Made by a program: the position numbers and the translations under genes. The notes beneath the pieces were generated by a model. That model made no database searches. It worked only from the letters and a program-made list of their open reading frames with translations, and was not told the DNA's origin. Below are positions 1 through 64,000 of a stretch of DNA of 64,000 nucleotides, in pieces. The stretch lies in assembly GCA_024711125.1 (NCBI GenBank), contig JANJTM010000071.1, positions 1 through 64,000 of the forward strand, given 5' to 3'. Source of the DNA: Rhodothermales bacterium. GTDB taxonomy: Bacteria; Bacteroidota; Rhodothermia; Rhodothermales; UBA10348. How positions within the stretch are numbered: the stretch's first letter is position 1; every line of letters begins with the position of its first letter.

Positions 1-786
1 GGAGACCGGGTGGCCGTGGACCCCTCGCGGGCCTGCCGGCGGTGCGCGCTGTGCCGCCAGGGCCGGTACAACCTGTGCCCGAACATGGTCTACTACGGCA
101 CGGCGAGTGTTTCGCCGCCCGCCGACGGCTGTTTCGCGGAACTCGTGACGGCGCCGGCGACGAACTGCTTCCGCCTGCCCGACGGGTTCGAGGCGGCGTG
201 GGGTGCCCTCCTGGAGCCGCTCTCCGTAGCCCTCCACGCGGTTCTTCGCACGACGGTGCCCGGCCGCAGCGTGCTCGTGACGGGGGGCGGAACGATCGGG
301 CAGCTCGTGGCGGCGGCCGCGCGGGTCTTCGGCGGCAGTCCGGTCGTCGTGTCCGATCCGCGTCCCTTCGCGCGCGGATTCGCGCTGCGCCAGGGTGCCG
401 ACGCCGCCCTCGATCCCGCGGAGCCCGACGCCGGGGCGATGCCGGAGAACGGCTTCGAGGTCGTCTTCGAGGCCTCGGGAGCGGCCCCCGCGCTGGAATT
501 CGGCATCCGCGCGGCCGCGCGGGGCGCGACGGTCGTCCAGGTCGGAACGCTCGACGACGGCATCCCCGTGCCCGTCAATACGATCCTGACGCGCGAGCTC
601 ACCTACACCGGGTCCTGGCGGTTCGCCAACGTCTTCGAGCGCGGGCTGTCGCTCCTCGCGACCGGCCGGATCGATCCGCGGCCCTTCATCACGCACACCC
701 TCCCCTTCGACGAGCTGGACCGCGCCCTGGACGTGGCCCGGTCGGGCGACGGCGTGGTGAAGGTGCAGGTCCGCTGGACGGACTGA
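1..786 (+). CDS. zinc-dependent MDR alcohol/polyol dehydrogenase, 5'-truncated by window edge
   Basis: The reading frame is open from base 1, so the N-terminal 70-90 residues lie outside the window. The visible part carries the structural-zinc lobe (Cys-x2-Cys-x2-Cys-x7-Cys in CRRCALCRQGRYNLC), the LLEPLSVALHA segment that holds the Glu near the catalytic zinc in this family, and a Rossmann nucleotide-binding turn (VTGGGTIGQLV). This is a medium-chain dehydrogenase of the sorbitol/threonine dehydrogenase type, expected to be cytosolic and NAD(P)-dependent. The stop is 8 bp before the aldo/keto reductase start, so the two are probably one operon with the lactonase. The context suggests a step in sugar or sugar-acid oxidation (for example a keto-deoxy acid dehydrogenase), but the substrate cannot be read from the sequence. 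Confidence 0.85.
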   Translation, partial: GDRVAVDPSRACRRCALCRQGRYNLCPNMVYYGTASVSPPADGCFAELVTAPATNCFRLPDGFEAAWGALLEPLSVALHAVLRTTVPGRSVLVTGGGTIGQLVAAAARVFGGSPVVVSDPRPFARGFALRQGADAALDPAEPDAGAMPENGFEVVFEASGAAPALEFGIRAAARGATVVQVGTLDDGIPVPVNTILTRELTYTGSWRFANVFERGLSLLATGRIDPRPFITHTLPFDELDRALDVARSGDGVVKVQVRWTD

Positions 787-794
787 GGCGCCCG

Positions 795-1760
795 ATGGAA
801 ACCACCGTCCTCGGCTCCACCGGCCTGCGCGTCTCGCGCCTCAGTTTCGGGGCGTCGGCGCTCGGCGGCGTCTTCCGCCCGATAGACGAATCCGAGGGCA
901 TCCGCGCGGTGCACGCCGCGCTCGACGCGGGCATCACCTATTTCGACGTCGCGCCAGCCTACGGCGGCACGCTCGCCGAGACCGTGCTCGGCAAGGCTCT
1001 CAAGGGTGTGCCGCGGGACCGGTACGTGCTGTCCACCAAGGCCGGCAAGTACACCCGGCCGGGCGCCTACGGGGACGACGAGCTGGACTACACGGCGACC
1101 CGCATCCGGTCGGAACTGCGGCGGAGCATGGAACGCCTCGGCACGGACCATCTCGACCTCGTCCACCTGCACGATTTCGAGTACCAGGGCCGGTCGAAGC
1201 TGCGCGAGGCCTTCGAGGAGGGATTTCCGACCCTCGTGGCCCTGAAGGAGGAAGGCGCCATCGGCGCGGTGAGCGCCGGCATCTATCCGCTCGACCTCTG
1301 GCGCCGCGTGATCGACGAGGCGCCGGTGCAGGCGATCCTCACGCACAATCACTACTCGCTGCTCGACACGACCGGGCTCGATCTGCTCCCGGCGTGCCGG
1401 TCGAAGGGCATCGGCGCCATCAACGCCTCGCCCTTTGCCAGCGGGCTGCTGACCGGCGGCCCGCCCCCCGCGTGGCATCCGGCGTCGGAAGCCGACCGTC
1501 GCCTCCTGTCGGACGCGGCCCGGCTGTGCGAAGCCCGCGGCTCGTCGATCGCGAAGCTCGCGCTCCAGTTCGCCGTGCATGCATCGCCCTTCGACACCAC
1601 GATGTTCAGCACCGCGCGGGCCGCATCCGTGGCCCGGAACCTCGCCTGGGCCGCCGAACCGCCCGATCCCACGCTCGTGGAGGCGGTGCGTGCGCTGCTC
1701 GCCCCCCTGGTGGATCGACAATGGGATTACGATGCCGGTGTAGACCGGCTTCGCTCGTGA
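795..1760 (+). CDS. aldo/keto reductase, probable L-fucose (D-threo-aldose) 1-dehydrogenase
   Basis: A 321-residue aldo/keto reductase starting METTVLGSTGLRVS. The family's Asp-Tyr-Lys-His set is visible: Asp and Tyr in YFDVAPAYGG, Lys in LSTKAGKY, His in LDLVHLHDFEY. Start chosen at 795 because homologous proteins begin at this strand; the frame extends further upstream only as overlap with the preceding gene. Enzymes of this subgroup (L-galactose dehydrogenase, D-threo-aldose 1-dehydrogenase) oxidise a sugar to its lactone with NAD(P). The next gene is a COG3618-type lactonase and a FucU mutarotase lies 3 kb downstream, which together favour L-fucose as substrate. That assignment is by context; L-galactose or D-arabinose are alternatives. 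Confidence 0.85.
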   Translation: METTVLGSTGLRVSRLSFGASALGGVFRPIDESEGIRAVHAALDAGITYFDVAPAYGGTLAETVLGKALKGVPRDRYVLSTKAGKYTRPGAYGDDELDYTATRIRSELRRSMERLGTDHLDLVHLHDFEYQGRSKLREAFEEGFPTLVALKEEGAIGAVSAGIYPLDLWRRVIDEAPVQAILTHNHYSLLDTTGLDLLPACRSKGIGAINASPFASGLLTGGPPPAWHPASEADRRLLSDAARLCEARGSSIAKLALQFAVHASPFDTTMFSTARAASVARNLAWAAEPPDPTLVEAVRALLAPLVDRQWDYDAGVDRLRS

Positions 1761-1782
1761 GCCCGCCCCGACCCCGCACGCC

Positions 1783-2625
1783 ATGATGATCGACTCGCAC
1801 CAGCACTTCTGGGTCATCAACGACACCGACTACGTGTGGATGACCGATGCGCACGACACCATACGGCGCGATTTCCTGCCGGATGACCTGGAACCGCTGC
1901 TCGACGCGGCCGGCATCGACGGCACCGTCGCCGTGCAGGCGCGGCAGATGGTCGAGGAGACCGCGTGGCTGCTCGAGCTCGCGCGCCTGCACCCGCGCAT
2001 CCGGGGCGTGGTCGGCTGGGTTCCGCTCTGCGACCGGGCCGGGGAACCGTGGCTCGAACGGTTCGCGGCCGACCCGCGGCTGGTGGGCGTGCGCCACGTG
2101 GTGCACGACGAGCCCGACGACTTCTTCATCCTGCGGGCCGACTTCGACGAGGGGGTGCGGCGGCTCGCCCATCACGGCCTGGTCTACGACATCCTGATCT
2201 TCGCCCGGCATCTTCCGCAGACGATCACGTTCGTCGACCGGCACCCGGACCAGCCGTTCGTCGTGGATCACGTCGCGAAGCCCACGATCGTGCGCGGGGC
2301 GTTCGACCGGATGTGGGCCCTCGGAGTTCGGGATCTGGCGCGGCGGGAGAACGTGGCCTGCAAGGTCTCGGGAATGGTCACCGAGGTTCGAGACGCCGCC
2401 TGGGACGTCGAGCTGCTGCGCCCGTATTTCGACACGGTGCTCGAGGCGTTCGGTCCGTCGCGGCTGATGGTCGGCTCCGACTGGCCGGTGTGCCTGCTGC
2501 GCGCGCCGTACGGCGAGTGGGCCGCGGCGTTCGACCGGTTGGTCGGCGAGTTGTCCGCCGTCGAACAGGCCGCGATACGGGGCGGAACGGCATGCCGGGT
2601 ATACGGCCTCGGCGTACCGCGCTGA
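1783..2625 (+). CDS. amidohydrolase, probable L-fuconolactonase
   Basis: A 280-residue amidohydrolase of the COG3618 'metal-dependent hydrolase of the TIM-barrel fold' type. The N-terminal metal motif IDSHQHFW, a central FVVDHVAKP and the late GSDWPVCLL (metal/catalytic Asp) are all present. The family hydrolyses sugar lactones such as L-fucono-1,5-lactone and L-rhamnonolactone, the product of the dehydrogenase encoded 22 bp upstream. Two adjacent ATGs (1783, 1786) are possible starts. It is cytosolic, with no signal peptide. I infer L-fuconolactone because FucU is encoded nearby; no L-fuconate dehydratase is in the window, so the rest of the pathway must lie upstream or elsewhere. Confidence 0.85.
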   Translation: MMIDSHQHFWVINDTDYVWMTDAHDTIRRDFLPDDLEPLLDAAGIDGTVAVQARQMVEETAWLLELARLHPRIRGVVGWVPLCDRAGEPWLERFAADPRLVGVRHVVHDEPDDFFILRADFDEGVRRLAHHGLVYDILIFARHLPQTITFVDRHPDQPFVVDHVAKPTIVRGAFDRMWALGVRDLARRENVACKVSGMVTEVRDAAWDVELLRPYFDTVLEAFGPSRLMVGSDWPVCLLRAPYGEWAAAFDRLVGELSAVEQAAIRGGTACRVYGLGVPR

Positions 2626-2633
2626 ATTACGCT

Positions 2634-2674
2634 GGGGGCGTGGCCGACAGCCCTCATGCCGACCACGCTACCCC
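2634..2674 (+). terminator. hairpin after the sugar operon
   Basis: Nine bases after the lactonase stop, GGGG-GCGTGG pairs with CCACGC-(TA)-CCCC across a 19-nt loop. No T-run follows, so the role as terminator is inferred from position. Confidence 0.45.
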
Positions 2675-2730
2675 AAGAGGGCCCCAGCGATCCGGGCAAG
2701 GAGCCAACCCCGGAGGGCGACCTGCCCGAT

Positions 2731-2863
2731 ATGGTACACGGTGAAGCAGTCTCCCCCACCCGCAGCGATTCCCGGAGCGCCGCGCGGATGGGTCTCGTGC
2801 GTCGCGATGCAATGGTACACGCGTCCGGTCGGGGGCATCCATAGGCAGAAATACCTAACTTGA
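2731..2863 (+). promoter_or_regulatory. probable promoter/operator region of the arabinofuranosidase gene
   Basis: The 10-mer ATGGTACACG occurs twice (2731-2740 and 2812-2821), 81 bp apart, in the gap upstream of the GH51 gene. A TAACTTGA at 2856-2863 loosely resembles the Bacteroidota -7 element (TAnnTTTG) and would place transcription start about 45 bp before the ATG. The paired sites could be operator copies. Weak evidence. Confidence 0.3.
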
Positions 2864-2911
2864 CGGGCGACCCGGATTCCCGGACACCGGGCCCGATCCG
2901 CCAGACGTCCC

Positions 2912-4501
2912 ATGCCCATGCACCGCCCCCTCCTCGCCCTCGTCGTCGCCGTCGCCCTCGCTTCGCCGCAGCCTGCTTCCGCCCAATCGAGCCCGGTTCC
3001 GGCGCGTCTCGTCCTGCTGCCCGACACGACGGGCCCGGTGATTTCGCGCCATATCTACGGCCACTTCGCCGAGCACCTCGGGCGCGACATCTACGACGGG
3101 TTCTGGGTGGGCGAGGGCTCGTCGATCCCGAACGTGCGTGGTATCCGCACCGACATCGTGGAGGCCCTCAAGGCGGTCGGCGTGCCGAACCTGCGCTGGC
3201 CGGGCGGATGCTTCGCCGACGACTACCACTGGAAGAACGGGATCGGGCCCCGCGCCGAACGCCCGGCGGTGCCGAACCGCTTCTGGGGGGATGTCCTCGA
3301 AGACAATTCCTTCGGGACGCACGAATTCATGGACCTCGTGGACCAGCTCGGCACCGAGGCCTACATAGCCGGCAATCTCGGCAGCGGCACGGTGCGGGAG
3401 ATGGCCGAATGGGCCGAATATCTCACGGGTACGCAAGGGCCGATGGCCGAACTGCGCCGAAAGAACGGCCGTGAAGAGCCGTGGCCGGTGCGATTCTTCG
3501 GGGTCGGAAACGAGAACTGGGGCTGCGGCGGCAACATGCGCGCCGCGTACTACGCCGACGAGTTCAAGCGATACACGACCTACCTGTACGAAGCCGGCAG
3601 GGGTATGTACGCGGTGGCCTCGGGGCCGAGTTCGGGGTACGGCGGCCACGGAACCGACCTCGAATGGACCGAGACCCTGATGCGTGAAGCCGGCTGGCTC
3701 ATGCGAGGATACTCGCTGCACTACTACACGGTGACGCACAACTGGACGAACAAGGGCTCGGCCACCGAATTCGACGAGAGCGACTGGTTTCTTACGCTCA
3801 AGAAGTCGACCTGGATCGATTCGGTGATCGTCGCGCACTCGCGGGTCATGGACCGGTTTGACCCGCAGAAGCGCGTGGCCATCGTGTTCGACGAGTGGGG
3901 CACGTGGCATGATGCCGAGCCGGATACCCCGGGATATGCCCTCTACCAGCAGAACTCGCTGCGGGACGCGCTCGTCGCCGGCATCAGCCTGAACGCGTTC
4001 AACAACCACGCCGACCGGGTGCGTGTCGCCAACCTCGCGCAGACGATCAACGTGCTGCAGGCGATGATCCTCACCGAGGGCGACCGCATGCTGAAGACCC
4101 CGACGTACCACGCGTTCCACCTGTTCCGGAGGCACTGGGACGCGACCCTGGTGCCGTCGCGCATCGAATCGCCCGAGTACGTCTTCGGCGACCAGTCCAT
4201 GCCGGCGCTCACCGCCTCGGCCTCGCGTGACTCGCTCGGAGCGCTCCACGTCACGGTTACGAACGCCGATCCCCACCGGAGCGTCGCGTTGCAGATCCCG
4301 GTGGACCGGGACACGGTCATGATGCAGGCCTTCGTAGTGACGGCCGACCGCATGCAGGAGCACAACACGTTCGACGAGCCCGACCGGGTGACGCGGCGGT
4401 CGCTGATGGCGATCCGACGTGAGGCCGATCACGCGGTGCTGACCGTTCCGGCGAAGTCGGTCGTTTCGTTCACCGCGATCCTGCCCGGTCGCTCGCGGTA
4501 G
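2912..4501 (+). CDS. GH51 alpha-L-arabinofuranosidase, exported
   Basis: A 529-residue glycoside hydrolase family 51 enzyme with a signal peptide (about residues 1-25, cleavage after ASAQ). Family landmarks: HIYGHFAEHLGRDIYDG near residue 48, NLRWPGGCFADDYHW near 93, the acid/base Glu201 in GVGNENWG, and the nucleophile Glu328 in IVFDEWG. GH51 enzymes remove terminal L-arabinofuranose from arabinan, arabinoxylan or arabinogalactan. The signal peptide suggests action in the periplasm or outside. Starts at 2912 and 2918 (both Met) are possible; both keep the signal peptide. It converges on fucU with a 12-bp gap. No sorting domain for T9SS is present, so a periplasmic location is most likely. 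Confidence 0.93.
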   Translation: MPMHRPLLALVVAVALASPQPASAQSSPVPARLVLLPDTTGPVISRHIYGHFAEHLGRDIYDGFWVGEGSSIPNVRGIRTDIVEALKAVGVPNLRWPGGCFADDYHWKNGIGPRAERPAVPNRFWGDVLEDNSFGTHEFMDLVDQLGTEAYIAGNLGSGTVREMAEWAEYLTGTQGPMAELRRKNGREEPWPVRFFGVGNENWGCGGNMRAAYYADEFKRYTTYLYEAGRGMYAVASGPSSGYGGHGTDLEWTETLMREAGWLMRGYSLHYYTVTHNWTNKGSATEFDESDWFLTLKKSTWIDSVIVAHSRVMDRFDPQKRVAIVFDEWGTWHDAEPDTPGYALYQQNSLRDALVAGISLNAFNNHADRVRVANLAQTINVLQAMILTEGDRMLKTPTYHAFHLFRRHWDATLVPSRIESPEYVFGDQSMPALTASASRDSLGALHVTVTNADPHRSVALQIPVDRDTVMMQAFVVTADRMQEHNTFDEPDRVTRRSLMAIRREADHAVLTVPAKSVVSFTAILPGRSR

Positions 4502-4513
4502 ACCCTCGCGCGG

Positions 4514-4942
4514 TCAGGGCAGCACGACGCCCTTCTTCAGCACGATGTTCGCGTACTTGCGGCGATCGCCCGTGACCAGCACGGCGTAGGCGCCGCGCGC
4601 CCGATCGTAGAAGGCGAACCGCTCGATCCTTTCGGGTGGCGGCGCCCACGGCTCGTGGCGGCGAACGATCGCCAGGTATTCCGGCTCGACGGCAGGGTCC
4701 CAGGAGTCGCCCTCCACCGGCGCCATCATGGCGAGCGGCGTGGCGTAGGTGTCGAGCGGGAAGATCGCGAGGATGCCGTCCAGCAACGTCGGCACGTCCA
4801 CCCCGTCGGCCCGCAGCACCCGCTGCCCCGTCGAATGGCCCGGAAAGTGGGCGTCGGTGATCACGATCTCGTCCCCGTGGCCCATTTCGGCCAGGACGAG
4901 CAGGAGTTCGGGGCTGAGCGCGGGGTGGATTCCCTTGAGCAT
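4514..4942 (-). CDS. fucU: L-fucose mutarotase (RbsD/FucU family)
   Basis: A 142-residue protein that matches FucU nearly end to end: starts MLKGIHPALSPELL, with the family motifs LAEMGHGDEIVITDAHFP, LRADGV, DSWDPAVE and the C-terminal RRKYANIVLKKGV. FucU interconverts alpha- and beta-L-fucopyranose, feeding the anomer used by the dehydrogenase or isomerase. The frame is open upstream to 5218 but the family starts at this Met, so 4942 was chosen. It lies convergent to the GH51 gene and is the strongest evidence that the flanking dehydrogenase and lactonase act on L-fucose. The gene stands alone on its strand. Confidence 0.93.
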   Translation of the reverse strand: MLKGIHPALSPELLLVLAEMGHGDEIVITDAHFPGHSTGQRVLRADGVDVPTLLDGILAIFPLDTYATPLAMMAPVEGDSWDPAVEPEYLAIVRRHEPWAPPPERIERFAFYDRARGAYAVLVTGDRRKYANIVLKKGVVLP

Positions 4943-5749
4943 GGCGGTCTGTGACTTTCGCGCCCAAGGTCGCCGCGGCGCGGGTGGGTCGCAAGGGGAC
5001 GTTCCCACTCCGACGCGACCGAGTACATCCGCGGAACCGGGGTATCCACACGAGATCTGCACGGCATTGCGACCGGGTCTCCGGCCTCGATCCAGGCTCC
5101 GGAAACGCCGGTCACGAGCCACGATCTGCAACCCGGTGCGGAACGTGGTTCGGTCTCCGTGATCGAGCGTCGATTTCACGCCCTGCGGTCGCCCGTCGTC
5201 CGGCGAGTGCGCGGTCAACTTCCGAACACGATGCTCTGACCCTGCTCACGGGGGTGTACGTGGAAATCGCCCCTCATTGTCCACTTCCGGGGCGGTTTTG
5301 GGGGTGGCGAAGTGGAATGACGCGCCATATTCCACTTCCGGGGTCCGCAACCCCCGAACCCGGGATCCGCTCGACCGGAAGTCGTGCGCGGCACCCGCTC
5401 GTTTCGTTTCCCCTGGTCAGCACGCTCCGAATGGAGAAGGGACCTGCCGACCGCAGCCCGTGTCGCTCCAGCGGCGAGGGAAAACGTGGCGGGCCCGGCC
5501 TGGGTCGGCCTCCGTCGACACGGTGCTGACGTCGATACCCCGTTTTTCGGAATTCGTCTCCGCGATCTGTAAGGGACCGTCCGACGCATCACCGTAGGGG
5601 TTCCCCGTTGGCAGGCACGGCACAAAACGGCGTCATTGCAGGGTAGACAGGCGTGCTGCGGGGCACCCGAACACCTCGCCGCACGCCGGGTCCGGCGCCG
5701 CCGGATCGACCCGGCACCGCCTCACGATGCGAACCAGCGAGGTGTCCCG
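4943..5749. other. 807-bp intergenic region with tandem hairpins
   Basis: I see no credible gene: frames are open but lack signal peptides, family motifs or start signals. The region should hold the promoter of fucU (left side) and of the exported protein at 5750 (right side). The only clear structure is the pair of 52-bp-spaced hairpins at 5260-5335. Confidence 0.6.
5260..5335 (-). repeat. two tandem GTGGAA/TTCCAC hairpins, 52-bp period
   Basis: Hairpin A spans 5260-5284 (25 nt, arms GTGGA/TCCAC around CGCCCC) and hairpin B 5312-5335 (24 nt, arms GTGGAA/TTCCAC). Their starts are exactly 52 bp apart and each is followed by TTCCGGGG. Length, G4/C4 centre and period match the GTGCAC hairpins at 31421-31549, so this is probably a diverged member of that repeat family, with different stem bases but the same fold. 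Confidence 0.6.
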
Positions 5750-6577
5750 ATGAAACCGTGGTTCCTGCTCGCTCTCGCGCTGCTCGTGCCCGCCGCAGCG
5801 GCCCAGGACGAGACCGACCTCGCGCTGCTGCGCCAGCGTGGCGTCAGCGCCGAACTCCAGTCGAAAACCGTCGTGCGCAACCCGGAGACCGGGCGCTCCA
5901 CGCTCGCCATGATCGAGGCGTACACGAAGGGCGTCGTGGCCGACGCCCGCGGCGACCTGGTGCTGTTCGTTCCCGAGGCCGGCGATCCCGCATGGATGCG
6001 GGTGAACTCGATCCGGCTCCTGGAAGCCGCCGACTCGCTGATCGCGCGTCTCGAAACCGAAGGCCGCGAATTCACCGCGCTGCGGGCATTGAACGAGAAG
6101 TGGTTTCCGGCCGCTCCGGCCGGTGACGACCCGGCCTCGCTGGTGGCCCGCGAGCGCGCGATGCGCCAGATGGGCATGCCCGTCTCGATCGGAATGGCCC
6201 GGTTCGCAGTCAACGACGACGGCGAGGTGCGCCCGTCGTTCGGCGTCAAGAACCTGGCCGACGAGGTGATCGAGAGCCTGCGCCTCGAACTGCTGGCCTT
6301 CAGCGCCCGCGGAGACGTCGTCCGTGACCGGGACACCGGACTCGCGACCCAGGTGGCGACACTCGAAGCGGTGATCCGCCCCGGGGACACGGCGATGTTC
6401 ACCTATACCGACGTCCCGCTGTGGGTCAACCGGATGACCGACTGCGTGGAGATCCGCAAGATTGAAGTGCGTTTCCGGGGTGGAACCACGAAGACCGTGG
6501 ACTACCAGCTCCAGGACGCGCGCGCCGAACCCGACGCGTTCCACGTCATGGGCGAATGCAGTCGGCCTCGGTCCTGA
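5750..6577 (+). CDS. exported protein of unknown function
   Basis: A 275-residue protein with a clear signal peptide (MKPWFLLALALLVPAAAAQ). The rest looks like an N-terminal helical half (LLEAADSLIARLETEG...) and a C-terminal beta-rich half (ARFAVNDDGEVRPSFGVKNL, TAMFTYTDVPLWV), with no motif I recognise and no T9SS sorting domain. Met at 5750 was chosen because it gives the signal peptide; the frame upstream is arginine-rich shadow. Likely periplasmic. The gene stands alone and converges on the M28 peptidase. Confidence 0.7.
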   Translation: MKPWFLLALALLVPAAAAQDETDLALLRQRGVSAELQSKTVVRNPETGRSTLAMIEAYTKGVVADARGDLVLFVPEAGDPAWMRVNSIRLLEAADSLIARLETEGREFTALRALNEKWFPAAPAGDDPASLVARERAMRQMGMPVSIGMARFAVNDDGEVRPSFGVKNLADEVIESLRLELLAFSARGDVVRDRDTGLATQVATLEAVIRPGDTAMFTYTDVPLWVNRMTDCVEIRKIEVRFRGGTTKTVDYQLQDARAEPDAFHVMGECSRPRS

Positions 6578-6628
6578 ACGCCGCGTCGGTGAGGCCGCGG
6601 TGCGTCGGCGACGACCGGACGGTCGCGC

Positions 6629-7987
6629 CTACCTCGGTAACCGCTCATCCCAGTTCGCCACGGTGTAGGTCATGACCGCGATGGCCGCGACGTTGAGCGC
6701 GATCTCTCGGGGCGTGATCTTGTCGACGGTGTCGGCGTCCGTGTGGTGCACGTCGAAGTAGCGGGTCCCGTCGACGTTCGGGCTCATGCCGGGCACGCCG
6801 AGCGCGGTGATCGGGCTGATGTCGGCCCCGCCCCCGCCCTCGGTGATCGTGCCGGCCCCGATGGGCTCGAGGAGGGTCCCGATCCGGCGGATGATGGCCA
6901 TGGCTTCGGGCGAGCCCGAGAACCCGAATCCCGAGGGGGTGAACACGCCGCCGTCCGACTCGAGCGCGAGCAGGTGGTCGTCGAGTTCGGCCAGGTGGGC
7001 ATCGCGGTAGCCGGTACCTCCACGAAGGCCGTTCTCCTCGTTGGTCCACCAGACGAGACGCATCGTGCGCTTGGGCCGCAATCCGAGCTGCTTCACGAGA
7101 CGCAGGGCTTCCCAGGTCGCGATGCAACCGCCGCCGTCATCGGTTGCACCCTGGCCGACGTCCCACGAGTCGCTGTGGCATCCGAAGACCACGACTTCGT
7201 TCGGAAATTCCGTGCCCACGACCTCTGCCACGACGTTTTTCGACGGGGCGTCGGGCAGGGTCTGCGCTTCCATCTCCAATCGCACGATCGGTCGCTCCCC
7301 ACGCTCCTGCATCCGGTGCAGCATACGGGCATCCTCGATGGTGAGAGCGGCGTGCGGAATGCGCGGAATGCCGTCGGCGTAGGCCATCGAGCCCGTGTGG
7401 GGCGTATAGAGGGAGGACGAGCCGACGCTGGCGATCAGGCTCGCCACCGCGCCGACCCGGGCGGCTTCGATGGCGCCGCGGGACCGGTACTGGACCGTGG
7501 GGCCGTATCCCTGCCATTCGACGTCGAAGAGCACGATCCGTCCCCGGGCGTCCTCGGCACGCTCGGCGAGTTCGTCGAACGACGACACGACCAGCACTTC
7601 GGCCGTGATCCCTCCCGCGGGTGTACCGATGCTTCCGCCCAGGCCCAGCATGTTGAGGTCCTTGGGTCTAGGCGAGACGAGCGTCGCCGATTCGCGGCCC
7701 CGCACCCAGCGGGGCACCATGACCGGTTCGCCCCGGACGTTATCGAGGCCGTCGGCCTGCATTTCCCGGAGCGCCCAATCCAGGGCGTCCTCGAGCGCCT
7801 GGCTGCCGCTCAGCCTGTGTCCGAAGGTGTCGACGAAGTCGGCGAGGCGATTCCAGGCCGCGCTGTCGGCGAGAGCGGCCGCGATCAGCCGTTCGGCATC
7901 GGCGCGGTGCCGCTCCACGGGTTGGGCCGCGACGGCGGTAACGGAGAGCGCGAGGACGACAAGGGCCGGGAGCGGGCGTGAGCGCAT
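6629..7987 (-). CDS. M28 family zinc peptidase (carboxypeptidase Q-like), exported
   Basis: A 452-residue peptidase with signal peptide (about residues 1-21), a protease-associated (PA) insert near 100-245 and an M28 catalytic domain. The five-ligand dizinc site is complete: His271 (GCHSDSWD), Asp283 (GATDDGGG), Glu317/318 (WTNEENG, base plus ligand), Asp345 (LESDGG) and His415 (DVHHTDADTVDK). M28 enzymes of this group are aminopeptidases or dipeptidases acting outside the cytoplasm. Upstream, a TAGATTCG at 8016-8023 fits a -7 promoter element with a roughly 25-nt leader. Single gene. Confidence 0.9.
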   Translation of the reverse strand: MRSRPLPALVVLALSVTAVAAQPVERHRADAERLIAAALADSAAWNRLADFVDTFGHRLSGSQALEDALDWALREMQADGLDNVRGEPVMVPRWVRGRESATLVSPRPKDLNMLGLGGSIGTPAGGITAEVLVVSSFDELAERAEDARGRIVLFDVEWQGYGPTVQYRSRGAIEAARVGAVASLIASVGSSSLYTPHTGSMAYADGIPRIPHAALTIEDARMLHRMQERGERPIVRLEMEAQTLPDAPSKNVVAEVVGTEFPNEVVVFGCHSDSWDVGQGATDDGGGCIATWEALRLVKQLGLRPKRTMRLVWWTNEENGLRGGTGYRDAHLAELDDHLLALESDGGVFTPSGFGFSGSPEAMAIIRRIGTLLEPIGAGTITEGGGGADISPITALGVPGMSPNVDGTRYFDVHHTDADTVDKITPREIALNVAAIAVMTYTVANWDERLPR

Positions 7988-8015
7988 GGCGACGAAGTTT
8001 CGATCGAAAGGGACC

Positions 8016-8023
8016 CGAATCTA
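8016..8023 (-). promoter_or_regulatory. -7 element TAGATTCG for the M28 peptidase
   Basis: Read on the minus strand, TAGATTCG matches the Bacteroidota consensus TAnnTTTG at 7 of 8 positions (counting the two free ones) and lies 29-36 bp before the ATG at 7987. Confidence 0.45.
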
Positions 8024-8077
8024 CGGGCGTCCGAGGTCCGAATCGAAAACGGGCGCAGGAAATCGGATATTGGGGCC

Positions 8078-9529
8078 ATGCTCCGAATCGCCGTCATCCT
8101 CCTCGCCCTGGCCGCCGTTTCCCAGGGTTGTGCACCGGGTCCGGTACGGACGGGTGCCGGTTCGGTGCCCCTGGACTGGGACGGCGATTCACGGTGGGAA
8201 GCGTTCGACCGCACCTTCCACCGCGCGCGCGAACTCGGATGCGCCGGTGTGGATGAATCCCTGGAATCGCTCCTGGTGCGCATCGAGGAGTTGTCCGCCT
8301 CGATCACGACGGGCATCGAGCCCGACGATCCGCTGATGTACGACCTCGAGGAGGCGTTCATCGACGCATCGGCCCTGGCGGCCGCCTGCCCGCGTCGCCT
8401 GCCGTCGCTGCTGTCGGCCCACGTGGTGGCCGCCCGCGCCGCATCCAGCTCGGCGCGGAAGTGGGACCGGACGGATCGGACCGCCCGGGACCGCATCTAC
8501 CGCCACATGTACACCCTGCGGGCGACGCGCGACCAGGCCGTGCTCATGGCCGAGGGCGTCGATCCCGATTCGCTCGCCCTTCCCCGCGTCCGGACCGCAT
8601 CCGGCGTTCCGACCGGAACGTGGCTCGGGATCCCCGTCCGATCCGGAGACCTCCTCGTCACCCGGGGAGTGGTCGCGTCTTCGGCCCTGACGTCCCGGGG
8701 CAGCGACCGGCCGGGGGTCTTCTCGCACGTGGCGATGCTTCACATCGACCCGGAGACGGGCGCCCTCTCGTTCGTGGAGTCGTTCCCCGAGACCGGCGGC
8801 GAGGCGCACTCCCCCGAGTTCTTCCTCGCCGACACCAAGCGTCGCATCCTCGTGCTGCGCCTCCGCGAGGAGCACCCCGCGCTTCGGCGGGAGCCGACGC
8901 TTCCGCACCGCGCGGCGGAAGCCGCGTTACGGTCGGTGACCGAGCGCCGGGTGCGATTCGATTTCTCGCTGGACGCGGGGGATCGGCGCCGCCAGTTCTG
9001 TTCCGAAATCCCCCTGTTCGCGTACGGCGACCTCGGCGTGCGGCTCTGGGAGGCACCGTCGACCATTTCGGCTCCGGGTACCGTGCACTGGCTTTTCGGA
9101 ATGGGGGCGCGCTCGTTCACGACCCAGGTACCGTCGGATCTGGAGTTCGATCCGAACCTCGAGTTCGCCGGGGAGTGGTTCCGCCCGGACGGCCTCTGGC
9201 CCGACCTGCTGGACAACGTGGCGAGCGATGCCCTGTTCGAAGCCGCCGATCACGGGTTGGAGTTGCGCTCCAAGCCGTGGCTCGTGCCGGCGGTGTGGGG
9301 GCTGAAAGCCTGGAGCTGGACCCTGAACCGACTCGGGCGGAAGGGTCCCTTGCCCGAGGGCGCCGGCGCGCTCCAGGCGTTGCGATTCCGCGAGTTTTCC
9401 GTGCGCCATGCGGCCCTCGTCGTCGCCGTGCGACGAGCCGCCGATCGGTACGTGGAGGAGCATGGGCATCGTCCCTACTACCCGGAACTGCTGGCCATGG
9501 CACGACGGGCGCTTGCGCGAACGTCTTGA
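8078..9529 (+). CDS. YiiX/YaeF-type permuted papain-like lipoprotein (C92-like)
   Basis: A 483-residue lipoprotein: the N-terminus ends in the lipobox AVSQGC (Cys18). The C-terminal part carries the permuted NlpC/P60-papain signature: GDLLVTRG, then FSHVAML (His217), an acidic FVESFPE (Glu234) and, later in the chain, RRQFCSEIPLFAY (Cys308). In permuted members the His comes before the Cys, as here. Such proteins are probable amidases or proteases at the cell envelope, with few defined substrates. The 180-residue helical N-terminal region is not one I recognise. Membrane-anchored on the periplasmic side is expected. Confidence 0.8.
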   Translation: MLRIAVILLALAAVSQGCAPGPVRTGAGSVPLDWDGDSRWEAFDRTFHRARELGCAGVDESLESLLVRIEELSASITTGIEPDDPLMYDLEEAFIDASALAAACPRRLPSLLSAHVVAARAASSSARKWDRTDRTARDRIYRHMYTLRATRDQAVLMAEGVDPDSLALPRVRTASGVPTGTWLGIPVRSGDLLVTRGVVASSALTSRGSDRPGVFSHVAMLHIDPETGALSFVESFPETGGEAHSPEFFLADTKRRILVLRLREEHPALRREPTLPHRAAEAALRSVTERRVRFDFSLDAGDRRRQFCSEIPLFAYGDLGVRLWEAPSTISAPGTVHWLFGMGARSFTTQVPSDLEFDPNLEFAGEWFRPDGLWPDLLDNVASDALFEAADHGLELRSKPWLVPAVWGLKAWSWTLNRLGRKGPLPEGAGALQALRFREFSVRHAALVVAVRRAADRYVEEHGHRPYYPELLAMARRALARTS

Positions 9530-9617
9530 GGTATCGGCGCGGGCCGGGGCGGGGTCCCGGCGCGCCCCCGGCACGGACCGGCGACTTTCCCCGGCATCCG
9601 GATCCGAGGCCCGCGGC

Positions 9618-9625
9618 TATGTTCG
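9618..9625 (+). promoter_or_regulatory. -7 element TATGTTCG for the octaheme cytochrome
   Basis: TATGTTCG is one base off TAnnTTTG and lies 33-40 bp before the ATG at 9659. Confidence 0.45.
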
Positions 9626-9658
9626 GTCGAGACTGTCGCATCCGACCCGTCCGGTGCC

Positions 9659-10963
9659 ATGTTCCGACTTGCCGCAATCGCCCTGCCCACGCCCGTCGTG
9701 GCCCTGTTCGCCCTGCTCGCGGGTTCGCTTCCCACGGCGGCTCCGCCGGGGGTACCTCCGGCAGACCTGCCGCCGCTGGAGGCTCCGGACCAGGACTGCT
9801 ACGAGTGTCACGCCACGGTGACGCCGGGCGTGGTTACCGATTGGACCCAGAGTCGCCATGCAAAGGAATCCGTGGCGTGCTCAGACTGCCACGGGGAGGA
9901 GCATACGTCGGCCGACGACGTGCTCGAGGTGGAACTGCCGACTCCCGAGACGTGCGAAACCTGCCATGACGAGCGGGTCTCGCAGTACAAGGCGGGCAAA
10001 CACGCGAAAGCCTGGGAGGCCATGAAAGCCATGCCCACCTTCCACTGGCAACCCATGACGTTGACCGAGGGGCTCAAGGGATGCGGAGGCTGCCACAAGA
10101 TCGGCCTGAAGTCGGACGAGGAATACGTCGAACTCAAGCTCGAGGGGCACGGGTACGGAGTGGCGTCGTGCGATGCCTGCCACACCCGGCACCTGTTCTC
10201 GATCGAGGAGGCGCGGCAACCCGAAGCGTGCCAGACCTGCCACATGGGATTCGATCATCCGCAGTGGGAGATGTATTCGACCTCGAAGCACGGCGTTCGC
10301 AATACGCTGCAGCGCCAGGGTGTGCTCTCGAAGGAAGCCCTGTCTCCCACGTGCCAGACGTGCCACATGCCGGGCGGCGACCACGAGGTGGGCACGGCGT
10401 GGGGGTTCCTTGCCGTCCGCCTTCCGATGCCCGACGACCCGCAGTGGGCCGCCGACCGGACCACGATTCTGAAGGCGCTGGGGGTACTGACGCCGGAGGG
10501 AGAACCCACCGACCGGCTGGACCGCTTCGCTTCCCTGGATATCGTGCGCACCGATCACGCCGAGTGGCAGGACCGCAGGGACCGGATGATCGAAATCTGC
10601 TCGGGGTGCCATGCCGAGCACTACGTGCGGAACGAACTGGAGAAGGGCGACGACCAGATCCGCACCGTGGACCGCCTCATGGCCGAGGCGATCGGGACCG
10701 TCGCGGGCCTGTATGCCGACGGCACGCTGCCCAAACCCGCGTCGTACGCCTACGCCTATCCGGACCTCCTGACGTTCCACGACGCGGCAACCCCCGTGGA
10801 GCACAAGCTGTTCGTCATGTTCATGGAACACCGCATGCGGGCCTTCCAGGGCATGTACCACATGAACCCCGACTACGCGTTGTGGTACGGCTGGTCGGAA
10901 ATGCAGCGCGACCTGGCGGAAATCCGCCATGAGGCGGAGGTGCTGCGCAAGCTGCGACACTGA
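9659..10963 (+). CDS. octaheme c-type cytochrome, hydroxylamine oxidoreductase (HAO)-like
   Basis: A 434-residue secreted protein (signal peptide about 1-27) with eight CxxCH heme-c motifs beginning at Cys47, 74, 99, 142, 171, 191, 232 and 314. The number of hemes, their bunching in the first 320 residues and the long heme-free C-terminal helical region match the HAO family; NrfA has five hemes and octaheme tetrathionate reductase is arranged differently. HAO relatives oxidise hydroxylamine or hydrazine, or reduce nitrite or hydroxylamine, in the periplasm. Direction depends partly on a tyrosine crosslink to the catalytic heme, which I cannot confirm; several Tyr occur near MNPDYALWYGW (about 403-412). 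Single gene with its own promoter. Confidence 0.85.
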   Translation: MFRLAAIALPTPVVALFALLAGSLPTAAPPGVPPADLPPLEAPDQDCYECHATVTPGVVTDWTQSRHAKESVACSDCHGEEHTSADDVLEVELPTPETCETCHDERVSQYKAGKHAKAWEAMKAMPTFHWQPMTLTEGLKGCGGCHKIGLKSDEEYVELKLEGHGYGVASCDACHTRHLFSIEEARQPEACQTCHMGFDHPQWEMYSTSKHGVRNTLQRQGVLSKEALSPTCQTCHMPGGDHEVGTAWGFLAVRLPMPDDPQWAADRTTILKALGVLTPEGEPTDRLDRFASLDIVRTDHAEWQDRRDRMIEICSGCHAEHYVRNELEKGDDQIRTVDRLMAEAIGTVAGLYADGTLPKPASYAYAYPDLLTFHDAATPVEHKLFVMFMEHRMRAFQGMYHMNPDYALWYGWSEMQRDLAEIRHEAEVLRKLRH

Positions 10964-11017
10964 GCCGGCAGCGGCTTTCGCGGTGAGCGCAGGCGGCGCT
11001 GCGCCGCGGACGGAGGC

Positions 11018-11827
11018 TCAGAGCAGGGGCGTGTCCTCCCGGCGCTTCCGGTACGGAGACCCGGGGCTCTTTTCCTGGACCCACTCGTAGTACTCGAGCA
11101 TCTGGAGGTCCTTGGTGGCCTCCCGATCCAGCACGCAGACCGTTTCGGGGTGCATCTGGAGCGCGCTTGCCGTGCACATCGAGGTCACGGGACCCTCGAT
11201 CATCGCCGCCACCGCCGGGGCCTTGTACCGGCCGTTGGCCAGGATGAGGATCTTGCGCGCTTCCAGGATCGTGCCGACGCCCATCGTGATCGCGTAGATC
11301 GGCACGTCTTCGGGCCGCTCGAAATATCGGGCGTTGTCGAGAATCGTCTGTTTGGCCAGCGTCTTGATGCGGGTGCGCGATCCGAGCGAACTCGTGGGCT
11401 CGTTGAACGCGATGTGGCCGTCGGTGCCGATACCGAGCAGCTGGAGGTCGATGCCGCCGCTCTCCCGGATGCGCGCCTCGTACCACGTGCAGAACGCCTC
11501 GTAGTTGTCGGTCGTGCCTGACGGGATGTAGATGTTCTGCTCGGGGATGTTGAGGTACTGGAACAGGTTCTCCCGCATGAACCAGTGGTAACTGGCCGGC
11601 GAGTCCTTGGGCAGGCCGACGTATTCGTCCAGGTTGAACGTAGTGACCCGGGAAAAATCGAGCCCCTCCTCCCGGTGCATCCGTACCAGCTCCCGGTACA
11701 GTCCGATCGGAGTACCGCCGGTCGCGAGTCCGAGGACCGCGTTCGGCTTCTCGTTGATGGTGCGGGCGACGATCCGAGCCCCGATACGGCTCATTTCGTC
11801 GTAGTTCTCGGTGATGACGATGCGCAT
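11018..11827 (-). CDS. nagB: glucosamine-6-phosphate deaminase
   Basis: A 269-residue protein with all NagB landmarks: LGLATGGTPIGLYREL (phosphate binding), FNLDEYVGL (catalytic Asp), and GIGTDGHIAFNEPTSSL. It converts glucosamine 6-phosphate to fructose 6-phosphate and ammonia in the cytosol, the last step of amino-sugar breakdown. Length is standard. It lies 39 bp downstream of the CotH-family gene on the same strand but has a different role; no other nag gene is in the window. Confidence 0.95.
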   Translation of the reverse strand: MRIVITENYDEMSRIGARIVARTINEKPNAVLGLATGGTPIGLYRELVRMHREEGLDFSRVTTFNLDEYVGLPKDSPASYHWFMRENLFQYLNIPEQNIYIPSGTTDNYEAFCTWYEARIRESGGIDLQLLGIGTDGHIAFNEPTSSLGSRTRIKTLAKQTILDNARYFERPEDVPIYAITMGVGTILEARKILILANGRYKAPAVAAMIEGPVTSMCTASALQMHPETVCVLDREATKDLQMLEYYEWVQEKSPGSPYRKRREDTPLL

Positions 11828-11865
11828 GGCGGGACTCGGAAAGACTCAGCGCAAGGTACGCACCG

Positions 11866-14800
11866 TCACCGCACGATGGCGGCAGAACCGGCGGCGACGG
11901 CCCTTCCGTCCACGAAAACTCGCAGGAGAATGAGGCCTGACGCGGCGTCCGGCAGGTTGATGACGAGCGACGAGCGGCCGGCCGGCAGGACTCCGGGCCG
12001 CACGTGGCCGAGTTCCCGCCCCAGGAGGTCGTACGCGGTGACGACAACGTCCCCCGATCGCGGAACCGAGACGTCCAGCGAGGTCGAGTCCCGGAACGGA
12101 TTGGGATAGGCGTGGACCGAGGCCGACCCACCGGGCAACTCGGCGGTCTGCGTGCCGACGGGGACGGCGTTCCGTGCGCCGGGCGTGCCGCCGTACGTTT
12201 CGGACGCCCGCCAAAGACCGGCGAGTCGGTTGTCGCCGGTCGGCTCCACGAGCTCCAGCGAGGCCCCCTGCCCGTCCGCTTCGACGGGCCACGGCGCCTC
12301 GTCGGTGAAGGCGACCGAGTCGGCCAGGACCCCTCCCGCGTCGCGCAGGTAGATCGTTTCGCCCCCCTTCGAGAACCCGTATCCCCAGTTTCCGAGCGGA
12401 GTGGGCCCGTTCGGGTGCACGGCCGCGAAATCGGCGGCGTTCTGCGCGAGCACCACGAACCCGCCGGCGGGGATGACGGTGCCGGCCGGCACCGTGAACA
12501 CGTGGGTCGGATCGCCGTCGCCGAGCGTCCATCCCGCGAGATCCACCGCGGAAGACGAGACGTTCGTCAGTTCGACCCAGTCACCCGGATCGGCGGCATC
12601 GGGCGGGTGGTACATGATTTCGTTGATCACGATCGCCGATTCGGCGCCCGGATCGACCTCGAACCGCGCGGTCAGGTCGGGTTTGTCCCCGGCGTCGACC
12701 TCGATGCGGTTCGTGGTGGCGTTCGAGCTTCCGCTCCACCCCGCGAAACGGTATCCGGGAGCGGGCTCGGCCGTGACGGGCACGGGCACGTTCACGAAGT
12801 ACCGGCCCTCCCACGTCGCCGACGGGACGGCCTCGCGGTTGACGAGCACGCGCCCGCGCCAGGGCTCCGGGTTGCGCACCGTGACGGTATTCATGCTGCC
12901 CAGGGCGAAGTAGCTTCGGACGTACTGCGTGAGCGCGTCGGGCCGGTTGCGCGCGAACTGGCGCATCACCTCGATGTCCTGCTGCCACGTCGACAGGCTG
13001 CCGCCCCAGCGCCGCGTATGCGCGGGAATCTCGGCCCGGATCCCGTCGGCCAGCGAATCGAGCACGGCTTCCATGCGATCGATGCGGAACCGCGTATTGA
13101 GGAAATCTGCGTACCGGTTGACGAAAAGCCTCCGGAACGTGCCGTTGGTCAACAGACGACGCAGCAGGTAAGTCGACCACTCCGGGTTGGGCCAGTTGAC
13201 GCCCCCCGGGGCGACTGCGAACGTCAGCGTGTTGTTGGCCCAGTTTCCGGGGCCGTACAGTCCGAATCCGAAATCGGTATCGTACAGGATCCAGCGGAAC
13301 CGTCCCTCGGGCGTCCGCTCGCGCCACGTCTTCGTGTTGTTGCCCGGCCAGTCGGTATTGTCGAAGAAGATCTGCGCGATGTGATAGTCGATGTAATTGT
13401 CGAGGTCGATGTGCTCGCCCACCGTCGTCAGCCAGTCGGGTGAGCCGACGTCGCTGTTCCGGACGAAGTCCATCATGGCGTTCCACGCGGTCGCGTCGCC
13501 GCGGATCGCAACCATCTGGTATTCGCCCTGCCAGTCCATCATGTCGATGGCATCCGGATCCACCCCGCCGTTCTGCGCCACGTAGTGCTCGTTGATCTTC
13601 TCGCGAACGTTCTGGATGCCCCAGTACTCGCCGTTCAGGTAGACCACCGCGGGCCGGTAGGCCATCCAGTCGATTTCGGTGTCCGTGACGAGCGACTGCA
13701 TGTACCCGTCGCGCAGTTGGGTGCGATTCCAGTCGTTGCCCGAGTTGCGCAGGACGAAGGTCTCGTACCGATCGAAGGGCTTGTTGGAGAAAAGCCTGTG
13801 GTCGAAACGGTTGGCCCCGTATTCACTGCGTGCGAACATCGCCAGCGACTTCTGCGGATGGGCGCGGGACCAGCCACCGTAGATCTTGACCCCGGCGCCG
13901 TGCGAAAACGCGAGCGATCCGCCGGACTCGAAAAACTCGACGTGAACGGGCTTCTCCCAGTCCTGCCAGAAATTCGCGCCCCAGTTCGGTGCTCCGCCCT
14001 GCGCGTTCGGGCCCAGCACGTAGATGCCGGAATTCCAGTCCCACAGGTTGGGTGGATCGGTGGTCAGAGAGACCACCGCCATGGAGCGCGGGCTTTCGAC
14101 GATATACGTTCGCGTCACCACGTCGCCCGGGATGGCCCCCGGGGCCACCACCCGCGCCCTTACGACCGTCGTGGCGGTGAGCGTGCGCGTATAGGTGGGC
14201 ACGCCGCCGCTCTCGCCGGGCGTCGAACCGTCGGTGGTGACCACGACGAGCCCTCCGGGCGTGTCGGGGCCGATCGTCAACACGCGTCCGGGCGAGACGT
14301 GTCCCGCGTCAAGGCTGAAACTCGGCGGCGGTGCCTGCCCGGTGAACGTGGTCGCGACGTTCGCCGCACCCGGCGTGGGGCTCGTGAAGATCACCGTCTC
14401 CCCCGTCGCGTTGCGCCCCGTCGAGAAATCGGTCGGCGCCTCGGGGACGTCGAAGCAGTCGGACTGCGACCCGTCCGGCCGCCCGAGACATAACCGTTCG
14501 CCCACGGCGATGCGGAAATCGGTGTGCAGGGGGCGCACGAACAGCGGCGCCAGCTGCGCCGAGACTCCGCCGACGTCCGGCGTTCCTGCGGTCGCGATCG
14601 ACAGGAACGGGATCAGCGACAGGTCGCTCGAGCCGGAGGCGACGTTGTGCACCTCGACGGCCAGGGTGTTCGCGCCCGGCACGAGGTACTGCAGCGCATC
14701 GGCGAGGTTGAACTCCTCGGGTCGTCCGCCGAGGTACATCGCGGCTTCCCGGTCACGTGTCGCCGTCATGGCCCACGAAACCGGGGTTCCCGGAGTGCCC

Positions 14801-15423
14801 AAGTTCGCCCGGGCCACTTCCCGGCCGTTCAGGTAGGCGACGAATCCGTCGTCGTAGTCCACGTGCAGGAGCAGGCCGACGACCGACGCGGGGTCGGCGA
14901 CCTCGAACGTGGTCCGTGCGGCCACCGAGATCACCGGCTGCACGACGGTCGCGTCGTCCCCGTCGCCGTACCCGAATCCGCTCGCTCCGTTCGCCCACCC
15001 CGACACGTCGACCGAAGGCTGCATCCAGTCCGAGGGTGTCGACGTCCCCCCCACCCGGTACTTCCACACGTGGCCGCGATCCACGGGAGTCGTCCATCGC
15101 CCGGGTAGCCCCACCCGGTCCTTGTCCGAAGCGAAAACCACCAGGTGCCCGCCCGGCTCCAGCGTACGGGCCGGAAGCACCCAGCCGAGCGCAGGGTCGC
15201 CCTTGTCTGTCAGCACCCAGCCGGCCAGGTCCACCGGCGCGGGGCCGTCGTTGCGCAGTTCGATCCAGTCGGGGTAGTCCCCGTCCTCATCGGCGAGGGT
15301 CGTCGTATTGGACGACATCACCTCCGATATCACCACCTGGCGCGCCGAGGCCGGGTCGGCGATGACGGGCGGGAGCAGGAGCATGGCCGCGGCTGCGGCG
15401 GCGCGAACGCGGAGGAGTGTCAC
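11866..15423 (-). CDS. secreted CotH-family protein with lamin-tail domains and T9SS sorting domain
   Basis: About 1185 residues from a GTG at 15423, the start that gives a signal peptide (RVRAAAAAAMLLLPP...). Order: lamin-tail domain (VVISEVMSSNTTTLADEDGD), a beta-rich region, a CotH kinase-like core, an InlB/Big-like segment, a second lamin-tail domain (IVINEIMYHPPDAADPGDWV) and a T9SS type A sorting domain (SVHAYPNPFRDS...). The core shows AGVKIYGGWSR, NSGNDWNRTQLRDG, DWPGNNTKTWRER and RWILYDTDFGFG, where CotH kinases place catalytic residues. CotH of Bacillus phosphorylates spore-coat proteins; secreted homologues may modify exported proteins. A TTG further upstream (15474) extends the frame but is less likely. 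Confidence 0.85.
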   Translation of the reverse strand: MTLLRVRAAAAAAMLLLPPVIADPASARQVVISEVMSSNTTTLADEDGDYPDWIELRNDGPAPVDLAGWVLTDKGDPALGWVLPARTLEPGGHLVVFASDKDRVGLPGRWTTPVDRGHVWKYRVGGTSTPSDWMQPSVDVSGWANGASGFGYGDGDDATVVQPVISVAARTTFEVADPASVVGLLLHVDYDDGFVAYLNGREVARANLGTPGTPVSWAMTATRDREAAMYLGGRPEEFNLADALQYLVPGANTLAVEVHNVASGSSDLSLIPFLSIATAGTPDVGGVSAQLAPLFVRPLHTDFRIAVGERLCLGRPDGSQSDCFDVPEAPTDFSTGRNATGETVIFTSPTPGAANVATTFTGQAPPPSFSLDAGHVSPGRVLTIGPDTPGGLVVVTTDGSTPGESGGVPTYTRTLTATTVVRARVVAPGAIPGDVVTRTYIVESPRSMAVVSLTTDPPNLWDWNSGIYVLGPNAQGGAPNWGANFWQDWEKPVHVEFFESGGSLAFSHGAGVKIYGGWSRAHPQKSLAMFARSEYGANRFDHRLFSNKPFDRYETFVLRNSGNDWNRTQLRDGYMQSLVTDTEIDWMAYRPAVVYLNGEYWGIQNVREKINEHYVAQNGGVDPDAIDMMDWQGEYQMVAIRGDATAWNAMMDFVRNSDVGSPDWLTTVGEHIDLDNYIDYHIAQIFFDNTDWPGNNTKTWRERTPEGRFRWILYDTDFGFGLYGPGNWANNTLTFAVAPGGVNWPNPEWSTYLLRRLLTNGTFRRLFVNRYADFLNTRFRIDRMEAVLDSLADGIRAEIPAHTRRWGGSLSTWQQDIEVMRQFARNRPDALTQYVRSYFALGSMNTVTVRNPEPWRGRVLVNREAVPSATWEGRYFVNVPVPVTAEPAPGYRFAGWSGSSNATTNRIEVDAGDKPDLTARFEVDPGAESAIVINEIMYHPPDAADPGDWVELTNVSSSAVDLAGWTLGDGDPTHVFTVPAGTVIPAGGFVVLAQNAADFAAVHPNGPTPLGNWGYGFSKGGETIYLRDAGGVLADSVAFTDEAPWPVEADGQGASLELVEPTGDNRLAGLWRASETYGGTPGARNAVPVGTQTAELPGGSASVHAYPNPFRDSTSLDVSVPRSGDVVVTAYDLLGRELGHVRPGVLPAGRSSLVINLPDAASGLILLRVFVDGRAVAAGSAAIVR

Positions 15424-15432
15424 GGGCTGTCC

Positions 15433-15477
15433 GGGTTGAAACGTTAAAATGCCCGGGGAATCCGAGCATTTCAACCC
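15433..15477. promoter_or_regulatory. inverted repeat upstream of the CotH-family gene
   Basis: GGGTTGAAA (15433-15441) pairs with TTTCAACCC (15469-15477), with inner ATGC/GCAT. It begins 10 bp before the chosen start codon, so it could be an operator or leader hairpin for that gene. Confidence 0.4.
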
Positions 15478-15575
15478 CCATTCCCGATTACGCGAGGTTT
15501 TCGCGTTGGGTCCTTCCGCGGGTTGCCGACTCCGGCGCCGGGTGCCCCGCCCGCCCCGACACGCGACACGGAGCC

Positions 15576-15607
15576 CGGCCCGGCCCGAAACGCGCCGGGC
15601 CGGGCCG
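15576..15607 (-). terminator. strong GC hairpin after the MFS gene
   Basis: A perfect 12-bp stem (CGGCCCGGCCCG with CGGGCCGGGCCG) and an 8-nt loop, starting 9 bp after the MFS stop. No T-run. Confidence 0.55.
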
Positions 15608-15615
15608 TTCCGAAG

Positions 15616-16779
15616 TCAGGCGGTCGCCTTGCGACGCGCGAAGTGCCGCGCCGCGAAGGCGACGATCAGCACCGCGGGCAAGACCGCCATGTACCGGAGC
15701 GTGTCGGCCCCGGTCGACGCGTGGTCGAGGAAGTCGCCCATGACCGGCAGCACGATCGAGACGGAGAACATTCCGAGTCCGCCCATGATCGACAGGCCGA
15801 GCGCCCCGGACTCGGGGATGTTCTCGCTCACGAAACCGAGCATCGTGGGCCAGAAATAGCAGATGCCTACGGCGAACACCGCGGCGGCGGCGAAGGTCAT
15901 CCACCCGCTGGCGTACGACAGGGCCACGAGTCCGAGCGTCGAGAACACGGCCGAGAAGAGCAGCATTCCGCTGGTCGACAGCCGGTGCACGACCGGGCCC
16001 GCGAACGCTCGACCGAGCGCCATGATACCGTTGATGAACGCGAGCACGAGGATGGCCGACACGCCCGTATCGGCGAGCAGCGACGAGATGCGCTGGCCCG
16101 TGCCGAGTTCGGTCGAGGCCGTGAGCAGCATGCAGAACCCCATGAACAGGAAAAGGGGCGACGCGACCGCCTTCCACATGCCGGCCGTCGATACGCCCAT
16201 CGTGACGCGCTCGGTCTGGGGCAGCTCCTGCCCGAGGAAGAGGTACCCGTACACGACGAGCGGAAGCGCGAGCGTAGCCACCAGCACCTCCCACTGCAGA
16301 CCCATGATGTCCATCACGAGGTAGGCCACCAGGCTTCCGATCACGATTCCGCCCGGAAACCAGACGTGGAAGCGGTTGAGCATCGTCGTCTTGTTGTCGG
16401 GGTAGAGCGTCGCGACGAGCGGATTGCAGGCCGCCTCGACCATGCCGTTGCCGAGCCCGGTGAGCAGCACGGCCGCGAAAAGCGACCAGAAACCCGTCGC
16501 GGCGATCATCAGGACGATGCCGAGCGCGTGGGTCGCGAAGGCGATCCATACGATGCGCTTCATGCCGAGGATGTCGACGAGCGGACCGCCGATGATCATG
16601 GCCACGGTGAAGCCCCAGAACGCGGGGCCGAAAACGATGCCGATCTGCTCGAGCGACAGTCCGAATTCGCCGGCGAACTCGAGTTCGAGCTTCGCGCGGA
16701 TGGCAAAGGTCATGGCCGTCACGATGAGCGCGATGCAGCTCGCCAGGAACAGCCGTGAGGCGTTGGAATGGTCGTGCAT
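15616..16779 (-). CDS. MFS transporter, probable sugar permease
   Basis: A 387-residue membrane protein with about twelve hydrophobic segments. After a short cytosolic start (MHDHSNASRLF) come major-facilitator features, including the loop after helix 2 (GGPLVDILGMKR) and a second-helix-pair motif (NPLVATLYPDNKTT). It resembles sugar MFS carriers of Bacteroidota more than drug exporters, but the substrate is unknown. The ATG at 16779 is the first Met before the first helix; upstream the same frame is non-coding, arginine/histidine-rich. The nearby sugar genes (nagB, fucose genes) make a monosaccharide plausible. It is divergent from the secreted protein at 17011. Confidence 0.85.
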   Translation of the reverse strand: MHDHSNASRLFLASCIALIVTAMTFAIRAKLELEFAGEFGLSLEQIGIVFGPAFWGFTVAMIIGGPLVDILGMKRIVWIAFATHALGIVLMIAATGFWSLFAAVLLTGLGNGMVEAACNPLVATLYPDNKTTMLNRFHVWFPGGIVIGSLVAYLVMDIMGLQWEVLVATLALPLVVYGYLFLGQELPQTERVTMGVSTAGMWKAVASPLFLFMGFCMLLTASTELGTGQRISSLLADTGVSAILVLAFINGIMALGRAFAGPVVHRLSTSGMLLFSAVFSTLGLVALSYASGWMTFAAAAVFAVGICYFWPTMLGFVSENIPESGALGLSIMGGLGMFSVSIVLPVMGDFLDHASTGADTLRYMAVLPAVLIVAFAARHFARRKATA

Positions 16780-17010
16780 GGTGGGGTCGGAATGGATGGG
16801 ACTCCGTGCCGGGGATCCCGCGCGGTCGCGGCGGCCTCCCGTCGGCGGGCGCGTCGCAGAGTACAAACCGCGAGAGATCCGCGCGATACCCCAGACAAAA
16901 ACGCGGCGCCCGGGAATGCGGGGGGCACTTCCGGTGTCCAATTGCCGTACATCCGTCATCCGGGTCGTCGCCGTCCCCGCCGGGCGCGACCACCCCTGCC
17001 TGAATTCGCC

Positions 17011-19371
17011 ATGCGCACCCGATACGCCCTCGCGGCCATCCTCCTCGCGTTCTCGCTTCCGGCCTATGCCCAGGTGGACTCCGGATCGGGCGGAACGCCC
17101 CCCGACCCCGGCGATCCCGGCCACGGCACGCCAGGGGGAACGGCCGTCATAGCGGGCAACGTGAAGACCCCCGACGTCTCGATGCGCGGGGGCGTCATGG
17201 TCTACGCCGTGTCCCGCGACTCCGTGTCGATGGGCATGGGCATGGCTTTCCCCGATTCCGCCGGCGCCTACCGCATCGAGGGCCTCGCGGCGGGGACGTA
17301 CGTCGTGGGCACCCGCTCGCCGGATCTCGCGCCGCAGTGGTGGGCCTTCGCGGCGAACGAGAGCGACGCCACCCCGGTGGACGTGGCCGACGGGCAGATC
17401 GTGGAAGGCATCGATTTCGCCTTGGAGCCCCTGTTCCACGGCACGGCGAGCATCAGCGGTCGCGTCGTCGACGAAAACGGTCACCCGGTATACGGTGCGT
17501 TCGTGCAGGCGTACGACCCGGCGGGCGGCGCGACATGGCCGGGCTGGGCGACCACCGATTTCGATGGGACGTATTCGATCCGGGGCCTGCAGGCCGCCGC
17601 CTACGTCGTGCGCGCCGAAGCCTGGGCCCGGTGGTCGAGCGTCGTCCGCTGGTTCGACGGCGCGGCCGAGGAATCCCTGGCGACACCCGTCGCGCTGGCC
17701 GACGGCGAAGCCCGCGCCGCGGTCGATTTCCTGCTGCCGCTGGTCGGGGGCAGCGCGTCGGTGGCCGGCACGGTGACCGACGCGGCCGGCGAGCCGTTGG
17801 GGGGCGCCCAGGTGCTCGTACAGTCGGCCCTCGGGGGCCGTGAACCCGCCGGATGGGGCTATGTAAACGCCTGGACGACGGCCGATTCGTCCGGGGCGTG
17901 GCTCGTCGACGGCCTGCCGACCGGGACGTACACCGTGTACGCGGCCTGGTGGGATGGCGACCGATTCGGCCAACGCTGGTACGACGGCGCCGACGACCCC
18001 GCGGCGGCAACCCCGATCACGCTCCTGGACGGAGAGACGCGCACCGGACTGAACGTCGTGCTCGATGTGCGGTACCTGTACGGCTCCATCACGGGCGTCG
18101 TCACGGACGCGATGACCGGCGCACCCGTGGAACGGGCCCTCGTGCAGGCCCGCCCCCGATCGGCCGACCTGTCGATGGCCCCGATCCGCATGCCGGACTC
18201 GCACGCGATCACGGGACCGGACGGACGGTTCGAGATCGGCGGGCTTCCGCTGGGCGAGTACCTCGTCTCGGCCCACGTGGACGGCGGGTTCGCCTATGTC
18301 GGCGGGGCCTGGGTGCCTTCGCTGGCGACGTGGGTGACGGTGGAAGGCGGGGCGTCGACGGACGCCTCCATCGCCGTCGAGCGGCGTCGCGAGGGAAGCG
18401 GCCGCTTGGAGGGCCGCGTGGAGATCGATTTCTCGGTCTCGTGGGCCGATTCGCTGTACGGCGATGCCGGCGTTCCGCCCAAGATCGCGGTAGTCGAGGC
18501 GCGGCCGACGGTGGTCGCGCAGGTCTGGCCCCAGTCCGAGCGGTTCTACTCGACGGTAGTACGCGAAGACGGCTCCTACGCGCTGGACGGCCTCCCCGAC
18601 GGGGAGTACACGGTGTCGGCCTTCGCGCCGTGGTTCCTGCCCGAGTACTGGAAGGATACGTTCGATCCTTCGGCGGCCACTCCGGTCACCGTGGATGCGT
18701 CGAGCGCGGCAACCGGGATCGATTTCGCCCTGGTCCCGTGGATGTTCGTCGATCCGGCCGGAACGGTGCGCGAGGGCGGGGCGGCCGTGCACGGCACGGT
18801 CGCGGACGAGTCAGGCCGCCCGGTGGAGGGCGCGACCGTGTACCTGCTGGACGAAAACGGCGACGCCGTCGCCTCCACCACTACCGCGGCCGACGGCACC
18901 TGGGCCCTCCCGGGAGTGAGCCGAGGGCGCTACCGCGTCATGGTGGCGAAGGACGGATATGCGACCTCCTTCAATGACGACGCGACCCGGGCTGCCGACG
19001 CCCCTCCGGTCGAGAATGCCGGCGCCGGGGCCGAGATCAACGTCACGCTGCGCGGGTCCTCGAGCACCGATACCGAACCCCGGCCCGAAGTGCCGGCGGG
19101 CTTCACGCTGCTCGGAAACTACCCGAACCCGTTCAACCCCGTCACCACGATAGCCTTCGAACTCACCCGGGCCGCGGCCGTGTCGGTCGAGGTGTTCGAC
19201 CTGCTCGGGCGTCGTGTGCTGTCGCTTCCCGACGCCGGGTTCCCGGCCGGCGCGTCGACGCTGGCGCTCGACGCTTCGGATCTGCCGACGGGAGTGTACG
19301 TCTACCGCGTCACGGCCCGATCGGCCGGGCTCGAGCAACGGGCGACCGGGCGCATGCTCCTGGTCAAGTGA
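17011..19371 (+). CDS. secreted multi-repeat beta-sandwich protein with T9SS sorting domain
   Basis: A 786-residue protein with signal peptide (MRTRYALAAILLAFSLPAYAQ) and five to six carboxypeptidase-regulatory/Cna-B-like units of about 110 residues. Each carries a GxVxDxxGxPVxGAxV strand pair and a GLPxGxYxVxA turn (for example GLAAGTYVVGTRSP, GLPTGTYTVYAAWW, GLPLGEYLVSAHV, GLPDGEYTVSAFAP). Tryptophan-rich loops of the type RWYDGADDPAAATPI recur. The C-terminus (NYPNPFNPVTT ... GVYVYRVTA, ending LLVK) is a T9SS type A sorting domain. No catalytic domain is visible, so a surface-attached adhesive or structural role is plausible. The start at 17011 gives the signal peptide. Confidence 0.8.
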   Translation: MRTRYALAAILLAFSLPAYAQVDSGSGGTPPDPGDPGHGTPGGTAVIAGNVKTPDVSMRGGVMVYAVSRDSVSMGMGMAFPDSAGAYRIEGLAAGTYVVGTRSPDLAPQWWAFAANESDATPVDVADGQIVEGIDFALEPLFHGTASISGRVVDENGHPVYGAFVQAYDPAGGATWPGWATTDFDGTYSIRGLQAAAYVVRAEAWARWSSVVRWFDGAAEESLATPVALADGEARAAVDFLLPLVGGSASVAGTVTDAAGEPLGGAQVLVQSALGGREPAGWGYVNAWTTADSSGAWLVDGLPTGTYTVYAAWWDGDRFGQRWYDGADDPAAATPITLLDGETRTGLNVVLDVRYLYGSITGVVTDAMTGAPVERALVQARPRSADLSMAPIRMPDSHAITGPDGRFEIGGLPLGEYLVSAHVDGGFAYVGGAWVPSLATWVTVEGGASTDASIAVERRREGSGRLEGRVEIDFSVSWADSLYGDAGVPPKIAVVEARPTVVAQVWPQSERFYSTVVREDGSYALDGLPDGEYTVSAFAPWFLPEYWKDTFDPSAATPVTVDASSAATGIDFALVPWMFVDPAGTVREGGAAVHGTVADESGRPVEGATVYLLDENGDAVASTTTAADGTWALPGVSRGRYRVMVAKDGYATSFNDDATRAADAPPVENAGAGAEINVTLRGSSSTDTEPRPEVPAGFTLLGNYPNPFNPVTTIAFELTRAAAVSVEVFDLLGRRVLSLPDAGFPAGASTLALDASDLPTGVYVYRVTARSAGLEQRATGRMLLVK

Positions 19372-19375
19372 ACGT

Positions 19376-19423
19376 GCGGGGGCTTCCCCGGGGGGCATGC
19401 CGGACCCCGTGAGGAAGCCCCGC
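19376..19423. terminator. bidirectional hairpin between convergent genes
   Basis: GCGGGGGCTTCC (19376-19387) pairs with GGAAGCCCCGC (19413-19423), filling the gap between the secreted repeat protein and the serine hydrolase. Confidence 0.6.
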
Positions 19424-19426
19424 CCT

Positions 19427-20866
19427 TCACTCGACGCCGATGCCGGAGACGAGGTCGGGCGACGGCCCTCCCAGTTCGACCGTGAGCGTGAGCGGCGGAC
19501 GGCCGTCGTCGGCGGTCAGTACCACCGCGAAGGAGAACCCGTCGCCCCGAAGCCGGGTGCGGGCACGCCCCCGCATTTCTTCCTGGACGATACCCAGGAT
19601 GCGGAGGTGCTCTTCCATGGGCACCACGTCGCGGAATTCGGGAGCGAACCGGGTCTCGACGAACGGCTGCAGACCCTCGGGTGCGCCCCTCACCAGCAGA
19701 TCGACCAGGTCCCGGACCACGCGGCCCTGCGGGGTGTCAGGGAAGTCCGGCAGGTCGGGCGCGACCCACTCGGGCGCCGGGGGCTCGAACGCCGGGTCGA
19801 ACAGCAGGTCGGCGAGCGTCCACCCCAGGCGCGACGCCGCGCGGGTCGACCGGTTGGTCACCAGGAAGATCGCTACGTCCTCGTCCACGAATCGAAGGAA
19901 ATCGGCGTAGAACACGCCGTTCCCGCCGTTGTGCTTGACGAGACGCGTCCCGCGCGGCGTGGGCCAGATCGTCCACCCGTACCCGTACCACACGTCCTCG
20001 GCCGGCGAATCCAGTCCGTACCGTCCGACCATCGATTCCACCAGCGAGGACGGGAGTACCTTCCCGTCCCGCAGCGCCACATCCCAGCGCATCATGTCGT
20101 CGGGCGTCGAGTGGATGCCCCCGTTTCCGACCATGTGCCAGGAAACGGGGCCGGTGCCGCGGTCGATGAACCGCCCCCAGCGCTTCCCGTCCCGGTAGCC
20201 GACCGCGAGGCGGGTCTCTTCGAAACCGTCGGTCCAGTACCCCGTGTCCTCCATGCCGGCGGGTCGCAGCAGCCGCTCCCGGAGAAAGCTCCCGTATTCC
20301 ATGCCCGACGCGATCTCGACGATCGCGGCCAGCAGCGAGTAGCCGGTATTCGAGTACGCGTATCCCTCTCCCGGCGGAAAATCGAGCGGCGCGGCGAGGG
20401 CGGCGGCCACGTATTCGTCCCTGCCCACGCTCACGAAGTCGTCCCCCAGTGCGCCCGGAAAGCCCGCCGTGTGCGACAGCAGGGCATGCACGGTCACCCC
20501 GGCCTTGTCGGGCGGAACCCCCTCGATGAAGCGCGTGATCGGATCTTCGACCGACAGGCGACCCTCGGCCTGGAGCAGCATCACGGCGGCCGCGGTGAAC
20601 TGCTTGGTGAGCGAGCCCACGGTCGCGATCGTCCCGGTCGAGTACCGGGTACCTGCCGAGTCGTCCGCGAGTCCGTAGCCCTTCGACAGGATGGTACCTT
20701 CGGGCGTACGTACGACCACCGATCCCGAAAAACCGACGGCCTCCAGTCTCGACAGGTAGGCGTCGATCCTCTCCGCGGCCGGGCCGGAGACGGCCGATGC
20801 CGGGGCGTCCGGACCCTCGCCGCAGGCCGCGAGCACCAGGAGGAGAATCGGCAGTGCGCGGGTCAT
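19427..20866 (-). CDS. serine hydrolase, class C beta-lactamase/DD-peptidase-like lipoprotein
   Basis: A 479-residue lipoprotein (lipobox LVLAAC, Cys15) of the beta-lactamase class C family. The nucleophile motif Ser85-Leu-Thr-Lys88, the Tyr171-Ser-Asn173 triad and a C-terminal HNG in place of the KTG box are all present. Members include esterases, D-aminopeptidases and penicillin-binding-protein-like enzymes; many are not resistance determinants. The extra domain of about 100 residues at the C-terminus resembles the extension seen in many Bacteroidota members. Start at 20866 chosen for the lipoprotein signal; upstream frame is shadow. Envelope location expected. Confidence 0.85.
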   Translation of the reverse strand: MTRALPILLLVLAACGEGPDAPASAVSGPAAERIDAYLSRLEAVGFSGSVVVRTPEGTILSKGYGLADDSAGTRYSTGTIATVGSLTKQFTAAAVMLLQAEGRLSVEDPITRFIEGVPPDKAGVTVHALLSHTAGFPGALGDDFVSVGRDEYVAAALAAPLDFPPGEGYAYSNTGYSLLAAIVEIASGMEYGSFLRERLLRPAGMEDTGYWTDGFEETRLAVGYRDGKRWGRFIDRGTGPVSWHMVGNGGIHSTPDDMMRWDVALRDGKVLPSSLVESMVGRYGLDSPAEDVWYGYGWTIWPTPRGTRLVKHNGGNGVFYADFLRFVDEDVAIFLVTNRSTRAASRLGWTLADLLFDPAFEPPAPEWVAPDLPDFPDTPQGRVVRDLVDLLVRGAPEGLQPFVETRFAPEFRDVVPMEEHLRILGIVQEEMRGRARTRLRGDGFSFAVVLTADDGRPPLTLTVELGGPSPDLVSGIGVE

Positions 20867-21023
20867 GAAAGCACCTGGTGTTTGGGAATGCCCCTCAGAA
20901 CGACCCTCCGGACGGTTCGATCCCCGCGCGAAACCGCCCCGAATGTCCCGTTCCGCGGGTATCCAGGTCCCGATCGGCAGGCCCCGTCCACCGCAGACTG
21001 GGTCAAACCAACCGCACACCACC

Positions 21024-22118
21024 ATGAGACTCCTGCCGGCCCTCCTGCTCCCGGTCGTCCTCGGCCTGGTCCACCCCGTATTTGCCCGCCAGGCGTCTCC
21101 GTCCGACACCACCCTCGAAGCGGCTCACCGATCCCGCTTGGCGCTGCTTCCGATCGTCTTCTCCTCACCCGACACCCGGCTGGCGCTCGGCGTCCTGCCC
21201 CAGTACATCTTCTACACCGCACCCGGGACACGCCCCTCCAACCTGCGGGCCGACATCTATTACACGCGGAACAAGCAGTTCAACGTACTGCTTTCCCCGA
21301 GCGTATGGCTTCCCGGGGACCGCTGGCAGCTCGCCGGCAAGTTCCGGCTGCGCAAGTGGCCGACGAACTACGTCGGAATTGCCCCGGAGGCCGGAAGCGC
21401 CCCGGAGGAGGAGTTCACGGAGCGGATGTTCAGCGGTGCGGCCGAGGTACTGCGCCAGCTCGGTCCCCGGGCGTGGGTGGGAGCGAGCTGGTTCGTCCGC
21501 TGGGGCGACATCACCGACCTGGATCCGGCGAACGGAGCGTTGTCTGACGGTTCGGTGCCCGGAAGCGGACGCAGCCGGGCGGCCGGGATCGGCGTGGTCG
21601 CGACCCTGGACGACAGGGAGCACGTCGTGATGCCCCGCAGCGGCGCCATCTACCGCGTGCACGCGCAGATCCACGGCCCCGCCCTCGGCAGCGAGGCCAC
21701 CTTCACCAGCCTGACGCTCGACCTCCGCAGGTACGTCACCATTGCGGGACCGGTCCACGCCGCCGTGCAGGCGCTCTTCACCGCGTCCACCGGCGACGTT
21801 CCGTTCCGCGTCCTGCCGGGCGTAGGCGAGGCCGTCCGCGGGTACCCGGGCACGCAGTACATCGGTCGGCAGCGCTGGGCGCTGCAGGCCGAGATCCGGG
21901 CCATCCCGGTATGGTGGCGTCTCGGATTCGCGGTGTTCGCCGGCATGGGAGACGTGGCCGACCGGGTGGGCGACTTCCGGTTCGACGACGTGCATTTCGC
22001 CGTGGGAGCCGGCATCCGCGTGCTCATGTTTCCCGCGGAACGCATCACGATCCGACAGGATTTCGCCTTCGCGCCCGGCGCCGGTGGCGATTACCTCGAC
22101 CTGAACGAGGCGTTCTGA
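21024..22118 (+). CDS. Omp85/BamA-type outer-membrane barrel protein
   Basis: A 364-residue protein with signal peptide (MRLLPALLLPVVLGLVHPVFA) and an Omp85-family (surface antigen D15) C-terminal barrel. Visible are alternating amphipathic strands, a conserved GVGEAVRGYPGTQYIGRQ turn (the position of the VRG[Y/F] motif in loop 6) and a short final strand (DYLDLNEAF). POTRA domains are missing, so it is a barrel-only member like the many small Omp85 proteins of Bacteroidota with unknown function. The Met at 21024 gives the signal peptide. Confidence 0.82.
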   Translation: MRLLPALLLPVVLGLVHPVFARQASPSDTTLEAAHRSRLALLPIVFSSPDTRLALGVLPQYIFYTAPGTRPSNLRADIYYTRNKQFNVLLSPSVWLPGDRWQLAGKFRLRKWPTNYVGIAPEAGSAPEEEFTERMFSGAAEVLRQLGPRAWVGASWFVRWGDITDLDPANGALSDGSVPGSGRSRAAGIGVVATLDDREHVVMPRSGAIYRVHAQIHGPALGSEATFTSLTLDLRRYVTIAGPVHAAVQALFTASTGDVPFRVLPGVGEAVRGYPGTQYIGRQRWALQAEIRAIPVWWRLGFAVFAGMGDVADRVGDFRFDDVHFAVGAGIRVLMFPAERITIRQDFAFAPGAGGDYLDLNEAF

Positions 22119-22144
22119 GTCCGGTGGTCACGGGCCGCCGGCGA

Positions 22145-22181
22145 CGCCGCGGCCGGGCGTGGGAGTTGCCCGGCCGCGGCG
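22145..22181. terminator. perfect 14-bp hairpin between convergent genes
   Basis: CGCCGCGGCCGGGC pairs exactly with GCCCGGCCGCGGCG around a 9-nt loop, between the barrel protein and the propeller lipoprotein. Confidence 0.65.
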
Positions 22182-22187
22182 CGTGGC

Positions 22188-23099
22188 TCAACGCGTACCC
22201 GGCACCCACCTCGGATTCGAGTCGGAGTGCGCGGGGTCGTTCGTCAGGTTTCGCAGCCCCGTACCGTCGGCCCGCACGACCCAGACGTCCATGTCGCGAC
22301 GACCGCCTTCGACGGCCCGCCGGTTCACGAACGTCAGCCATTCCCCATCCGGCGAGAAGGCCGCGGCGAGGTCCTCGCCCGGATTCTCGACCAGCTTGCG
22401 CAGGTTCGACCCATCGGCGTCCACCAGGAAGAGATCGGCCTCGTTCTCCCCGGTCCACGACGAGAACACGATGGACCGACCGTCGGGCGACCAGGCCGGA
22501 AACTCGTCCATGACGTCGTTGTCGGTGAGCTTCGCCAGGCCTTCCCCGCCGAATCCGGTCACCCAGATCTCCATGTCCCCGTCCATGTTGGAGTGGAAGA
22601 CGAACCGGTCCTCGACGGGTGACCACCACGGGTGCGACTCGGTCGAGTCGTGGTCCATGATCTTCATCACGTTCGACCCGTCTGCGTCCATCACGAACAT
22701 GTCGACGTCGCCGTCGCGGTCCGAATCGAACGACAGCCGCGTGCCGTCCCCGTTCCACGTCGGATCGATGTCGTGCGCGGGTCCGGTCGTGAGCTGGAGC
22801 GGGTTCGAGCCGTCGGCGCCCATCGTCCAGATATTCTCGTCCCCGTCCCGGTGCGAGATGAAGGCGATGCGGGACCCGTCGGGGGAGCCCATCGGGTGGT
22901 AATCCAGCGAATCGTGCCGCGTGAGGTTCACGGGGTCGGTGCCCGCGAGATCCAGGATCCAGACCTCGGTGTTGCCCGAGCGGTTGGACTGGAATGCGAT
23001 GCGGTGGGGATACGGAGCCTCGGGCGCGGGTGCGCCGCCTCCGCAGCCCGCGACCAGGGCCGCCGCGAGCACGGCCCCTCCCAGGCGTGACGTGCGCAT
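22188..23099 (-). CDS. TolB-like beta-propeller lipoprotein
   Basis: A 303-residue lipoprotein (lipobox ALVAGC, Cys19) made of six or seven PD40/TolB-type propeller blades. The unit xWSPDGxxIxFxSxRDGDxDIWxMxADGSNxxxLT is repeated, for example SPDGSRIAFISHRDGD, GDGTRLSFDSDRDGD, SPDGRSIVFSSWTGEN. Such propellers bind protein partners or peptides and often pair with peptidases. It starts 2 bp after the amidohydrolase stop, so the two are co-transcribed. Confidence 0.85.
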   Translation of the reverse strand: MRTSRLGGAVLAAALVAGCGGGAPAPEAPYPHRIAFQSNRSGNTEVWILDLAGTDPVNLTRHDSLDYHPMGSPDGSRIAFISHRDGDENIWTMGADGSNPLQLTTGPAHDIDPTWNGDGTRLSFDSDRDGDVDMFVMDADGSNVMKIMDHDSTESHPWWSPVEDRFVFHSNMDGDMEIWVTGFGGEGLAKLTDNDVMDEFPAWSPDGRSIVFSSWTGENEADLFLVDADGSNLRKLVENPGEDLAAAFSPDGEWLTFVNRRAVEGGRRDMDVWVVRADGTGLRNLTNDPAHSDSNPRWVPGTR

Positions 23100-23101
23100 G
23101 A

Positions 23102-24430
23102 CTATCGCTTCCTCCAGCCGTAGACCGGCCCGTTGTGGAAGAAGTCGAGCGGAGCGACCACGCCGTCCTTCTTGAACACCTTGCCGTCCTTCATCACGAA
23201 CGTCACGTCGCGCAGGGCCATGATGTCGTCCAGCGGGTTGGACGAGGCCGCGATGATGTCGGCCGCCAATCCTTCCTTGATGAGGCCCCGCGTCTCGGTG
23301 GTCTCGGAGATCCGGTATCCGTTGACGGTAAGCGCGCGCAGGATGTCGGCGTTCGGGATGCCGGCCGCCTTCCACGTGTTCAGGAACTCGATGGACAGCT
23401 CGCCCCGGTTGAAGCCCGGGATGTAGTAGTCGGCGTCGGTCGAGAACACGAGCGGAACCCCCTGCTCGTACGCATCCTTGAGCCCGGCGAGACGGCGCTC
23501 CCACTCGCGGTCCCCGACGCGCGACCAGTCGGCCTTCGGCGTCTCCGTTCCGGCGCGGAAGATGCCCTTCTCCGCCATGAGCTTGTGCACTTCGGGCGTC
23601 AGCGCGTTGTCGTGATCGAGCGACCAGAGCCCCGCGCGGGCGGCGCGCAGCGCGCCCTCGACGGTCTGCACGTGCCCCGAGACCTTGCGGCCGGCATTGG
23701 CCGACTCGCTGACGAAGAGCTCGAGCTGCTCCTGGGTGTACGGGTAGGCCTGGCAGTCCACGCAGACCTTGATGACCTTGGCGCCGTAGTGGATGTTGCG
23801 GCGGATGGCCTTGACGATCTCGTCGTTCGTATCGGCGTTCAGGTACTCGGGGTATACGGTCGCCTCCATCTCGGGCGTCTCGTAGAGCTGTCCGCCGAAT
23901 CCTCCGATGATGATGCCCGAGTTGATCATCGTCGGGCCCGGCACCCAGCCCATCTCGACCGCCTGGCGGTGTGCCGTGTCGGCGTAGAGGCCGTTGTTGC
24001 CGAGATCCCGCACGATCGTGAAGCCGGACGCCAGCTTCTGGAAGCCGGTCGACATGGCCTGGATCGCCCGCAGCGGGGTCGAGTCGCTGATGATCGTGTA
24101 GTAGTAGTACCAGGACTCCGGTTCTTCCTTGTAGGTGATGGCCAGGTGGTCGTGGGCATCCACGAGCCCGGGCAGGACCCACTGGTCGGAAAGGTCGATG
24201 ACCTCGGCGCCCTGCGGGATTGCCACGTTCGGACCTACCGACACGATCCTGGAGCGGTTGGTCTGCGGGTCCCTCTCGATGACGATGGTCTGGTTGGCGA
24301 GCGCGCGGCCCGATTCGGGATCCACGAGATGGCCGGCCCTGATGGCCCGGACCTCCATCTGGGCACGGGCCGGCAGCAGGGCACCGCCGGCCAGCAGGAG
24401 CAGGGCGGCAAGGAAGACGATCCGACGCAT
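23102..24430 (-). CDS. exported metal-dependent amidohydrolase (imidazolonepropionase/prolidase-like)
   Basis: A 442-residue amidohydrolase with signal peptide (about 1-23). Metal-site motifs: LVDAHDHL (HxH), a central Lys in AKVIKVCVD (possible carboxylated ligand), His in SGHVQTVEG and SLDHDNAL, and Asp in FSTDADYY. This subgroup of secreted amidohydrolases includes Xaa-Pro and Xaa-His dipeptidases; the substrate is not known. A good ribosome site, GGAGGTAA, lies 5 bp before the ATG at 24430 and decides the start over the upstream Met at 24493. It is the first gene of an operon with the propeller lipoprotein. Confidence 0.87.
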   Translation of the reverse strand: MRRIVFLAALLLLAGGALLPARAQMEVRAIRAGHLVDPESGRALANQTIVIERDPQTNRSRIVSVGPNVAIPQGAEVIDLSDQWVLPGLVDAHDHLAITYKEEPESWYYYYTIISDSTPLRAIQAMSTGFQKLASGFTIVRDLGNNGLYADTAHRQAVEMGWVPGPTMINSGIIIGGFGGQLYETPEMEATVYPEYLNADTNDEIVKAIRRNIHYGAKVIKVCVDCQAYPYTQEQLELFVSESANAGRKVSGHVQTVEGALRAARAGLWSLDHDNALTPEVHKLMAEKGIFRAGTETPKADWSRVGDREWERRLAGLKDAYEQGVPLVFSTDADYYIPGFNRGELSIEFLNTWKAAGIPNADILRALTVNGYRISETTETRGLIKEGLAADIIAASSNPLDDIMALRDVTFVMKDGKVFKKDGVVAPLDFFHNGPVYGWRKR

Positions 24431-24559
24431 GGCATTACCTCCGTTGTGGGGTGGGAGCTGCAATGTATTCGCCGTGCGCGTACCGCGAAACACTCTCTCG
24501 GCACCGGATTGACATCCGATTCATCGTCTTCCCCGCATACGGAACCGGGTCCGTCGAAG

Positions 24560-24567
24560 TAAGTTAG
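24560..24567 (+). promoter_or_regulatory. possible -7 element TAAGTTAG
   Basis: One base off TAnnTTTG; it lies 57-64 bp before the ATG of the acidic-tailed protein. Confidence 0.3.
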
Positions 24568-24623
24568 GCGGCCGATTCTGATCTCCAGTACCGCCTTACC
24601 CCTGCGCCGCCCGGCGCCCGACC

Positions 24624-25106
24624 ATGGAAAGCTCGTCCGGATCTTCCGGCTCCCCCGAATTCCGCATCAGCCCGACCGTCTCGAAGGAGAAGTGGGCCAT
24701 CCACGCGCGCGGAAAGCTCCTCAAGGGCTACATCCTGATCGTCGCCAGGGACCGCAAGACGGCCAGCTTCTTCAAGGAGGGCCGCGGCTTCGAGCCGTGC
24801 CCCTACAAGGTGGCCAAGGCGCTGATCGAGCTGGGCATGATCGAGGAAGCGGGCACCCACTTCCTCGGGGTCAAGTACGTGCTCTCGACGGGCGCTCCCA
24901 CGCCCGTGATCGTGGTCGATGACGAGGACGAGGCCGACATCGCGCCGCCGCGTGAGAAGGAGGCGGGGTCGATGGAAGGCATGCTCGACGACCTGGAGGA
25001 AGAATCGTCGGACGACGACGGCGACGCCGAAGAGGGCGAGACCTCCGGCGAAGGCAAGGAAGGGGACGAAGAGGACGAGGACGAGGACGAAGACGACGAA
25101 TTCTGA
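24624..25106 (+). CDS. small protein with conserved-looking core and long acidic tail, unknown function
   Basis: A 160-residue cytosolic protein. Residues 12-105 form a compact mixed alpha/beta core (KLLKGYILIVARDRKTASFF, PYKVAKALIELGMIEEAG, HFLGVKYVLS) and residues 115-160 are almost entirely Asp, Glu, Gly and Ser, ending in a run of alternating D/E. I do not recognise the core. Acidic tails of this kind occur in nucleic-acid mimics, histone-like chaperones and halotolerant proteins, but none of these can be chosen here. Single gene, convergent with the GCS2-CBS gene 20 bp downstream. Confidence 0.7.
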   Translation: MESSSGSSGSPEFRISPTVSKEKWAIHARGKLLKGYILIVARDRKTASFFKEGRGFEPCPYKVAKALIELGMIEEAGTHFLGVKYVLSTGAPTPVIVVDDEDEADIAPPREKEAGSMEGMLDDLEEESSDDDGDAEEGETSGEGKEGDEEDEDEDEDDEF

Positions 25107-25126
25107 TCGCTTCGAACGCCTCCCGG

Positions 25127-27052
25127 TCAGCCCGATGCTTTCAGGCTGTCGTCGAGGATCTTGCCCGCGATCCGCGCGAAGTCGGCCTCGGTGATGATGC
25201 CGACCAGCACCCGGTCGCGCACGACGGGGAGCGCCCCGATGCCGTGCTTGCGCATCAGGGCGATCGCGTCCACGGTCGAAGTTTCGGGCGTCACCGCGAC
25301 CGGGTCCGCGATCATGATGTCCCGCACGGTCACGTCGTCCTTTCCGGCGTGCACGGTGTTCTTGTCGGCGAGGTAACGCAGCAGGCGGCGGTACGGCACG
25401 AGGCCGACGAGCTGGTGCCGGTTGTCCTCCACCATCACGTGCCGGATGCGCCGCCAGTCCATGAGCACCGCGACGAACTCGACCGCCTCGTCCTCGTGTA
25501 CCGTGAACAGGTCGGTCGACATGTAGTGCTCGACGCGCGACGACGGAAGGTGCCGCGTCACCGGCCCTTCGCTCAGCTCGGCGGGCTTCCACCGGTGGCC
25601 CGGCTGCCCTTCCTCCTGCCGCTTGACGGTCGCAGCCACGAGCGCTTCCAGCCGCTCGGCCCGGGTCGAGGGTTGGCGTTTCATCGCCGCCAGCGACGAC
25701 AGTTGCCACTGGGATCCGGTCTGGCGCGTTCCGACCCGTTCCTCGATGATGCCGAGATACCGGTCGACGTCCGAGCCGTCGATGCCCGCGTCCTTCAGGC
25801 CCTCGCGGGCGACGGGCACCAGCTCGCGCAGGATCAGCTCCGGCGCCGGCCAGCGGTTCCCGTCGATCCACTGCAGCTGCGAGGCGAGGCCGAGCCGGGC
25901 CGCGGCCACGAAATTGGCCTTGGCGTCGTCGAAATCCATCAGCGGACGCACGTCGGCGATACGCTTCGTGAGGCCCGACTGCAGCCCGAACCAGAACGCC
26001 GCGTTGGCGACCTCGTCCACGACCGACGGCCCGGCCGGAAGGATGCGGTTCTCGATGCGCAGGTGCGGCTTGCCGTCGGTGATGCCGTAGCAGGCCCGGT
26101 TCCAGCGGTACACCGTGCCGTTGTGCAGCTGGAGCGCCCGCAGGCGCGGAATCCGGCCCGCGCGCAGTTCCTCGAACGGATCGTCGAAATCCGTCGTCAT
26201 GATCACGCGGAAGCGCGCGATGTCCTCCTTGTAGATCTCCGCGACCGACTCGTTGACCCAGCCCGTGCCGAAATGCACGCGCGGGCTCATCTCGCGCAGG
26301 TACAGGTTGCTCGACCGCGTGTCGACCGCCTGCTGGAAGAGGGCGATGCGCGTCTCCTTCCAGAGCCTCTTTCCGAACAGCGTGGGGGAATTCGTCGCGG
26401 CCGCCAGGACCGGAGCGGTGACGAGCTGCGCCACGTTGTAGGCGTGCGCGAACTCGTGCGGCTCCACCTGCAGGTGCAGCTGGAAGCTCGTGTTGCAGCC
26501 CTCGACGAGGATGTTGTCGTGCTGGAAGAAGAGCTCGTCGATGCCCCGGATCTGGTACTGCGCCATCGCGCCCCGCAGTCGCACGATCGCGTCGTTCAGC
26601 GCGAAATACCTCGGGATCGGCGCGAGATTCTCGAGCCGCAGGTCCGAAAGATGGATGGTCGGAAGGATGCCGATCATCAGCACCTGCGAATCCACCTTTT
26701 TCGCGAGCGCGCGCACCTTCGCGAGCACCTCGTTGATCTGCCCTTCCAGCCGGGACAGGCAGTCCCCCTCGTATACGTACGGTTCGAGGTTGAACTCCAC
26801 GTTGAAGCGGCAGAGTTCGGTGACGATGCGCGGATCCTTGTTGTGCTTCAGCATCTCCTCGATGACCGGCGCGGGCTGACCGCGCTCGTCGATCAGGAAG
26901 AGTTCCTGCTCGGCACCGATCCGGCGCACGCCGGTCTCGAACATGCCCTCCTGGATCATGTGCTCCAGGGCGCGAACGTCCTGGATGATCTGTCGCGTGA
27001 ACCGGCGGAAGGCGGCCGGATCAATGTCCTGCTGAACGTCGTGGAGGCCCAT
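25127..27052 (-). CDS. GCS2-family carboxylate-amine ligase fused to a CBS-domain pair
   Basis: A 641-residue cytosolic protein. Residues about 30-430 are a glutamate-cysteine ligase family 2 (YbdK-like) domain: RRIGAEQELFLID (metal/ATP Glu), ELCRFNVEFNLEPY, EGCNTSFQLHLQVEP and LRIENRILPAGPS. Residues about 510-636 are a tandem CBS pair (YMSTDLFTVHEDEAVEFV and IMIADPVAVTPETSTVDAI ... GIITEADF). GCS2 enzymes join an amine to a glutamate-type carboxylate with ATP; CBS pairs commonly sense adenine nucleotides, so the fusion suggests energy-dependent control of a ligase. The substrate is unknown, and bona fide gamma-glutamylcysteine synthesis is only one option. Confidence 0.85.
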   Translation of the reverse strand: MGLHDVQQDIDPAAFRRFTRQIIQDVRALEHMIQEGMFETGVRRIGAEQELFLIDERGQPAPVIEEMLKHNKDPRIVTELCRFNVEFNLEPYVYEGDCLSRLEGQINEVLAKVRALAKKVDSQVLMIGILPTIHLSDLRLENLAPIPRYFALNDAIVRLRGAMAQYQIRGIDELFFQHDNILVEGCNTSFQLHLQVEPHEFAHAYNVAQLVTAPVLAAATNSPTLFGKRLWKETRIALFQQAVDTRSSNLYLREMSPRVHFGTGWVNESVAEIYKEDIARFRVIMTTDFDDPFEELRAGRIPRLRALQLHNGTVYRWNRACYGITDGKPHLRIENRILPAGPSVVDEVANAAFWFGLQSGLTKRIADVRPLMDFDDAKANFVAAARLGLASQLQWIDGNRWPAPELILRELVPVAREGLKDAGIDGSDVDRYLGIIEERVGTRQTGSQWQLSSLAAMKRQPSTRAERLEALVAATVKRQEEGQPGHRWKPAELSEGPVTRHLPSSRVEHYMSTDLFTVHEDEAVEFVAVLMDWRRIRHVMVEDNRHQLVGLVPYRRLLRYLADKNTVHAGKDDVTVRDIMIADPVAVTPETSTVDAIALMRKHGIGALPVVRDRVLVGIITEADFARIAGKILDDSLKASG

Positions 27053-27210
27053 GGATCGGAATCGGGATGCGGTACCGTTCTTACCCGTGTCCGGGCGGAA
27101 TATTCCCGGGCGCGGGCATCGATCGGCAGGGTACTGCCGGGCTCCCGGGAAAACAACGACGAAACCCGGCGCGGGGGGCCTCGTTGGTCCGCTGAACCGA
27201 CTTCCCGAGA

Positions 27211-28647
27211 ATGTCCCGGTCGCTCGTCCTCACCGTACTCCTGGCCTTGGCCACCGCGTTTCCGTCGGTTGCCCGGCAGGAGGTCACGACCGCGGACGAT
27301 CGCCGCATCCAGGCCGCGGGACTGCTCGTCCGCGGACTCACGCGGTCGTTCCTGGGCGACGAGGCCGGAGCGCTGGTCCTGCTCGAACGCGCGGCCTCGC
27401 TGGCCCCGGACGACGCGGCGCTGCACTCTGCGCTCGCGACGTCGGCCGACCGCCTCGGCCAGGCGCCCCGGGCCGTGGCACACGCCCGCCGCGCCGTGGA
27501 ACTGGCCCCGGATCGCGCCGAATTCTCCGTGGCGCTGGCGCGACTGCTCGGGGCGTCGGGCGACGCGGCCGGCGCCGTCGCCCTGATGGACCGGGTGGTC
27601 GTCGACCACCCCGGCATGCCCGGCCTGGCACTCGAGCGCGTGCGGCTGCTCGCGGCGCTCGAACAGCGCACCGCGGCCTGGGAGGGCTACCGCGACCTGG
27701 TGCGCGATGGGCCCGTGCCCGACGTCGTGCTCGAGGAATCGTTCGACGTCGCCATGGATCTCGGCCTGCTCGACGATGCGCTGGCCCTGGTCGAACAACT
27801 GGCGGAGCGCCACCCGGGGGACGCCGGCTTCGTGCGCCGGCGGGGAGAACTTCTCGTCCGCCTGGGGCGGGAGGACGAGGCCCGCGCCGCGTTCGGGAAC
27901 GCCGCCGCGCTCGACCCCGAGGACCGCGAGGCCCGCGAGGCCCTCGACGCCCTCCTCCGGGGCGGCGGCGCCGAAGCTTCTGACGTGGCGTCGGCCGGCG
28001 CGCTCGTCGCCGACGGTCGCGCCCGGGAAGCCGCTCGCGCGCTCTCGGCGATCGTCGACGACGATCCCGCGCGCCTCGACGCGTGGCAGGCGCTGCTCGT
28101 CGCCCTTCGCGCGGCGGGAGATCCCGCCGCCGCGGCGGACCGCGCGGGCGACGCCCGGCTGTTCTTCCCCGGCGATCCCGAACTGGCGCTGCAGGCCGGA
28201 TTTTCGGCCCTGGAAGCGTTGCGACCGGCCGACGCATGGTCTGCCTTCGAGCGCGTGCTCTTTCTCGAGGCGGAGGCGGGAACCCCGGGATCGGCGAGAG
28301 CGACGACCGCGGCGGCCGCCGGAGCCCTCGCACTGGCGCTCACGAACGCCCCGTCCAGCGGGCTGCCGGAACTCTTCGAGGCGTTTTCGGCCGCGCTGGC
28401 GGATGCGGGACGCGCGGATGCCCCTCCCGGCCGCGGGACCCCCTTCGAGCGGATGGCGGCCGCGGGCCCGGATGCCGACGCGCTCGATGCCGTCGCGAAC
28501 GCGTTCTCCGCGACCCCCCTCGCCCTGGTCGCCGCCGGCGATGCGCTGGCCCGCGCGGGCCGGGCTACCGAAGCCCGGGCCCGCTGGCTCGCTGCCGAGG
28601 CCGCGGCCGCGGGCAATCCCGTCACGCGCATCCGGCTCGCCCGATGA
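27211..28647 (+). CDS. exported tetratricopeptide-repeat protein
   Basis: A 478-residue protein with signal peptide (MSRSLVLTVLLALATAFPSVARQ) and an almost all-helical, Ala/Leu/Asp-rich body of TPR units (for example DEAGALVLLERAASLAPDDA, RAVAHARRAVELAPDRAE, REDEARAAFGNAAALDPEDRE). The stop overlaps the next start (ATGA), so it is translationally coupled to the DUF4292 lipoprotein. In Bacteroidota this TPR - DUF4292 - EnvC order recurs, which points to an envelope scaffold role. The second half is unusually poor in recognisable repeats. Confidence 0.85.
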   Translation: MSRSLVLTVLLALATAFPSVARQEVTTADDRRIQAAGLLVRGLTRSFLGDEAGALVLLERAASLAPDDAALHSALATSADRLGQAPRAVAHARRAVELAPDRAEFSVALARLLGASGDAAGAVALMDRVVVDHPGMPGLALERVRLLAALEQRTAAWEGYRDLVRDGPVPDVVLEESFDVAMDLGLLDDALALVEQLAERHPGDAGFVRRRGELLVRLGREDEARAAFGNAAALDPEDREAREALDALLRGGGAEASDVASAGALVADGRAREAARALSAIVDDDPARLDAWQALLVALRAAGDPAAAADRAGDARLFFPGDPELALQAGFSALEALRPADAWSAFERVLFLEAEAGTPGSARATTAAAAGALALALTNAPSSGLPELFEAFSAALADAGRADAPPGRGTPFERMAAAGPDADALDAVANAFSATPLALVAAGDALARAGRATEARARWLAAEAAAAGNPVTRIRLAR

Positions 28648-29399
28648 ATCGCACGGCCGTCCTGCTCCTCCTCGCCGCCGGTCTGGCGGGATGCGCCGCC
28701 CCGGCCCGCATCGCGGCCCCCGCAGTACCCGCGACTCCGGACGGCGATGCCGCGACCGTGCTCGGGCGGCTTCCGACCGCCGACTCGCTGTGGCCCGCGT
28801 TCCGCATCGAGGCGCGCCTTTCCTGGTCCACGCCCGACTTCGGCGAGACGGTGACCTCGGAAATCCGGGTGCGCGGCAGGGATACCCTCTGGGTGCGCCT
28901 GCGCGGTCCGCTGGGCATCGAGGCCGCGCGCGCCCTCGTGACGCGGGACAGCATTTACCTGCACGACCGGCTGGCCGATAAACTGTACGTGGGCGACCGA
29001 TCCTCGGGACTGCTTCCGGCGGGGCTCGACGAGGGCTTTCTGGCCGCCTCGTTCTTCGGATTCGACCCCCCGCGAGCTGCCGGGTTTTCCGTCGTGCCCG
29101 ACTCGGCGTACGTCCGCCTCGAACGCGCCGACGGCACCGAGACCGTGCTCGTGGACCGTTCGGTCCACCGGATGGTGCTCCACGAACGGCGCGCGCCCTC
29201 GGGTGGCGTGCTCGAGTCGCGGCGATTCGGCAGTTTCGACCGTTTTTCGGGCCTCGTTCTTCCGCGCCGCATCGTGGCCGTGCGCCCGCCGGACTCGGTA
29301 CGGGCCACGTTCGTGGTGCGGTCGGTGGAGCCGGAACCCGCCGGGTCCCCCGACCCGTTCGATTTTCCCCCCGACCTCGTGCGCCGCCGCGTGAACTGA
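28644..29399 (+). CDS. DUF4292-type lipoprotein (LolB/LolA-like fold expected)
   Basis: A 251-residue lipoprotein (lipobox LAAGLAGC, Cys17). The body is beta-rich (RIEARLSWSTPDFGETVTSEIRV, DTLWVRLRGPLGIEAARALVT, DSIYLHDRLADKLYVG) and matches the DUF4292 pattern of Bacteroidota outer-membrane lipoproteins, which resemble the lipoprotein carriers LolA/LolB. ATG overlaps the upstream stop by four bases. EnvC-like is encoded 7 bp downstream. A role in envelope biogenesis is inferred from family and neighbours. Confidence 0.8.
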   Translation: MNRTAVLLLLAAGLAGCAAPARIAAPAVPATPDGDAATVLGRLPTADSLWPAFRIEARLSWSTPDFGETVTSEIRVRGRDTLWVRLRGPLGIEAARALVTRDSIYLHDRLADKLYVGDRSSGLLPAGLDEGFLAASFFGFDPPRAAGFSVVPDSAYVRLERADGTETVLVDRSVHRMVLHERRAPSGGVLESRRFGSFDRFSGLVLPRRIVAVRPPDSVRATFVVRSVEPEPAGSPDPFDFPPDLVRRRVN

Positions 29400-29406
29400 C
29401 GTTTCC

Positions 29407-30600
29407 GTGTACCGACCGACCATCACCCTGCTCCTTGCCCTGGTGCTCGGGTCCGTGCCCGCCGCGACGGCGCAGGTCGTGGAGGAGGTCCGTACGACCG
29501 AGCGGCAGCTGGAGGCGATCAAGAACCAGATCGCCGAGGACGAACAGCGGCTCGAGCGCACGCGCAGCGAGGAGCAGGCCAGCCGGCGCCGCCTCGACCA
29601 GACGACCCGCGACATACGGCTGCGCGAGCAACTCGTGGACACCTACGGCCGGCGCGTGTCGGAACTTGAAACCGAGATCGACTCGGTGTGGGCAGACCTC
29701 GAGGACATGCAGCGACGGGTCGACGCGCTGACAGCCGAATACGGCGAGCGCGTGCGCGCGGCCTACCGTCGCGGCCGCACCAACGACGCGGCACTCATCC
29801 TGGCCGCCGGTTCCGTCAACCAGATGCTGGTGCGCGTGAGCTACCTGCGCCGCTTCCAGGACGACCGGGTGCGTCGCCGCGGCACGCTGCGCGAAGCGAT
29901 CACCGACCTGCAGGAGCGCCGGGCAAAGCTCGAGGAAATGATCCGGCAGACCGAGGACATGCGGGGACAGGCCGTTTCCGAAAAGCGTCGCCTCGACCAT
30001 CTCCGGTCGGAACGCGAAGGAGTGGTCGCCGAGCTGCGCACCCGGCGGGACGCGATCGAGCGGGGTCTGCGCGAGAAGAAGGAGGCCGAGCAGGCGCTTC
30101 GTACCCGCCTCCGGAACCTGGTTTCCGCCGCATCCGCCCGCCGTGAGACGGCCGCCAATGCCGTGGACGACGCCGCCTTCGCCGCGCTGACCGGCTCGTT
30201 CGAAGAGAACAGGGGCCGGCTGCCGTGGCCCGCGGCAGGCACGGTCATCGAGCCCTACGGATGGACGGCCGACCCGGTCTACGGTACCCGCACGCTCAAC
30301 CCCGGCGTCTTCGTCGCCGCGCCCGGGGACGCCGCCGTGCGCGCGGTCTTCGAGGGGACGGTGGAGGACGTGGGCATCCTGGCCGAGTACGGACGGTACG
30401 TCATGGTCTCCCACGGCGAGTACGTCACCGTCTACGGAAACCTCTCCGGCGCCACCGTCACCCGCGGCTCCCGCATTGCGGCCGGCACCACGGTCGGAAG
30501 GGCCGGTACGGCCGCCGAGTCCCGCGGATCCGGGTACTTCTTCGGCCTCTTCAAGGGGGACGATTTCGTCGACCCCGCGCCCTGGTTGCAGCGACGCTGA
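29407..30600 (+). CDS. EnvC-like murein hydrolase activator with degenerate LytM (M23) domain
   Basis: A 397-residue protein from a GTG start, with signal peptide (about 1-22), a long coiled coil (about 25-225; EEVRTTERQLEAIKNQIAED...) and a C-terminal LytM domain (about 270-397). The zinc ligands of active M23 peptidases are absent: the HxxxD position reads TLNPGVFVAA and the final HxH position reads YFFGLFKGDD. The ending VDPAPWL matches the VNPxPWL of EnvC. EnvC does not cut peptidoglycan itself but activates amidases at the septum, so the same role is expected here. Third gene of the TPR-DUF4292-EnvC operon. Confidence 0.88.
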   Translation: MYRPTITLLLALVLGSVPAATAQVVEEVRTTERQLEAIKNQIAEDEQRLERTRSEEQASRRRLDQTTRDIRLREQLVDTYGRRVSELETEIDSVWADLEDMQRRVDALTAEYGERVRAAYRRGRTNDAALILAAGSVNQMLVRVSYLRRFQDDRVRRRGTLREAITDLQERRAKLEEMIRQTEDMRGQAVSEKRRLDHLRSEREGVVAELRTRRDAIERGLREKKEAEQALRTRLRNLVSAASARRETAANAVDDAAFAALTGSFEENRGRLPWPAAGTVIEPYGWTADPVYGTRTLNPGVFVAAPGDAAVRAVFEGTVEDVGILAEYGRYVMVSHGEYVTVYGNLSGATVTRGSRIAAGTTVGRAGTAAESRGSGYFFGLFKGDDFVDPAPWLQRR

Positions 30601-30641
30601 GCACGCGTGGCGAAGACCGCTCGCCGGGCGTAGCTTCCCGC

Positions 30642-31274
30642 ATGGCACGGCGCACCCTCATCCACGAATCGGCCGTTCTCGACGCTGCACGGCGCGGCGA
30701 GCGCACGTTTCCCGTTCCGCCCGGAGCACTGGTCACCCCGCTCGCCCGCGACGCGGCACGCGAGCGGGGCATCGCGTTCGTCACCCCCGGCGCGGCCGAA
30801 CCGTCTTCCCCGGCCGCGTCGTCGGCGCCGCGCGTGGTCGCGATCGGAAGTGACCACGGCGGCTTCGCCATGAAGCAGGAGATCGCGGCGTTCGTGCGGG
30901 GGCTCGGCTGGGCCGTCGAGGACGTGGGCACCGACGGCGATGCGCCGTGCGATTACCCGGATTTCGCGTACGCCGTCGCGCGCAGCGTCGCGCTCGGGCG
31001 CGCGGCCTTCGGCATCATGATCGACGGAGCGGGCATCGGCTCGGCCATGGTCTGCAACAAGGTCGAGGGCATCCGCGCCGCCTGCGCCTACAACGAGTTC
31101 ACCGCCTGGAACGCGCGCGCCCACAACGACGCGCACGTGCTGGCCCTCGGGAGCCGCACCCTCGGCATCGAGGTCTGCAAGGCCATCGTGCGCACGTTCC
31201 TCGCCACGACCTTCGAAGGCGGGCGCCATGCCGCGCGCGTCGCGAAGATCATGGACGTCGAGGGCCGCGGGTAG
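30642..31274 (+). CDS. RpiB/LacAB-family sugar-phosphate isomerase with N-terminal extension
   Basis: A 210-residue protein. Residues 64-205 are RpiB (VVAIGSDHGGFAMKQEI, VGTDGDAPCDYPDFAYAVA, NARAHNDAHVLALGSR). Residues 1-50 are an extra domain (LIHESAVLDAARRGERTF, then VPPGALVTPLARDAARERGI) that resembles the N-terminal segment of some microcompartment-associated proteins. In the active-site loop the usual ICGTGIG reads IDGAGIG, so the Cys of E. coli RpiB is Asp. Ribose-5-phosphate isomerase activity is therefore not assured; a related sugar phosphate, possibly from deoxy-sugar breakdown, is an alternative. TAGCTTCC at 30631-30638 is a possible promoter just before the ATG at 30642. Confidence 0.85.
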   Translation: MARRTLIHESAVLDAARRGERTFPVPPGALVTPLARDAARERGIAFVTPGAAEPSSPAASSAPRVVAIGSDHGGFAMKQEIAAFVRGLGWAVEDVGTDGDAPCDYPDFAYAVARSVALGRAAFGIMIDGAGIGSAMVCNKVEGIRAACAYNEFTAWNARAHNDAHVLALGSRTLGIEVCKAIVRTFLATTFEGGRHAARVAKIMDVEGRG

Positions 31275-31279
31275 GGCGG

Positions 31280-31660
31280 GTTCACGCCTTACTCGCGACT
31301 CCTTTCGGTGGCGGCGTGGCCGTTCGACACGCGGACTGCCGGATCGGTGCGGTGCGGGAGCCAGGCCGGGCGCTTTCCGGGTCATTCTTTCCCTTCCGCA
31401 CCGGCGCGACGGGTGGTCTTGTGCACTTTCGGGGTCAGAGTGCACAAATACGCGCGATTGGACGGCCGCTTTGTGCACTATAGGGGTCAGAGTGCACAAT
31501 GGCACCCGATTGGAGGGCCATTTTGTGCACTATCGGGGCCAGAGTGCACAACCGCCGCCGCCGGCGACCGTCGTGGCAGATGACCGGGCCGGTTTGCCCT
31601 GCATGCTTCCGACCGGACCTCAGGGTTCCGATCCGGGTCGAGCGGGAACACGCCCTGGTC
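31280..31660 (+). repeat. dispersed intergenic repeat, copy 1, with three tandem 25-nt hairpins
   Basis: A 381-bp element. The left 140 bp (TTCACGCC..CTCGCGACTCC..TTCGACACGCGG..GGTGCGGGAG..CGGGCGCTTTCCGGG) and the right 110 bp (GGCGACCG..CCCTGCATG..TTCCGACCGGACC..CCGATCCGGG) closely match copy 3 on the opposite strand at 61758-62030. Between them sit three hairpins, GTGCAC..GGGG..GTGCAC, at 31421-31445, 31473-31497 and 31525-31549, starting exactly 52 bp apart. Copies 2 and 3 have one such hairpin, and the size difference equals two extra 52-bp units. Confidence 0.85.
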
Positions 31661-31712
31661 GGATTGTCTGCCATTTCACCCTCCGCCCTGTCGAGGGGCG
31701 GCGCGGGTGGGC

Positions 31713-31720
31713 TATTTTTG
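31713..31720 (+). promoter_or_regulatory. -7 promoter element TATTTTTG for lpd
   Basis: Exact match to the Bacteroidota consensus TAnnTTTG. Transcription would start near 31726, which excludes the in-frame ATG at 31721 and supports the ATG at 31757. Confidence 0.6.
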
Positions 31721-31756
31721 ATGGCTACCCATCCACAGCCAGCATCCGCACCTGCC

Positions 31757-33172
<1,416 letters not shown>

Positions 33173-33213
33173 TGGCGGGCGGAAGGGCGCATGCCCGCGG
33201 CAACGGCCGTGAA

Positions 33214-33250
33214 GCGGCGTCGGGGATCCCCCGGCGCCGCTTTCTCTTTT
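33214..33250 (+). terminator. Rho-independent terminator of lpd
   Basis: GCGGCGTCGGGG pairs with CCCCGGCGCCGC around a short loop, followed by TTTCTCTTTT. The clearest intrinsic terminator in the window. Confidence 0.85.
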
Positions 33251-33398
33251 GGCTCGTGCGCTTTTCGGGCAGGCCCGACGCGCGAATCCCAGCAAAGCCC
33301 TCAGCCCCGGAATCGCGAAAGCCTTAATGACAGGCGTGATGCCGCCGCCTCGTGCATTCCGGCGGCTTCGTCCCTTTGACCGTTCGGGAGGACCGCCC

Positions 33399-36300
33399 AT
33401 GTCACGCCGCATCCGCTGCATCCTGCTGTCGCTTCTCGTTGCCGCTTCGGTCTCGGCGCAGGTGGCGCCGAAGCCCTCTGCGCGCCTGGTGCCCGAATCG
33501 CCCGCCGCCGCCAGCGTCGCCGCGGCCAAACCAGCCGACCAGTACACGCTGGCCTACTTCAATCCCGCCACCGACCAGGCCAAGCTCTTCGGCACCTCGG
33601 GCGGGGGCTTCCTGTTCGGAACCAACGAGTATGGAGACATCGCCAAGATGGTCTCCTTCACCCTTCCCGGCGGACTGCAGAGCGCGCGGGTGACCTCGAT
33701 CGACATCTGGTTCGGGTACCGGAAGGCGGGCCTCTCCAACTTCCGGTACGGCGTCGCCCTGTCGCGGGTGGCGCCCGACGGCAGCCCGGACATCAATGAC
33801 CAGGCCACCGACCTGCTGTACGAGGAGTACTACGACATCAGCCACGTCGTCGGGGACGCCGACCCGGCGACGCCGGTCCAGGTGACCAGGCACCCGGTGG
33901 CGCAGGCGACCACCGTACCGAACCAGTTCTTCGTGATCTGGGGGGTGGATCCCGGATACACGGATGTCAACGCGCTCGGCATCCTGTCGTCGGATTACCA
34001 GGGGCACCGCGTCCCCGAGGTCTGGGAAGTCGGGGGCAACCAGGACGCCGTGAACCTCTCCGACGCCTGGACGGGCGGGACCGACGGCTGGTATCCGTGG
34101 ATCAGCGTTACCGTCGAGACCAGCGCCGGGCTGCAGATGGTCGTGAACCAGGTCGACGCGTCCAATTTTCCGACGATCGACACCTACGTCTCGGTCACCG
34201 ACGACCAGGGCAACCCGATCTCGGGGCTGACGGCGGCCAATTTTTCGACGCTCGAGGGCACGGCCGCGATGCAGGGATGCTCGGTCACGAGCGTGGGACA
34301 GACCACGTCGGGCGTCAGCGTGACGCTCGTCATCGACCGGTCCGGCTCCATGTCGGGCACGCCGATCGACGCCGCCAAACAGGCTGCGATCGACTTCGTC
34401 AACCAGATGGGCACCAACGACTTCGCGGGCATCGTGTCGTTCGCCTCGAGCGTGACGGTGGACCACGCGATGTCGAACGACAAGGCCTCGCTCATCGCGG
34501 CGATCAACGCGATTTCGGCCACGGGCGGCACCGCGATGTATGACGGGGTGATCGCGGGCGTGGACCAGGTCCGCGTGAGAACCGGCCGAAAAGCCGTGAT
34601 CCTGCTGGCCGACGGCGACAACAACGAGGGCGCCGAGCGCTCGCTCGACAACCTCGTCGCCACCATCAAACCGCACGGCGTACCGGTCTACACGATCGGC
34701 CTCGGCTCGATTACCGCGGCCCCCCTCGAACGCATCGCGAGCGAGACCGGCGGCGTGTACTACGCGGCGCCGACGCCGCAGCAGCTCGCCACGATCTACG
34801 CGCAGATCGGCGTGCAACTCGCGAACCAGTACCGAATCCGCTGTACCACGCCCAACCCCGCCTACGACGGCACGGTGCGCACGGTCAACGTCACCGTCAG
34901 CAACGGAACCGGCAGCGCGACCGGCAGCGGGACCTATACCGCGCCGGGCGGAAGCGGCCTCGTCGTCACCGTCAACCAGGTCGACGCGTCGAATTTCCCG
35001 ACGATCGACACCTACGTCTCGGTGACTGACGACCAGGGCAACCCGATCACCGGCCTGACGGGCTCGAATTTCACGGTCAACGAGGACGGCGTGCCCATGC
35101 AGCAGTGCACGGTGACGACCGTGGGACAGACGTCTTCGGCCATCACCGTCAGCCTCGTGATCGACCGCAGCGGCTCGATGAGCGGATCGGCGATCGCCGC
35201 CGCCAAGCAGGCCGCCATCGATTTCGTCAACCAGATGGGCGTCAACGATCGTGCGGGCGTGGTATCCTTCGCGAGCGACGTGCGCACCGACCACGCGCTT
35301 TCGGGAGACAAGGCCTCGCTGGTCGCCGCCATCCAGGCCATATCGGCGTCGGGAAACACGGCGATGCACGACGGGGTCATCGCCGGGGTCAACCAGGTCC
35401 GCAACGTGGCCGGCCGCAAGGCCGTGATCCTGCTCGCCGACGGCGACAGCAACACGGGCACGGTGACGTCGCTCGATACGGCCATCAACGAGATCAAGCC
35501 CGCCGGCGTGCCGGTCTATACGATCGGCCTGGGGAGCGTCACGGCGGCACCGTTGGAACGCATCGCGAACGAGACCGGGGGCGTGTTCTTCCAGGCGCCG
35601 ACCCCCCAGGACCTGGCGAGCATCTACGCCCGCATCGGCTTGCAGCTGGCCAACCAGTACCTGATCCGGTGCACGACGCCGAACACGGCCCGTGACGGCA
35701 CGCTGCGCACGGTGAACGTGTCGGTCGACATCGGCACGGCACAGGGCGCGAATTCGGGCACGTACACCGCGCCCGGCCTGTCCGGGCTCAACGTGACCGT
35801 CACCCAGGTCGACGCATCGAACTTCCCCACGATCGACACCTACGTCTCGGTGACCGACGCGGCGGGGAACCCGGTCACGGGGCTGACGGGCTCGAATTTC
35901 GTGGCGACCGAGGACGGGGCGAACATGCTCCAGTGTACGGTGACGTCCATCGGCCAAACCGCCTCGGCCGTGAGCGTGACCCTCGTCATCGACCGGAGCG
36001 GATCGATGAGCGGAAGCCCGATCGCCGCCGCCAAACAGGCCGCCGTCGATTTCATCAACCAGATGGGGACCGGCGACATGGCCGGCGTGGTCTCGTTCGC
36101 CGACGACGTGCGGTTCGACCACGCGCTTTCGAGCGACAAGGCCTCGTTGATCGCGGCGATCAACGCCATCGCGGCCGGCGGTTGGACCGCCATGCACGAC
36201 GGCGTCATCGCGGGAGTGAACCAGGTACGCCTCCGACCCGGACGGAAGGCGGTCATCCTGCTCGCCGACGGCGACAACAACACCGGATCGGTGATGTCGC

Positions 36301-38030
36301 TCGACGAGACCATCAACCAGATCGTTCCGGCCGGCGTCCCCGTTTACACGATCGGGCTCGGAAGCGTCACGGCGGCTCCGCTCGAACGCATCGCCAACGA
36401 AACGGGCGGACGGTTCTTCCAGGCGCCGACCCCCCAGGACCTGGCGTCGATCTACTCGCTCATCGGCGTACAGCTCGCCAACCAGTACCTCGTGCGCTGC
36501 ACCACGCCGAAGCCGGCGACCGACGGCACCGTGCGCACGGTGACGATCACTGTCACGTCCGGCACCGACCAGGGTGCCGACTCCGGCACCTACACGGCGC
36601 CCGGCTCTGTGACCGCGCCGATCCCCATCTGGCCGTACGCCGATACGCCCCGCGCGCCCGGTGTCACGTTCCCGTTGACGGTGTCGGTCGGAAAGACGCA
36701 GAGTCCGGTCACGAACCTCTTCGGCGTGAGCTACGTGCTGAACTACAACGCGCAGTACCTCACGGTCGGCAACGTATCCCTGCAGGGCGGCCTCGGGAGC
36801 GACCTGGTGAGCTATTTCGATACCGCGACGCCCGGTCGCGTGGCGATCGGCGTCTCGCGGAAGGCGGGCCAGGGAGGCGTGTCGGGCACCATTCCGACCG
36901 CGGTGGTGACCTTCACGATCAGCGGAACGGCCCCGAGCGGCACGCAGCTGCTCTTCACGGTCGACCAGGTCCTGGCCCTCGATCCGACCGGCGCCACGAT
37001 CACGCTGACCCCGCTGGACTGGACCGTGGTGGTCTCGAGCACGAAACAGGTCTGGCCGGGTGATACGAACGACGATACGGTCGTCAACCAGGCCGACGTG
37101 CTTCCGCTCGGACTCCACTGGGGCCGGACCGGACCGGCGCGTCCCGGCGCCTCGCTGCAGTGGCTCGGCCAGGCCCTCACGGCGTGGTCACCGGTCAACG
37201 CGGCGTTCGCCGACGCCACGGGCGACGGCGCCGTCAACCAGGCCGACGTGCTGCCGATCGGGCTCAACTGGGGCATGACGCACGCGCCGAAGGACCACGT
37301 CGCCACGTACACCGCCCCCTCCTCGGCATCGCCCGAAGCCAACGAACTCGTCGTGCGCAGGCGGGAGAGCCGCGTCAATACGGGCGACGAGTTCTGGGTG
37401 GACGTCGTAGCGACCGACGTTTCGAACCTGTTCGGCATCGCGTTCGAACTGGTGGCGTCTCCCGCCGCCAACGTGACGCTGGTGTCGGCCGAAGCGGGGG
37501 CGTGGATGGGTTCCGACCTCATCTTCTTCCCGAACCTGTCGTCCGCGACGGGCGTCGCGAGCATCGGGGTCTCGCGCAAGGCCGGGCAGGGCACCGTGAG
37601 CGGAACGGGCGTCGTGGCGAGCGTCAAGGCCCGCATGAACGCGGCCGCCGGCACGACGACGACCTTCTCCCTCCGTTCGGTAACGGCCAACGACGACCAG
37701 GGATCGGCCATCCTGCTCGCACCGAGAGCTTTCGCCATCACGACCGCGGTCGAGGGGGACGTGCCGCTCGAGTTCGCGCTGGACGCGGCCTATCCGAACC
37801 CGTTCAATCCGACCACGGTCCTCGCCTTCACCCTGGACGTGCCGGGAGACGTGCGCCTGCAGGTCTTCGACGCGGCCGGCAGGCTGGTGGCCGAGCCGCT
37901 GTCGGCGCACCGGGCCGCCGGTCGGCACGAGATCGTGTTCGACGCGACGACCCTGTCGAGCGGGCTCTACATCGTGCGCCTGGCCGCGGGGGATCGCACG
38001 GCCACCCGGACGATCGTCCTGGCGAAGTGA
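33399..38030 (+). CDS. giant secreted protein: 3x VWA, cohesin-like, dockerin-like, cohesin-like, T9SS sorting domain
   Basis: A 1543-residue protein with signal peptide (MSRRIRCILLSLLVAASVSAQ). After an N-terminal beta domain (about 45-245) come three near-identical 276-residue units, each with a leader strand (VDASNFPTIDTYVSV) and a von Willebrand A domain with an intact metal site (DRSGSMSG ... later Thr and LADGD). Then follow a cohesin-like domain (about 1070-1215; LFGVSYVLNYNAQYLTV, VAIGVSRKAGQGG), a two-repeat dockerin-like segment (GDTNDDTVVNQADVLPLGL and ATGDGAVNQADVLPIGL), a second cohesin-like domain and a C-terminal YPNPFNPTT sorting domain. It is presumably secreted by T9SS and surface-attached, binding partners or substrates through metal sites. 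Start at 33399 chosen for the signal peptide. Confidence 0.88.
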   Translation: MSRRIRCILLSLLVAASVSAQVAPKPSARLVPESPAAASVAAAKPADQYTLAYFNPATDQAKLFGTSGGGFLFGTNEYGDIAKMVSFTLPGGLQSARVTSIDIWFGYRKAGLSNFRYGVALSRVAPDGSPDINDQATDLLYEEYYDISHVVGDADPATPVQVTRHPVAQATTVPNQFFVIWGVDPGYTDVNALGILSSDYQGHRVPEVWEVGGNQDAVNLSDAWTGGTDGWYPWISVTVETSAGLQMVVNQVDASNFPTIDTYVSVTDDQGNPISGLTAANFSTLEGTAAMQGCSVTSVGQTTSGVSVTLVIDRSGSMSGTPIDAAKQAAIDFVNQMGTNDFAGIVSFASSVTVDHAMSNDKASLIAAINAISATGGTAMYDGVIAGVDQVRVRTGRKAVILLADGDNNEGAERSLDNLVATIKPHGVPVYTIGLGSITAAPLERIASETGGVYYAAPTPQQLATIYAQIGVQLANQYRIRCTTPNPAYDGTVRTVNVTVSNGTGSATGSGTYTAPGGSGLVVTVNQVDASNFPTIDTYVSVTDDQGNPITGLTGSNFTVNEDGVPMQQCTVTTVGQTSSAITVSLVIDRSGSMSGSAIAAAKQAAIDFVNQMGVNDRAGVVSFASDVRTDHALSGDKASLVAAIQAISASGNTAMHDGVIAGVNQVRNVAGRKAVILLADGDSNTGTVTSLDTAINEIKPAGVPVYTIGLGSVTAAPLERIANETGGVFFQAPTPQDLASIYARIGLQLANQYLIRCTTPNTARDGTLRTVNVSVDIGTAQGANSGTYTAPGLSGLNVTVTQVDASNFPTIDTYVSVTDAAGNPVTGLTGSNFVATEDGANMLQCTVTSIGQTASAVSVTLVIDRSGSMSGSPIAAAKQAAVDFINQMGTGDMAGVVSFADDVRFDHALSSDKASLIAAINAIAAGGWTAMHDGVIAGVNQVRLRPGRKAVILLADGDNNTGSVMSLDETINQIVPAGVPVYTIGLGSVTAAPLERIANETGGRFFQAPTPQDLASIYSLIGVQLANQYLVRCTTPKPATDGTVRTVTITVTSGTDQGADSGTYTAPGSVTAPIPIWPYADTPRAPGVTFPLTVSVGKTQSPVTNLFGVSYVLNYNAQYLTVGNVSLQGGLGSDLVSYFDTATPGRVAIGVSRKAGQGGVSGTIPTAVVTFTISGTAPSGTQLLFTVDQVLALDPTGATITLTPLDWTVVVSSTKQVWPGDTNDDTVVNQADVLPLGLHWGRTGPARPGASLQWLGQALTAWSPVNAAFADATGDGAVNQADVLPIGLNWGMTHAPKDHVATYTAPSSASPEANELVVRRRESRVNTGDEFWVDVVATDVSNLFGIAFELVASPAANVTLVSAEAGAWMGSDLIFFPNLSSATGVASIGVSRKAGQGTVSGTGVVASVKARMNAAAGTTTTFSLRSVTANDDQGSAILLAPRAFAITTAVEGDVPLEFALDAAYPNPFNPTTVLAFTLDVPGDVRLQVFDAAGRLVAEPLSAHRAAGRHEIVFDATTLSSGLYIVRLAAGDRTATRTIVLAK
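34143..36626 (+). repeat. three tandem 828-bp units encoding VWA domains
   Basis: The units start at 34143, 34971 and 35799, exactly 828 bp (276 codons) apart, each opening with GTSAMCCAGGTCGACGCRTC. High DNA identity indicates recent duplication or ongoing homogenisation inside the secreted protein. Confidence 0.85.
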
Positions 38031-38039
38031 TGTGAGCGT

Positions 38040-38074
38040 CGGGGCGGGGCGCCGTATCGCGACGCCTCGCCCCG
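38040..38074. terminator. hairpin between convergent genes
   Basis: CGGGGCGGGGCG pairs with CGCCTCGCCCCG (one mismatch) between the giant secreted protein and the receiver-HisKA_3 gene. Confidence 0.6.
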
Positions 38075-38080
38075 CGCGGT

Positions 38081-38677
38081 TCACTTCCGATCGGACAATT
38101 CGTCCATCAGCGACCGGAGCGATCGTACCGCGGCGGTCAGTTGCGGAGCGATGCGGTCCATCGCGGCGCGCGGGTCCAGCACCCCGTTTTCCACGAGGTC
38201 GGCGACGAGGCGCATCCCCGTCAGCCGCTGCGAGAAGTCGTCGTGCAGCAGGCGCAGGATCCGTGCGCGCTCGGCTCGCACCGCCGGGTCAAGGGTCCTG
38301 GACGGTCCGTCGCGATCGACGACATCCGACGGATCTTCGATCAGCACCTGCCCGATCGCTGCGTCCAGCTCCGCAAGCCCGAACGGCTTGATCAGCATGG
38401 CGGAGTTGGACCCGCCCGGCGGCGGTTCGCCGGTCATGAACAGGATCGGGACTCCGGGCGCGTGGATTTCCAGGGCCTCGGCGGTCTCCGCGCCCGACAT
38501 TCCGACCAGGTTTCGGTCGAGAAGCGCCAGGTCCGGAACGTTTCCCGGAGCCTGCAGCCACGAAATCGCGGAAACCCCGTCGGCGAACGGGATCGCGACG
38601 TGCCCGAGAGCCTCCAGCGCATCCTGGACCAGGCCCCGCACACCCGCGTTGTCATCGATCACCAGGATTGTCGCCAT
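38081..38677 (-). CDS. response-regulator receiver fused to a HisKA_3 dimerisation domain, no ATPase
   Basis: A 198-residue cytosolic protein. Residues 1-115 are a receiver with the full set of residues: Asp8/Asp9, phospho-acceptor Asp54 (ALLDRNL), Thr82 and Lys97 (LIKPFG). Residues about 130-198 look like the H-box helix pair of NarX-type kinases (AERARILRLLHDDFSQRL, candidate His145; then DRIAPQLTAAVRSLRSL). The HATPase_c domain that should follow is missing and the next gene is unrelated. It could be a phosphotransfer shuttle or a dimer-dependent regulator; the NarL-type regulator at 39421 is a possible partner. Reading-frame loss of a kinase is not evident. Confidence 0.78.
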   Translation of the reverse strand: MATILVIDDNAGVRGLVQDALEALGHVAIPFADGVSAISWLQAPGNVPDLALLDRNLVGMSGAETAEALEIHAPGVPILFMTGEPPPGGSNSAMLIKPFGLAELDAAIGQVLIEDPSDVVDRDGPSRTLDPAVRAERARILRLLHDDFSQRLTGMRLVADLVENGVLDPRAAMDRIAPQLTAAVRSLRSLMDELSDRK

Positions 38678-38727
38678 GCCTGTTCACCGGTTGGCCCCCA
38701 TGATACGATCCGGGGCCGGGGGCGGGC

Positions 38728-39204
38728 TCAGTTCGTCGCGATCGAGTCCAGCACGAGTTCCCGTTCGACGATGCGCATGAGGCCCGTGGTGTCGTCGTGC
38801 AGCGTCAGGGTTACCGGAACCGTGACGGACGACGAAGCCAAGCGACCGGTCATCCCCACGACCAGGTGGTCGTGCCGGGCCGCCTTGCCCGCGAGCACGA
38901 ATTCCACGGTACCGGGGCGATCGACCGTCGCCGCCGCCGAACCGTCACTGGTGGAAACCCGCAGGGCCACACCGTCCGGCAGCGTGCCGTTCAGGGAGAA
39001 GGACAGGTGGGGAGACGGAAGGTTGGTGGTGTAGGCGAAGCCCAACGGCGCGTCCGCCCCGTCGACCAGCGCCACCGATTCCGTTGCGACCGAGAACGCC
39101 AGGATCGGCGAGATGCCCAGGGTCACGGCGTGCCGTGTGGTCTGCGCAGACGCCGGAAGGGCGAGAGCGAGAAACAGGGCCGAGGCGGAGAGGGTGCGAA
39201 GCAT
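38728..39204 (-). CDS. small exported beta-rich protein, unknown function
   Basis: A 158-residue protein with signal peptide (MLRTLSASALFLALALPASAQ). The mature part looks like an all-beta sandwich (HLSFSLNGTLPDGVALRVST, GTVEFVLAGKAARHDHLVVG, SVTVPVTLTLHDD) with no family I can name. It lies 50 bp upstream of the receiver-HisKA_3 gene on the same strand and is divergent from the NarL-type regulator, so regulation by that regulator is possible. Confidence 0.65.
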   Translation of the reverse strand: MLRTLSASALFLALALPASAQTTRHAVTLGISPILAFSVATESVALVDGADAPLGFAYTTNLPSPHLSFSLNGTLPDGVALRVSTSDGSAAATVDRPGTVEFVLAGKAARHDHLVVGMTGRLASSSVTVPVTLTLHDDTTGLMRIVERELVLDSIATN

Positions 39205-39258
39205 GGCCGTAGGACTGGTTCCTGGGCTTAGTTTCCGGCCGCCGCGCGACCGGGACCA

Positions 39259-39347
39259 TACGCAGAACTACGCAAAGTCCGGGTCGTGGCTGGCGACAGG
39301 ATGGGTATCGCCGCGCCCGTCGCCCTCGCTGATAGGTAGACTTACCC
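39259..39347. promoter_or_regulatory. putative operator sites in the divergent intergenic region
   Basis: TACGCA occurs at 39259-39264 and 39269-39274, one helical turn apart, and an inverted pair GGTA-GACT-TACC lies at 39335-39346. They sit between the small exported protein and the NarL-type regulator and could be binding sites of that regulator. Confidence 0.35.
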
Positions 39348-39408
39348 AATACCGATCCGTACATCCACCTAATTGCAGACTGGACGTGCGGCGCCCGCCC
39401 GCGGGCAC

Positions 39409-39416
39409 TACCTTCG
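39409..39416 (+). promoter_or_regulatory. -7 element TACCTTCG abutting the NarL-type gene
   Basis: One base off TAnnTTTG and only 4 bp before the ATG at 39421, so a transcript from it would be nearly or fully leaderless. Confidence 0.4.
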
Positions 39417-39420
39417 AACC

Positions 39421-40086
39421 ATGCTCGACCTCGTGCTCGCTGATGACCACCCCATCGTGTGCGACGGCGTTCGGCTGCTGCTTGAATCCGTCCCGGGGTG
39501 GCATGTCGTCGCCATGGCACACACCAGCGACGACGCGATCCACCTCTTGACGGCCGCGCCGGCCGACGTGGCCCTCGTGGACATGGGGCTGCCTCCCGCC
39601 GGAGGTCTCGAAGTCATCCGTGCCGTTACCGAGAGCTCGGCCCGCGTCCGCTGCGTCGTGCTGTCCATGCACGCCGAACCGGGCATCGTGCGGAAGGCGT
39701 TCCAGCTTGGCGCCCGAGCCTACGTGCTCAAGTCCGACCCGGCGTCGGTGATCATCGAGGCCGTGCGCCAGGCCATGTCGGGCAGAACGTACCTCTCCCC
39801 TGCGCTGGACCCCGCTATACTGGTAACCCCCGCCTCACCGGCCGAGCCGACGATCGACCCGCTCGCGGTCCTGTCGGCTCGCGAGCGGGAGATCCTGGCG
39901 TTGGTCGGGGGCGGCATGTCCAGCCCGGAAATCGGCGAAAAGCTCTTCATCAGTACGCGGACCGTCGACGCGCACCGCCGCAACATCCTGAAGAAACTCG
40001 GCGTGCGCCGCGCGGCCGACCTGGTCCATATCGCGATCTCGAACCACCTCGTGGTTCCGGGAATCTCGGCCCATCGGCAGTCCTGA
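39421..40086 (+). CDS. NarL/FixJ-type response regulator
   Basis: A 221-residue DNA-binding response regulator: receiver 1-120 (Asp8/Asp9, acceptor Asp54 in ALVDMGL, Lys in YVLKSD) and a LuxR-type HTH (about 148-210; LSAREREILALVGGGMSSPEIGEKL, TVDAHRRNILKKLGV). Start at 39421 follows the family (MLDLVLADDHPIV). No kinase is adjacent; the receiver-HisKA_3 protein encoded 750 bp away is the only local two-component partner. It probably acts on promoters in the divergent intergenic region among others. Confidence 0.93.
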   Translation: MLDLVLADDHPIVCDGVRLLLESVPGWHVVAMAHTSDDAIHLLTAAPADVALVDMGLPPAGGLEVIRAVTESSARVRCVVLSMHAEPGIVRKAFQLGARAYVLKSDPASVIIEAVRQAMSGRTYLSPALDPAILVTPASPAEPTIDPLAVLSAREREILALVGGGMSSPEIGEKLFISTRTVDAHRRNILKKLGVRRAADLVHIAISNHLVVPGISAHRQS

Positions 40087-40093
40087 TCCCGGG

Positions 40094-42826
40094 TCACGGT
40101 GACGGTGCAGGCGTGCCCGCCCCTGCCCGCAGCAGCGCGTTGAAGAACAGCTTGAACGAGCCGTGCGGTTGCGCGCGTTGCAGGATCTCCGGTCCGAACA
40201 GCACGACCCGTCCCTTCCCGTACGGCGCGTCGGCTATCGTCGTGCCGCCGTTGAGGTAGTGCTGCCCCCAGGCCCATCCGCTGCGCAGGGGATCGCGCCG
40301 GTCGAACCACGCCACGCGCTCGACGCCGGGCTTCGCCGCCGAGGGAACGAAGACGGGACTGTTGTCGAAATCGACGTCGACGACCTCGGGAAGACCCCAG
40401 GCCAGCGGATGCGCCGAATCGACGGAAACCTGCACGATCGAGCCGGGCACGTAATACTCCTCCCGGGTCAGCGCGAGGCCGTCGTGGTTGACGAGCCAGG
40501 GCTCGAGCCCCAGGTCGAGGTGCTTCGCCAGGTTCTCGGCCGAGCTGCCGATCGATACGATCGTTCCGCCCGCTTCGAGGAATTCCCGTAGGCGGGGCAT
40601 GGTGCGGGCCAGGGTGACCGATCCCAACATGGGCCTGTACGCCTCGGGGATGTCCTCGGCGCGCGGCATGCGACCGCCGGACGACGAATCGGCCGGAATC
40701 GCTCCGTCCACGAAAACCAGCACGTCGAAGTCCTGCGCGAGGTCGCCCGCGTCGAGCCGCGCCGGGTAGACGACTTCGAACGGATATCGGAAGCGCTCCA
40801 GCAGCCAGCGCGTCCATCCCGACGGCATCGAGCCGCCGTAGCGGTCCCACAGCCCGATCCGGGGTGCGCGCACCGGCACGGTCGCCGCCCCGGGACGCGA
40901 CCCCGTTCCGGCGGCTTCGATGCCCAGTCGCCCGCTCATCTCGCGCAGCGCGGCGGCAACGCCACGCCCCGAACCCACGAAGAAGGAGCCGGCCGGCCAA
41001 TCCCGGCCGCCGATCCGGGTGGGTTGGGCCAGTCGGGTCACCTCGGCGCCGAGCGCCAGCAGTCCGTTCACGGCCACGAACGTGTCGTTGACGCGCCCAT
41101 CCAGCAGCCAACCCGCCCGCCCTTCCGAGAACCGACCCGCGGGCGGCTCGGCGAATCCGGCCAGGACCTCGAACGGCCCGTCGAACCCGTCGAGTACGCG
41201 GTCGAACGCGATGCCCATCTGGTAGGCCAGCGTCCAGCCGGTCAGGTCGTACGGCGCGTTCGGGGGCCCTCCGGGGTACTGGAAATCGTCCGGATGCCGC
41301 TGCGGCTCGAACATGTCGAGCACGAACGGACGGGCGGCCTGCGCCGTGAAGACCACGAACGAGCCGGCCCCGTACGCGCGATCACCGACCGTGAAGTCCC
41401 CGGTGGCCCGGTGCACCTCGATCCCGTTCCTGCGCAACGTGTTGACGAACTTCACGGCCGTCGGGAAATCGGCCTGGTCGCGCGGAATCACGTAGCCCCG
41501 CGGATCCCGGCGCGCCGGGTCCCGGAAGACCTGCGCGTGCACCGTGTCGGGCACGCCGCGCTGGCCCGGACGGGCGATTTCCCGCGCGAGGTGCCTGGCA
41601 TCGGCCACGACGGACGGGTCGCTGCGCCACGTATCGGTGCGCCCCTTGGCGACGTTGTCGCGCCCCATCACGTAGATGTTCCAGAGCAGGTCCTCCCGGT
41701 TGCGGGACGCGTAATTCAGCACCGCCCGGTTCGCCGTCACCGAGTAGTCGATCGACTGGCGGAAATGCCACGCCTGCGGCGCGATCGGCAGCGGGATGTC
41801 GTTCTTCGGAAGCTGCCGGTCGAGGATCAGCGGAATGCGCATGGGCGTCGGGTGCCCGATCGTTTCGGTCAACAGCCCGATCATGTTGTGGAAGTACGGC
41901 GTCGTGCGCAGCCCGCCGTTCCACCACGTCGAGTAGCCCGCGCCGGACCGCATGGTCGTTCCGCCCTTGCCCTCGGCCACGAACCGGGCGTGCATGGCCG
42001 TTCCGACCGCCTCGATCGCGAGCGGAAGCAGCGGGTGGTAGTTGAAGTTGAACGGGTCGCGGAACGGCGGCGCGAACATCACCGTGCCCGCCGGGCCGGT
42101 CTGGTGGTGGTTGTACACGATCTGCGGAAACCACTCGGTGTACATCACCCGGTTCATGTTCACCGTCTCGCGCTGCGTGGACATGAAGAAGTCGCGGTTG
42201 TTGTCGTGGCCGACGTACTTCTGGTACAACACGGGGATGTCGTTCGTGGAGCGCTTCTTCTCGTCCTCGGTGCGCATGTACCAGGAAGAGACCAGCTCCA
42301 TGCCGTCCGGATTCGCGTGGACGGCCAGCACGATCGCATCGTCCAGGAATCGCAGGGTCTCCTCGTCGGTACCGCTGACGAGCTGCCAGACGGTTTCGAT
42401 CAGTTGGTGGGGGCCCAGCACCTCGGTCGCATGCAGTCCGCCGTCTATCCAGACGACCGCCTTGCCCTCCTTCGCGAGCGCGCGGGCTTCCTCATCGGTC
42501 AGCCCTTCGGCGAGGGCGAGCTTCCGCGCGATCTCCCGGTATCGGTCCAGGTTTTCGTGGTTCCCGGGTGAGGTCACGATCGCCATCCACTGCGTGCGCC
42601 CCTCTTCGGTCTGGCCGATGTCCACGAGCCGCATCCGATCGGACGCGCCGTCGAGCGCCTTCCAGTACGCTTCGAACTGGGTGTATGTCGCGAGGCCGTA
42701 GTCGTCGCCGACGTCGAATCCGAAGGCATCCCTGGGTGACGGGAGCGACTGGGCCGCCGCTGTCGGCGCGATGGCGAACAGAAGGACGATCAGCAGGGCG
42801 GAACGGCGGCCGGGAAACGGTTTCAT
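40094..42826 (-). CDS. exported M14 zinc carboxypeptidase-like protein
   Basis: A 910-residue protein with signal peptide (about 1-26). The M14 metallocarboxypeptidase domain carries the zinc motif HxxE (His132, Glu135 in GGLHATEVLG) and a later ligand His in IVYNHHQTG; LLTETIGHP is a candidate for the catalytic Glu region. The long C-terminal part includes a glutamine-amidotransferase-like segment (LREFLEAGGTIVSIGSSAENLAKHL) seen in many large Bacteroidota M14 proteins. Substrates are unknown. Start at 42826 gives the signal peptide; the upstream frame is shadow. Convergent with the NarL gene at 7 bp. Confidence 0.87.
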   Translation of the reverse strand: MKPFPGRRSALLIVLLFAIAPTAAAQSLPSPRDAFGFDVGDDYGLATYTQFEAYWKALDGASDRMRLVDIGQTEEGRTQWMAIVTSPGNHENLDRYREIARKLALAEGLTDEEARALAKEGKAVVWIDGGLHATEVLGPHQLIETVWQLVSGTDEETLRFLDDAIVLAVHANPDGMELVSSWYMRTEDEKKRSTNDIPVLYQKYVGHDNNRDFFMSTQRETVNMNRVMYTEWFPQIVYNHHQTGPAGTVMFAPPFRDPFNFNYHPLLPLAIEAVGTAMHARFVAEGKGGTTMRSGAGYSTWWNGGLRTTPYFHNMIGLLTETIGHPTPMRIPLILDRQLPKNDIPLPIAPQAWHFRQSIDYSVTANRAVLNYASRNREDLLWNIYVMGRDNVAKGRTDTWRSDPSVVADARHLAREIARPGQRGVPDTVHAQVFRDPARRDPRGYVIPRDQADFPTAVKFVNTLRRNGIEVHRATGDFTVGDRAYGAGSFVVFTAQAARPFVLDMFEPQRHPDDFQYPGGPPNAPYDLTGWTLAYQMGIAFDRVLDGFDGPFEVLAGFAEPPAGRFSEGRAGWLLDGRVNDTFVAVNGLLALGAEVTRLAQPTRIGGRDWPAGSFFVGSGRGVAAALREMSGRLGIEAAGTGSRPGAATVPVRAPRIGLWDRYGGSMPSGWTRWLLERFRYPFEVVYPARLDAGDLAQDFDVLVFVDGAIPADSSSGGRMPRAEDIPEAYRPMLGSVTLARTMPRLREFLEAGGTIVSIGSSAENLAKHLDLGLEPWLVNHDGLALTREEYYVPGSIVQVSVDSAHPLAWGLPEVVDVDFDNSPVFVPSAAKPGVERVAWFDRRDPLRSGWAWGQHYLNGGTTIADAPYGKGRVVLFGPEILQRAQPHGSFKLFFNALLRAGAGTPAPSP

Positions 42827-43109
42827 GGCGCGGAGTGGGCGGAATGGAGCGAACCGAGGCTTGCACGCGGACCCGCGGCGGCCCGCACGGCACAATAAAC
42901 GGCACCCGGCCGAGAGAATCTGTCCCGTTTCGATGACGGCGGCGGGGTCATGATTTGCCGGCGGGCGAGTCCGTTCAGGAGAACTGCCGCGGCCACGCGG
43001 TCCCAGGCCGCCATGACCCGCGTACTGGGGCTCGATGGGTGAGCCGGGGTGCTCAGGCGTCCCGCGCGGTCCGTTCACGACCCGACAGACGATCGGTCCG
43101 CTGCGTGGA

Positions 43110-43340
43110 TGCGGTGCACGAATACGCTACGCGGCTGTCGCGGCTCCGGAAGCGGGGCGGCAGGAGAATCGGGGCCCGCGGTGTATCGCATGGCCCCGCG
43201 GGCCCTTGATTGGACGTGGGCCGTGGGTCGCTTCCGCAAACGGGTGCGGGAGGGGAATCAGGAGCGCTCTCTCCGCTCCCGGGCCCGCACGACCGATTTG
43301 GGGGTCAAGACGTGGAAGTAGGTCCCGGAATTCCTTCGCC
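43110..43340 (+). repeat. diverged copy of the dispersed repeat (GTGGAA type)
   Basis: ACGCTACG..CGCGGCTCC, GATTGGACG, GGTGCGGGAG and CGCTCTC occur in the order seen in copies 1 and 3. A degenerate hairpin begins GTGGAA at 43312, 51 bp before the GTGCAC hairpin of copy 2. Weak but consistent. Confidence 0.4.
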
Positions 43341-43358
43341 GCGGGTGCCGGTGGGGGC

Positions 43359-43500
43359 GATGGTGCACTCTGGCCCCGATAGTGCACAAGTCCACCCTTC
43401 GGTCCGCTGCGGAAGCGGGAGAACGGCTCGGGAAGCGCCCGGCCACCACCCGCACCGAGCAGATTCGGCGGCCCGCGTGTCGAATGGCCCCTTCCCTGCC
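43359..43500 (-). repeat. dispersed repeat, copy 2, one GTGCAC hairpin
   Basis: Read on the minus strand it has ATTCGACACGCGG, GGTGCGGG, GGCCGGGCGCTTCCCG and then the 25-nt hairpin at 43363-43387, as in copy 1. The right-hand 110 bp of copies 1 and 3 are missing. Confidence 0.75.
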
Positions 43501-43532
43501 GAAAGCACTCGCGGGTATGGTCTGGACCGTCC

Positions 43533-45677
43533 CTAATGGACCTTGAACCCGTCGGTGCCTTCGAACAGGACGACCCGGCGGGTACGGGAGTCGAAAAGCA
43601 GCGTGTCGGCAAGCACGTGCGCCGGCGCTTCGTACGGCGGTCCGTCGGCCACCGTGATGCGAACGACACGCGCGCCCGGCTCCACCGGCAGGGTTTCGAC
43701 CGCGATCGACGAACCGTCGCCGAACAGACCGCCCGGTTCGTAGGTCCTCTCGAGTACGTTAAGGCCGTCGACGGTTACCGAAAGCCGTACGGAATGGCGC
43801 CCCCTGTCGACCGATCGCGGGCGGCGCATGTGCGGAAGCACGTCCGAATCGTCGACCTCCTCCCCCGACTCAATGATGCGCCCGGCGTGCTTGAACGACA
43901 CCACCAGCGCCGGGCCGTCGGAACCGCGAGCCGGGAGCGGAAGATCAGACCCGGCCCAGGTAACGACGGCCAGGAGGACGGCCACCGTGACCGCGGCAGC
44001 GATCCGGGCCCCCGCGCCGAGTGGCCGATCCACGGCACCTGAGACCGCCCGGTCGTGAAGGCCCGCCCGGAACGAAGCCGCCTCCCGCGCCATCCGCCGG
44101 ATGGAGCCCGAATCCGGCCGCAGGTAGCGGACGCGCGCCGGATCGACCTGGTCGATGCGCAGCTTCGGACTGCGGCGCCCTGACAGGCGTTCGGCGGTCG
44201 TGTCGGCACCCTCCCGGCACGGTGCGTCCTGTCCGCACCCGACGATCAGAACCCCCGGCGCCCCATGCCGCAGGGCGCGCTCCACGGTCAGCATGTGTAC
44301 CCAACCCGCGCACGGCACGGGAAGCACACGGAAACCAGGCAATTCGGCGCACGAGCCGTCGGCCTCCACACGGAGACGACCGGCAGCGGATGCTCCGCAG
44401 ACGAACGCCACGCACGGGTTCTCCACGCCCTCCCCTGCCCCTGGCCCACGCGTCTGCACCGTCGTCCCCCCGGGGTCGGCGGCATGGTTCACCCACTTCC
44501 GCACGTCCAGCACGGGCAGGCGCGCGTTGTCGATCGCGGTGGAATCGCAGGAACCGACGCAGATTCCGCACCCCGTGCAACGGTCCGGGTCGATGAACGC
44601 CACGAACCCGCTCTCGCGCCCTTCCGACGGAGCCGGGAGCAGCGAAATCGCACCGAAGGGGCAATCCTTCCAGCATTGGGTGCAGCCGTTGCACCGCGCG
44701 CCGTCCACGACCGACGACACGACCCGGCGACGCGGCAGGAGCCACGGGACCCCATAGAAGACGATGGTCGCGAGCCCGAGGGCGATCCAGAGGGCTCCGC
44801 CCGACAGGCGCTCGATTACGAAGAGCGGTCCCAGGTACCAGTGATCGCCCGTGATGTCCCGCGCTGCGGCCTGCATGGCCGCCGGCTCGGCCGAGAGGGC
44901 CGGCTCTATGACCGAGAGCAGAACGAGCGTGCCGAGAAGCCAGGCGGTCAACGTCTTTCCGGCCAGGAACTTCGAGCGATCCACGCGCAGGATGTGCACC
45001 CACAGGAAGATGCCCATCGCCATGGGAATCAGCATGTGGATGAAGAACACCAGGAAGAACAGCAGCGAATTGACCGCCTCGTCGACGAGGAACGATCGCG
45101 CGATGGGGTCCGGGAAGATCGGAAGCACGTCGAGGAAGCGGGCCGTGGCCAGCGCGACGCGTTGCGCACGTTCGTCCCAGACCAGCCAGTACCCGGTCCA
45201 CCCGTCCAGCCAGAGCAGCCCGACGAGCAGCACCCCGGAGGTCCAGGCCAGCCACCGGGCGCCGGCGAATCTCCTCGTGGCGAGCGTCTGCAGGCCGTGC
45301 AGCAACACGAACGCCATGCACAGATCCGAACTGTACCGGTGCAGCGAGCGAAGGAGCTGCGGAAGGAACGAAAGCCCCTCGAGCGAGGCGTGGGCGTTCC
45401 CGACGCTCGCCCGATACCAGAACAGCAGCAGGATGCCGGTCACGAGCGCCACGAGGAACGACGTGTTGGCGACCGCCCCGGCCCGTGCAAACGGGTTCTC
45501 GCCCTCGCGCAGGAAGCGGGAGGCCCCGTTGGTCAGGCCGGCCAGCAGGCGTTCCAACGCACGCAGCACGGCCCCGCCGTGCGCTTCGGGGTCCGGGCGC
45601 GCCCTGTCGACCGCTCCCGGGACGAGGGAGGGCCGGCGACCGGGAGTGACGAACACCTCCTTCCGATCGCCGGCCAT
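43533..45677 (-). CDS. cytochrome b - 2x[4Fe-4S] - MvhD fusion membrane protein
   Basis: A 714-residue protein joining three redox modules. Residues about 60-315 are a cytochrome b N-terminal domain with both bis-His pairs at the classical 14-residue spacing (His113/His127 and His214/His228). Residues 329-377 hold two [4Fe-4S] motifs (Cys329/332/335/339 and Cys367/370/373/377). Residues about 420-530 resemble MvhD/FlpD, the hydrogenase/heterodisulfide-reductase iron-sulfur subunit, with Cys422, 427, 443, 456, 481 and 487. A last membrane helix (about 555-575) precedes a roughly 130-residue, probably extracytoplasmic beta domain. It would move electrons between cytosolic iron-sulfur partners and membrane hemes or quinones. 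Its stop-start junction overlaps the SCO gene, so it belongs to the oxidase-like cluster. Confidence 0.85.
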   Translation of the reverse strand: MAGDRKEVFVTPGRRPSLVPGAVDRARPDPEAHGGAVLRALERLLAGLTNGASRFLREGENPFARAGAVANTSFLVALVTGILLLFWYRASVGNAHASLEGLSFLPQLLRSLHRYSSDLCMAFVLLHGLQTLATRRFAGARWLAWTSGVLLVGLLWLDGWTGYWLVWDERAQRVALATARFLDVLPIFPDPIARSFLVDEAVNSLLFFLVFFIHMLIPMAMGIFLWVHILRVDRSKFLAGKTLTAWLLGTLVLLSVIEPALSAEPAAMQAAARDITGDHWYLGPLFVIERLSGGALWIALGLATIVFYGVPWLLPRRRVVSSVVDGARCNGCTQCWKDCPFGAISLLPAPSEGRESGFVAFIDPDRCTGCGICVGSCDSTAIDNARLPVLDVRKWVNHAADPGGTTVQTRGPGAGEGVENPCVAFVCGASAAGRLRVEADGSCAELPGFRVLPVPCAGWVHMLTVERALRHGAPGVLIVGCGQDAPCREGADTTAERLSGRRSPKLRIDQVDPARVRYLRPDSGSIRRMAREAASFRAGLHDRAVSGAVDRPLGAGARIAAAVTVAVLLAVVTWAGSDLPLPARGSDGPALVVSFKHAGRIIESGEEVDDSDVLPHMRRPRSVDRGRHSVRLSVTVDGLNVLERTYEPGGLFGDGSSIAVETLPVEPGARVVRITVADGPPYEAPAHVLADTLLFDSRTRRVVLFEGTDGFKVH

Positions 45678-46717
45678 CAGGCGTTGCCCTCTGCGTCAGG
45701 CGTCGGCAGGACCCGTCCGGACCGCGTCGCCCTCCCGCCCTCGCTCCCTCCGCCCGACCGATCGGACCGGGGCGTGACCCCCATCCCGCTTGCCGGCCCG
45801 TCAGCATCGGTCGTGGACTCGTTGATCACCAGCCGCAGTGCCTCGGTCAGCCACGCCTGCTGCAGCGGGCCCAGCGAAAACCGGAACGCGATGCGCCCGT
45901 CCCGGTCGATCACGTGCACGAGATTGGCGTGCTCGATCGCGCCGGTTTCCTCGTTGCGCACACGCGCGAAGCCGTACCGGTCGAGAATAGCCTCGACGAC
46001 GGCGGGTTCGCCCGTCACGGAATTCCACGACGGCGCCTCGACCCCGTGCAGGTCGGCCATCATCGCGAGCATTTCGGGGGTATCCTTTCGCGGATCCAGC
46101 GTGATAGCGACCACCGTCACCTGCGCTCTTTCCTCCGGAGACAATTCGGAAAGCGACGTCTTGATCTGCGTGACGATCTGCGGACAGGTGTCGTGACACG
46201 ATGCGTAGACCGCCGTCACCACCACGATCCGCCCCCGCAGATCTGCGAGCCGCAGCGGCTGCGATGCCTGGTTCACCAGTTCGAACGGCTCGGCTTCGAG
46301 CGCGGTGCGGATGGAATCCCCGGGGAATGCGCTGGTATCGGCCGGGGTCGAGGGCGGAAACATTGCCGGAAGCGTGAACCCGAGCGAGGCCGTGGCAAGA
46401 AGCACCAGCGCCGCGAAACGCACCACCCGGCCCCGGATGAAGTGCCAGGCCCAGGCCACCGGCGCCCGCCAGACGACCAGGATGAGACCCGCCACCAGCA
46501 GGGGCTGGACGAGGTACATCCACAGGTAGGCCCACTCGAACGATCCGGTGGCCGCGTCGTACCCGAAACACCAGCGCTTGAAGTCCTCGGCGAACGCGTA
46601 CGCCGCGCCGGCCGACGGCGGTACCAACAGGGTCGAACCCATGAGCACGACCGCCCCCAGCAGCAGCGTCACCGCAGCCACCGGAAATCTCCAGCCTTCG
46701 AAAAAGGAGCGCATCAT
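45677..46717 (-). CDS. SCO1/SenC-type copper chaperone with N-terminal membrane domain
   Basis: A 346-residue protein. Residues about 10-120 hold three hydrophobic segments not usual in SCO proteins (which have one anchor). Residues about 125-295 are SCO/thioredoxin-like with the copper motif Cys174-HDT-Cys178 and the distant His in AIEHANLVHVID. A Gly/Ser-rich tail follows. SCO proteins deliver copper to the CuA site of subunit II and act as thiol reductants. The gene lies between subunit I and the cytochrome b fusion on one strand, and its stop overlaps the next start (TGATG), so it is part of the operon. Confidence 0.88.
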   Translation of the reverse strand: MMRSFFEGWRFPVAAVTLLLGAVVLMGSTLLVPPSAGAAYAFAEDFKRWCFGYDAATGSFEWAYLWMYLVQPLLVAGLILVVWRAPVAWAWHFIRGRVVRFAALVLLATASLGFTLPAMFPPSTPADTSAFPGDSIRTALEAEPFELVNQASQPLRLADLRGRIVVVTAVYASCHDTCPQIVTQIKTSLSELSPEERAQVTVVAITLDPRKDTPEMLAMMADLHGVEAPSWNSVTGEPAVVEAILDRYGFARVRNEETGAIEHANLVHVIDRDGRIAFRFSLGPLQQAWLTEALRLVINESTTDADGPASGMGVTPRSDRSGGGSEGGRATRSGRVLPTPDAEGNA

Positions 46718-46798
46718 GGCGTCGGATGGGCGCCCGACCGTCGACGGCCCGTCCCGATCCGCGTGGGCGCGGGACCGCCGACGGCGGGATTCACGGGA

Positions 46799-48517
46799 TC
46801 AGCGCACCGGCCACACGTCGGTGAGCGCCATCCAGTTGGCGAAGTAGTACACGACGAACGCGAGCAGCAGCACGAACACCAGCGTCAACGTACCGGGCGT
46901 GCGGTGCGACTGCTTCACGTACGCCTCGTCACGCAGGTTGTATATGGCCACGTTCTGCGCCATCGCCTCGGGCGACTGCCAGAAATGCATCGGGGACCCT
47001 GCGTTCGACCTGCCGAAAAACACGGCGGCGACGACGAGCAGGATGAAGAGCAGCGCGCCCAGGAACGCGATCGTTCCGCCCACACCCACCACGCCGAGCA
47101 TGAAGTGGGCACCCGCGTCAAAACCGGCCGGGATGTTGGCGCCCGTGAAATCCACGTCCCAATGCCGGCGGGGCACTCCGTAGGAGCCGGCGAAGGACAT
47201 TCCGATCGACATGATCACGATCCCCGCGGCGAACACGTACGGCTGGATACGGCAGAGCCGCCGCAGGGTGAACTCCTTCTGGAAGAGCAGCGGAACCACG
47301 TAGTAGGTCAGCCCCATGAACGCCAGCGTCGTGCCGCCAACGACGGTCGCGTGGAAGTGGCCCGGGATACGCAACGTGTTGTGCGCGATGATGTTGATCT
47401 GCTCGGTGCCGAGCGTCACGCCGGTGATCCCGCCGATGAACCCGAAGATGATCATCGAGAGCGCGGTCGAAGAGAAACCCGGATCGTGCCAGGGAGCCTT
47501 GGCAAGCCACGTGAAGAGTCCTTTCGTATGCCCCTTGAGGCGCAGGGCCACCTCCATCGACGAGGGGATCGTAAACGCGTGCACGAGCGACGCCAGGACG
47601 GCGAGGTACATCACGTAGGAGGTGTTCCAGATCTTCCACGAGGCCGTCAGCCCGGGGTCCACGAGGAGGTGGTGCGCGCTGGCCACGTTGATGAACAGGA
47701 TGTAGAGCACGAACGCCCCGCGCGACACGGTCTCGTTGATGGGCTTGGCGCCGGTCGTAAGGGTCGCGAGGAAGTACCAGATGGCGACCATCGCACACAG
47801 GTTCACCTGCTGCGCGGGGTGGCCGAGGCCCCACCACATGAGCCTGTACCATCCCGGGTCGGGCTCGGGCGTCCATCCGAGCGACCACGTGAGGGTCGGA
47901 ATGAGCGCGATCGCCCCGTGCGCGAGCGTGAATACTCCGATGATCGCCGCCGCCAGCGCGCCGAACGTCACGAGGGGCATCGAGCCCTCGTACGTCTTCT
48001 GCCGCATCGCCTGGTAGAGTGTCACGAAGAACAGGATGATGCCGGTGAGCGCCCCGACCGCGACCAGGATCATGCCGAGGTAGAACAGCGGATGCGCCAT
48101 CAGCGGCGGGTACGACGTCATCAGCACGTCGCCCTTCCCGACCAGGATGATCCAGTCCGTGATCAGCGCGCCGGCCAGCATGAGCCCGAGGGACAGCCAA
48201 GCGACGGGTTTCGAGGCCAGCCGGGCGTTGAGCAGCGTGGTGCAGCAGAAATACAGGACCGCCACTTCGAAGAAGAGGATCCAGAAAATCAGCATGTTGA
48301 TGCCGTGCAACGTCAGGATGCGGTAGTACCAGACGTCATTCAGCAGGTGCACGGCCGACCAGCGGGTAAGCGCGAGCAGCAGGGCCGCGATCGCGCCGAC
48401 GAGCAGGAAGACGACCGCCGCGACCGCGTTGGCGCGGATGAAGAACTGCGCCCTGAGGCAGACCGTCAGCCCCGTCGAGGGGCAGGTCCGCGATTCGCCG
48501 GTGAGGAAATTGCCCAT
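46799..48517 (-). CDS. heme-copper oxidase subunit I, Tyr-to-Gln active site (possible NO reductase)
   Basis: A 572-residue integral membrane protein with twelve or more helices. All six metal-binding His are present: His71 (LHGIN) and His389 for the low-spin heme, His387 or His379 region (IAHNTLRIPGHFHATV) for the high-spin heme, and His233, His282, His283 (GLGHPAQQVN, SAHHLLVD) for CuB. In oxygen reductases of the A and B types the residue four after the first CuB His is the crosslinked Tyr (HPEVY-like); here it is Gln237. The C-type alternative Tyr position would need checking. Subunit II, SCO and a small subunit are encoded next to it. Either a divergent oxidase or a member of the NO-reducing heme-copper families (such as eNOR) is possible. 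Confidence 0.88.
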   Translation of the reverse strand: MGNFLTGESRTCPSTGLTVCLRAQFFIRANAVAAVVFLLVGAIAALLLALTRWSAVHLLNDVWYYRILTLHGINMLIFWILFFEVAVLYFCCTTLLNARLASKPVAWLSLGLMLAGALITDWIILVGKGDVLMTSYPPLMAHPLFYLGMILVAVGALTGIILFFVTLYQAMRQKTYEGSMPLVTFGALAAAIIGVFTLAHGAIALIPTLTWSLGWTPEPDPGWYRLMWWGLGHPAQQVNLCAMVAIWYFLATLTTGAKPINETVSRGAFVLYILFINVASAHHLLVDPGLTASWKIWNTSYVMYLAVLASLVHAFTIPSSMEVALRLKGHTKGLFTWLAKAPWHDPGFSSTALSMIIFGFIGGITGVTLGTEQINIIAHNTLRIPGHFHATVVGGTTLAFMGLTYYVVPLLFQKEFTLRRLCRIQPYVFAAGIVIMSIGMSFAGSYGVPRRHWDVDFTGANIPAGFDAGAHFMLGVVGVGGTIAFLGALLFILLVVAAVFFGRSNAGSPMHFWQSPEAMAQNVAIYNLRDEAYVKQSHRTPGTLTLVFVLLLAFVVYYFANWMALTDVWPVR

Positions 48518-48523
48518 GGCGCG

Positions 48524-49048
48524 TTACTCCACGATGATGCGGCCGGTCATCATGTGATGGCCGATTCCGCAGAATTCGTTGCACACGATGCTGAATTCGC
48601 CGGTCGTCGTCGGGGTGAGCGTCAGCACGTGGTCGTACCCCGGAAGGACCTGGAAATTCATGTTCATCGGAAGGAGCGAGAGTCCGTGCTGGATGTCGTA
48701 CGACGACACGTGAAGCCGGTACGTCTGGTCCTTCTTCAGCTTCAGCACGGGAAACCAGCGCCACATCTGGCCCATCAGGTAGATGTCGCTGCCCGGTGCG
48801 GGCTCTGCGATGGGCACTCCGTTCACTTCCCCCGCCTTGTTGGCGTTCGTGAACGCCATCACGCGGTCCAGGAAGGCCTCCTGTTCGACGCGGTACGATT
48901 CGCCGGTCGAATTCTGCTTGCCCTTGAAATGCGCGTACGGCATCGCGGCGAACAGCACCAGACACCAGACGAAGCCGGCGCCGATCCAGAGGCGTTCGCT
49001 CCCCCCGGGAGCCTGGAACCACCCGTCGGGCGGCGGATGAATGCTCAT
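48524..49048 (-). CDS. heme-copper oxidase subunit II with CuA site
   Basis: A 174-residue protein with one N-terminal membrane helix (about 19-37) and a cupredoxin domain. The dinuclear CuA ligands are complete: His121, Cys156, Glu158, Cys160, His164 and Met167 (motif CNEFCGIGHHMM). The length is that of short B-type (ba3-like) subunits II, and no fused cytochrome c is present, so the electron donor should be a separate cytochrome c or cupredoxin. It lies 6 bp upstream of subunit I. CuA speaks for cytochrome c rather than quinol as donor. Confidence 0.92.
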   Translation of the reverse strand: MSIHPPPDGWFQAPGGSERLWIGAGFVWCLVLFAAMPYAHFKGKQNSTGESYRVEQEAFLDRVMAFTNANKAGEVNGVPIAEPAPGSDIYLMGQMWRWFPVLKLKKDQTYRLHVSSYDIQHGLSLLPMNMNFQVLPGYDHVLTLTPTTTGEFSIVCNEFCGIGHHMMTGRIIVE

Positions 49049-49057
49049 GATCTCACC

Positions 49058-49240
49058 TCAGGGAAGCTGTGCCGGGGGCATCGAGAGGATCTCGATCCAT
49101 CCCCAGACCGTGTAGGACAGGAAGGGGATCAGGAAACCCAGGGCGAGCAGAAGCCATGGGTTGTCCATCAGGCGTTGTAGCGGGTGTTTCCTGGGTGCGT
49201 CCATGTCGATCGGGTCGTTGGGTCCGGGTAGACTCGGCAT
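49058..49240 (-). CDS. 60-residue single-helix protein, probable small oxidase subunit
   Basis: MPSLPGPNDP... followed by one membrane helix (NPWLLLALGFLIPFLSYTVWGW) and a short polar tail. Nine bases separate its stop from the subunit II start, so it opens the cluster. Size, single helix and position fit subunit IIa of ba3-type oxidases. The Met at 49240 was chosen because a -7 element lies just upstream; an in-frame Met at 49204 would give 48 residues. Confidence 0.75.
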   Translation of the reverse strand: MPSLPGPNDPIDMDAPRKHPLQRLMDNPWLLLALGFLIPFLSYTVWGWIEILSMPPAQLP

Positions 49241-49258
49241 CGCCGACGGATCGGGATA

Positions 49259-49266
49259 CAGAATTA
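49259..49266 (-). promoter_or_regulatory. -7 element TAATTCTG of the oxidase-like cluster
   Basis: Read on the minus strand it is one base off TAnnTTTG, 19-26 bp before the ATG at 49240. The AT-rich patch just upstream (49266-49310) is unusual for this genome and could hold a regulator site. Confidence 0.45.
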
Positions 49267-49472
49267 CGATAGACGACTCTATTGTAGTATTCATACTCCA
49301 AAAGCGCAAGCACCCTACACGCGTCCCCGTCAATTCCGGAAGCCCATGGACCTTCGCCTCGAACCCGCTATCTTCAGCCGCCCAATCCGCATGGGACAAC
49401 GGCCGCAGCGACGTGCCGCGCGTCCGCGTGCCCGTGGCGTCGGCACAATCACCCGGAACCCTACCTGCCCCC

Positions 49473-49922
49473 ATGAAAAAGCTGCTGCTCCTCTCCGCCA
49501 TCGCGCTCCTGGCCGGTGTCCTGGCGCCGACTCCCGTCGCCGCCCAGGACGACGAATACATCGACCAGGTCATCGCGCAACTCGAGGCCGCGACCGAGAC
49601 CCTGCGCAAGGCCGGCTACGAGGCCCTCGTGTGGGAGGGAAGTGCCCTCGAACCCTCCACCGCCGAAGAATTCACGGTAACCCTGGCGGCCGGGTCCACC
49701 TACGTGATCGTCGGCGTATGCGATTCGGATTGCAGCGACCTCGACATTTCCCTCCTCGACGGCGACGGTGACCTCGTCGTGCAGGACACCGAGACCGACG
49801 ACGCGCCCGTCATCGAGTTCACCGTCACGCGGGGCGGTGAGTTCACGCTCAACGTCAACATGTTCGAGTGCTCGGCCGGCATCTGTTACTACGGACTCGC
49901 GCTGCTGGCCGAGACGAAATAA
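49473..49922 (+). CDS. small exported protein with pre-peptidase C-terminal (PPC)-like domain
   Basis: A 149-residue protein with signal peptide (MKKLLLLSAIALLAGVLAPTPVAAQ). After a short helix the mature part has the PPC-type beta pattern: TYVIVGVCDSDCSDLDISL, an acidic DGDGDLVVQDTETDD and GGEFTLNVNMFECSAGICYY. Four Cys in two pairs suggest two disulfides. PPC domains are usually appended to secreted peptidases; a stand-alone copy has no known role. TATCTTCA around 49367-49374 is a possible promoter. Divergent from the oxidase-like cluster. Confidence 0.75.
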   Translation: MKKLLLLSAIALLAGVLAPTPVAAQDDEYIDQVIAQLEAATETLRKAGYEALVWEGSALEPSTAEEFTVTLAAGSTYVIVGVCDSDCSDLDISLLDGDGDLVVQDTETDDAPVIEFTVTRGGEFTLNVNMFECSAGICYYGLALLAETK

Positions 49923-49947
49923 TCCGCCTCCCCGCACGAACCGCGAA

Positions 49948-49992
49948 GCAGCCCGCCGCACCGACCGCAATCGCGTCGGCGTGGCGGGCTGC
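49948..49992. terminator. hairpin between convergent genes
   Basis: GCAGCCCGCC pairs with GGCGGGCTGC, with an inner CCGAC/GTCGG stem, between the PPC-like gene and the Gfo/Idh/MocA gene. Confidence 0.65.
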
Positions 49993-50021
49993 CGCGTTTC
50001 CCGGACCCGGCCGCCGCCGCT

Positions 50022-51461
50022 TCAGACTTCCCAGCCCGCCCGGTATTCCCTTCCCACGAACCGGTTGGCCTCTTCGAGATTCGTGACGCGCATGGCCTCA
50101 CCGTCCCAGAGCAGCTTTTTGCGGCCGTAGAACTCCCAACCACCGCTCGCCGTCTGCCGACGCAGCATGGTACTGCGGATCGCGAGATTGCCCATCAGGA
50201 CGGTTTCGGTCATGGGACCGGCATAGTCGAAGGATGACGTCAGGGCGCGGTGCTCCGGGCTGTCGAACCCCGCCTTGCAGGCGTCGACCCACAGGCGCTG
50301 ATGCCCGCTCTCGGGCTCGATGTCGGGCGGATTGTCGGGGCCTGCTTCCATCGTGCCGTCGGCCAGGAAGAGCCGGGGCCGCAAGTCGGTGCCGTCGTTG
50401 ACGTTGGTCGTGATGATGCCCTTTTCCCCGATCATCATCACTCCGTTCGCGCCGCCTCCGATCTCCATGTCGGGCGGAATCATCTCGGGGTGCGAGGGGC
50501 GGATTCCGCCGTCGGACCACGTCATTTCGATCGGTACGCGGCTCTTGGCCGAGGCCGCGAAGTGCAGGGTCGTGAACGAAGAGGCCGGGGCGCCGTCGGG
50601 GTGGTAGTCGGGCGTCCACATCTGCGAATAGACGGTTCCGACCGAACTCTCGGCGTCGAGGGGGTAGTGAAGACCGAGCGTGCGGAACGGGATGTCGATC
50701 AGGTGGCAGCCCATGTCGCCGAGCGCACCGGTTCCGAAATCCCACCAGCCGCGCCAGCTGAAGGGGTGCAGTCCGGGCGTGAACTCGCGCCAGGGCGCGG
50801 GTCCGAGCCAGAGGTTCCAGTCGAGCGTCTTGGGCTGGGCCGCGACGTTCGGGGACGGCATTTCGCCGCCCTGCGGCCAGACCGGCCGGTTCGTCCACAC
50901 CTTGACGGTGGCGATCGGCCCGATGATACCTGAGTCCACCCAGCGCTGCACCGTGCGCAGCTGCGGGTTCGATCCGCCCTGGTTCCCCATCTGCGTGACC
51001 ACGCGCTGCTCGCGCGCCAACCGCGTCAACAGGCGCGCCTCGGCGATGTTGTGCGTCAGCGGTTTCTGCACGTAGACGTGGATTCCGCGGCGCATCGCGA
51101 ACGCGGCGGCCGGCCCGTGCACGTGGTCGGGCGTGGATATGGTCACCGCGTCGATATCCTTTCGCTCGTCGAGCATCCGGCGGTAGTCGGCGTAGCGCAC
51201 CGCGTCGGGGAACGCCTTGGCCGTCTCGCCGGCCGAGCCGCCGAAATCCACGTCGCACAGCGCGACGACGCGCTCGCGGCCGCCCACGCTGGCGTTCCGG
51301 ATGTCGGAACCGCCCTTTCCGCCCGCCCCGATTGCGGCCAGGCCGAGCCGGTCGCTCGGCGCCGTGAACCCGGGGCCTCCGAGGACGTGGCGGGGCACGA
51401 TGAAGAATGCCGAGCCGACGGCGGCCCGTTTGACGAATTCGCGGCGGGAAGTGCGGCGCAT
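50022..51461 (-). CDS. Gfo/Idh/MocA-family oxidoreductase with Tat signal
   Basis: A 479-residue NAD(P)-dependent oxidoreductase. The N-terminus (TSRREFVKRAAVG) is a twin-arginine signal, so it is exported folded with its cofactor. A Rossmann start (LGLAAIGAGGKGG), TPDHVHGPAA and VQKPLTHNIAEA (EKP-type motif, here QKP) and a long C-terminal substrate domain follow. Periplasmic members of this family act on sugars or inositols, and some hydrolyse glycosides by an NAD-dependent mechanism (GH109-like). The QKP in place of EKP/EKPL is common in this exported subgroup. Substrate unknown. Confidence 0.9.
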   Translation of the reverse strand: MRRTSRREFVKRAAVGSAFFIVPRHVLGGPGFTAPSDRLGLAAIGAGGKGGSDIRNASVGGRERVVALCDVDFGGSAGETAKAFPDAVRYADYRRMLDERKDIDAVTISTPDHVHGPAAAFAMRRGIHVYVQKPLTHNIAEARLLTRLAREQRVVTQMGNQGGSNPQLRTVQRWVDSGIIGPIATVKVWTNRPVWPQGGEMPSPNVAAQPKTLDWNLWLGPAPWREFTPGLHPFSWRGWWDFGTGALGDMGCHLIDIPFRTLGLHYPLDAESSVGTVYSQMWTPDYHPDGAPASSFTTLHFAASAKSRVPIEMTWSDGGIRPSHPEMIPPDMEIGGGANGVMMIGEKGIITTNVNDGTDLRPRLFLADGTMEAGPDNPPDIEPESGHQRLWVDACKAGFDSPEHRALTSSFDYAGPMTETVLMGNLAIRSTMLRRQTASGGWEFYGRKKLLWDGEAMRVTNLEEANRFVGREYRAGWEV

Positions 51462-51555
51462 GGCGGCGAAAAGCGGGCTGGTTCTCCCGCAGTGTAGCCC
51501 GTCCGCCGGAATCCGGCAACGGCCGTCTACCCGCCCCGCGGCGTCCGGCGCCCCC

Positions 51556-52107
51556 TTACGCGGGCTCGGCCCGGATCATCGTCTCGATCGCCTCGACCAG
51601 CTCGCCCATGTCGAGCACACCCGGCATGTACTGCCAGATCTGCCCCTTCCGATTGATCAGGTAGGTGGTCGGAACGCCCGTGTTGCCCTCGTAGGAATCG
51701 GCCGCCACCCCGTCGTCGAGCACGATCGGATAGGTGATGTTGAACCGGTCCACGAACGGCTGCACCGCATCGAATCCGCCCTCGTCGATCGACAGCCCGA
51801 CGAACTGTACCCCGCTGTCACGGAAGCGCTCCTGGGCCCTGACGAGTGCCGGCATTTCCTCGATGCATGGCGCGCACCAGGTCGCCCAGATGTTCAGGAC
51901 GACGATCTGCCCCCGGTAGTCGGCAAGCGAGATCTCCCCGCCCCCGAGCGACGGAAGCGTCCACTCGGGTGCCGGCTTGTTGTAGCCGTCGTGCCAGAGG
52001 CCGACGAAGACCTTCTTCTCTTCGGGGCTGAAATCGGCGAAAGCGAAAAACAGCGCCGCGGCCCCGAGGACAAACGCGGCTACCTTGAGGCGCTCTTTCG
52101 TGAACAT
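51556..52107 (-). CDS. TlpA-type membrane-anchored thioredoxin-fold protein
   Basis: A 183-residue protein with an N-terminal membrane anchor (about 9-25) and a thioredoxin fold: WTLPSLGGGEISLADYRGQ, the redox motif WCAPC (ATWCAPCIEEM) and the cis-Pro segment TGVPTTYLI. It reduces disulfides outside the cytoplasm, for example in cytochrome c or CuA assembly, which would suit the oxidase-like cluster and the octaheme cytochrome in this window. Single gene. Confidence 0.9.
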   Translation of the reverse strand: MFTKERLKVAAFVLGAAALFFAFADFSPEEKKVFVGLWHDGYNKPAPEWTLPSLGGGEISLADYRGQIVVLNIWATWCAPCIEEMPALVRAQERFRDSGVQFVGLSIDEGGFDAVQPFVDRFNITYPIVLDDGVAADSYEGNTGVPTTYLINRKGQIWQYMPGVLDMGELVEAIETMIRAEPA

Positions 52108-52221
52108 CGGTTGCCGGATCAGGTGTGCACCCTACGATACGGAAAGAGACCGGGTGGACGCTTGAAGCCGGGCTGAAATCGGCGGAGGCGGGTGGCCCAC
52201 GTGGCCTACCTGCCCGTGTCC

Positions 52222-52229
52222 TACCTTGT
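52222..52229 (+). promoter_or_regulatory. possible -7 element TACCTTGT
   Basis: Two bases off TAnnTTTG, 25-32 bp before the ATG at 52254. Confidence 0.3.
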
Positions 52230-52253
52230 GAGGACCACCATCCGATCCCTGCG

Positions 52254-52730
52254 ATGCTCTCCCGACTGGATTATTCCGCGCTCAGCAAGGGCCTGGTCCT
52301 GTTCTGGGCCGTATGGCTGACCCTGGTCGCCGGCACCAATATCGCCGATGCCCTGGTACAACTGGACGTGCTTCCTTCCGGCTTCACCTGGGCGTCCTAC
52401 AACTTCGGCCTCGTCGAGCAGACGCTCGCGAAACACGGGATCGGCCCGGGATTCGCCGGTTTCCTGTTCGCCGGCGTCATCGCCTGGCAGATTGCGGCGC
52501 TTCTCCTTCTCTGGCGCGCGTGGGCTGCGCTCGTTCGCGGCGCAACCGGAACGGCGCCCGAGGTGCTGCAGGCGTTCGTCGTTAGCCTTGCACTCTTCGC
52601 GGCGTTCCTGGTGGCAACGGAGGTCTTTGTCACCTACGATACCGCGACGTCGCACAAGCTGACGTTCGTCGCGCTGATCGCGAGCCTGATCGCGATCCGG
52701 GGCGGGGAATCGGGCCCCGCGCGTGCCTGA
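52254..52730 (+). CDS. four-helix inner-membrane protein (DUF2165-like)
   Basis: A 158-residue protein with four hydrophobic helices (about 12-32, 68-92, 108-125, 135-150). The pattern of an N-terminal KGLVLFWAVWLTLVAGTNIAD helix and a conserved TYDTATSHKL near the end resembles small DUF2165 membrane proteins, but I am not certain of the family. No function can be given. Start at 52254 places the first helix near the N-terminus. Confidence 0.65.
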   Translation: MLSRLDYSALSKGLVLFWAVWLTLVAGTNIADALVQLDVLPSGFTWASYNFGLVEQTLAKHGIGPGFAGFLFAGVIAWQIAALLLLWRAWAALVRGATGTAPEVLQAFVVSLALFAAFLVATEVFVTYDTATSHKLTFVALIASLIAIRGGESGPARA

Positions 52731-52766
52731 CGCCGCTGCGGACCCGACTCCCCGACCGGAGCGATA

Positions 52767-55457
52767 TCACCGTACTCCGCTCTTTGCCAATCCGGCCTCC
52801 AGCACCATCGTGATGCGGGCCTGCGACTCCAGGTAGTGGGCCCGTGTCGTGCGATCGAGGCCGCCGGAGGCGAGCGCCTGGCCCAGTTCGGCCGACAGTT
52901 CGGTCAGCTCGAGGCGGGCGAGCGAGCGGGCGTCCTCGGGCCATGACGGCATCATGGGAGAGGAACGCTCGTTCATCACGATCGCCGCGAACCGGTCGAG
53001 GTGCGCGCGCTGCAGGTTGCGCCGGATCGACGAGACGTTGCGGCGGGCAGCGGCTTCGCTCCAGATTCCGCCCGTCAGATCCTCGAACAGCTCGGCCACG
53101 GTGTACGCATCGGTTCCGCCCGGTATGCGCACCTCGTTGTCGATCATGCGCGTGAGCTTGATCGGGTCGGTGAGCGCCCCGACGAACCCGCCCTGCATGG
53201 CGGCGATCGTCGAGTGGATCTGCACGTCGATCGGTCCGCTGTGGAAACTGTTCCAGTCCAGGTGCAAGCCGGGGGCCATCCGGTTGAGCCGGTCGGCCGA
53301 TGGCGTGATCGCCCCGTCGGCAAGGAACGAATCCACGATGAAACGCACGGCCTCCTTCTGCTCGGCCGCCGGAACCGGGGTCATCGGAACGCGGGCGTTC
53401 GGCGTACCCTTGTGATCCCGGGAGAAGTAGACGCCGCCGACGAGCTTCGTCACCGGCTGGAGAACCTGGAAGCGCTCCATCAGGAGCCCGTTGTAGGCAC
53501 CCCGGAGCCGCTCGTACGAGTCGCCGTCCTTCACGAGGCGCGCCTCCATGCGGGGCTCGAGGTTCGAGACGAGCTGGAAACGCGACCGTGCGAAGGCGAG
53601 GTGGTCGTCCGAAAGGTCCCAGACATTGATGTAGGGGTCGATTCCGCCCCCCGACATGTCCTCGTGCGAACCGTACGTGAGAAGCGGTTCGGCGGATCGG
53701 CCCGCGATGGCCGCAAGGCCCGCCTTCTCCTGTTCCGGCGCGAAGGGCGTGTAGCCGTACTGGATGACCCAGACGTCATAGGCGCCGACCTCCGGATTGC
53801 CGTAGAAACCCTGCTTCGAACGGTCCGGGTTGATGTTCGTCCGATCGTAGTCCATCACCGAAGAGGTCACGCCGTTCAGGCGCGTGAACTCGCGATCGTG
53901 GAGTTTCTCGAACGGAATGGCCTGCGACGACTCGAAGTTGTGCATCAGGCCGAGCGTATGGCCGACTTCGTGCAGCGTCAGGCTGCGCAGAAAGGCTCCG
54001 ATCAGCTCGGTCGGAATGTCGCCCGTGACCCCGTCGGCGAGCAGCGTCGCCCGCGTCAATCCGATGTCGTGCTTCAGCCCGAAGTGGTAGAAGCACGAGC
54101 GCGCGGCAGCCTCGGCGGGCGATTCGGCCAGGAGGCGCTGCAGCCTCTCGAGCCGGGTCAGCATGCCGTCCGGTCCCGTGATGTCGTCGTACTCGTTGCT
54201 CCACCCTCCCACGAACTCCGAAGACAGCAGGATGTCGGCGTTCAGGATTTCCCCCGTGCGCGGATCGGTCTGCGACGGACCGATCGCGTACCCCATCTGG
54301 TACGCCGCCGTCCAGCGGATCGTGGAGTACCGGATGTCCTCGGCACTCCACGTCGTGTCGTTCTCGGGCGGATCGAGCGCCACGATCGCGTTCCTGAAGC
54401 CCGCCGCGGCGAAGGCCTTGTTCCAGCCCTCCACACCCTCCTTCACGTACGGGCGGTACTCGGCGGGAATGGACCGGTCGATGTAGTACGTAATGGGCTT
54501 TACCGGGTCGGAGACCGCTGCCGCCGGATCCTTCTTCTCGAGACGCCAGCGGTTGATGCGCCGTTCCATCGGGTCCCAGGCCCGGTCTTCCGAAAAATTC
54601 TTGGCCGCATCCACGAAATACCCGAGGCGGTTGTCGGCAGCGCGGGGCGCCATGGGCACCTCGGGGAAGGCGAACAGCGAGTAGCGTACGCCGGCCGTGA
54701 ACGAGCGGTTGTCGGGGATTCCGTCGGCCCCGAAGGCCGGGCTCACTCCCGGGCGGAAGCTCAGCTTGGCGTCGATCTCGACGTTCCGCGGAAAGCCCTG
54801 GACGCGGTCCACCCAGCTCGAGGCCTTGTTGAACAGGGGCTCGCGCTGCTGCGGGAAGTATCCCTTGGTCCGCTCGGCGATGGCGGCGTAGTCCGACACG
54901 AGGAACGGCGTGAGGTCGATGACCACGGCCTTCGTCGCCGTGTCCTGTGCCGCGATGTCGAACGTCTGCACGATCGAATGCGCCGTGTTGTTCGACAGGG
55001 CCTTCTCCATCGCGCTGCCGGGCTCGGCAATGAACTTCGTATTGCGGTGCACGAGGTGGACCTTGTCGGCAGCCCGCTCGAAGCGCATCACGCGCGTATC
55101 GCTCAGGTAGAGGCCCTCCTGGATGTCCAGCACGCCGCCGCCGCTCGAATAGTGCAGCACGAGCCCGAAATCGGTGGCCAGCTGGTCCGGGCGGATGGTC
55201 GCGTAGACCGTCTGGTCCCGCTTCACGTGCAGCCGGAAGAAGCCGTCCACCGTGCGGGTGTTCTTCAGTACCTCGGAAGGCAGCTTGAACGGCAGTTCGG
55301 GCTTGGCGGAAGCGGGAGCGGAAGCGGCCGCCGGAGCCGCGACCGGGGACGGAGCCCCCGCAGGGCCGGGTCGGACGGGTTGATCACCCAGGTTCACGGT
55401 CGCACAGGACGACAGCACGACGGCGAGGACGACAGCGAGGGCAGGACGGAACGGCAT
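52767..55457 (-). CDS. zinc-dependent metalloprotease lipoprotein (DUF5117/DUF4953 type)
   Basis: An 896-residue lipoprotein (lipobox AVVLSSC, Cys18) with a metzincin-like zinc site: His496-Glu497-x2-His500-x5-His506 in HEVGHTLGLMHNF. The N-terminal half matches the DUF5117/5118 modules (GLYLSDTRVMRFERA, ITYYIDRSIPAEYRPYVKEG, GWNKAFAAAGF) that precede the catalytic domain in these Bacteroidota-type proteases. The active site lies outside the cytoplasm. Substrates are unknown. A Met at 55457 gives the lipoprotein signal. Confidence 0.88.
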   Translation of the reverse strand: MPFRPALAVVLAVVLSSCATVNLGDQPVRPGPAGAPSPVAAPAAASAPASAKPELPFKLPSEVLKNTRTVDGFFRLHVKRDQTVYATIRPDQLATDFGLVLHYSSGGGVLDIQEGLYLSDTRVMRFERAADKVHLVHRNTKFIAEPGSAMEKALSNNTAHSIVQTFDIAAQDTATKAVVIDLTPFLVSDYAAIAERTKGYFPQQREPLFNKASSWVDRVQGFPRNVEIDAKLSFRPGVSPAFGADGIPDNRSFTAGVRYSLFAFPEVPMAPRAADNRLGYFVDAAKNFSEDRAWDPMERRINRWRLEKKDPAAAVSDPVKPITYYIDRSIPAEYRPYVKEGVEGWNKAFAAAGFRNAIVALDPPENDTTWSAEDIRYSTIRWTAAYQMGYAIGPSQTDPRTGEILNADILLSSEFVGGWSNEYDDITGPDGMLTRLERLQRLLAESPAEAAARSCFYHFGLKHDIGLTRATLLADGVTGDIPTELIGAFLRSLTLHEVGHTLGLMHNFESSQAIPFEKLHDREFTRLNGVTSSVMDYDRTNINPDRSKQGFYGNPEVGAYDVWVIQYGYTPFAPEQEKAGLAAIAGRSAEPLLTYGSHEDMSGGGIDPYINVWDLSDDHLAFARSRFQLVSNLEPRMEARLVKDGDSYERLRGAYNGLLMERFQVLQPVTKLVGGVYFSRDHKGTPNARVPMTPVPAAEQKEAVRFIVDSFLADGAITPSADRLNRMAPGLHLDWNSFHSGPIDVQIHSTIAAMQGGFVGALTDPIKLTRMIDNEVRIPGGTDAYTVAELFEDLTGGIWSEAAARRNVSSIRRNLQRAHLDRFAAIVMNERSSPMMPSWPEDARSLARLELTELSAELGQALASGGLDRTTRAHYLESQARITMVLEAGLAKSGVR

Positions 55458-55567
55458 GGTCAGGGCGCGGGCAGCGCTCGGATTGGAGTCGCCGAAGATA
55501 GGATCGGCAGGGATGGGCGCCCATACGGAGGCACCGGAAAGAGGGTTCACGCCATGCCCCCGGTCCC

Positions 55568-58500
55568 TCAAACCAGCAGCGCGTCTCCGGAATCCAGGAA
55601 CAGGAGCATCCCCCGCACCCGTTCCGCAGGAAGGCCGAACAGCGAGGCCACCGCGCGCGCATACAGGCTCACCTGCTCGCGGTAGTGACGCTCACGATCC
55701 CGGTCGCGGAGCGGGTCTTCGCCCAACCGGTCGTTTTTGTAGTCGATCACCGTGGCCTCGGCGATCGTCCCGCCGGGTCCGGGCACGAGGACCAGGCGAT
55801 CAATGACGCCTTCGACGAGCGCGTCGCCCTCTCGCCAGAGGAACGGGCGCTCCCGCTCCACCCGGGTTCCCTGCGGCCACGCCTCGCGTGAGAGCGCCTC
55901 GGCGATCCGCGGCGCGGCGAGACGGGCACGTAACCACCCGAGGGTCGACTCGACCTGCTCCCCGGACCAGTCCGGCGCGACGAGCCCGGCTACGGAGCGG
56001 AGCCGCTCCTCGGACGCAAGGCCCGATTCCGTCCACTCGAGGGTCTCGAGCCACGCATGAACTACCGATCCGCGTTTCAAGGCGCCTTCTGACCGCCCGA
56101 TACCCAGCAATGCCGGGACGTCCACCGTATCGTCATTCCCCATGCCCGAGGGCGTACGCCGGTCGAGGCCCCTCGTGCGCGACCCATGGGCGCGCAGGCT
56201 GATCGGGCCGCGTCGGCGCTCCGAGAGCGATGGCTTCCTGCGGGGCGCAGGCGCCACGAGATGTGCCCACCCGGGATCTCCCGCTTCGTACAGGACCTGG
56301 CCCTCGGTGACGGGATCCGTCGCCGGAACGTCGGGCAGGGTCTCGCGCAGGACGCGCGCCGGGGTCACGGCCTCACCGACCCTGCCGCCCGCGTCGGCAG
56401 GGATCAGAAGGTGCAGCGCGTGGCGGGCCCTCGTCATCCCGACGTACAGCACGCCGAGCGCGTCGCGAAGCGTCTCGGCCCGCCGCTGCCGCATGGCCTC
56501 CGTGAGCTCCGGGAAATCCCGGAACAGCTCGAGCACGTCTTTCGGAACGTACGGAAAGGCGTGGGTGACCGGCTTCATCGGGCCCGGACGGTAGCCCACC
56601 GGGGCCGACTCGCGTCCCCCTCCGAATACGGACCCGTGCACCTGCGGGAGTACCACCGCATCGAATTCCAGGCCCTTCGAGCCGTGGAACGTCATGACGC
56701 GCACGGGATTTTCGCCCGGAGACTCGGCACGGGCGGTCTCGGCGAGCCTCACGAACCCATCGACCCGAAGGCCCGCGCCCGACATCGCCGCGTCCCATGC
56801 GAAACCGAGTTCGACGAGGCGCCCGAACCGCAGTCCTTCCCGACCGGACAGGCTGTCGTCGATTTCGTGCGCGAGCGCTGCGAGCGTCTTGCCGTACCCG
56901 TCTTCCACGAGGCGCCGGCGCCACGTCCGGGTGACGGCATGGACCTTTGCCGGGCCGTCTTCCGGCCCCAGCCCGACCGCGGCTCCGACGGCGGTCGCCG
57001 CCACATGGTACCGCGAGAGGCCGTCCCCCGGGTGATCCACCAGGCGGAGCAGCGCGAGTACGCTCACGACGGCGGCCGAGTCGAGCAGGCTGGTACCCCC
57101 TTCCTCGCTGGCCGGCACCCCCAGCGTTCCCAGTTCGACGATGAGACGCGCCACCTCTGCGTTGCCGCGCACGAGCACGCCGATCGAGCGGCCCGGCGAC
57201 GCAGCGTGCAGGTCGGCGATCTGCCGCGCAGCGAACCGCGAGAACGCGGGCTGCGCCCGCCCTCGTCCTTCCAGCGACGGCCCGACCAGGAGACGCACGT
57301 GGCCGGGAAGCCGCTCGCGCGCCGCCTCGTGGCGCGTGAACGCGCTGCACCACTCGTCCACGGTGGACCGGTCGTCACCTAGTACCGATACGCCCTGAAT
57401 GGTGGAAAAAACACGGTTCACCGCGTCCAGCACCACCGGGCTCGACCGCCAGCTCTTCGCCAGCGTATCCTCGGCGAGGTCCAGGCGTCGCGCGAACTCG
57501 CGCACGACCGAGGGCTCGGCTCCGCGCCAGCCGTAGATGGACTGCTTGGGGTCGGCGACGACGACGGTGTCCCCTCCGCCGTGCTCGGCCAAGGCATCGG
57601 CAAACGGCACGAGCGCCTGCCACTGCAGAGACGACGTATCCTGGAACTCGTCGAGGAGCAGGTGACGCATCGCCGTATCGAGCCGGTAGCCCAGCCGTGA
57701 CGGATCGCCCAGCACCCCGCCGCCGACCAACGCGCGGGTAACGTCGTCGAATCCCATGCGCCCGGCCGCCTTGAGACCGGCCTCGAAGCTGCCCTCGTAC
57801 GTCTGCGCGACCTCGCCCATCGCGGCGGCCCGGGCGGCGAGCGACCGGGCGATTCCGGCACGCGCGATCTCCACGGCCTCTCCCACCGCGTCGCGCAGGG
57901 CATCGGTGAACGGAATGCGGCTGTACGTCGCCTCCGCCGGATCCGGACTGGTCAGGAACGCTTTCCCCGGCCCGTCCTTCACGACCGCGACGAAATCGCC
58001 GGAACGAACGGCCGTGGCGAGCTTCGGAAGGGCCTTCTCCCAGGCAGCGCTGGGCTTTCCGGCTGCCGTGAGCGGAACGGGGCAAGCCTCGATCCGGTCG
58101 GAAAGCGCCGCAAGCCTTTCGGCCAGACCGTCTTCGGGCGGTCCCGCCACGCGCGCCAGCGCGCTCCAACCCGGCGATCCCGGCTCGATGGCCCGGTGTA
58201 CCGCGAGGATGCCCTCGATATCCGAGGCGAGCCGGTCGTGTACCGAGCGGTTCACGGCATCGGCATGGAGCGAGCGCAGGATGCCCAGGAACCGGTCGGT
58301 ATCCATGCGATCGAGAACCCGGTCGAGCGCCTCGGCCCTGACCCGCTCGCGCGTCGGCTCGTCGGCGATTTCCCAGCGCGGCGGGAGGCCGAGATCATAC
58401 CCGAACGCCTGCGCCGCCCGAACGAAGAAGGCGTCGAGGGTACCGACGTTCAGCCGGTGCAACTCGGCCACCGTGGCACGGAGCAATCCGGCCCAACCCT

Positions 58501-58777
58501 CCGTGTCGAGATCCTTGCCGCCCGAAAGCGTAGCCGCCGAGAGCGCGGCGGCCTCCGATTCGTCCATCGCGGCGCGTGCGAGCCGGACCAGCACCCGCTG
58601 CAGGATCTCCCCGGCCGCCTTCCGGGTGAATGTCGACGCCAGCAGGCTGCGCGGCTCCTCGCCCGCGGCCAGCAACCCGATGAGGCGCGACGAGATCCGG
58701 TACGTCTTGCCGGATCCGGCCGAAGCCAGTACCAGTTCGCGCACGGTGGCGCGGTCCGGACGTCCCTCGGTGTTCAT
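55568..58777 (-). CDS. addA: AddA-type UvrD-like helicase with RecB-type nuclease domain
   Basis: A 1069-residue superfamily 1 helicase. Walker A is LASAGSGKTY (residues 18-27), Walker B is LLLDEFQDTSSLQW, and further helicase motifs appear (VVVADPKQSIYGWRGAEP, VMTFHGSKGLEFDAVVLP, LYVGMTRARHALHL). The C-terminal nuclease has the PD-(D/E)xK core LVEGVIDRLVLV ... TVIDYKNDRLG and the QVSLYARAV motif. AddAB resects double-strand breaks for RecA-dependent repair. The start overlaps the upstream gene's stop by four bases (ATGA), so the two are translationally coupled. Confidence 0.93.
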   Translation of the reverse strand: MNTEGRPDRATVRELVLASAGSGKTYRISSRLIGLLAAGEEPRSLLASTFTRKAAGEILQRVLVRLARAAMDESEAAALSAATLSGGKDLDTEGWAGLLRATVAELHRLNVGTLDAFFVRAAQAFGYDLGLPPRWEIADEPTRERVRAEALDRVLDRMDTDRFLGILRSLHADAVNRSVHDRLASDIEGILAVHRAIEPGSPGWSALARVAGPPEDGLAERLAALSDRIEACPVPLTAAGKPSAAWEKALPKLATAVRSGDFVAVVKDGPGKAFLTSPDPAEATYSRIPFTDALRDAVGEAVEIARAGIARSLAARAAAMGEVAQTYEGSFEAGLKAAGRMGFDDVTRALVGGGVLGDPSRLGYRLDTAMRHLLLDEFQDTSSLQWQALVPFADALAEHGGGDTVVVADPKQSIYGWRGAEPSVVREFARRLDLAEDTLAKSWRSSPVVLDAVNRVFSTIQGVSVLGDDRSTVDEWCSAFTRHEAARERLPGHVRLLVGPSLEGRGRAQPAFSRFAARQIADLHAASPGRSIGVLVRGNAEVARLIVELGTLGVPASEEGGTSLLDSAAVVSVLALLRLVDHPGDGLSRYHVAATAVGAAVGLGPEDGPAKVHAVTRTWRRRLVEDGYGKTLAALAHEIDDSLSGREGLRFGRLVELGFAWDAAMSGAGLRVDGFVRLAETARAESPGENPVRVMTFHGSKGLEFDAVVLPQVHGSVFGGGRESAPVGYRPGPMKPVTHAFPYVPKDVLELFRDFPELTEAMRQRRAETLRDALGVLYVGMTRARHALHLLIPADAGGRVGEAVTPARVLRETLPDVPATDPVTEGQVLYEAGDPGWAHLVAPAPRRKPSLSERRRGPISLRAHGSRTRGLDRRTPSGMGNDDTVDVPALLGIGRSEGALKRGSVVHAWLETLEWTESGLASEERLRSVAGLVAPDWSGEQVESTLGWLRARLAAPRIAEALSREAWPQGTRVERERPFLWREGDALVEGVIDRLVLVPGPGGTIAEATVIDYKNDRLGEDPLRDRDRERHYREQVSLYARAVASLFGLPAERVRGMLLFLDSGDALLV

Positions 58778-61641
58778 TCTTCTTCCGCCTCCTCCGGAAC
58801 CGATCCGAGCAGGCCGAGCCCGAGGAGGGCCCCGAGCCGCGGATCGACGTGATTCGGCACCCTTTCCGGGTCGAAGCCCGCGATCCCCTTCCGCACCCAG
58901 CGGACCGCCTCTTTCGCGATTTCCATCGCCTCCTCGAGGATAGCCTCGTCCCACTCCACGAACACCTCGCGCACCTCGGCCGGCCGGGCCGGAATCGGCA
59001 CGTATCCCAGGCGGACCCGCCCGGCCTCCGATCCGGCGGCCAGGCGACGGCCGTCGCGGTGCTCCAGGCTGGGGAGCAGCCACCGGTACAGCGGAAGCTG
59101 CAGGTCGATCCAGTCTCCGTCTGCGGTCCGGTGTTCCTTGTCGGGATCCTTCGCCTTGTCGCCGGTCTTGTAATCGAACAGGGCCCATTCGCCGGTCCCG
59201 GCATGGAATTCCACCCGGTCGACCCGTCCCTTGATCGGGAAGCGGGTGCCGTCCACCTCGAGCGGCACCCCTTCGTCCGGGGTGCGCGCCTCGGTCGCGA
59301 CCACGCGCCACCCGGCGCGGATGCGGCCCGCATGCCACTCGGCCACCCGGTGCAAGCGGGCCCGCGCCTGCTCGACCTGGAGACGCACCGCCACGCGGGC
59401 ATCGCGCGCGCCCGTCCCGAATCGAACGGCCACCTCGTCGTCCAGCTTCCGGTCGAGATGGCGCTTCAGCGCCTCGACGTCCGTCGACGACGACGCCGGC
59501 TCTGCGCCCAGCGACTCGAGCACGGCGTGCATCAGGGTTCCGAACAGGCCGCCGTCCATCTCGCGGGCATGGTCGTCGATCGGCTCGCAGCCTCGACCGG
59601 TCGACAACGCCCATCCATACGGATCCTGCAGGATGGAGCGGAACTGGGTCACCGACAGCACCTCGGGCGGCCGAAAACGCAGCATGGGCTCGGGCGGAAG
59701 AGCAATGGCCCTCCCGCCCGGCGGATCGGTCGCCGGACCCGGCGGCAAGGACTCCGGAACGCCGTCCCCGTCCGGGGCCACGAACTCCGCATCGTAGAAG
59801 CGGCGAACCCGGCGCGCCACCGTGGCCCCATCGGCCGCAAACAACAGCCGCGAGGGACGAAGCGGATTGCCGTCGGCGTCCCAGCGGCCCGAGACGACGA
59901 GAAACGCTTCCGTCGACATCGCGACGGCCGAGAGCCGATAGGCGTCCCGGGCGTATCGCGACCGGTTGTCCGACAGGCCGAGACGGGCACGAAGCCCGTT
60001 CGGCAGGAATGCGTCGTGGGCCACCGATTCCGGCAGCCAGGGTTCATTGGCGCCGACGAGCACCGCGATCGGCGCATCGTCCATGTGCAATTCGAGCCAA
60101 CCGAGGAGCTCGACGGCGTTCCGGTCCTGCGGGTTCGGAATTGCTCGTCTCGCCGCCCGCTCGACGATCAGTCGGATGGCAACGGCCGCCGCGCAGGGCG
60201 GGTCGAGCGTGCGGGGGACGCGCGAGAATGCCCGGATTCCTTCGCCGAGCTGCTCCAGCGCCTGGATGGCCACGCGGTGGGACGGGAGACCGGCCCGCCA
60301 CGTGCGGCCGGAGTAGACCTCGGCCAGCAGCACGAGAAGCGGCTCCACCCACTCCCGCAGCGTGCGCGAGCCCGCGGACCGCAGCGGCTCGAGCAGTCCC
60401 GATCGCAGGGCCGATACCAGCGTGTTCGCCGCTTCGCCGTCCCCGGTCGATCTACCGACTCCCCGCAGGTTGTCGGGCAGCCGGTCCGGCAGATGCTGAA
60501 CGTACCAGCGATCGGCCCGCGCAAGGACGTCGTCGGCATCGTGGCCGTTCCCGGCCAGCCATTCGCCCACGTCGGGATGGCGTGCGAGCGCCGCCATCGG
60601 CTCCCACCGATCGGCGTCGAGCGCGTCGGCCACCGCGAGCAGCAGGCGGAAGGGGGCGGTCCGTACCGGGTCCACCCCGGAGGCATCACGGACCGAAACC
60701 CCGACGGCCGAAAGACGCTCGGCGATCCACGGGACCACGTCGGGTGACGACACGGCGACCGCCACATCGTCCGGTGCCCGATCCGAAGCGGCGTCACCGA
60801 GAAAGCCGGCCACGGCGTCGGCCTGGTCTCCCGGCTTGTCCACGACCCGGAGCGCGGTTTCGGGCAGCGGCAGGTCGGCGGAGGACCACGATTCGGGCAG
60901 GACGCATCCGAACGCGTCGAACCGGTCGGCAATCGCCTCCGGCGCGTGCACGAGCACGTGCACCCGATCCCGGACCGCCTCGAGAAGGCGCCGGGTCACC
61001 ATCGGCATCTCGGCCACACCCACGAGCCACACGTCGGACGGGGTTCCGGTGCGCCCGTCGCCGAGCGCGCGGATGCGCTCGAGATCGCGATCCGCCAGCC
61101 CGCACCCGGCCAGCAGCGCTTCGTAGCGCTCCTGGACATCGGCGAGCACCCGCCAGCGATCGGCGTCGCTCCCGTCGGGGACAGCCGCGGCGGCCAGGAC
61201 ATCCGTCACGCCTGCGAACCGGAACCCACCCTGCGCCACATCCCTGTGCAACCGTTCGAGTTCGGCGGCTAGCGACGACCACTCGGCGAGCGCCCCGTCC
61301 TCCGGTCGGCGCACGAACACCCGGTCGAGGCCCGGCGTGTCGCGCAGCGCGGCGATCCAGGCCAGGCGCGCCGCCTCGCCCGTCGCGACCATGGCACCGG
61401 GCGCGACCAGGATCTCCGGCAGCGCACCGACCGTGATGATCCGCGGCGGCACGAGAGCGATCGCACCCGTGCGAGCCCGTTCCTCGAGCAGTTCCTTCAG
61501 GCGCCGACCCGCCCGCGCGCCGGGCACGACGACGAGCGCCGCGTCCATGCGGCACGACAAGCCGTCGACATGGTGCCCGAGCAGCACGTCGGCGGCCGCC
61601 GGCAGGGCGGGACGGGACCAGTCGAGGAAAATGCGGAGCAT
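58774..61641 (-). CDS. addB: AddB-type nuclease/helicase-like subunit without Fe-S cysteines
   Basis: A 955-residue partner of AddA. The N-terminal half is helicase-like without a Walker A (ALVVVPGARAGRRLKELLEE). The C-terminal nuclease is complete: SVTQFRSILQDPYGWAL, GTLMHAVLESLG, IKGRVDRVEF, LFDYKTGDK and QLPLYRWLLP. The Cys that holds the iron-sulfur cluster in Bacillus AddB is replaced (DPYGW in place of CPF) and no C-terminal Cys cluster exists, as in alphaproteobacterial AddB. The start is uncertain: Met at 61641 best fits the domain start; 61677 and 61701 are possible; 61746 lies upstream of the promoter element. Confidence 0.88.
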   Translation of the reverse strand: MLRIFLDWSRPALPAAADVLLGHHVDGLSCRMDAALVVVPGARAGRRLKELLEERARTGAIALVPPRIITVGALPEILVAPGAMVATGEAARLAWIAALRDTPGLDRVFVRRPEDGALAEWSSLAAELERLHRDVAQGGFRFAGVTDVLAAAAVPDGSDADRWRVLADVQERYEALLAGCGLADRDLERIRALGDGRTGTPSDVWLVGVAEMPMVTRRLLEAVRDRVHVLVHAPEAIADRFDAFGCVLPESWSSADLPLPETALRVVDKPGDQADAVAGFLGDAASDRAPDDVAVAVSSPDVVPWIAERLSAVGVSVRDASGVDPVRTAPFRLLLAVADALDADRWEPMAALARHPDVGEWLAGNGHDADDVLARADRWYVQHLPDRLPDNLRGVGRSTGDGEAANTLVSALRSGLLEPLRSAGSRTLREWVEPLLVLLAEVYSGRTWRAGLPSHRVAIQALEQLGEGIRAFSRVPRTLDPPCAAAVAIRLIVERAARRAIPNPQDRNAVELLGWLELHMDDAPIAVLVGANEPWLPESVAHDAFLPNGLRARLGLSDNRSRYARDAYRLSAVAMSTEAFLVVSGRWDADGNPLRPSRLLFAADGATVARRVRRFYDAEFVAPDGDGVPESLPPGPATDPPGGRAIALPPEPMLRFRPPEVLSVTQFRSILQDPYGWALSTGRGCEPIDDHAREMDGGLFGTLMHAVLESLGAEPASSSTDVEALKRHLDRKLDDEVAVRFGTGARDARVAVRLQVEQARARLHRVAEWHAGRIRAGWRVVATEARTPDEGVPLEVDGTRFPIKGRVDRVEFHAGTGEWALFDYKTGDKAKDPDKEHRTADGDWIDLQLPLYRWLLPSLEHRDGRRLAAGSEAGRVRLGYVPIPARPAEVREVFVEWDEAILEEAMEIAKEAVRWVRKGIAGFDPERVPNHVDPRLGALLGLGLLGSVPEEAEEE

Positions 61642-61718
61642 CGGAAAGGGCGAACCGGGTGAGCCGGGTCGTGTCATGAGACGTTCCACCGGAGGCGGCA
61701 TGCGTGCCGCATCGTGCA

Positions 61719-61726
61719 AACCTACG
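61719..61726 (-). promoter_or_regulatory. -7 promoter element TAGGTTTG of addBA
   Basis: Exact match to TAnnTTTG on the minus strand. Transcription would start near 61712, upstream of the Met codons at 61701, 61677 and 61641. Confidence 0.6.
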
Positions 61727-61757
61727 ATACCAGGACCCAGTGACATCCATATGTCAT

Positions 61758-62030
61758 CAGGGCATGTTCACGCTTGCCCCGGATCGGCATCCTGCGGTCC
61801 GGTCGGAACCATGCAGGGGGAACTGCCCCAATCATCGGCCGCGCCGGTCGCCGGCGGGGGCGGTTGTGCACTTTGGCCCCGAACCTGCACAACACCACCC
61901 TTCGGACCGTTGCGGAAGGGCGCGAGTGACCCGGGAAGCGCCCGGGCGCCTCCCGCACCGCGCCGATCCAGCAGTCCGCGAGTCGAAGGGCCGCGGCGCT
62001 GCCGAAGGGAGTCGCGAGCGTAGCGTGAAC
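61758..62030 (-). repeat. dispersed repeat, copy 3, one GTGCAC hairpin
   Basis: 273 bp, matching copy 1 along its whole length on the opposite strand, from the left edge (GTTCACGC..CTCGCGACTCC) to the right edge (CCGATCCGGGG..GAACATGCCCTG). The hairpin at 61866-61890 has one arm mismatch. The element is full length with a single hairpin unit. Confidence 0.85.
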
Positions 62031-62071
62031 GCGTCCTGGAGCAGACGGCGGCGCCTGGTCCACGAACGGAA

Positions 62072-62103
62072 GGGGGGCAGGCCACCTGCGCGACCTGCCC
62101 CCC
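62072..62103 (-). terminator. perfect 10-bp hairpin downstream of the propeller gene
   Basis: GGGGGGCAGG pairs with CCTGCCCCCC around a 12-nt loop, 57 bp beyond the stop of the secreted propeller gene. Confidence 0.55.
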
Positions 62104-62140
62104 CGATTGACCCGCACGGAGCCGCACGAACCTGTGCGGC

Positions 62141-62158
62141 CCTCCCGCCCCCGGGAGG
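62141..62158 (-). terminator. short hairpin abutting the propeller gene stop
   Basis: CCTCCCG pairs with CGGGAGG two bases after the stop codon. Short stem, no T-run. Confidence 0.4.
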
Positions 62159-62160
62159 CA

Positions 62161-63966
62161 CTACTTGACGAGCGTGAGCAGACGGGTCTGGCTGACGCCG
62201 CCGGCCGTGAGACGGTACAGGTACGTGCCGCTCGGCAGACCGGCCGCCGCCGACCACGTGACCGAGTGCGAGCCCGCCTCCATCGGCCGATCGACGAGCA
62301 CCGCGACTTCACGTCCTGTCACGTCGAACACCGCGAGACGCACCTGGCCGGCCTCGGGCACCGCGAAGTGGATCGAGGTGGACGGATTGAACGGGTTCGG
62401 GTAGTTCTGCTCGAGCGCGAAGCCCGCGGGCAGGACGTCCTCGTCGGCGACGGCGTGGAACACGACGCCGTCGAAGCCCTTCGGCGCGACGCCCGGGTCG
62501 TTCCAGGTCGAGAAGAGCACGTATCGGCCGTCACTCGAGTAGGCCGGGTCGTATTCGCCGCCCGCGGGGTTTCCGAAGAGCACGGAAGGCGTTCCGCCCG
62601 TCGCCGCCACCGTCCAGAGGTCGAAGTTCCAGTCGCCATGGCCCGGGTTGCCCTGATACACGACCCGACGGCTGTTGTTGGACCACGTAGCGTTGCCGGG
62701 GTAGGCGTCCGGCGTCCACGGGGTAAGCTGGACCGGCTGGCCCTTGGGCGTTCCGTCCTTGTTCACGTCGACGGCGAAGATGGCCGTTCCCGGCACGCTG
62801 CCGTCGTAGCGTCCGAAGGCGATGGACTGCCCGTTCGGCGACCAGACCGGACCTTCGCCGGCCGCGGCCACGATCGTCTCGGCCCCGGTGGCTACGTCCA
62901 TCGTGCGGATGGAGCCGTCGCTGATGTCCTGGAAAACGACCCGCTTCGAGTCGTTCGACCAGTCCGCGTTGAGGGCGCCCGCCCGCAGCACGGTGGCCGA
63001 TCCCGCATTGCTGCCCTTGACCACGGCGAGGTACAGCGTGGCGTCACCGACCGCGCCGCGATCGAAGACCAGGAAGCGGCCGTTGGGGGAGAACCGGGCG
63101 TCGTTGCCGCCTTCGCCGTACTCGAGGGGGGTGCTCGTTCCGGTCGCGACATCGGTCAGGGCCAGACGATGCGTGTAATACGGCTGGAAGGTGACGACGT
63201 CGTGGACGATGGTCTTGCCGTCGTTGGACATCGCGGCGCCGTACTCCTCGCTGTCGTAGAGCGACGTCACGCGTCGCACTTCGCCGGACTTCGTGTCCAC
63301 CATGAAGAGGTCGGTGCTGGGCTTGGGAGTGGTCGGACGGCTGAAATGGATGTTGTCCACGTACACCGTCATTCCGAACCCTTCGATCAGGACCTGGGAG
63401 ATCGACGAGAGCGTCATCGGAAGCCCGGAGCCCGCGAAGACGAAGTCGCTGAGGGGGATGTCGATCGAGGTCCACGCGCCGGGCGTGAGGTAATCGATCG
63501 GAACCACGGCCTCCTGGTCGTCGAACGGCCAGTTGGCCGGGTAGGCCCCGCCGTCGCCGTACGCGGCGTTCGGACCGAAGTCCACGAGCTTGATCGCGAA
63601 GCCGTTCGTCGGCGCCGCCGCGGTCCACACGTCCATGTGGAAATGGGTCATGGCGCTCGCGTCGAAACCGGGATAGGCCATCTGCAGGGCCGCGAAGCCG
63701 CCGCCCTGGTAGATCGAGTAGACGAGCGACTGGTCGCCGCCGGGCCAGAAGTCGCTGACGTCGGCGTCGTCCCACCCGGTCGAGAACTCGGCGACCGGCA
63801 CGTTGCCGTAGGCGCCGGAGAAGATCGAGATGACGTCGGCCGGATGCGCCGTCGGCAGCGGCGCGGCCTCGGTCGGAGACTGGGCCACCGCGCCGGTCGG
63901 CACGACGGCGAGCAGCAGCACCACCGTCAGCGCGTGCGGTGCAAGGGTGTGTAGTCGTTGTTTCAT
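62161..63966 (-). CDS. secreted TolB-like propeller protein with CBM-like domain and T9SS sorting domain
   Basis: A 601-residue protein with signal peptide (about 1-29). Residues about 45-210 form a jelly-roll domain like those that bind carbohydrates (MTHFHMDVWTAAAP, WTSIDIPLSDFVFAG, MTVYVDNIHFSRP). Residues about 218-510 are PD40/TolB propeller blades (SPNGRFLVFDRGA, SNDSKRVVFQDISDG, SPNGQSIAFGRYDGS, SSDGRYVLFSTWND). The C-terminus (EQNYPNPFNPSTS ... LPSGTYLYRLTAGG, ending LLTLVK) is a T9SS type A sorting domain. Presumably a surface or secreted binding protein. The upstream regulatory region is cut by the window end. Confidence 0.85.
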   Translation of the reverse strand: MKQRLHTLAPHALTVVLLLAVVPTGAVAQSPTEAAPLPTAHPADVISIFSGAYGNVPVAEFSTGWDDADVSDFWPGGDQSLVYSIYQGGGFAALQMAYPGFDASAMTHFHMDVWTAAAPTNGFAIKLVDFGPNAAYGDGGAYPANWPFDDQEAVVPIDYLTPGAWTSIDIPLSDFVFAGSGLPMTLSSISQVLIEGFGMTVYVDNIHFSRPTTPKPSTDLFMVDTKSGEVRRVTSLYDSEEYGAAMSNDGKTIVHDVVTFQPYYTHRLALTDVATGTSTPLEYGEGGNDARFSPNGRFLVFDRGAVGDATLYLAVVKGSNAGSATVLRAGALNADWSNDSKRVVFQDISDGSIRTMDVATGAETIVAAAGEGPVWSPNGQSIAFGRYDGSVPGTAIFAVDVNKDGTPKGQPVQLTPWTPDAYPGNATWSNNSRRVVYQGNPGHGDWNFDLWTVAATGGTPSVLFGNPAGGEYDPAYSSDGRYVLFSTWNDPGVAPKGFDGVVFHAVADEDVLPAGFALEQNYPNPFNPSTSIHFAVPEAGQVRLAVFDVTGREVAVLVDRPMEAGSHSVTWSAAAGLPSGTYLYRLTAGGVSQTRLLTLVK

Positions 63967-64000
63967 GATTGCCTCACAGGATGGTAGGATGGGTCGCCGA

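Follow-up and report, generated by a model that had tools for sequence, protein, structure and literature searches.

A cytochrome b predicted to carry a ferredoxin-FlpD module within one of its cytoplasmic loops is encoded in the window, the 64,000-nucleotide stretch of a Rhodothermales contig analysed here. This fusion protein is in nearly all cases encoded next to a single type of probable NO reductase, and its likeliest role is accordingly in the respiration of nitric oxide, not of oxygen. Because its metal ligands are conserved, its core is of the bc type and its linkage is strict, we give about an even chance to the reading that the fusion is a dedicated membrane electron-transfer subunit of that NO reductase, whose clade appears to be sister to eNOR.

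Architecture of the fusion protein and its gene cassette

The fusion is a single open reading frame (ORF), and the same single ORF recurs in more than 30 other genomes, ruling out mis-assembly or a chance origin. Pfam profiles place PF00033 (Cytochrome_B) at residues 66-232 (3e-15), two Fer4 motifs at residues 328-383 and FlpD (PF02662) at residues 423-540 (4e-11), with helices A-D also matching cytochrome b6 at 4e-30 in hmmsearch. The heme ligands form two pairs in helices B and D, H113/H127 and H214/H228, with 13 residues between the members of each pair. The four heme histidines and eight ferredoxin cysteines are invariant in all family members covering them. An earlier note on this DNA had read two b-heme histidine pairs and two [4Fe-4S] motifs in one polypeptide, and the 714-residue ORF with its invariant ligands bears this out.

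Table 1. Features of the cassette in the window (coordinates within the 64,000-nucleotide stretch)
Feature	Position	Strand	Remarks
Cytochrome b-ferredoxin-FlpD fusion, 714 aa	43533..45677	-	single ORF, 714 codons
Cytochrome b helices A-D, residues 46-236; putative heme bL/bH ligands H113, H127, H214, H228	44970..45542	-	PF00033, hmmsearch
Helices E and F of cytochrome b with ef loop, residues 241-313; PEWY-like motif holding invariant D278	44739..44957	-	hhalign, VIA-align
Two [4Fe-4S] ferredoxin motifs, residues 322-383, predicted cytoplasmic F-G loop	44529..44714	-	8 Cys invariant
FlpD/MvhD-like domain, residues 423-540	44058..44411	-	only C427, C456 family-invariant
Transmembrane helix G, residues 555-577	43947..44015	-	model aligned to bovine cytochrome b
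Predicted periplasmic C-terminal beta-sandwich, residues 590-714, invariant H616	43536..43910	-	model and alignment
SCO1/SenC copper chaperone, N-terminal TM segments, CxxxC + His	45677..46717	-	PF02630
Heme-copper subunit I, eNOR-like clade, Gln237	46799..48517	-	all heme/CuB His present
CuA subunit II	48524..49048	-	six CuA ligands invariant 20/20
Small single-TM subunit, ~60 aa, start uncertain	49058..49240	-	conserved upstream of subunit II across loci
Inverted repeat TACAATAGAGTCGTCTATCGTA (AATAGA..TCTAT), possible regulator site	49265..49286	.	upstream of cassette

The cytochrome b part continues beyond the four-helix Pfam match, with helices E-F and G recovered by profile and structure comparison. 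A five-model AlphaFold2 prediction built from 18 homologues reached a pLDDT of 81 and a pTM of 0.80, and its membrane part matches bc-complex cytochrome b over ~255 residues (Z 21.6, rmsd 2.9 Å; VIA-align). The match to bovine cytochrome b extends to model residue 585, equivalent to bovine residue 344, and residues 241-313 are therefore assigned to helices E and F and residues 555-577 to helix G. Profile alignment by hhalign against the bc-type cytochrome b of relatives covers 257 columns through the ef loop at 99.7% probability. The core is thus predicted to be a bc1/b6f-type cytochrome b with helices A-G and two membrane-spanning b hemes. At the Qo position the PEWY motif is absent from the fusion, its place being taken by xD(W/F/H)x(Y/F) with D278 invariant in 18/18 sequences.

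In the model, the ferredoxin-FlpD module sits inside the cytoplasmic F-G loop, so the fusion is not predicted to be a head-to-tail chain. The cytochrome b, ferredoxin and MvhD domains named in the earlier note are all found, but their serial arrangement gives way to an Fe-S/FlpD insertion between helices F and G. The modelled helix G is followed by a periplasmic beta domain that replaces helix H, a domain absent from the earlier note. This C-terminal domain matched no Pfam family and no PDB sequence, and its structural matches are confined to generic beta-sandwich folds, with Z up to 8.9 over 90 residues, so the evidence supports neither a relation to CcoG nor a novel fold. It also has no similarity to the third subunit of classic eNOR. 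On the basis of the AlphaFold2 model and the bc1 fold, the cytosolic clusters would lie close to heme bH and the periplasmic end close to CuA.

The cassette genes follow the order small TM subunit, subunit II, subunit I, SCO and fusion on the minus strand, with the SCO stop overlapping the fusion start codon by 1 nt. Residues C174, C178 and H263 of SCO are invariant. Wherever a fusion locus has sufficient contig this order recurs, except on split or truncated contigs.

Several features vary around this core. Half-sites like those of the inverted repeat appear to lie upstream of the L024, L025 and L036 cassettes. A Rrf2-family regulator with three conserved cysteines flanks the cassette in several phyla (L016:9147-9545, L024, L025, L027, L034, L036, L108-L110); none stands next to the cassette of the window. 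Such regulators adjoin many cassettes and also the classic eNOR in L071, a locus that codes for a RIC/YtfE protein as well, and this setting too fits NO chemistry. Many cassettes outside the window's family open with a ~470 aa subunit I paralogue (L024:955-2358, L025:1932-3338, L027, L028, L029, L030, L036, L041, L108-L110, L116-L118, L120). It keeps three heme histidines and GHxxQ, lacks the CuB histidine pair and, in the members tested, matches no Pfam or NCBIfam family; it is possibly a CuB-less heme-copper protein. The gene after the fusion codes for heme O synthase (CtaB) in a Spirochaetia locus (L030:9147-10046) and in several Planctomycetota (L108, L109, L110, L116-L118), a position that suggests a heme O/A-type high-spin heme in the cassette NO reductase. 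Among Planctomycetota, the subunits I of L092-L094 (G291, G262, G132) match the query only to residue ~516, with a stop codon within the match and a C-terminus that differs or is split. The last 38 residues of the L110 subunit I match further downstream, and in the Planctomycetota loci L034, L035, L039 and L040 two neighbouring ORFs (~196 and ~127 aa) share the SCO match.

Genomic linkage and identity of the partner enzyme

Relatives of the fusion occur in five genomes of the window's family (G008, G016, G018, G020, G024), and a profile scan of named genomes detected it in Rhodothermales/Bacteroidota, Calditrichota, Balneolales, Verrucomicrobiota, Spirochaetia and Planctomycetota MAGs. No copy was found in the viral contigs scanned. 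The cassette is present in 32/32 fusion genomes from about six phylum-level lineages, all with the same type of subunit I; this answers positively the earlier note's question of whether the fusion always neighbours that type, and the genetic tie to a CuA-type complex and SCO, which the note had drawn from one locus, holds across phyla. In the opposite direction, the fusion adjoins 20 of the 21 orthologous subunits I that could be tested. In a set of 100 relatives, the six genomes with a subunit I 75-81% identical to that of the window (identical in the window itself) are exactly the six with the fusion, and the fusion is missing from all ten whose subunit I is 42-44% identical. In Planctomycetota, 294 genomes with a subunit I yielded 16 orthologs, 15 of them with enough sequence, and the fusion adjoins 14/15. 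The exception, G151, is the most divergent and encodes subunit I and SCO without the fusion.

Subunit I retains all heme and CuB histidines and carries Gln237 in 20/20 sequences, at the position of the cross-linked Tyr237 of ba3 oxidase. Glutamine at this active-site tyrosine position (Gln323 of the published alignment) is a marker of eNOR (PMC8756737), which, according to PMC11388526, is related to B-family oxidases and has been characterised biochemically as an NO reductase. The classic eNOR of relatives, G042 among them, reads GHG[ST]QQIN, the same GHxxQQxN motif, and is 41-42% identical to cassette subunit I. A quick tree resolved the fusion-linked type (85), classic eNOR (99) and ba3 (100) as three distinct clades, with midpoint rooting and provisional support; cassette subunit I appears to form a clade sister to classic eNOR.

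The gene neighbourhood points the same way. In 7 Planctomycetota the gene immediately downstream of the fusion encodes a cd1 NirS, matching 1bl9 over its full length (3e-183); NirK stands beside the cassette in G008 and G291 and takes the same slot beside classic eNOR in G015 and G019. The fusion-less subunit I locus of G151 lies between nirS and genes for a NirJ-like radical SAM protein and SUMT. Counting NirK, NirS and NosZ only above the curated cut-off, at least one of the three is present in 17/21 cassette genomes. Based on Gln237 and the NirS, NirK and heme-d1 neighbours, the cassette enzyme is most likely an NO reductase, a variant of eNOR, which replaces the terminal oxidase-like partner proposed in the earlier note.

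Within the window's family, NirK occurs in 5/6 fusion hosts versus 6/21 genomes, the numbers being small, and the NosZ counts (3/6 versus 7/21) are uninformative. The window genome itself encodes a clade II NosZ (G000:C24:15854-17653) and neither NirK nor cd1 NirS, and the organism may denitrify only in part, in which case it would draw on NO and N2O from outside. As separate observations, a NirK with a C-terminal cytochrome c domain lies at L017:2964-4502, divergent from the cassette in G008, and the window encodes at 62161-63966 (minus strand) a TolB-like propeller protein with a T9SS sorting domain, which fits a Bacteroidota/Rhodothermota-type host.

Role of the fusion and competing explanations

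As a dedicated redox subunit, the fusion would receive electrons from a cytosolic Fe-S carrier other than Mvh/Hdr, from quinol, or from both, and conduct them via the [4Fe-4S] clusters and b hemes to its periplasmic side, supplying the CuA-type NO reductase there. It would thereby stand in for a Rieske/c1 complex; the cassette holds no gene for a Rieske protein or cytochrome c1/f. NapH/NosR-type proteins serve other N-oxide reductases in a manner analogous to this proposed role. The fusion is not required for NO reduction in principle, because classic eNOR and the G151 subunit I with SCO lack it. The altered PEWY motif and an FlpD domain that appears degenerate in several lineages count against the electron-transfer reading, and the conservation with SCO fits an assembly role equally well.

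Assembly is accordingly the theme of the main rival, a CcoG-like maturation reductase, which takes this place because SCO invariably separates the fusion from subunit I and because the fusion is missing from classic eNOR. Here the [4Fe-4S] clusters and b hemes would relay cytosolic electrons to periplasmic Cu(II) or the SCO disulfide, supporting the loading of CuA (and CuB). CcoG is described as having two [4Fe-4S] clusters and a periplasmic Ig-like domain, being encoded beside its oxidase and reducing Cu(II) (PMC7558416), and CrpH, a heme-dependent membrane protein, supports heme-copper oxidases (PMC13038864), providing two comparable systems. The gene order with its 1-nt SCO/fusion overlap and the periplasmic beta domain with invariant H616 also agree with such a function. 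However, CcoG belongs to another family and lacks a bc-type cytochrome b core, the C-terminal domain of the fusion has no Pfam counterpart, classic eNOR contains the same kinds of copper site without the fusion, and a complete cytochrome b with a Q-site-like region exceeds the needs of a copper reductase. We regard maturation as a possible yet doubtful alternative.

More ambitious is a Rieske-free 'complex III' for NO respiration, which we regard as improbable: the fusion would dock on the CuA NO reductase, oxidise quinol on the P side and share out the electrons to NO and to a cytosolic Fe-S acceptor; run the other way, it would confurcate electrons from the cytosol and from quinol onto NO. 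The related proposal of quinol bifurcation at the P-side PEWY-like site, in which CuA and NO would receive one electron while the b hemes led the second to the cytosolic [4Fe-4S] clusters and on to an acceptor of low potential, is very unlikely. It draws on the bc-type core, whose ef loop holds the invariant D278 at the site of PEWY, on clusters placed on the heme bH side by the predicted topology, on a CuA partner encoded beside the fusion and on NO reduction as a strong driving force; yet there is no Rieske protein, the PEWY glutamate is lost, contact with CuA is hypothetical and the scheme has no known precedent.

The earlier note had suggested a route from cytosolic low-potential iron-sulfur carriers to the respiratory chain; as an MvhD-type entry point, linking hydrogenase or Hdr-like cytosolic complexes to that chain, this reading is likewise very improbable. 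An FlpD domain is indeed detected, the ferredoxin-FlpD order is that of the HdrA2 C-terminus, hydrogenases and another, canonical FlpD occur in Calditrichota hosts, and the window genome encodes a NiFe hydrogenase-family protein. The six cysteines that the note counted in the MvhD-like domain are all present in the protein of the window, yet just C427 and C456 are kept throughout the family: C443 is lost in about half of the members, C481 in Planctomycetota, and C487 in Opitutales, Spirochaetia and Balneolales, and the CCxxC start of solved MvhD is reduced to one cysteine. The MvhD [2Fe-2S] cysteine set is thus not kept in the fusion family, and the FlpD domain appears degenerate in several lineages. 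In four Planctomycetota hosts the PF02662 profile is not reached at all, the fusion is the sole FlpD in 13/17 hosts with any FlpD match, the window genome included, and no HdrA, other Hdr/Mvh, hydrogenase or FrhB genes are among the recurrent neighbours of fusion loci. As the [2Fe-2S] cysteines of FlpD are unconserved and the fusion is mostly the sole FlpD, an MvhD/Hdr link is unlikely to be the general function.

Least credible of all is an O2-reducing terminal oxidase module with the fusion as electron donor, which was rejected on Gln237 and gene context: the closest solved relative of subunit I is a B-type oxidase and all heme/CuB histidines and CuA ligands are present, but an invariant glutamine replaces the cross-linking tyrosine, the neighbours are NirS, NirK and heme-d1 genes, and the window genome has two other PF00115 genes.

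Significance and comparison with known systems

The cassette suggests that an NO reductase of a seemingly undescribed form is widespread, occurring in Rhodothermales and other Bacteroidota, Calditrichota, Balneolales, Verrucomicrobiota, Planctomycetota and Spirochaetota. The product of NO reductase is the greenhouse gas nitrous oxide. Annotation by the COX1 profile alone would label the cassette enzyme a cytochrome c oxidase, and the N2O-forming capacity of these lineages is for that reason likely under-counted. A cytosolic ferredoxin module between helices F and G would link a heme-copper enzyme with the quinone pool and with cytosolic Fe-S electrons in a new way. As far as the literature examined shows, the fusion is a new cytochrome b architecture: apart from one row in Table A3 of PMC8756737, no work treating MvhD/FlpD, cytochrome b and NO reductase jointly was found, the search not extending to Murali 2024 (PMC11214002), where an earlier mention of the clade or operon is possible.

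Among known systems, classic eNOR resembles the cassette in its subunit I, with glutamine at the tyrosine position and all heme/CuB histidines, in its CuA subunit II and small subunit, and in the NirK that adjoins it in relatives. The cassette enzyme differs in its separate clade, at about 41-42% identity, and in having SCO and the fusion where classic eNOR has a third membrane subunit of 256-264 aa. The bc1/b6f cytochrome b shares with the fusion helices A-G, two bis-His b hemes and a PEWY-like ef loop, whereas the fusion contains a 220-residue Fe-S/FlpD insertion in the F-G loop, has a periplasmic beta domain instead of helix H and a changed PEWY motif, and is encoded without the Rieske or cytochrome c1 gene of the bc1/b6f complex.

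CcoG/FixG is likewise a membrane protein with two cytosolic [4Fe-4S] clusters and a TM helix followed by a periplasmic beta domain, encoded beside a heme-copper enzyme, but it has no cytochrome b; by profile, the Fe-S motifs of the fusion match generic Fer4 only and its C-terminal domain has no Pfam match. MvhD/FlpD and the ferredoxin-MvhD tail of HdrA2 share the order of two [4Fe-4S] motifs followed by an FlpD fold, while in the fusion CCxxC is reduced to one cysteine, the later cysteines are unconserved and the module is embedded in cytochrome b. A further counterpart, by tabulated domains, is the Chloroflexi ORF RME88945.1, listed in PMC8756737 (Table A3, tabulated only) with cytochrome b6, DMSOR-beta ferredoxin and FlpD domains, which shares the cytochrome b6, ferredoxin and FlpD combination with the fusion and differs in an additional cytochrome c (C1) domain.

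Follow-up and report, generated by a model that had tools for sequence, protein, structure and literature searches.

A probable eNOR-type nitric oxide reductase and its gene neighborhood in a Rhodothermales bacterium

Two adjacent genes in the window (the whole 64,000-nucleotide stretch of Rhodothermales DNA analyzed here) very probably encode a nitric oxide reductase of the eNOR family, a heme-copper enzyme of B-type descent. Subunit I and the CuA-bearing subunit II together resemble an O2-respiring enzyme, but the pair carries the eNOR fingerprint. Because Gln at the site of the active-site Tyr is the published diagnostic of eNOR, for which a CuA-type subunit II and a single predicted proton channel are described (PMC8756737), the pair is, judged from its sequence, a new example of a known family. 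That family has been biochemically characterized as a nitric oxide reductase (PMC11388526). Since the usual annotation of an eNOR is cytochrome c oxidase, the capacity to form N2O is overlooked in such genomes. The accessory cassette around the enzyme is the part that deserves follow-up.

The catalytic subunit and its CuA partner

Subunit I (46799..48517, minus strand; 572 amino acids; PF00115, 228 bits) is the heme/CuB catalytic subunit, and the six histidines that bind the hemes and CuB are all kept (H71, H233, H282, H283, H387 and H389). These residues are invariant across 34 eNORs; in a wider set there is a single exception, a Lys at the position of H389 in Thermus. The exception concerns the plasmid-borne eNORs of Thermus thermophilus (L040:7986-9668, L152 and L153), where GHFK is found in place of the GHFH of all others. 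Three strains give the same reading, and in these enzymes Lys appears to serve as one of the axial ligands of the low-spin heme.

Among solved structures the best match to subunit I by sequence alignment is to ba3-type oxidases, and the AlphaFold model (pLDDT 86) has the ba3 oxidase 1xme as its top PDB match (TM 0.78–0.80). Helix VI reads Q236-Q237-x-N239 where ba3 has V-Y-x-W, and a phmmer alignment sets Gln237 upon ba3 Tyr237 ('GHPAQQVN' against 'GHPIVYFW'). A joint alignment returned Q236/Q237/N239 in all 37 eNORs and V/Y/W in all 12 B-type enzymes. The 80 named eNOR loci were picked partly by the QQ pattern, so that Gln in these is not independent evidence. In 148 related genomes, an unbiased search found Q at position 237 in 21 of 21 relatives (41–81% identity), and Tyr in all B-type homologues examined from the same search (approximately 30–36% identity). 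Given Gln in every one of the 21 relatives and Tyr in the B-types, these alignments rule out an isolated substitution or sequencing error and mark Gln237 as a feature of the clade.

One way to compensate for a missing Tyr is seen in cbb3 oxidases, including the host's own and FixN, which have a Tyr six positions before the residue equivalent to H282. In the joint alignment this position of subunit I is Ile276, so the protein has no cbb3-type replacement Tyr on helix VII. There are, in terms of sequence position only, eNOR-specific Tyr residues at 272, 301 and 304, which are common to the eNOR of Rhodothermus marinus; Y301 and Y304, both on helix VIII, are near-invariant in the joint alignment.

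Subunit II (48524..49048, minus strand) is a membrane-anchored cupredoxin of 174 amino acids with a CoxB-type CuA domain that matches PF00116 at the cut-off. Its CuA site is complete (H121, C156, E158, C160, H164 and M167), and the ligands are conserved in 104–105 of 105 homologues. The first-pass annotation had reported the six His ligands, a Gln in place of the cross-linked Tyr and an intact CuA site, and each of these was recovered here. Neither outcome that it had named as refuting its call, a place inside a proven O2-reductase clade or a Tyr brought in from another helix, was observed: the cbb3-type Tyr of helix VII is missing, although Y301 and Y304 of helix VIII stay candidates by sequence position.

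These residues suggest how the enzyme may work. The electron donor would be a periplasmic cytochrome c or a cupredoxin; electrons would enter at the CuA of subunit II and pass by way of the low-spin heme (His71/His389) to the heme (His387) and CuB (His233, His282 and His283) of subunit I. There, 2 NO + 2 e- + 2 H+ would yield N2O + H2O, with NO the presumed substrate in this host. Gln237, together with Gln236 and Asn239, would stand in for the redox-active Tyr used in O2 reduction. Protons would probably be drawn from the cytoplasm along a modified K-type path: going by sequence position only, Tyr248 and Ser310 are kept, His313 replaces Thr312, and Glu84 is invariant.

Family placement and the fate of nitrogen oxides

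In a maximum-likelihood tree (LG+C20) the window's subunit I and the eNOR of R. marinus (L017) fall in one clade with support of 100/100, and 14 B-family O2 reductases form a separate clade (99/95) that does not include the window protein. The R. marinus DSM 4252 genome (G042) was identified by way of plasmid pRMAR01, with 100% identity and identical coordinates; the eNOR of this species was reportedly characterized by Murali et al. (PNAS, 2024). The window protein is approximately 42% identical to the R. marinus enzyme and belongs to another eNOR subclade with another gene neighborhood; a near relative of 80% identity (L115) is likewise from a Rhodothermales bacterium. The first-pass annotation had put forward a candidate NO reductase, with a pointer to the eNOR family of R. 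marinus, to be checked by just such a tree, and both Gln237 and the position of the protein, outside the O2 reductases and inside the R. marinus eNOR clade, bear this call out. The annotation had made no mention of three further genes, the small third gene, the SCO gene and the cytochrome b/FeS/FlpD gene, which are described below.

Several points tell against the eNOR reading: identity to the R. marinus enzyme is only approximately 42%, subclade and gene neighborhood differ from those of R. marinus, NirK, NirS and NarG were not found that could point to a source of NO in the host, and Y301 or Y304 of helix VIII might replace the missing Tyr. It is conceivable that the protein is an O2 reductase of the B-family in which the Tyr was lost, or that it mainly reduces O2 even now, by means of a radical on another residue, such as Tyr301 or Tyr304 of helix VIII. 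The nearest fold is indeed that of ba3 oxidase, Y248 and S310 of the K-path are retained, and the two helix VIII Tyr residues are eNOR-specific and near-invariant. However, the protein lacks a Tyr at the fourth position after the first CuB His and lies outside the B-family clade, in a separate clade of strong support that includes an eNOR; NO reduction has been reported for that family. Moreover, the entire helix VI motif is swapped (QQxN for VYxW), and O2 reductases of the A-type and cbb3 kinds are already present in the genome. We consider either version of this reading very improbable.

Assignment to another CuA-type NO reductase family (sNOR, bNOR/CuANOR, gNOR or nNOR) is more improbable still. 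These families are also related to the B-family, and cupredoxin subunits II occur in several of them (PMC8756737, PMC11388526). At the Tyr site, however, where the window protein has Gln237, Table A4 of PMC8756737 gives Asn or Asp for sNOR, CuANOR and gNOR, and the window protein groups with the R. marinus eNOR in a tree whose reference sequences came from outside these four families. The features of cNOR and qNOR (an active-site Glu, with NorC or a fused quinol-oxidizing domain) are likewise missing from the pair, which has Gln and a CuA subunit II instead.

As an eNOR, the enzyme would be the sole NOR-type member among three heme-copper proteins in the genome, the others being the A-type and the cbb3 enzyme. 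The genome also has a clade II NosZ (933 bits, contig C24), so that N2O released by the eNOR would be usable, and an NrfA (contig C50). NirK, NirS and NarG gave no match above the cut-off in the host genome, and a source of NO inside the host, other than NrfA, is thus not evident. The term 'terminator' denotes nosZ with nor and without nir (PMC12569097), and by gene content the host genome fits it. Because NosZ and nor are present and nir was not found, detoxification of NO, or use of NO made by neighbors, is more likely than complete denitrification. The host would consume both NO and N2O without an obvious NO-making nitrite reductase of its own.

Related eNORs adjoin nitrogen-oxide genes, which favors the NO reductase reading: the neighbor is NirK in Ardenticatena (PMC4653789), and in Thermus the eNOR genes are followed by an Rrf2 regulator gene and one for a DUF542 protein. 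In an Oligoflexia locus (L102:7318-8823, minus strand) the gene beside eNOR encodes a multicopper oxidase/cupredoxin plus cytochrome c protein, possibly a NirK-type nitrite reductase fused to cytochrome c. CyoE (heme o synthase) adjoins eNOR in Thermomicrobium and Defluviimonas and was not found in the window. One genome (G019, contig C91) holds two equal-scoring eNOR copies in opposite orientation (59015-60673 and 172898-174556), which represent either a recent duplication or an assembly artefact. FNR/DNR-type boxes (TTGATN4ATCAA) upstream of the operon were rejected as a regulatory signal: they are weakly enriched relative to shuffles in the set of loci, the window has none (the best candidate has three mismatches), and the region overlaps coding DNA.

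A small third gene and the accessory genes

Upstream of subunit II, with its stop approximately 9 bases before that gene, lies an open reading frame for a protein of 48 amino acids (MDAPRKHPLQRLMDNPWLLLALGFLIPFLSYTVWGWIEILSMPPAQLP; 49058..49204, minus strand; start codon uncertain), which has one hydrophobic helix and the pattern D-N-x-W-L-L...S-Y-x-x-W-G. Among 104 eNOR loci, 99 have the motif immediately before the subunit II gene, R. marinus included, whereas it occurs in 21 of 2080 control windows. A degenerate form is present in at least some of the loci missed. Substitutions relative to L046 number 8, 7 and 19 by codon position; because they are concentrated at third positions, the frame behaves as a coding gene. 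No Pfam family matched the protein even at E=10. Its form and location mark it as a probable third eNOR subunit. The ba3 oxidase has a small subunit IIa, to which the 48-residue protein is, by analogy, likely comparable.

Downstream of subunit I are two further genes on the minus strand. The first (45677..46717; 346 amino acids; PF02630, 80 bits) encodes a copper chaperone of the SCO1/SenC type, in which approximately 135 N-terminal residues make up a membrane part. The second (43533..45677; 714 amino acids) encodes a fusion protein whose parts were delimited by Pfam, conservation and AlphaFold: a cytochrome b domain, two [4Fe-4S] clusters, an FlpD domain and a beta domain. Of the named loci, 65 have 2.5 kb or more of DNA downstream; in these, SCO comes after subunit I with the same orientation in at least 59, and the fusion or a relative is found downstream on the same strand in 54 and divergently upstream in seven. 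These loci span Rhodothermota, Balneolota, Calditrichota, Myxococcota, Verrucomicrobiota, Planctomycetota, Spirochaetota, Gemmatimonadota and others. Among the 148 related genomes, the fusion is present in exactly the ten that carry the eNOR type of 66–100% identity; the remainder have no fusion, with one weak match to the cytochrome b part only. Neither SCO nor the fusion stands beside the R. marinus eNOR.

The AlphaFold model of the fusion (pLDDT 89) matches the fold of cytochrome b6/bc1. Four invariant histidines (H113, H127, H214 and H228) have the cytochrome b spacing expected for two b hemes, eight invariant cysteines would hold the two [4Fe-4S] clusters, and the FlpD/MvhD-like domain has three largely conserved cysteines. 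At the C-terminus a single transmembrane helix leads to a periplasmic all-beta domain, which has no Pfam family even at E=10 and in which H616 occurs in 37 of 38 sequences and M617 is nearly invariant. Membership of the CcoG family was rejected: the fusion does not match the CcoG/RdxA/FixG model TIGR02745, and the sole match to that model in the genome is the CcoG at the cbb3 cluster (contig C79). A literature search found no papers on FlpD–cytochrome b fusions.

SCO proteins hand copper to CuA sites, and CcoG has a C-terminal beta domain. On account of the former and, by analogy only, of CcoG, a membrane protein that reduces copper for cbb3 assembly (PMC13038864), SCO and the fusion most likely form a dedicated accessory module for the copper loading of CuA and CuB. 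A single membrane protein that combines two b hemes with two [4Fe-4S] clusters and an MvhD-like domain, and that is strictly linked to the window's eNOR type, is also what might be expected of an electron-input subunit, one that feeds eNOR from quinol or a cytosolic donor and has no part in copper maturation. For the fusion such a role is a serious alternative, if the less likely one: electron entry is already provided by CuA, the gene that usually lies between eNOR and the fusion is SCO, the R. marinus-type eNOR has no fusion beside it, and the conserved periplasmic His-Met of the fusion suggests the handling of metal. The choice bears on the accessory module alone and leaves the identity of the enzyme untouched.

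A different gene precedes the eNOR operon in approximately half of related loci, across many phyla. It encodes a heme-copper oxidase paralogue of 470–500 amino acids (for example L052:7793-9247, L048:7930-9336 and L080:7783-9225, all on the plus strand, and approximately 40 further eNOR loci) and is missing from the window genome and its nearest kin. The paralogues form their own clade (100/100) and match Pfam COX1 weakly or not at all. The heme ligands and first CuB His are kept; since both histidines of the HH pair are gone (A, S or G, and P, in their place), CuB should be absent from the protein. Its possible roles are those of a heme-only pseudoenzyme, an NO sensor or an assembly factor; we found no papers on heme-copper oxidase pseudoenzymes. 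Rrf2-family genes stand divergent from the paralogue and eNOR operon in several loci (L048:7230-7652, L052:6995-7438 and L070:7036-7530, all on the minus strand), and NO- or Fe-S-sensing control is possible.

We tentatively propose that eNORs of the larger subclade, the window enzyme among them, are more than two-subunit enzymes and lie at the core of a conserved, multi-phylum respiratory cassette, comprising a previously unrecognized third subunit, SCO and a new membrane oxidoreductase needed for copper or electrons, with the CuB-less paralogue added in many relatives. Our literature search found no description of a conserved accessory gene set around eNOR. Such genes offer a handle on the assembly and feeding of a CuA-type NO reductase, and are a better marker for the window's eNOR subclade than the oxidase-like subunit I alone.

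Comparison with known systems

The fusion shares with the cupric reductase CcoG/RdxA its nature as a 4Fe-4S membrane protein, a C-terminal beta domain and a place in a heme-copper enzyme cluster; it differs in the added cytochrome b and FlpD domains and in its lack of a match to the CcoG model. Compared to eNORs of Chloroflexi and other phyla (PMC8756737; Ardenticatena, PMC4653789), the window enzyme has the same active-site Gln and the same order of genes, with subunit II upstream of subunit I, but where the Ardenticatena operon holds NirK, that of the window holds SCO and the cytochrome b fusion. With the eNOR of R. marinus DSM 4252 it shares the 100/100 clade, the GHxxQQxN motif, the CuA subunit II and the one-helix gene upstream, whereas identity is approximately 42% and the R. 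marinus locus has an adjacent AraC-type regulator and no SCO or cytochrome b/FlpD genes. The ba3 oxidase of T. thermophilus (1xme) has the same overall fold, ligands, CuA subunit II and part of the K-path; the difference lies in its Tyr237, Val236 and Trp239, which are Gln, Gln and Asn in the window protein, and in its Thr312, which is replaced by His.
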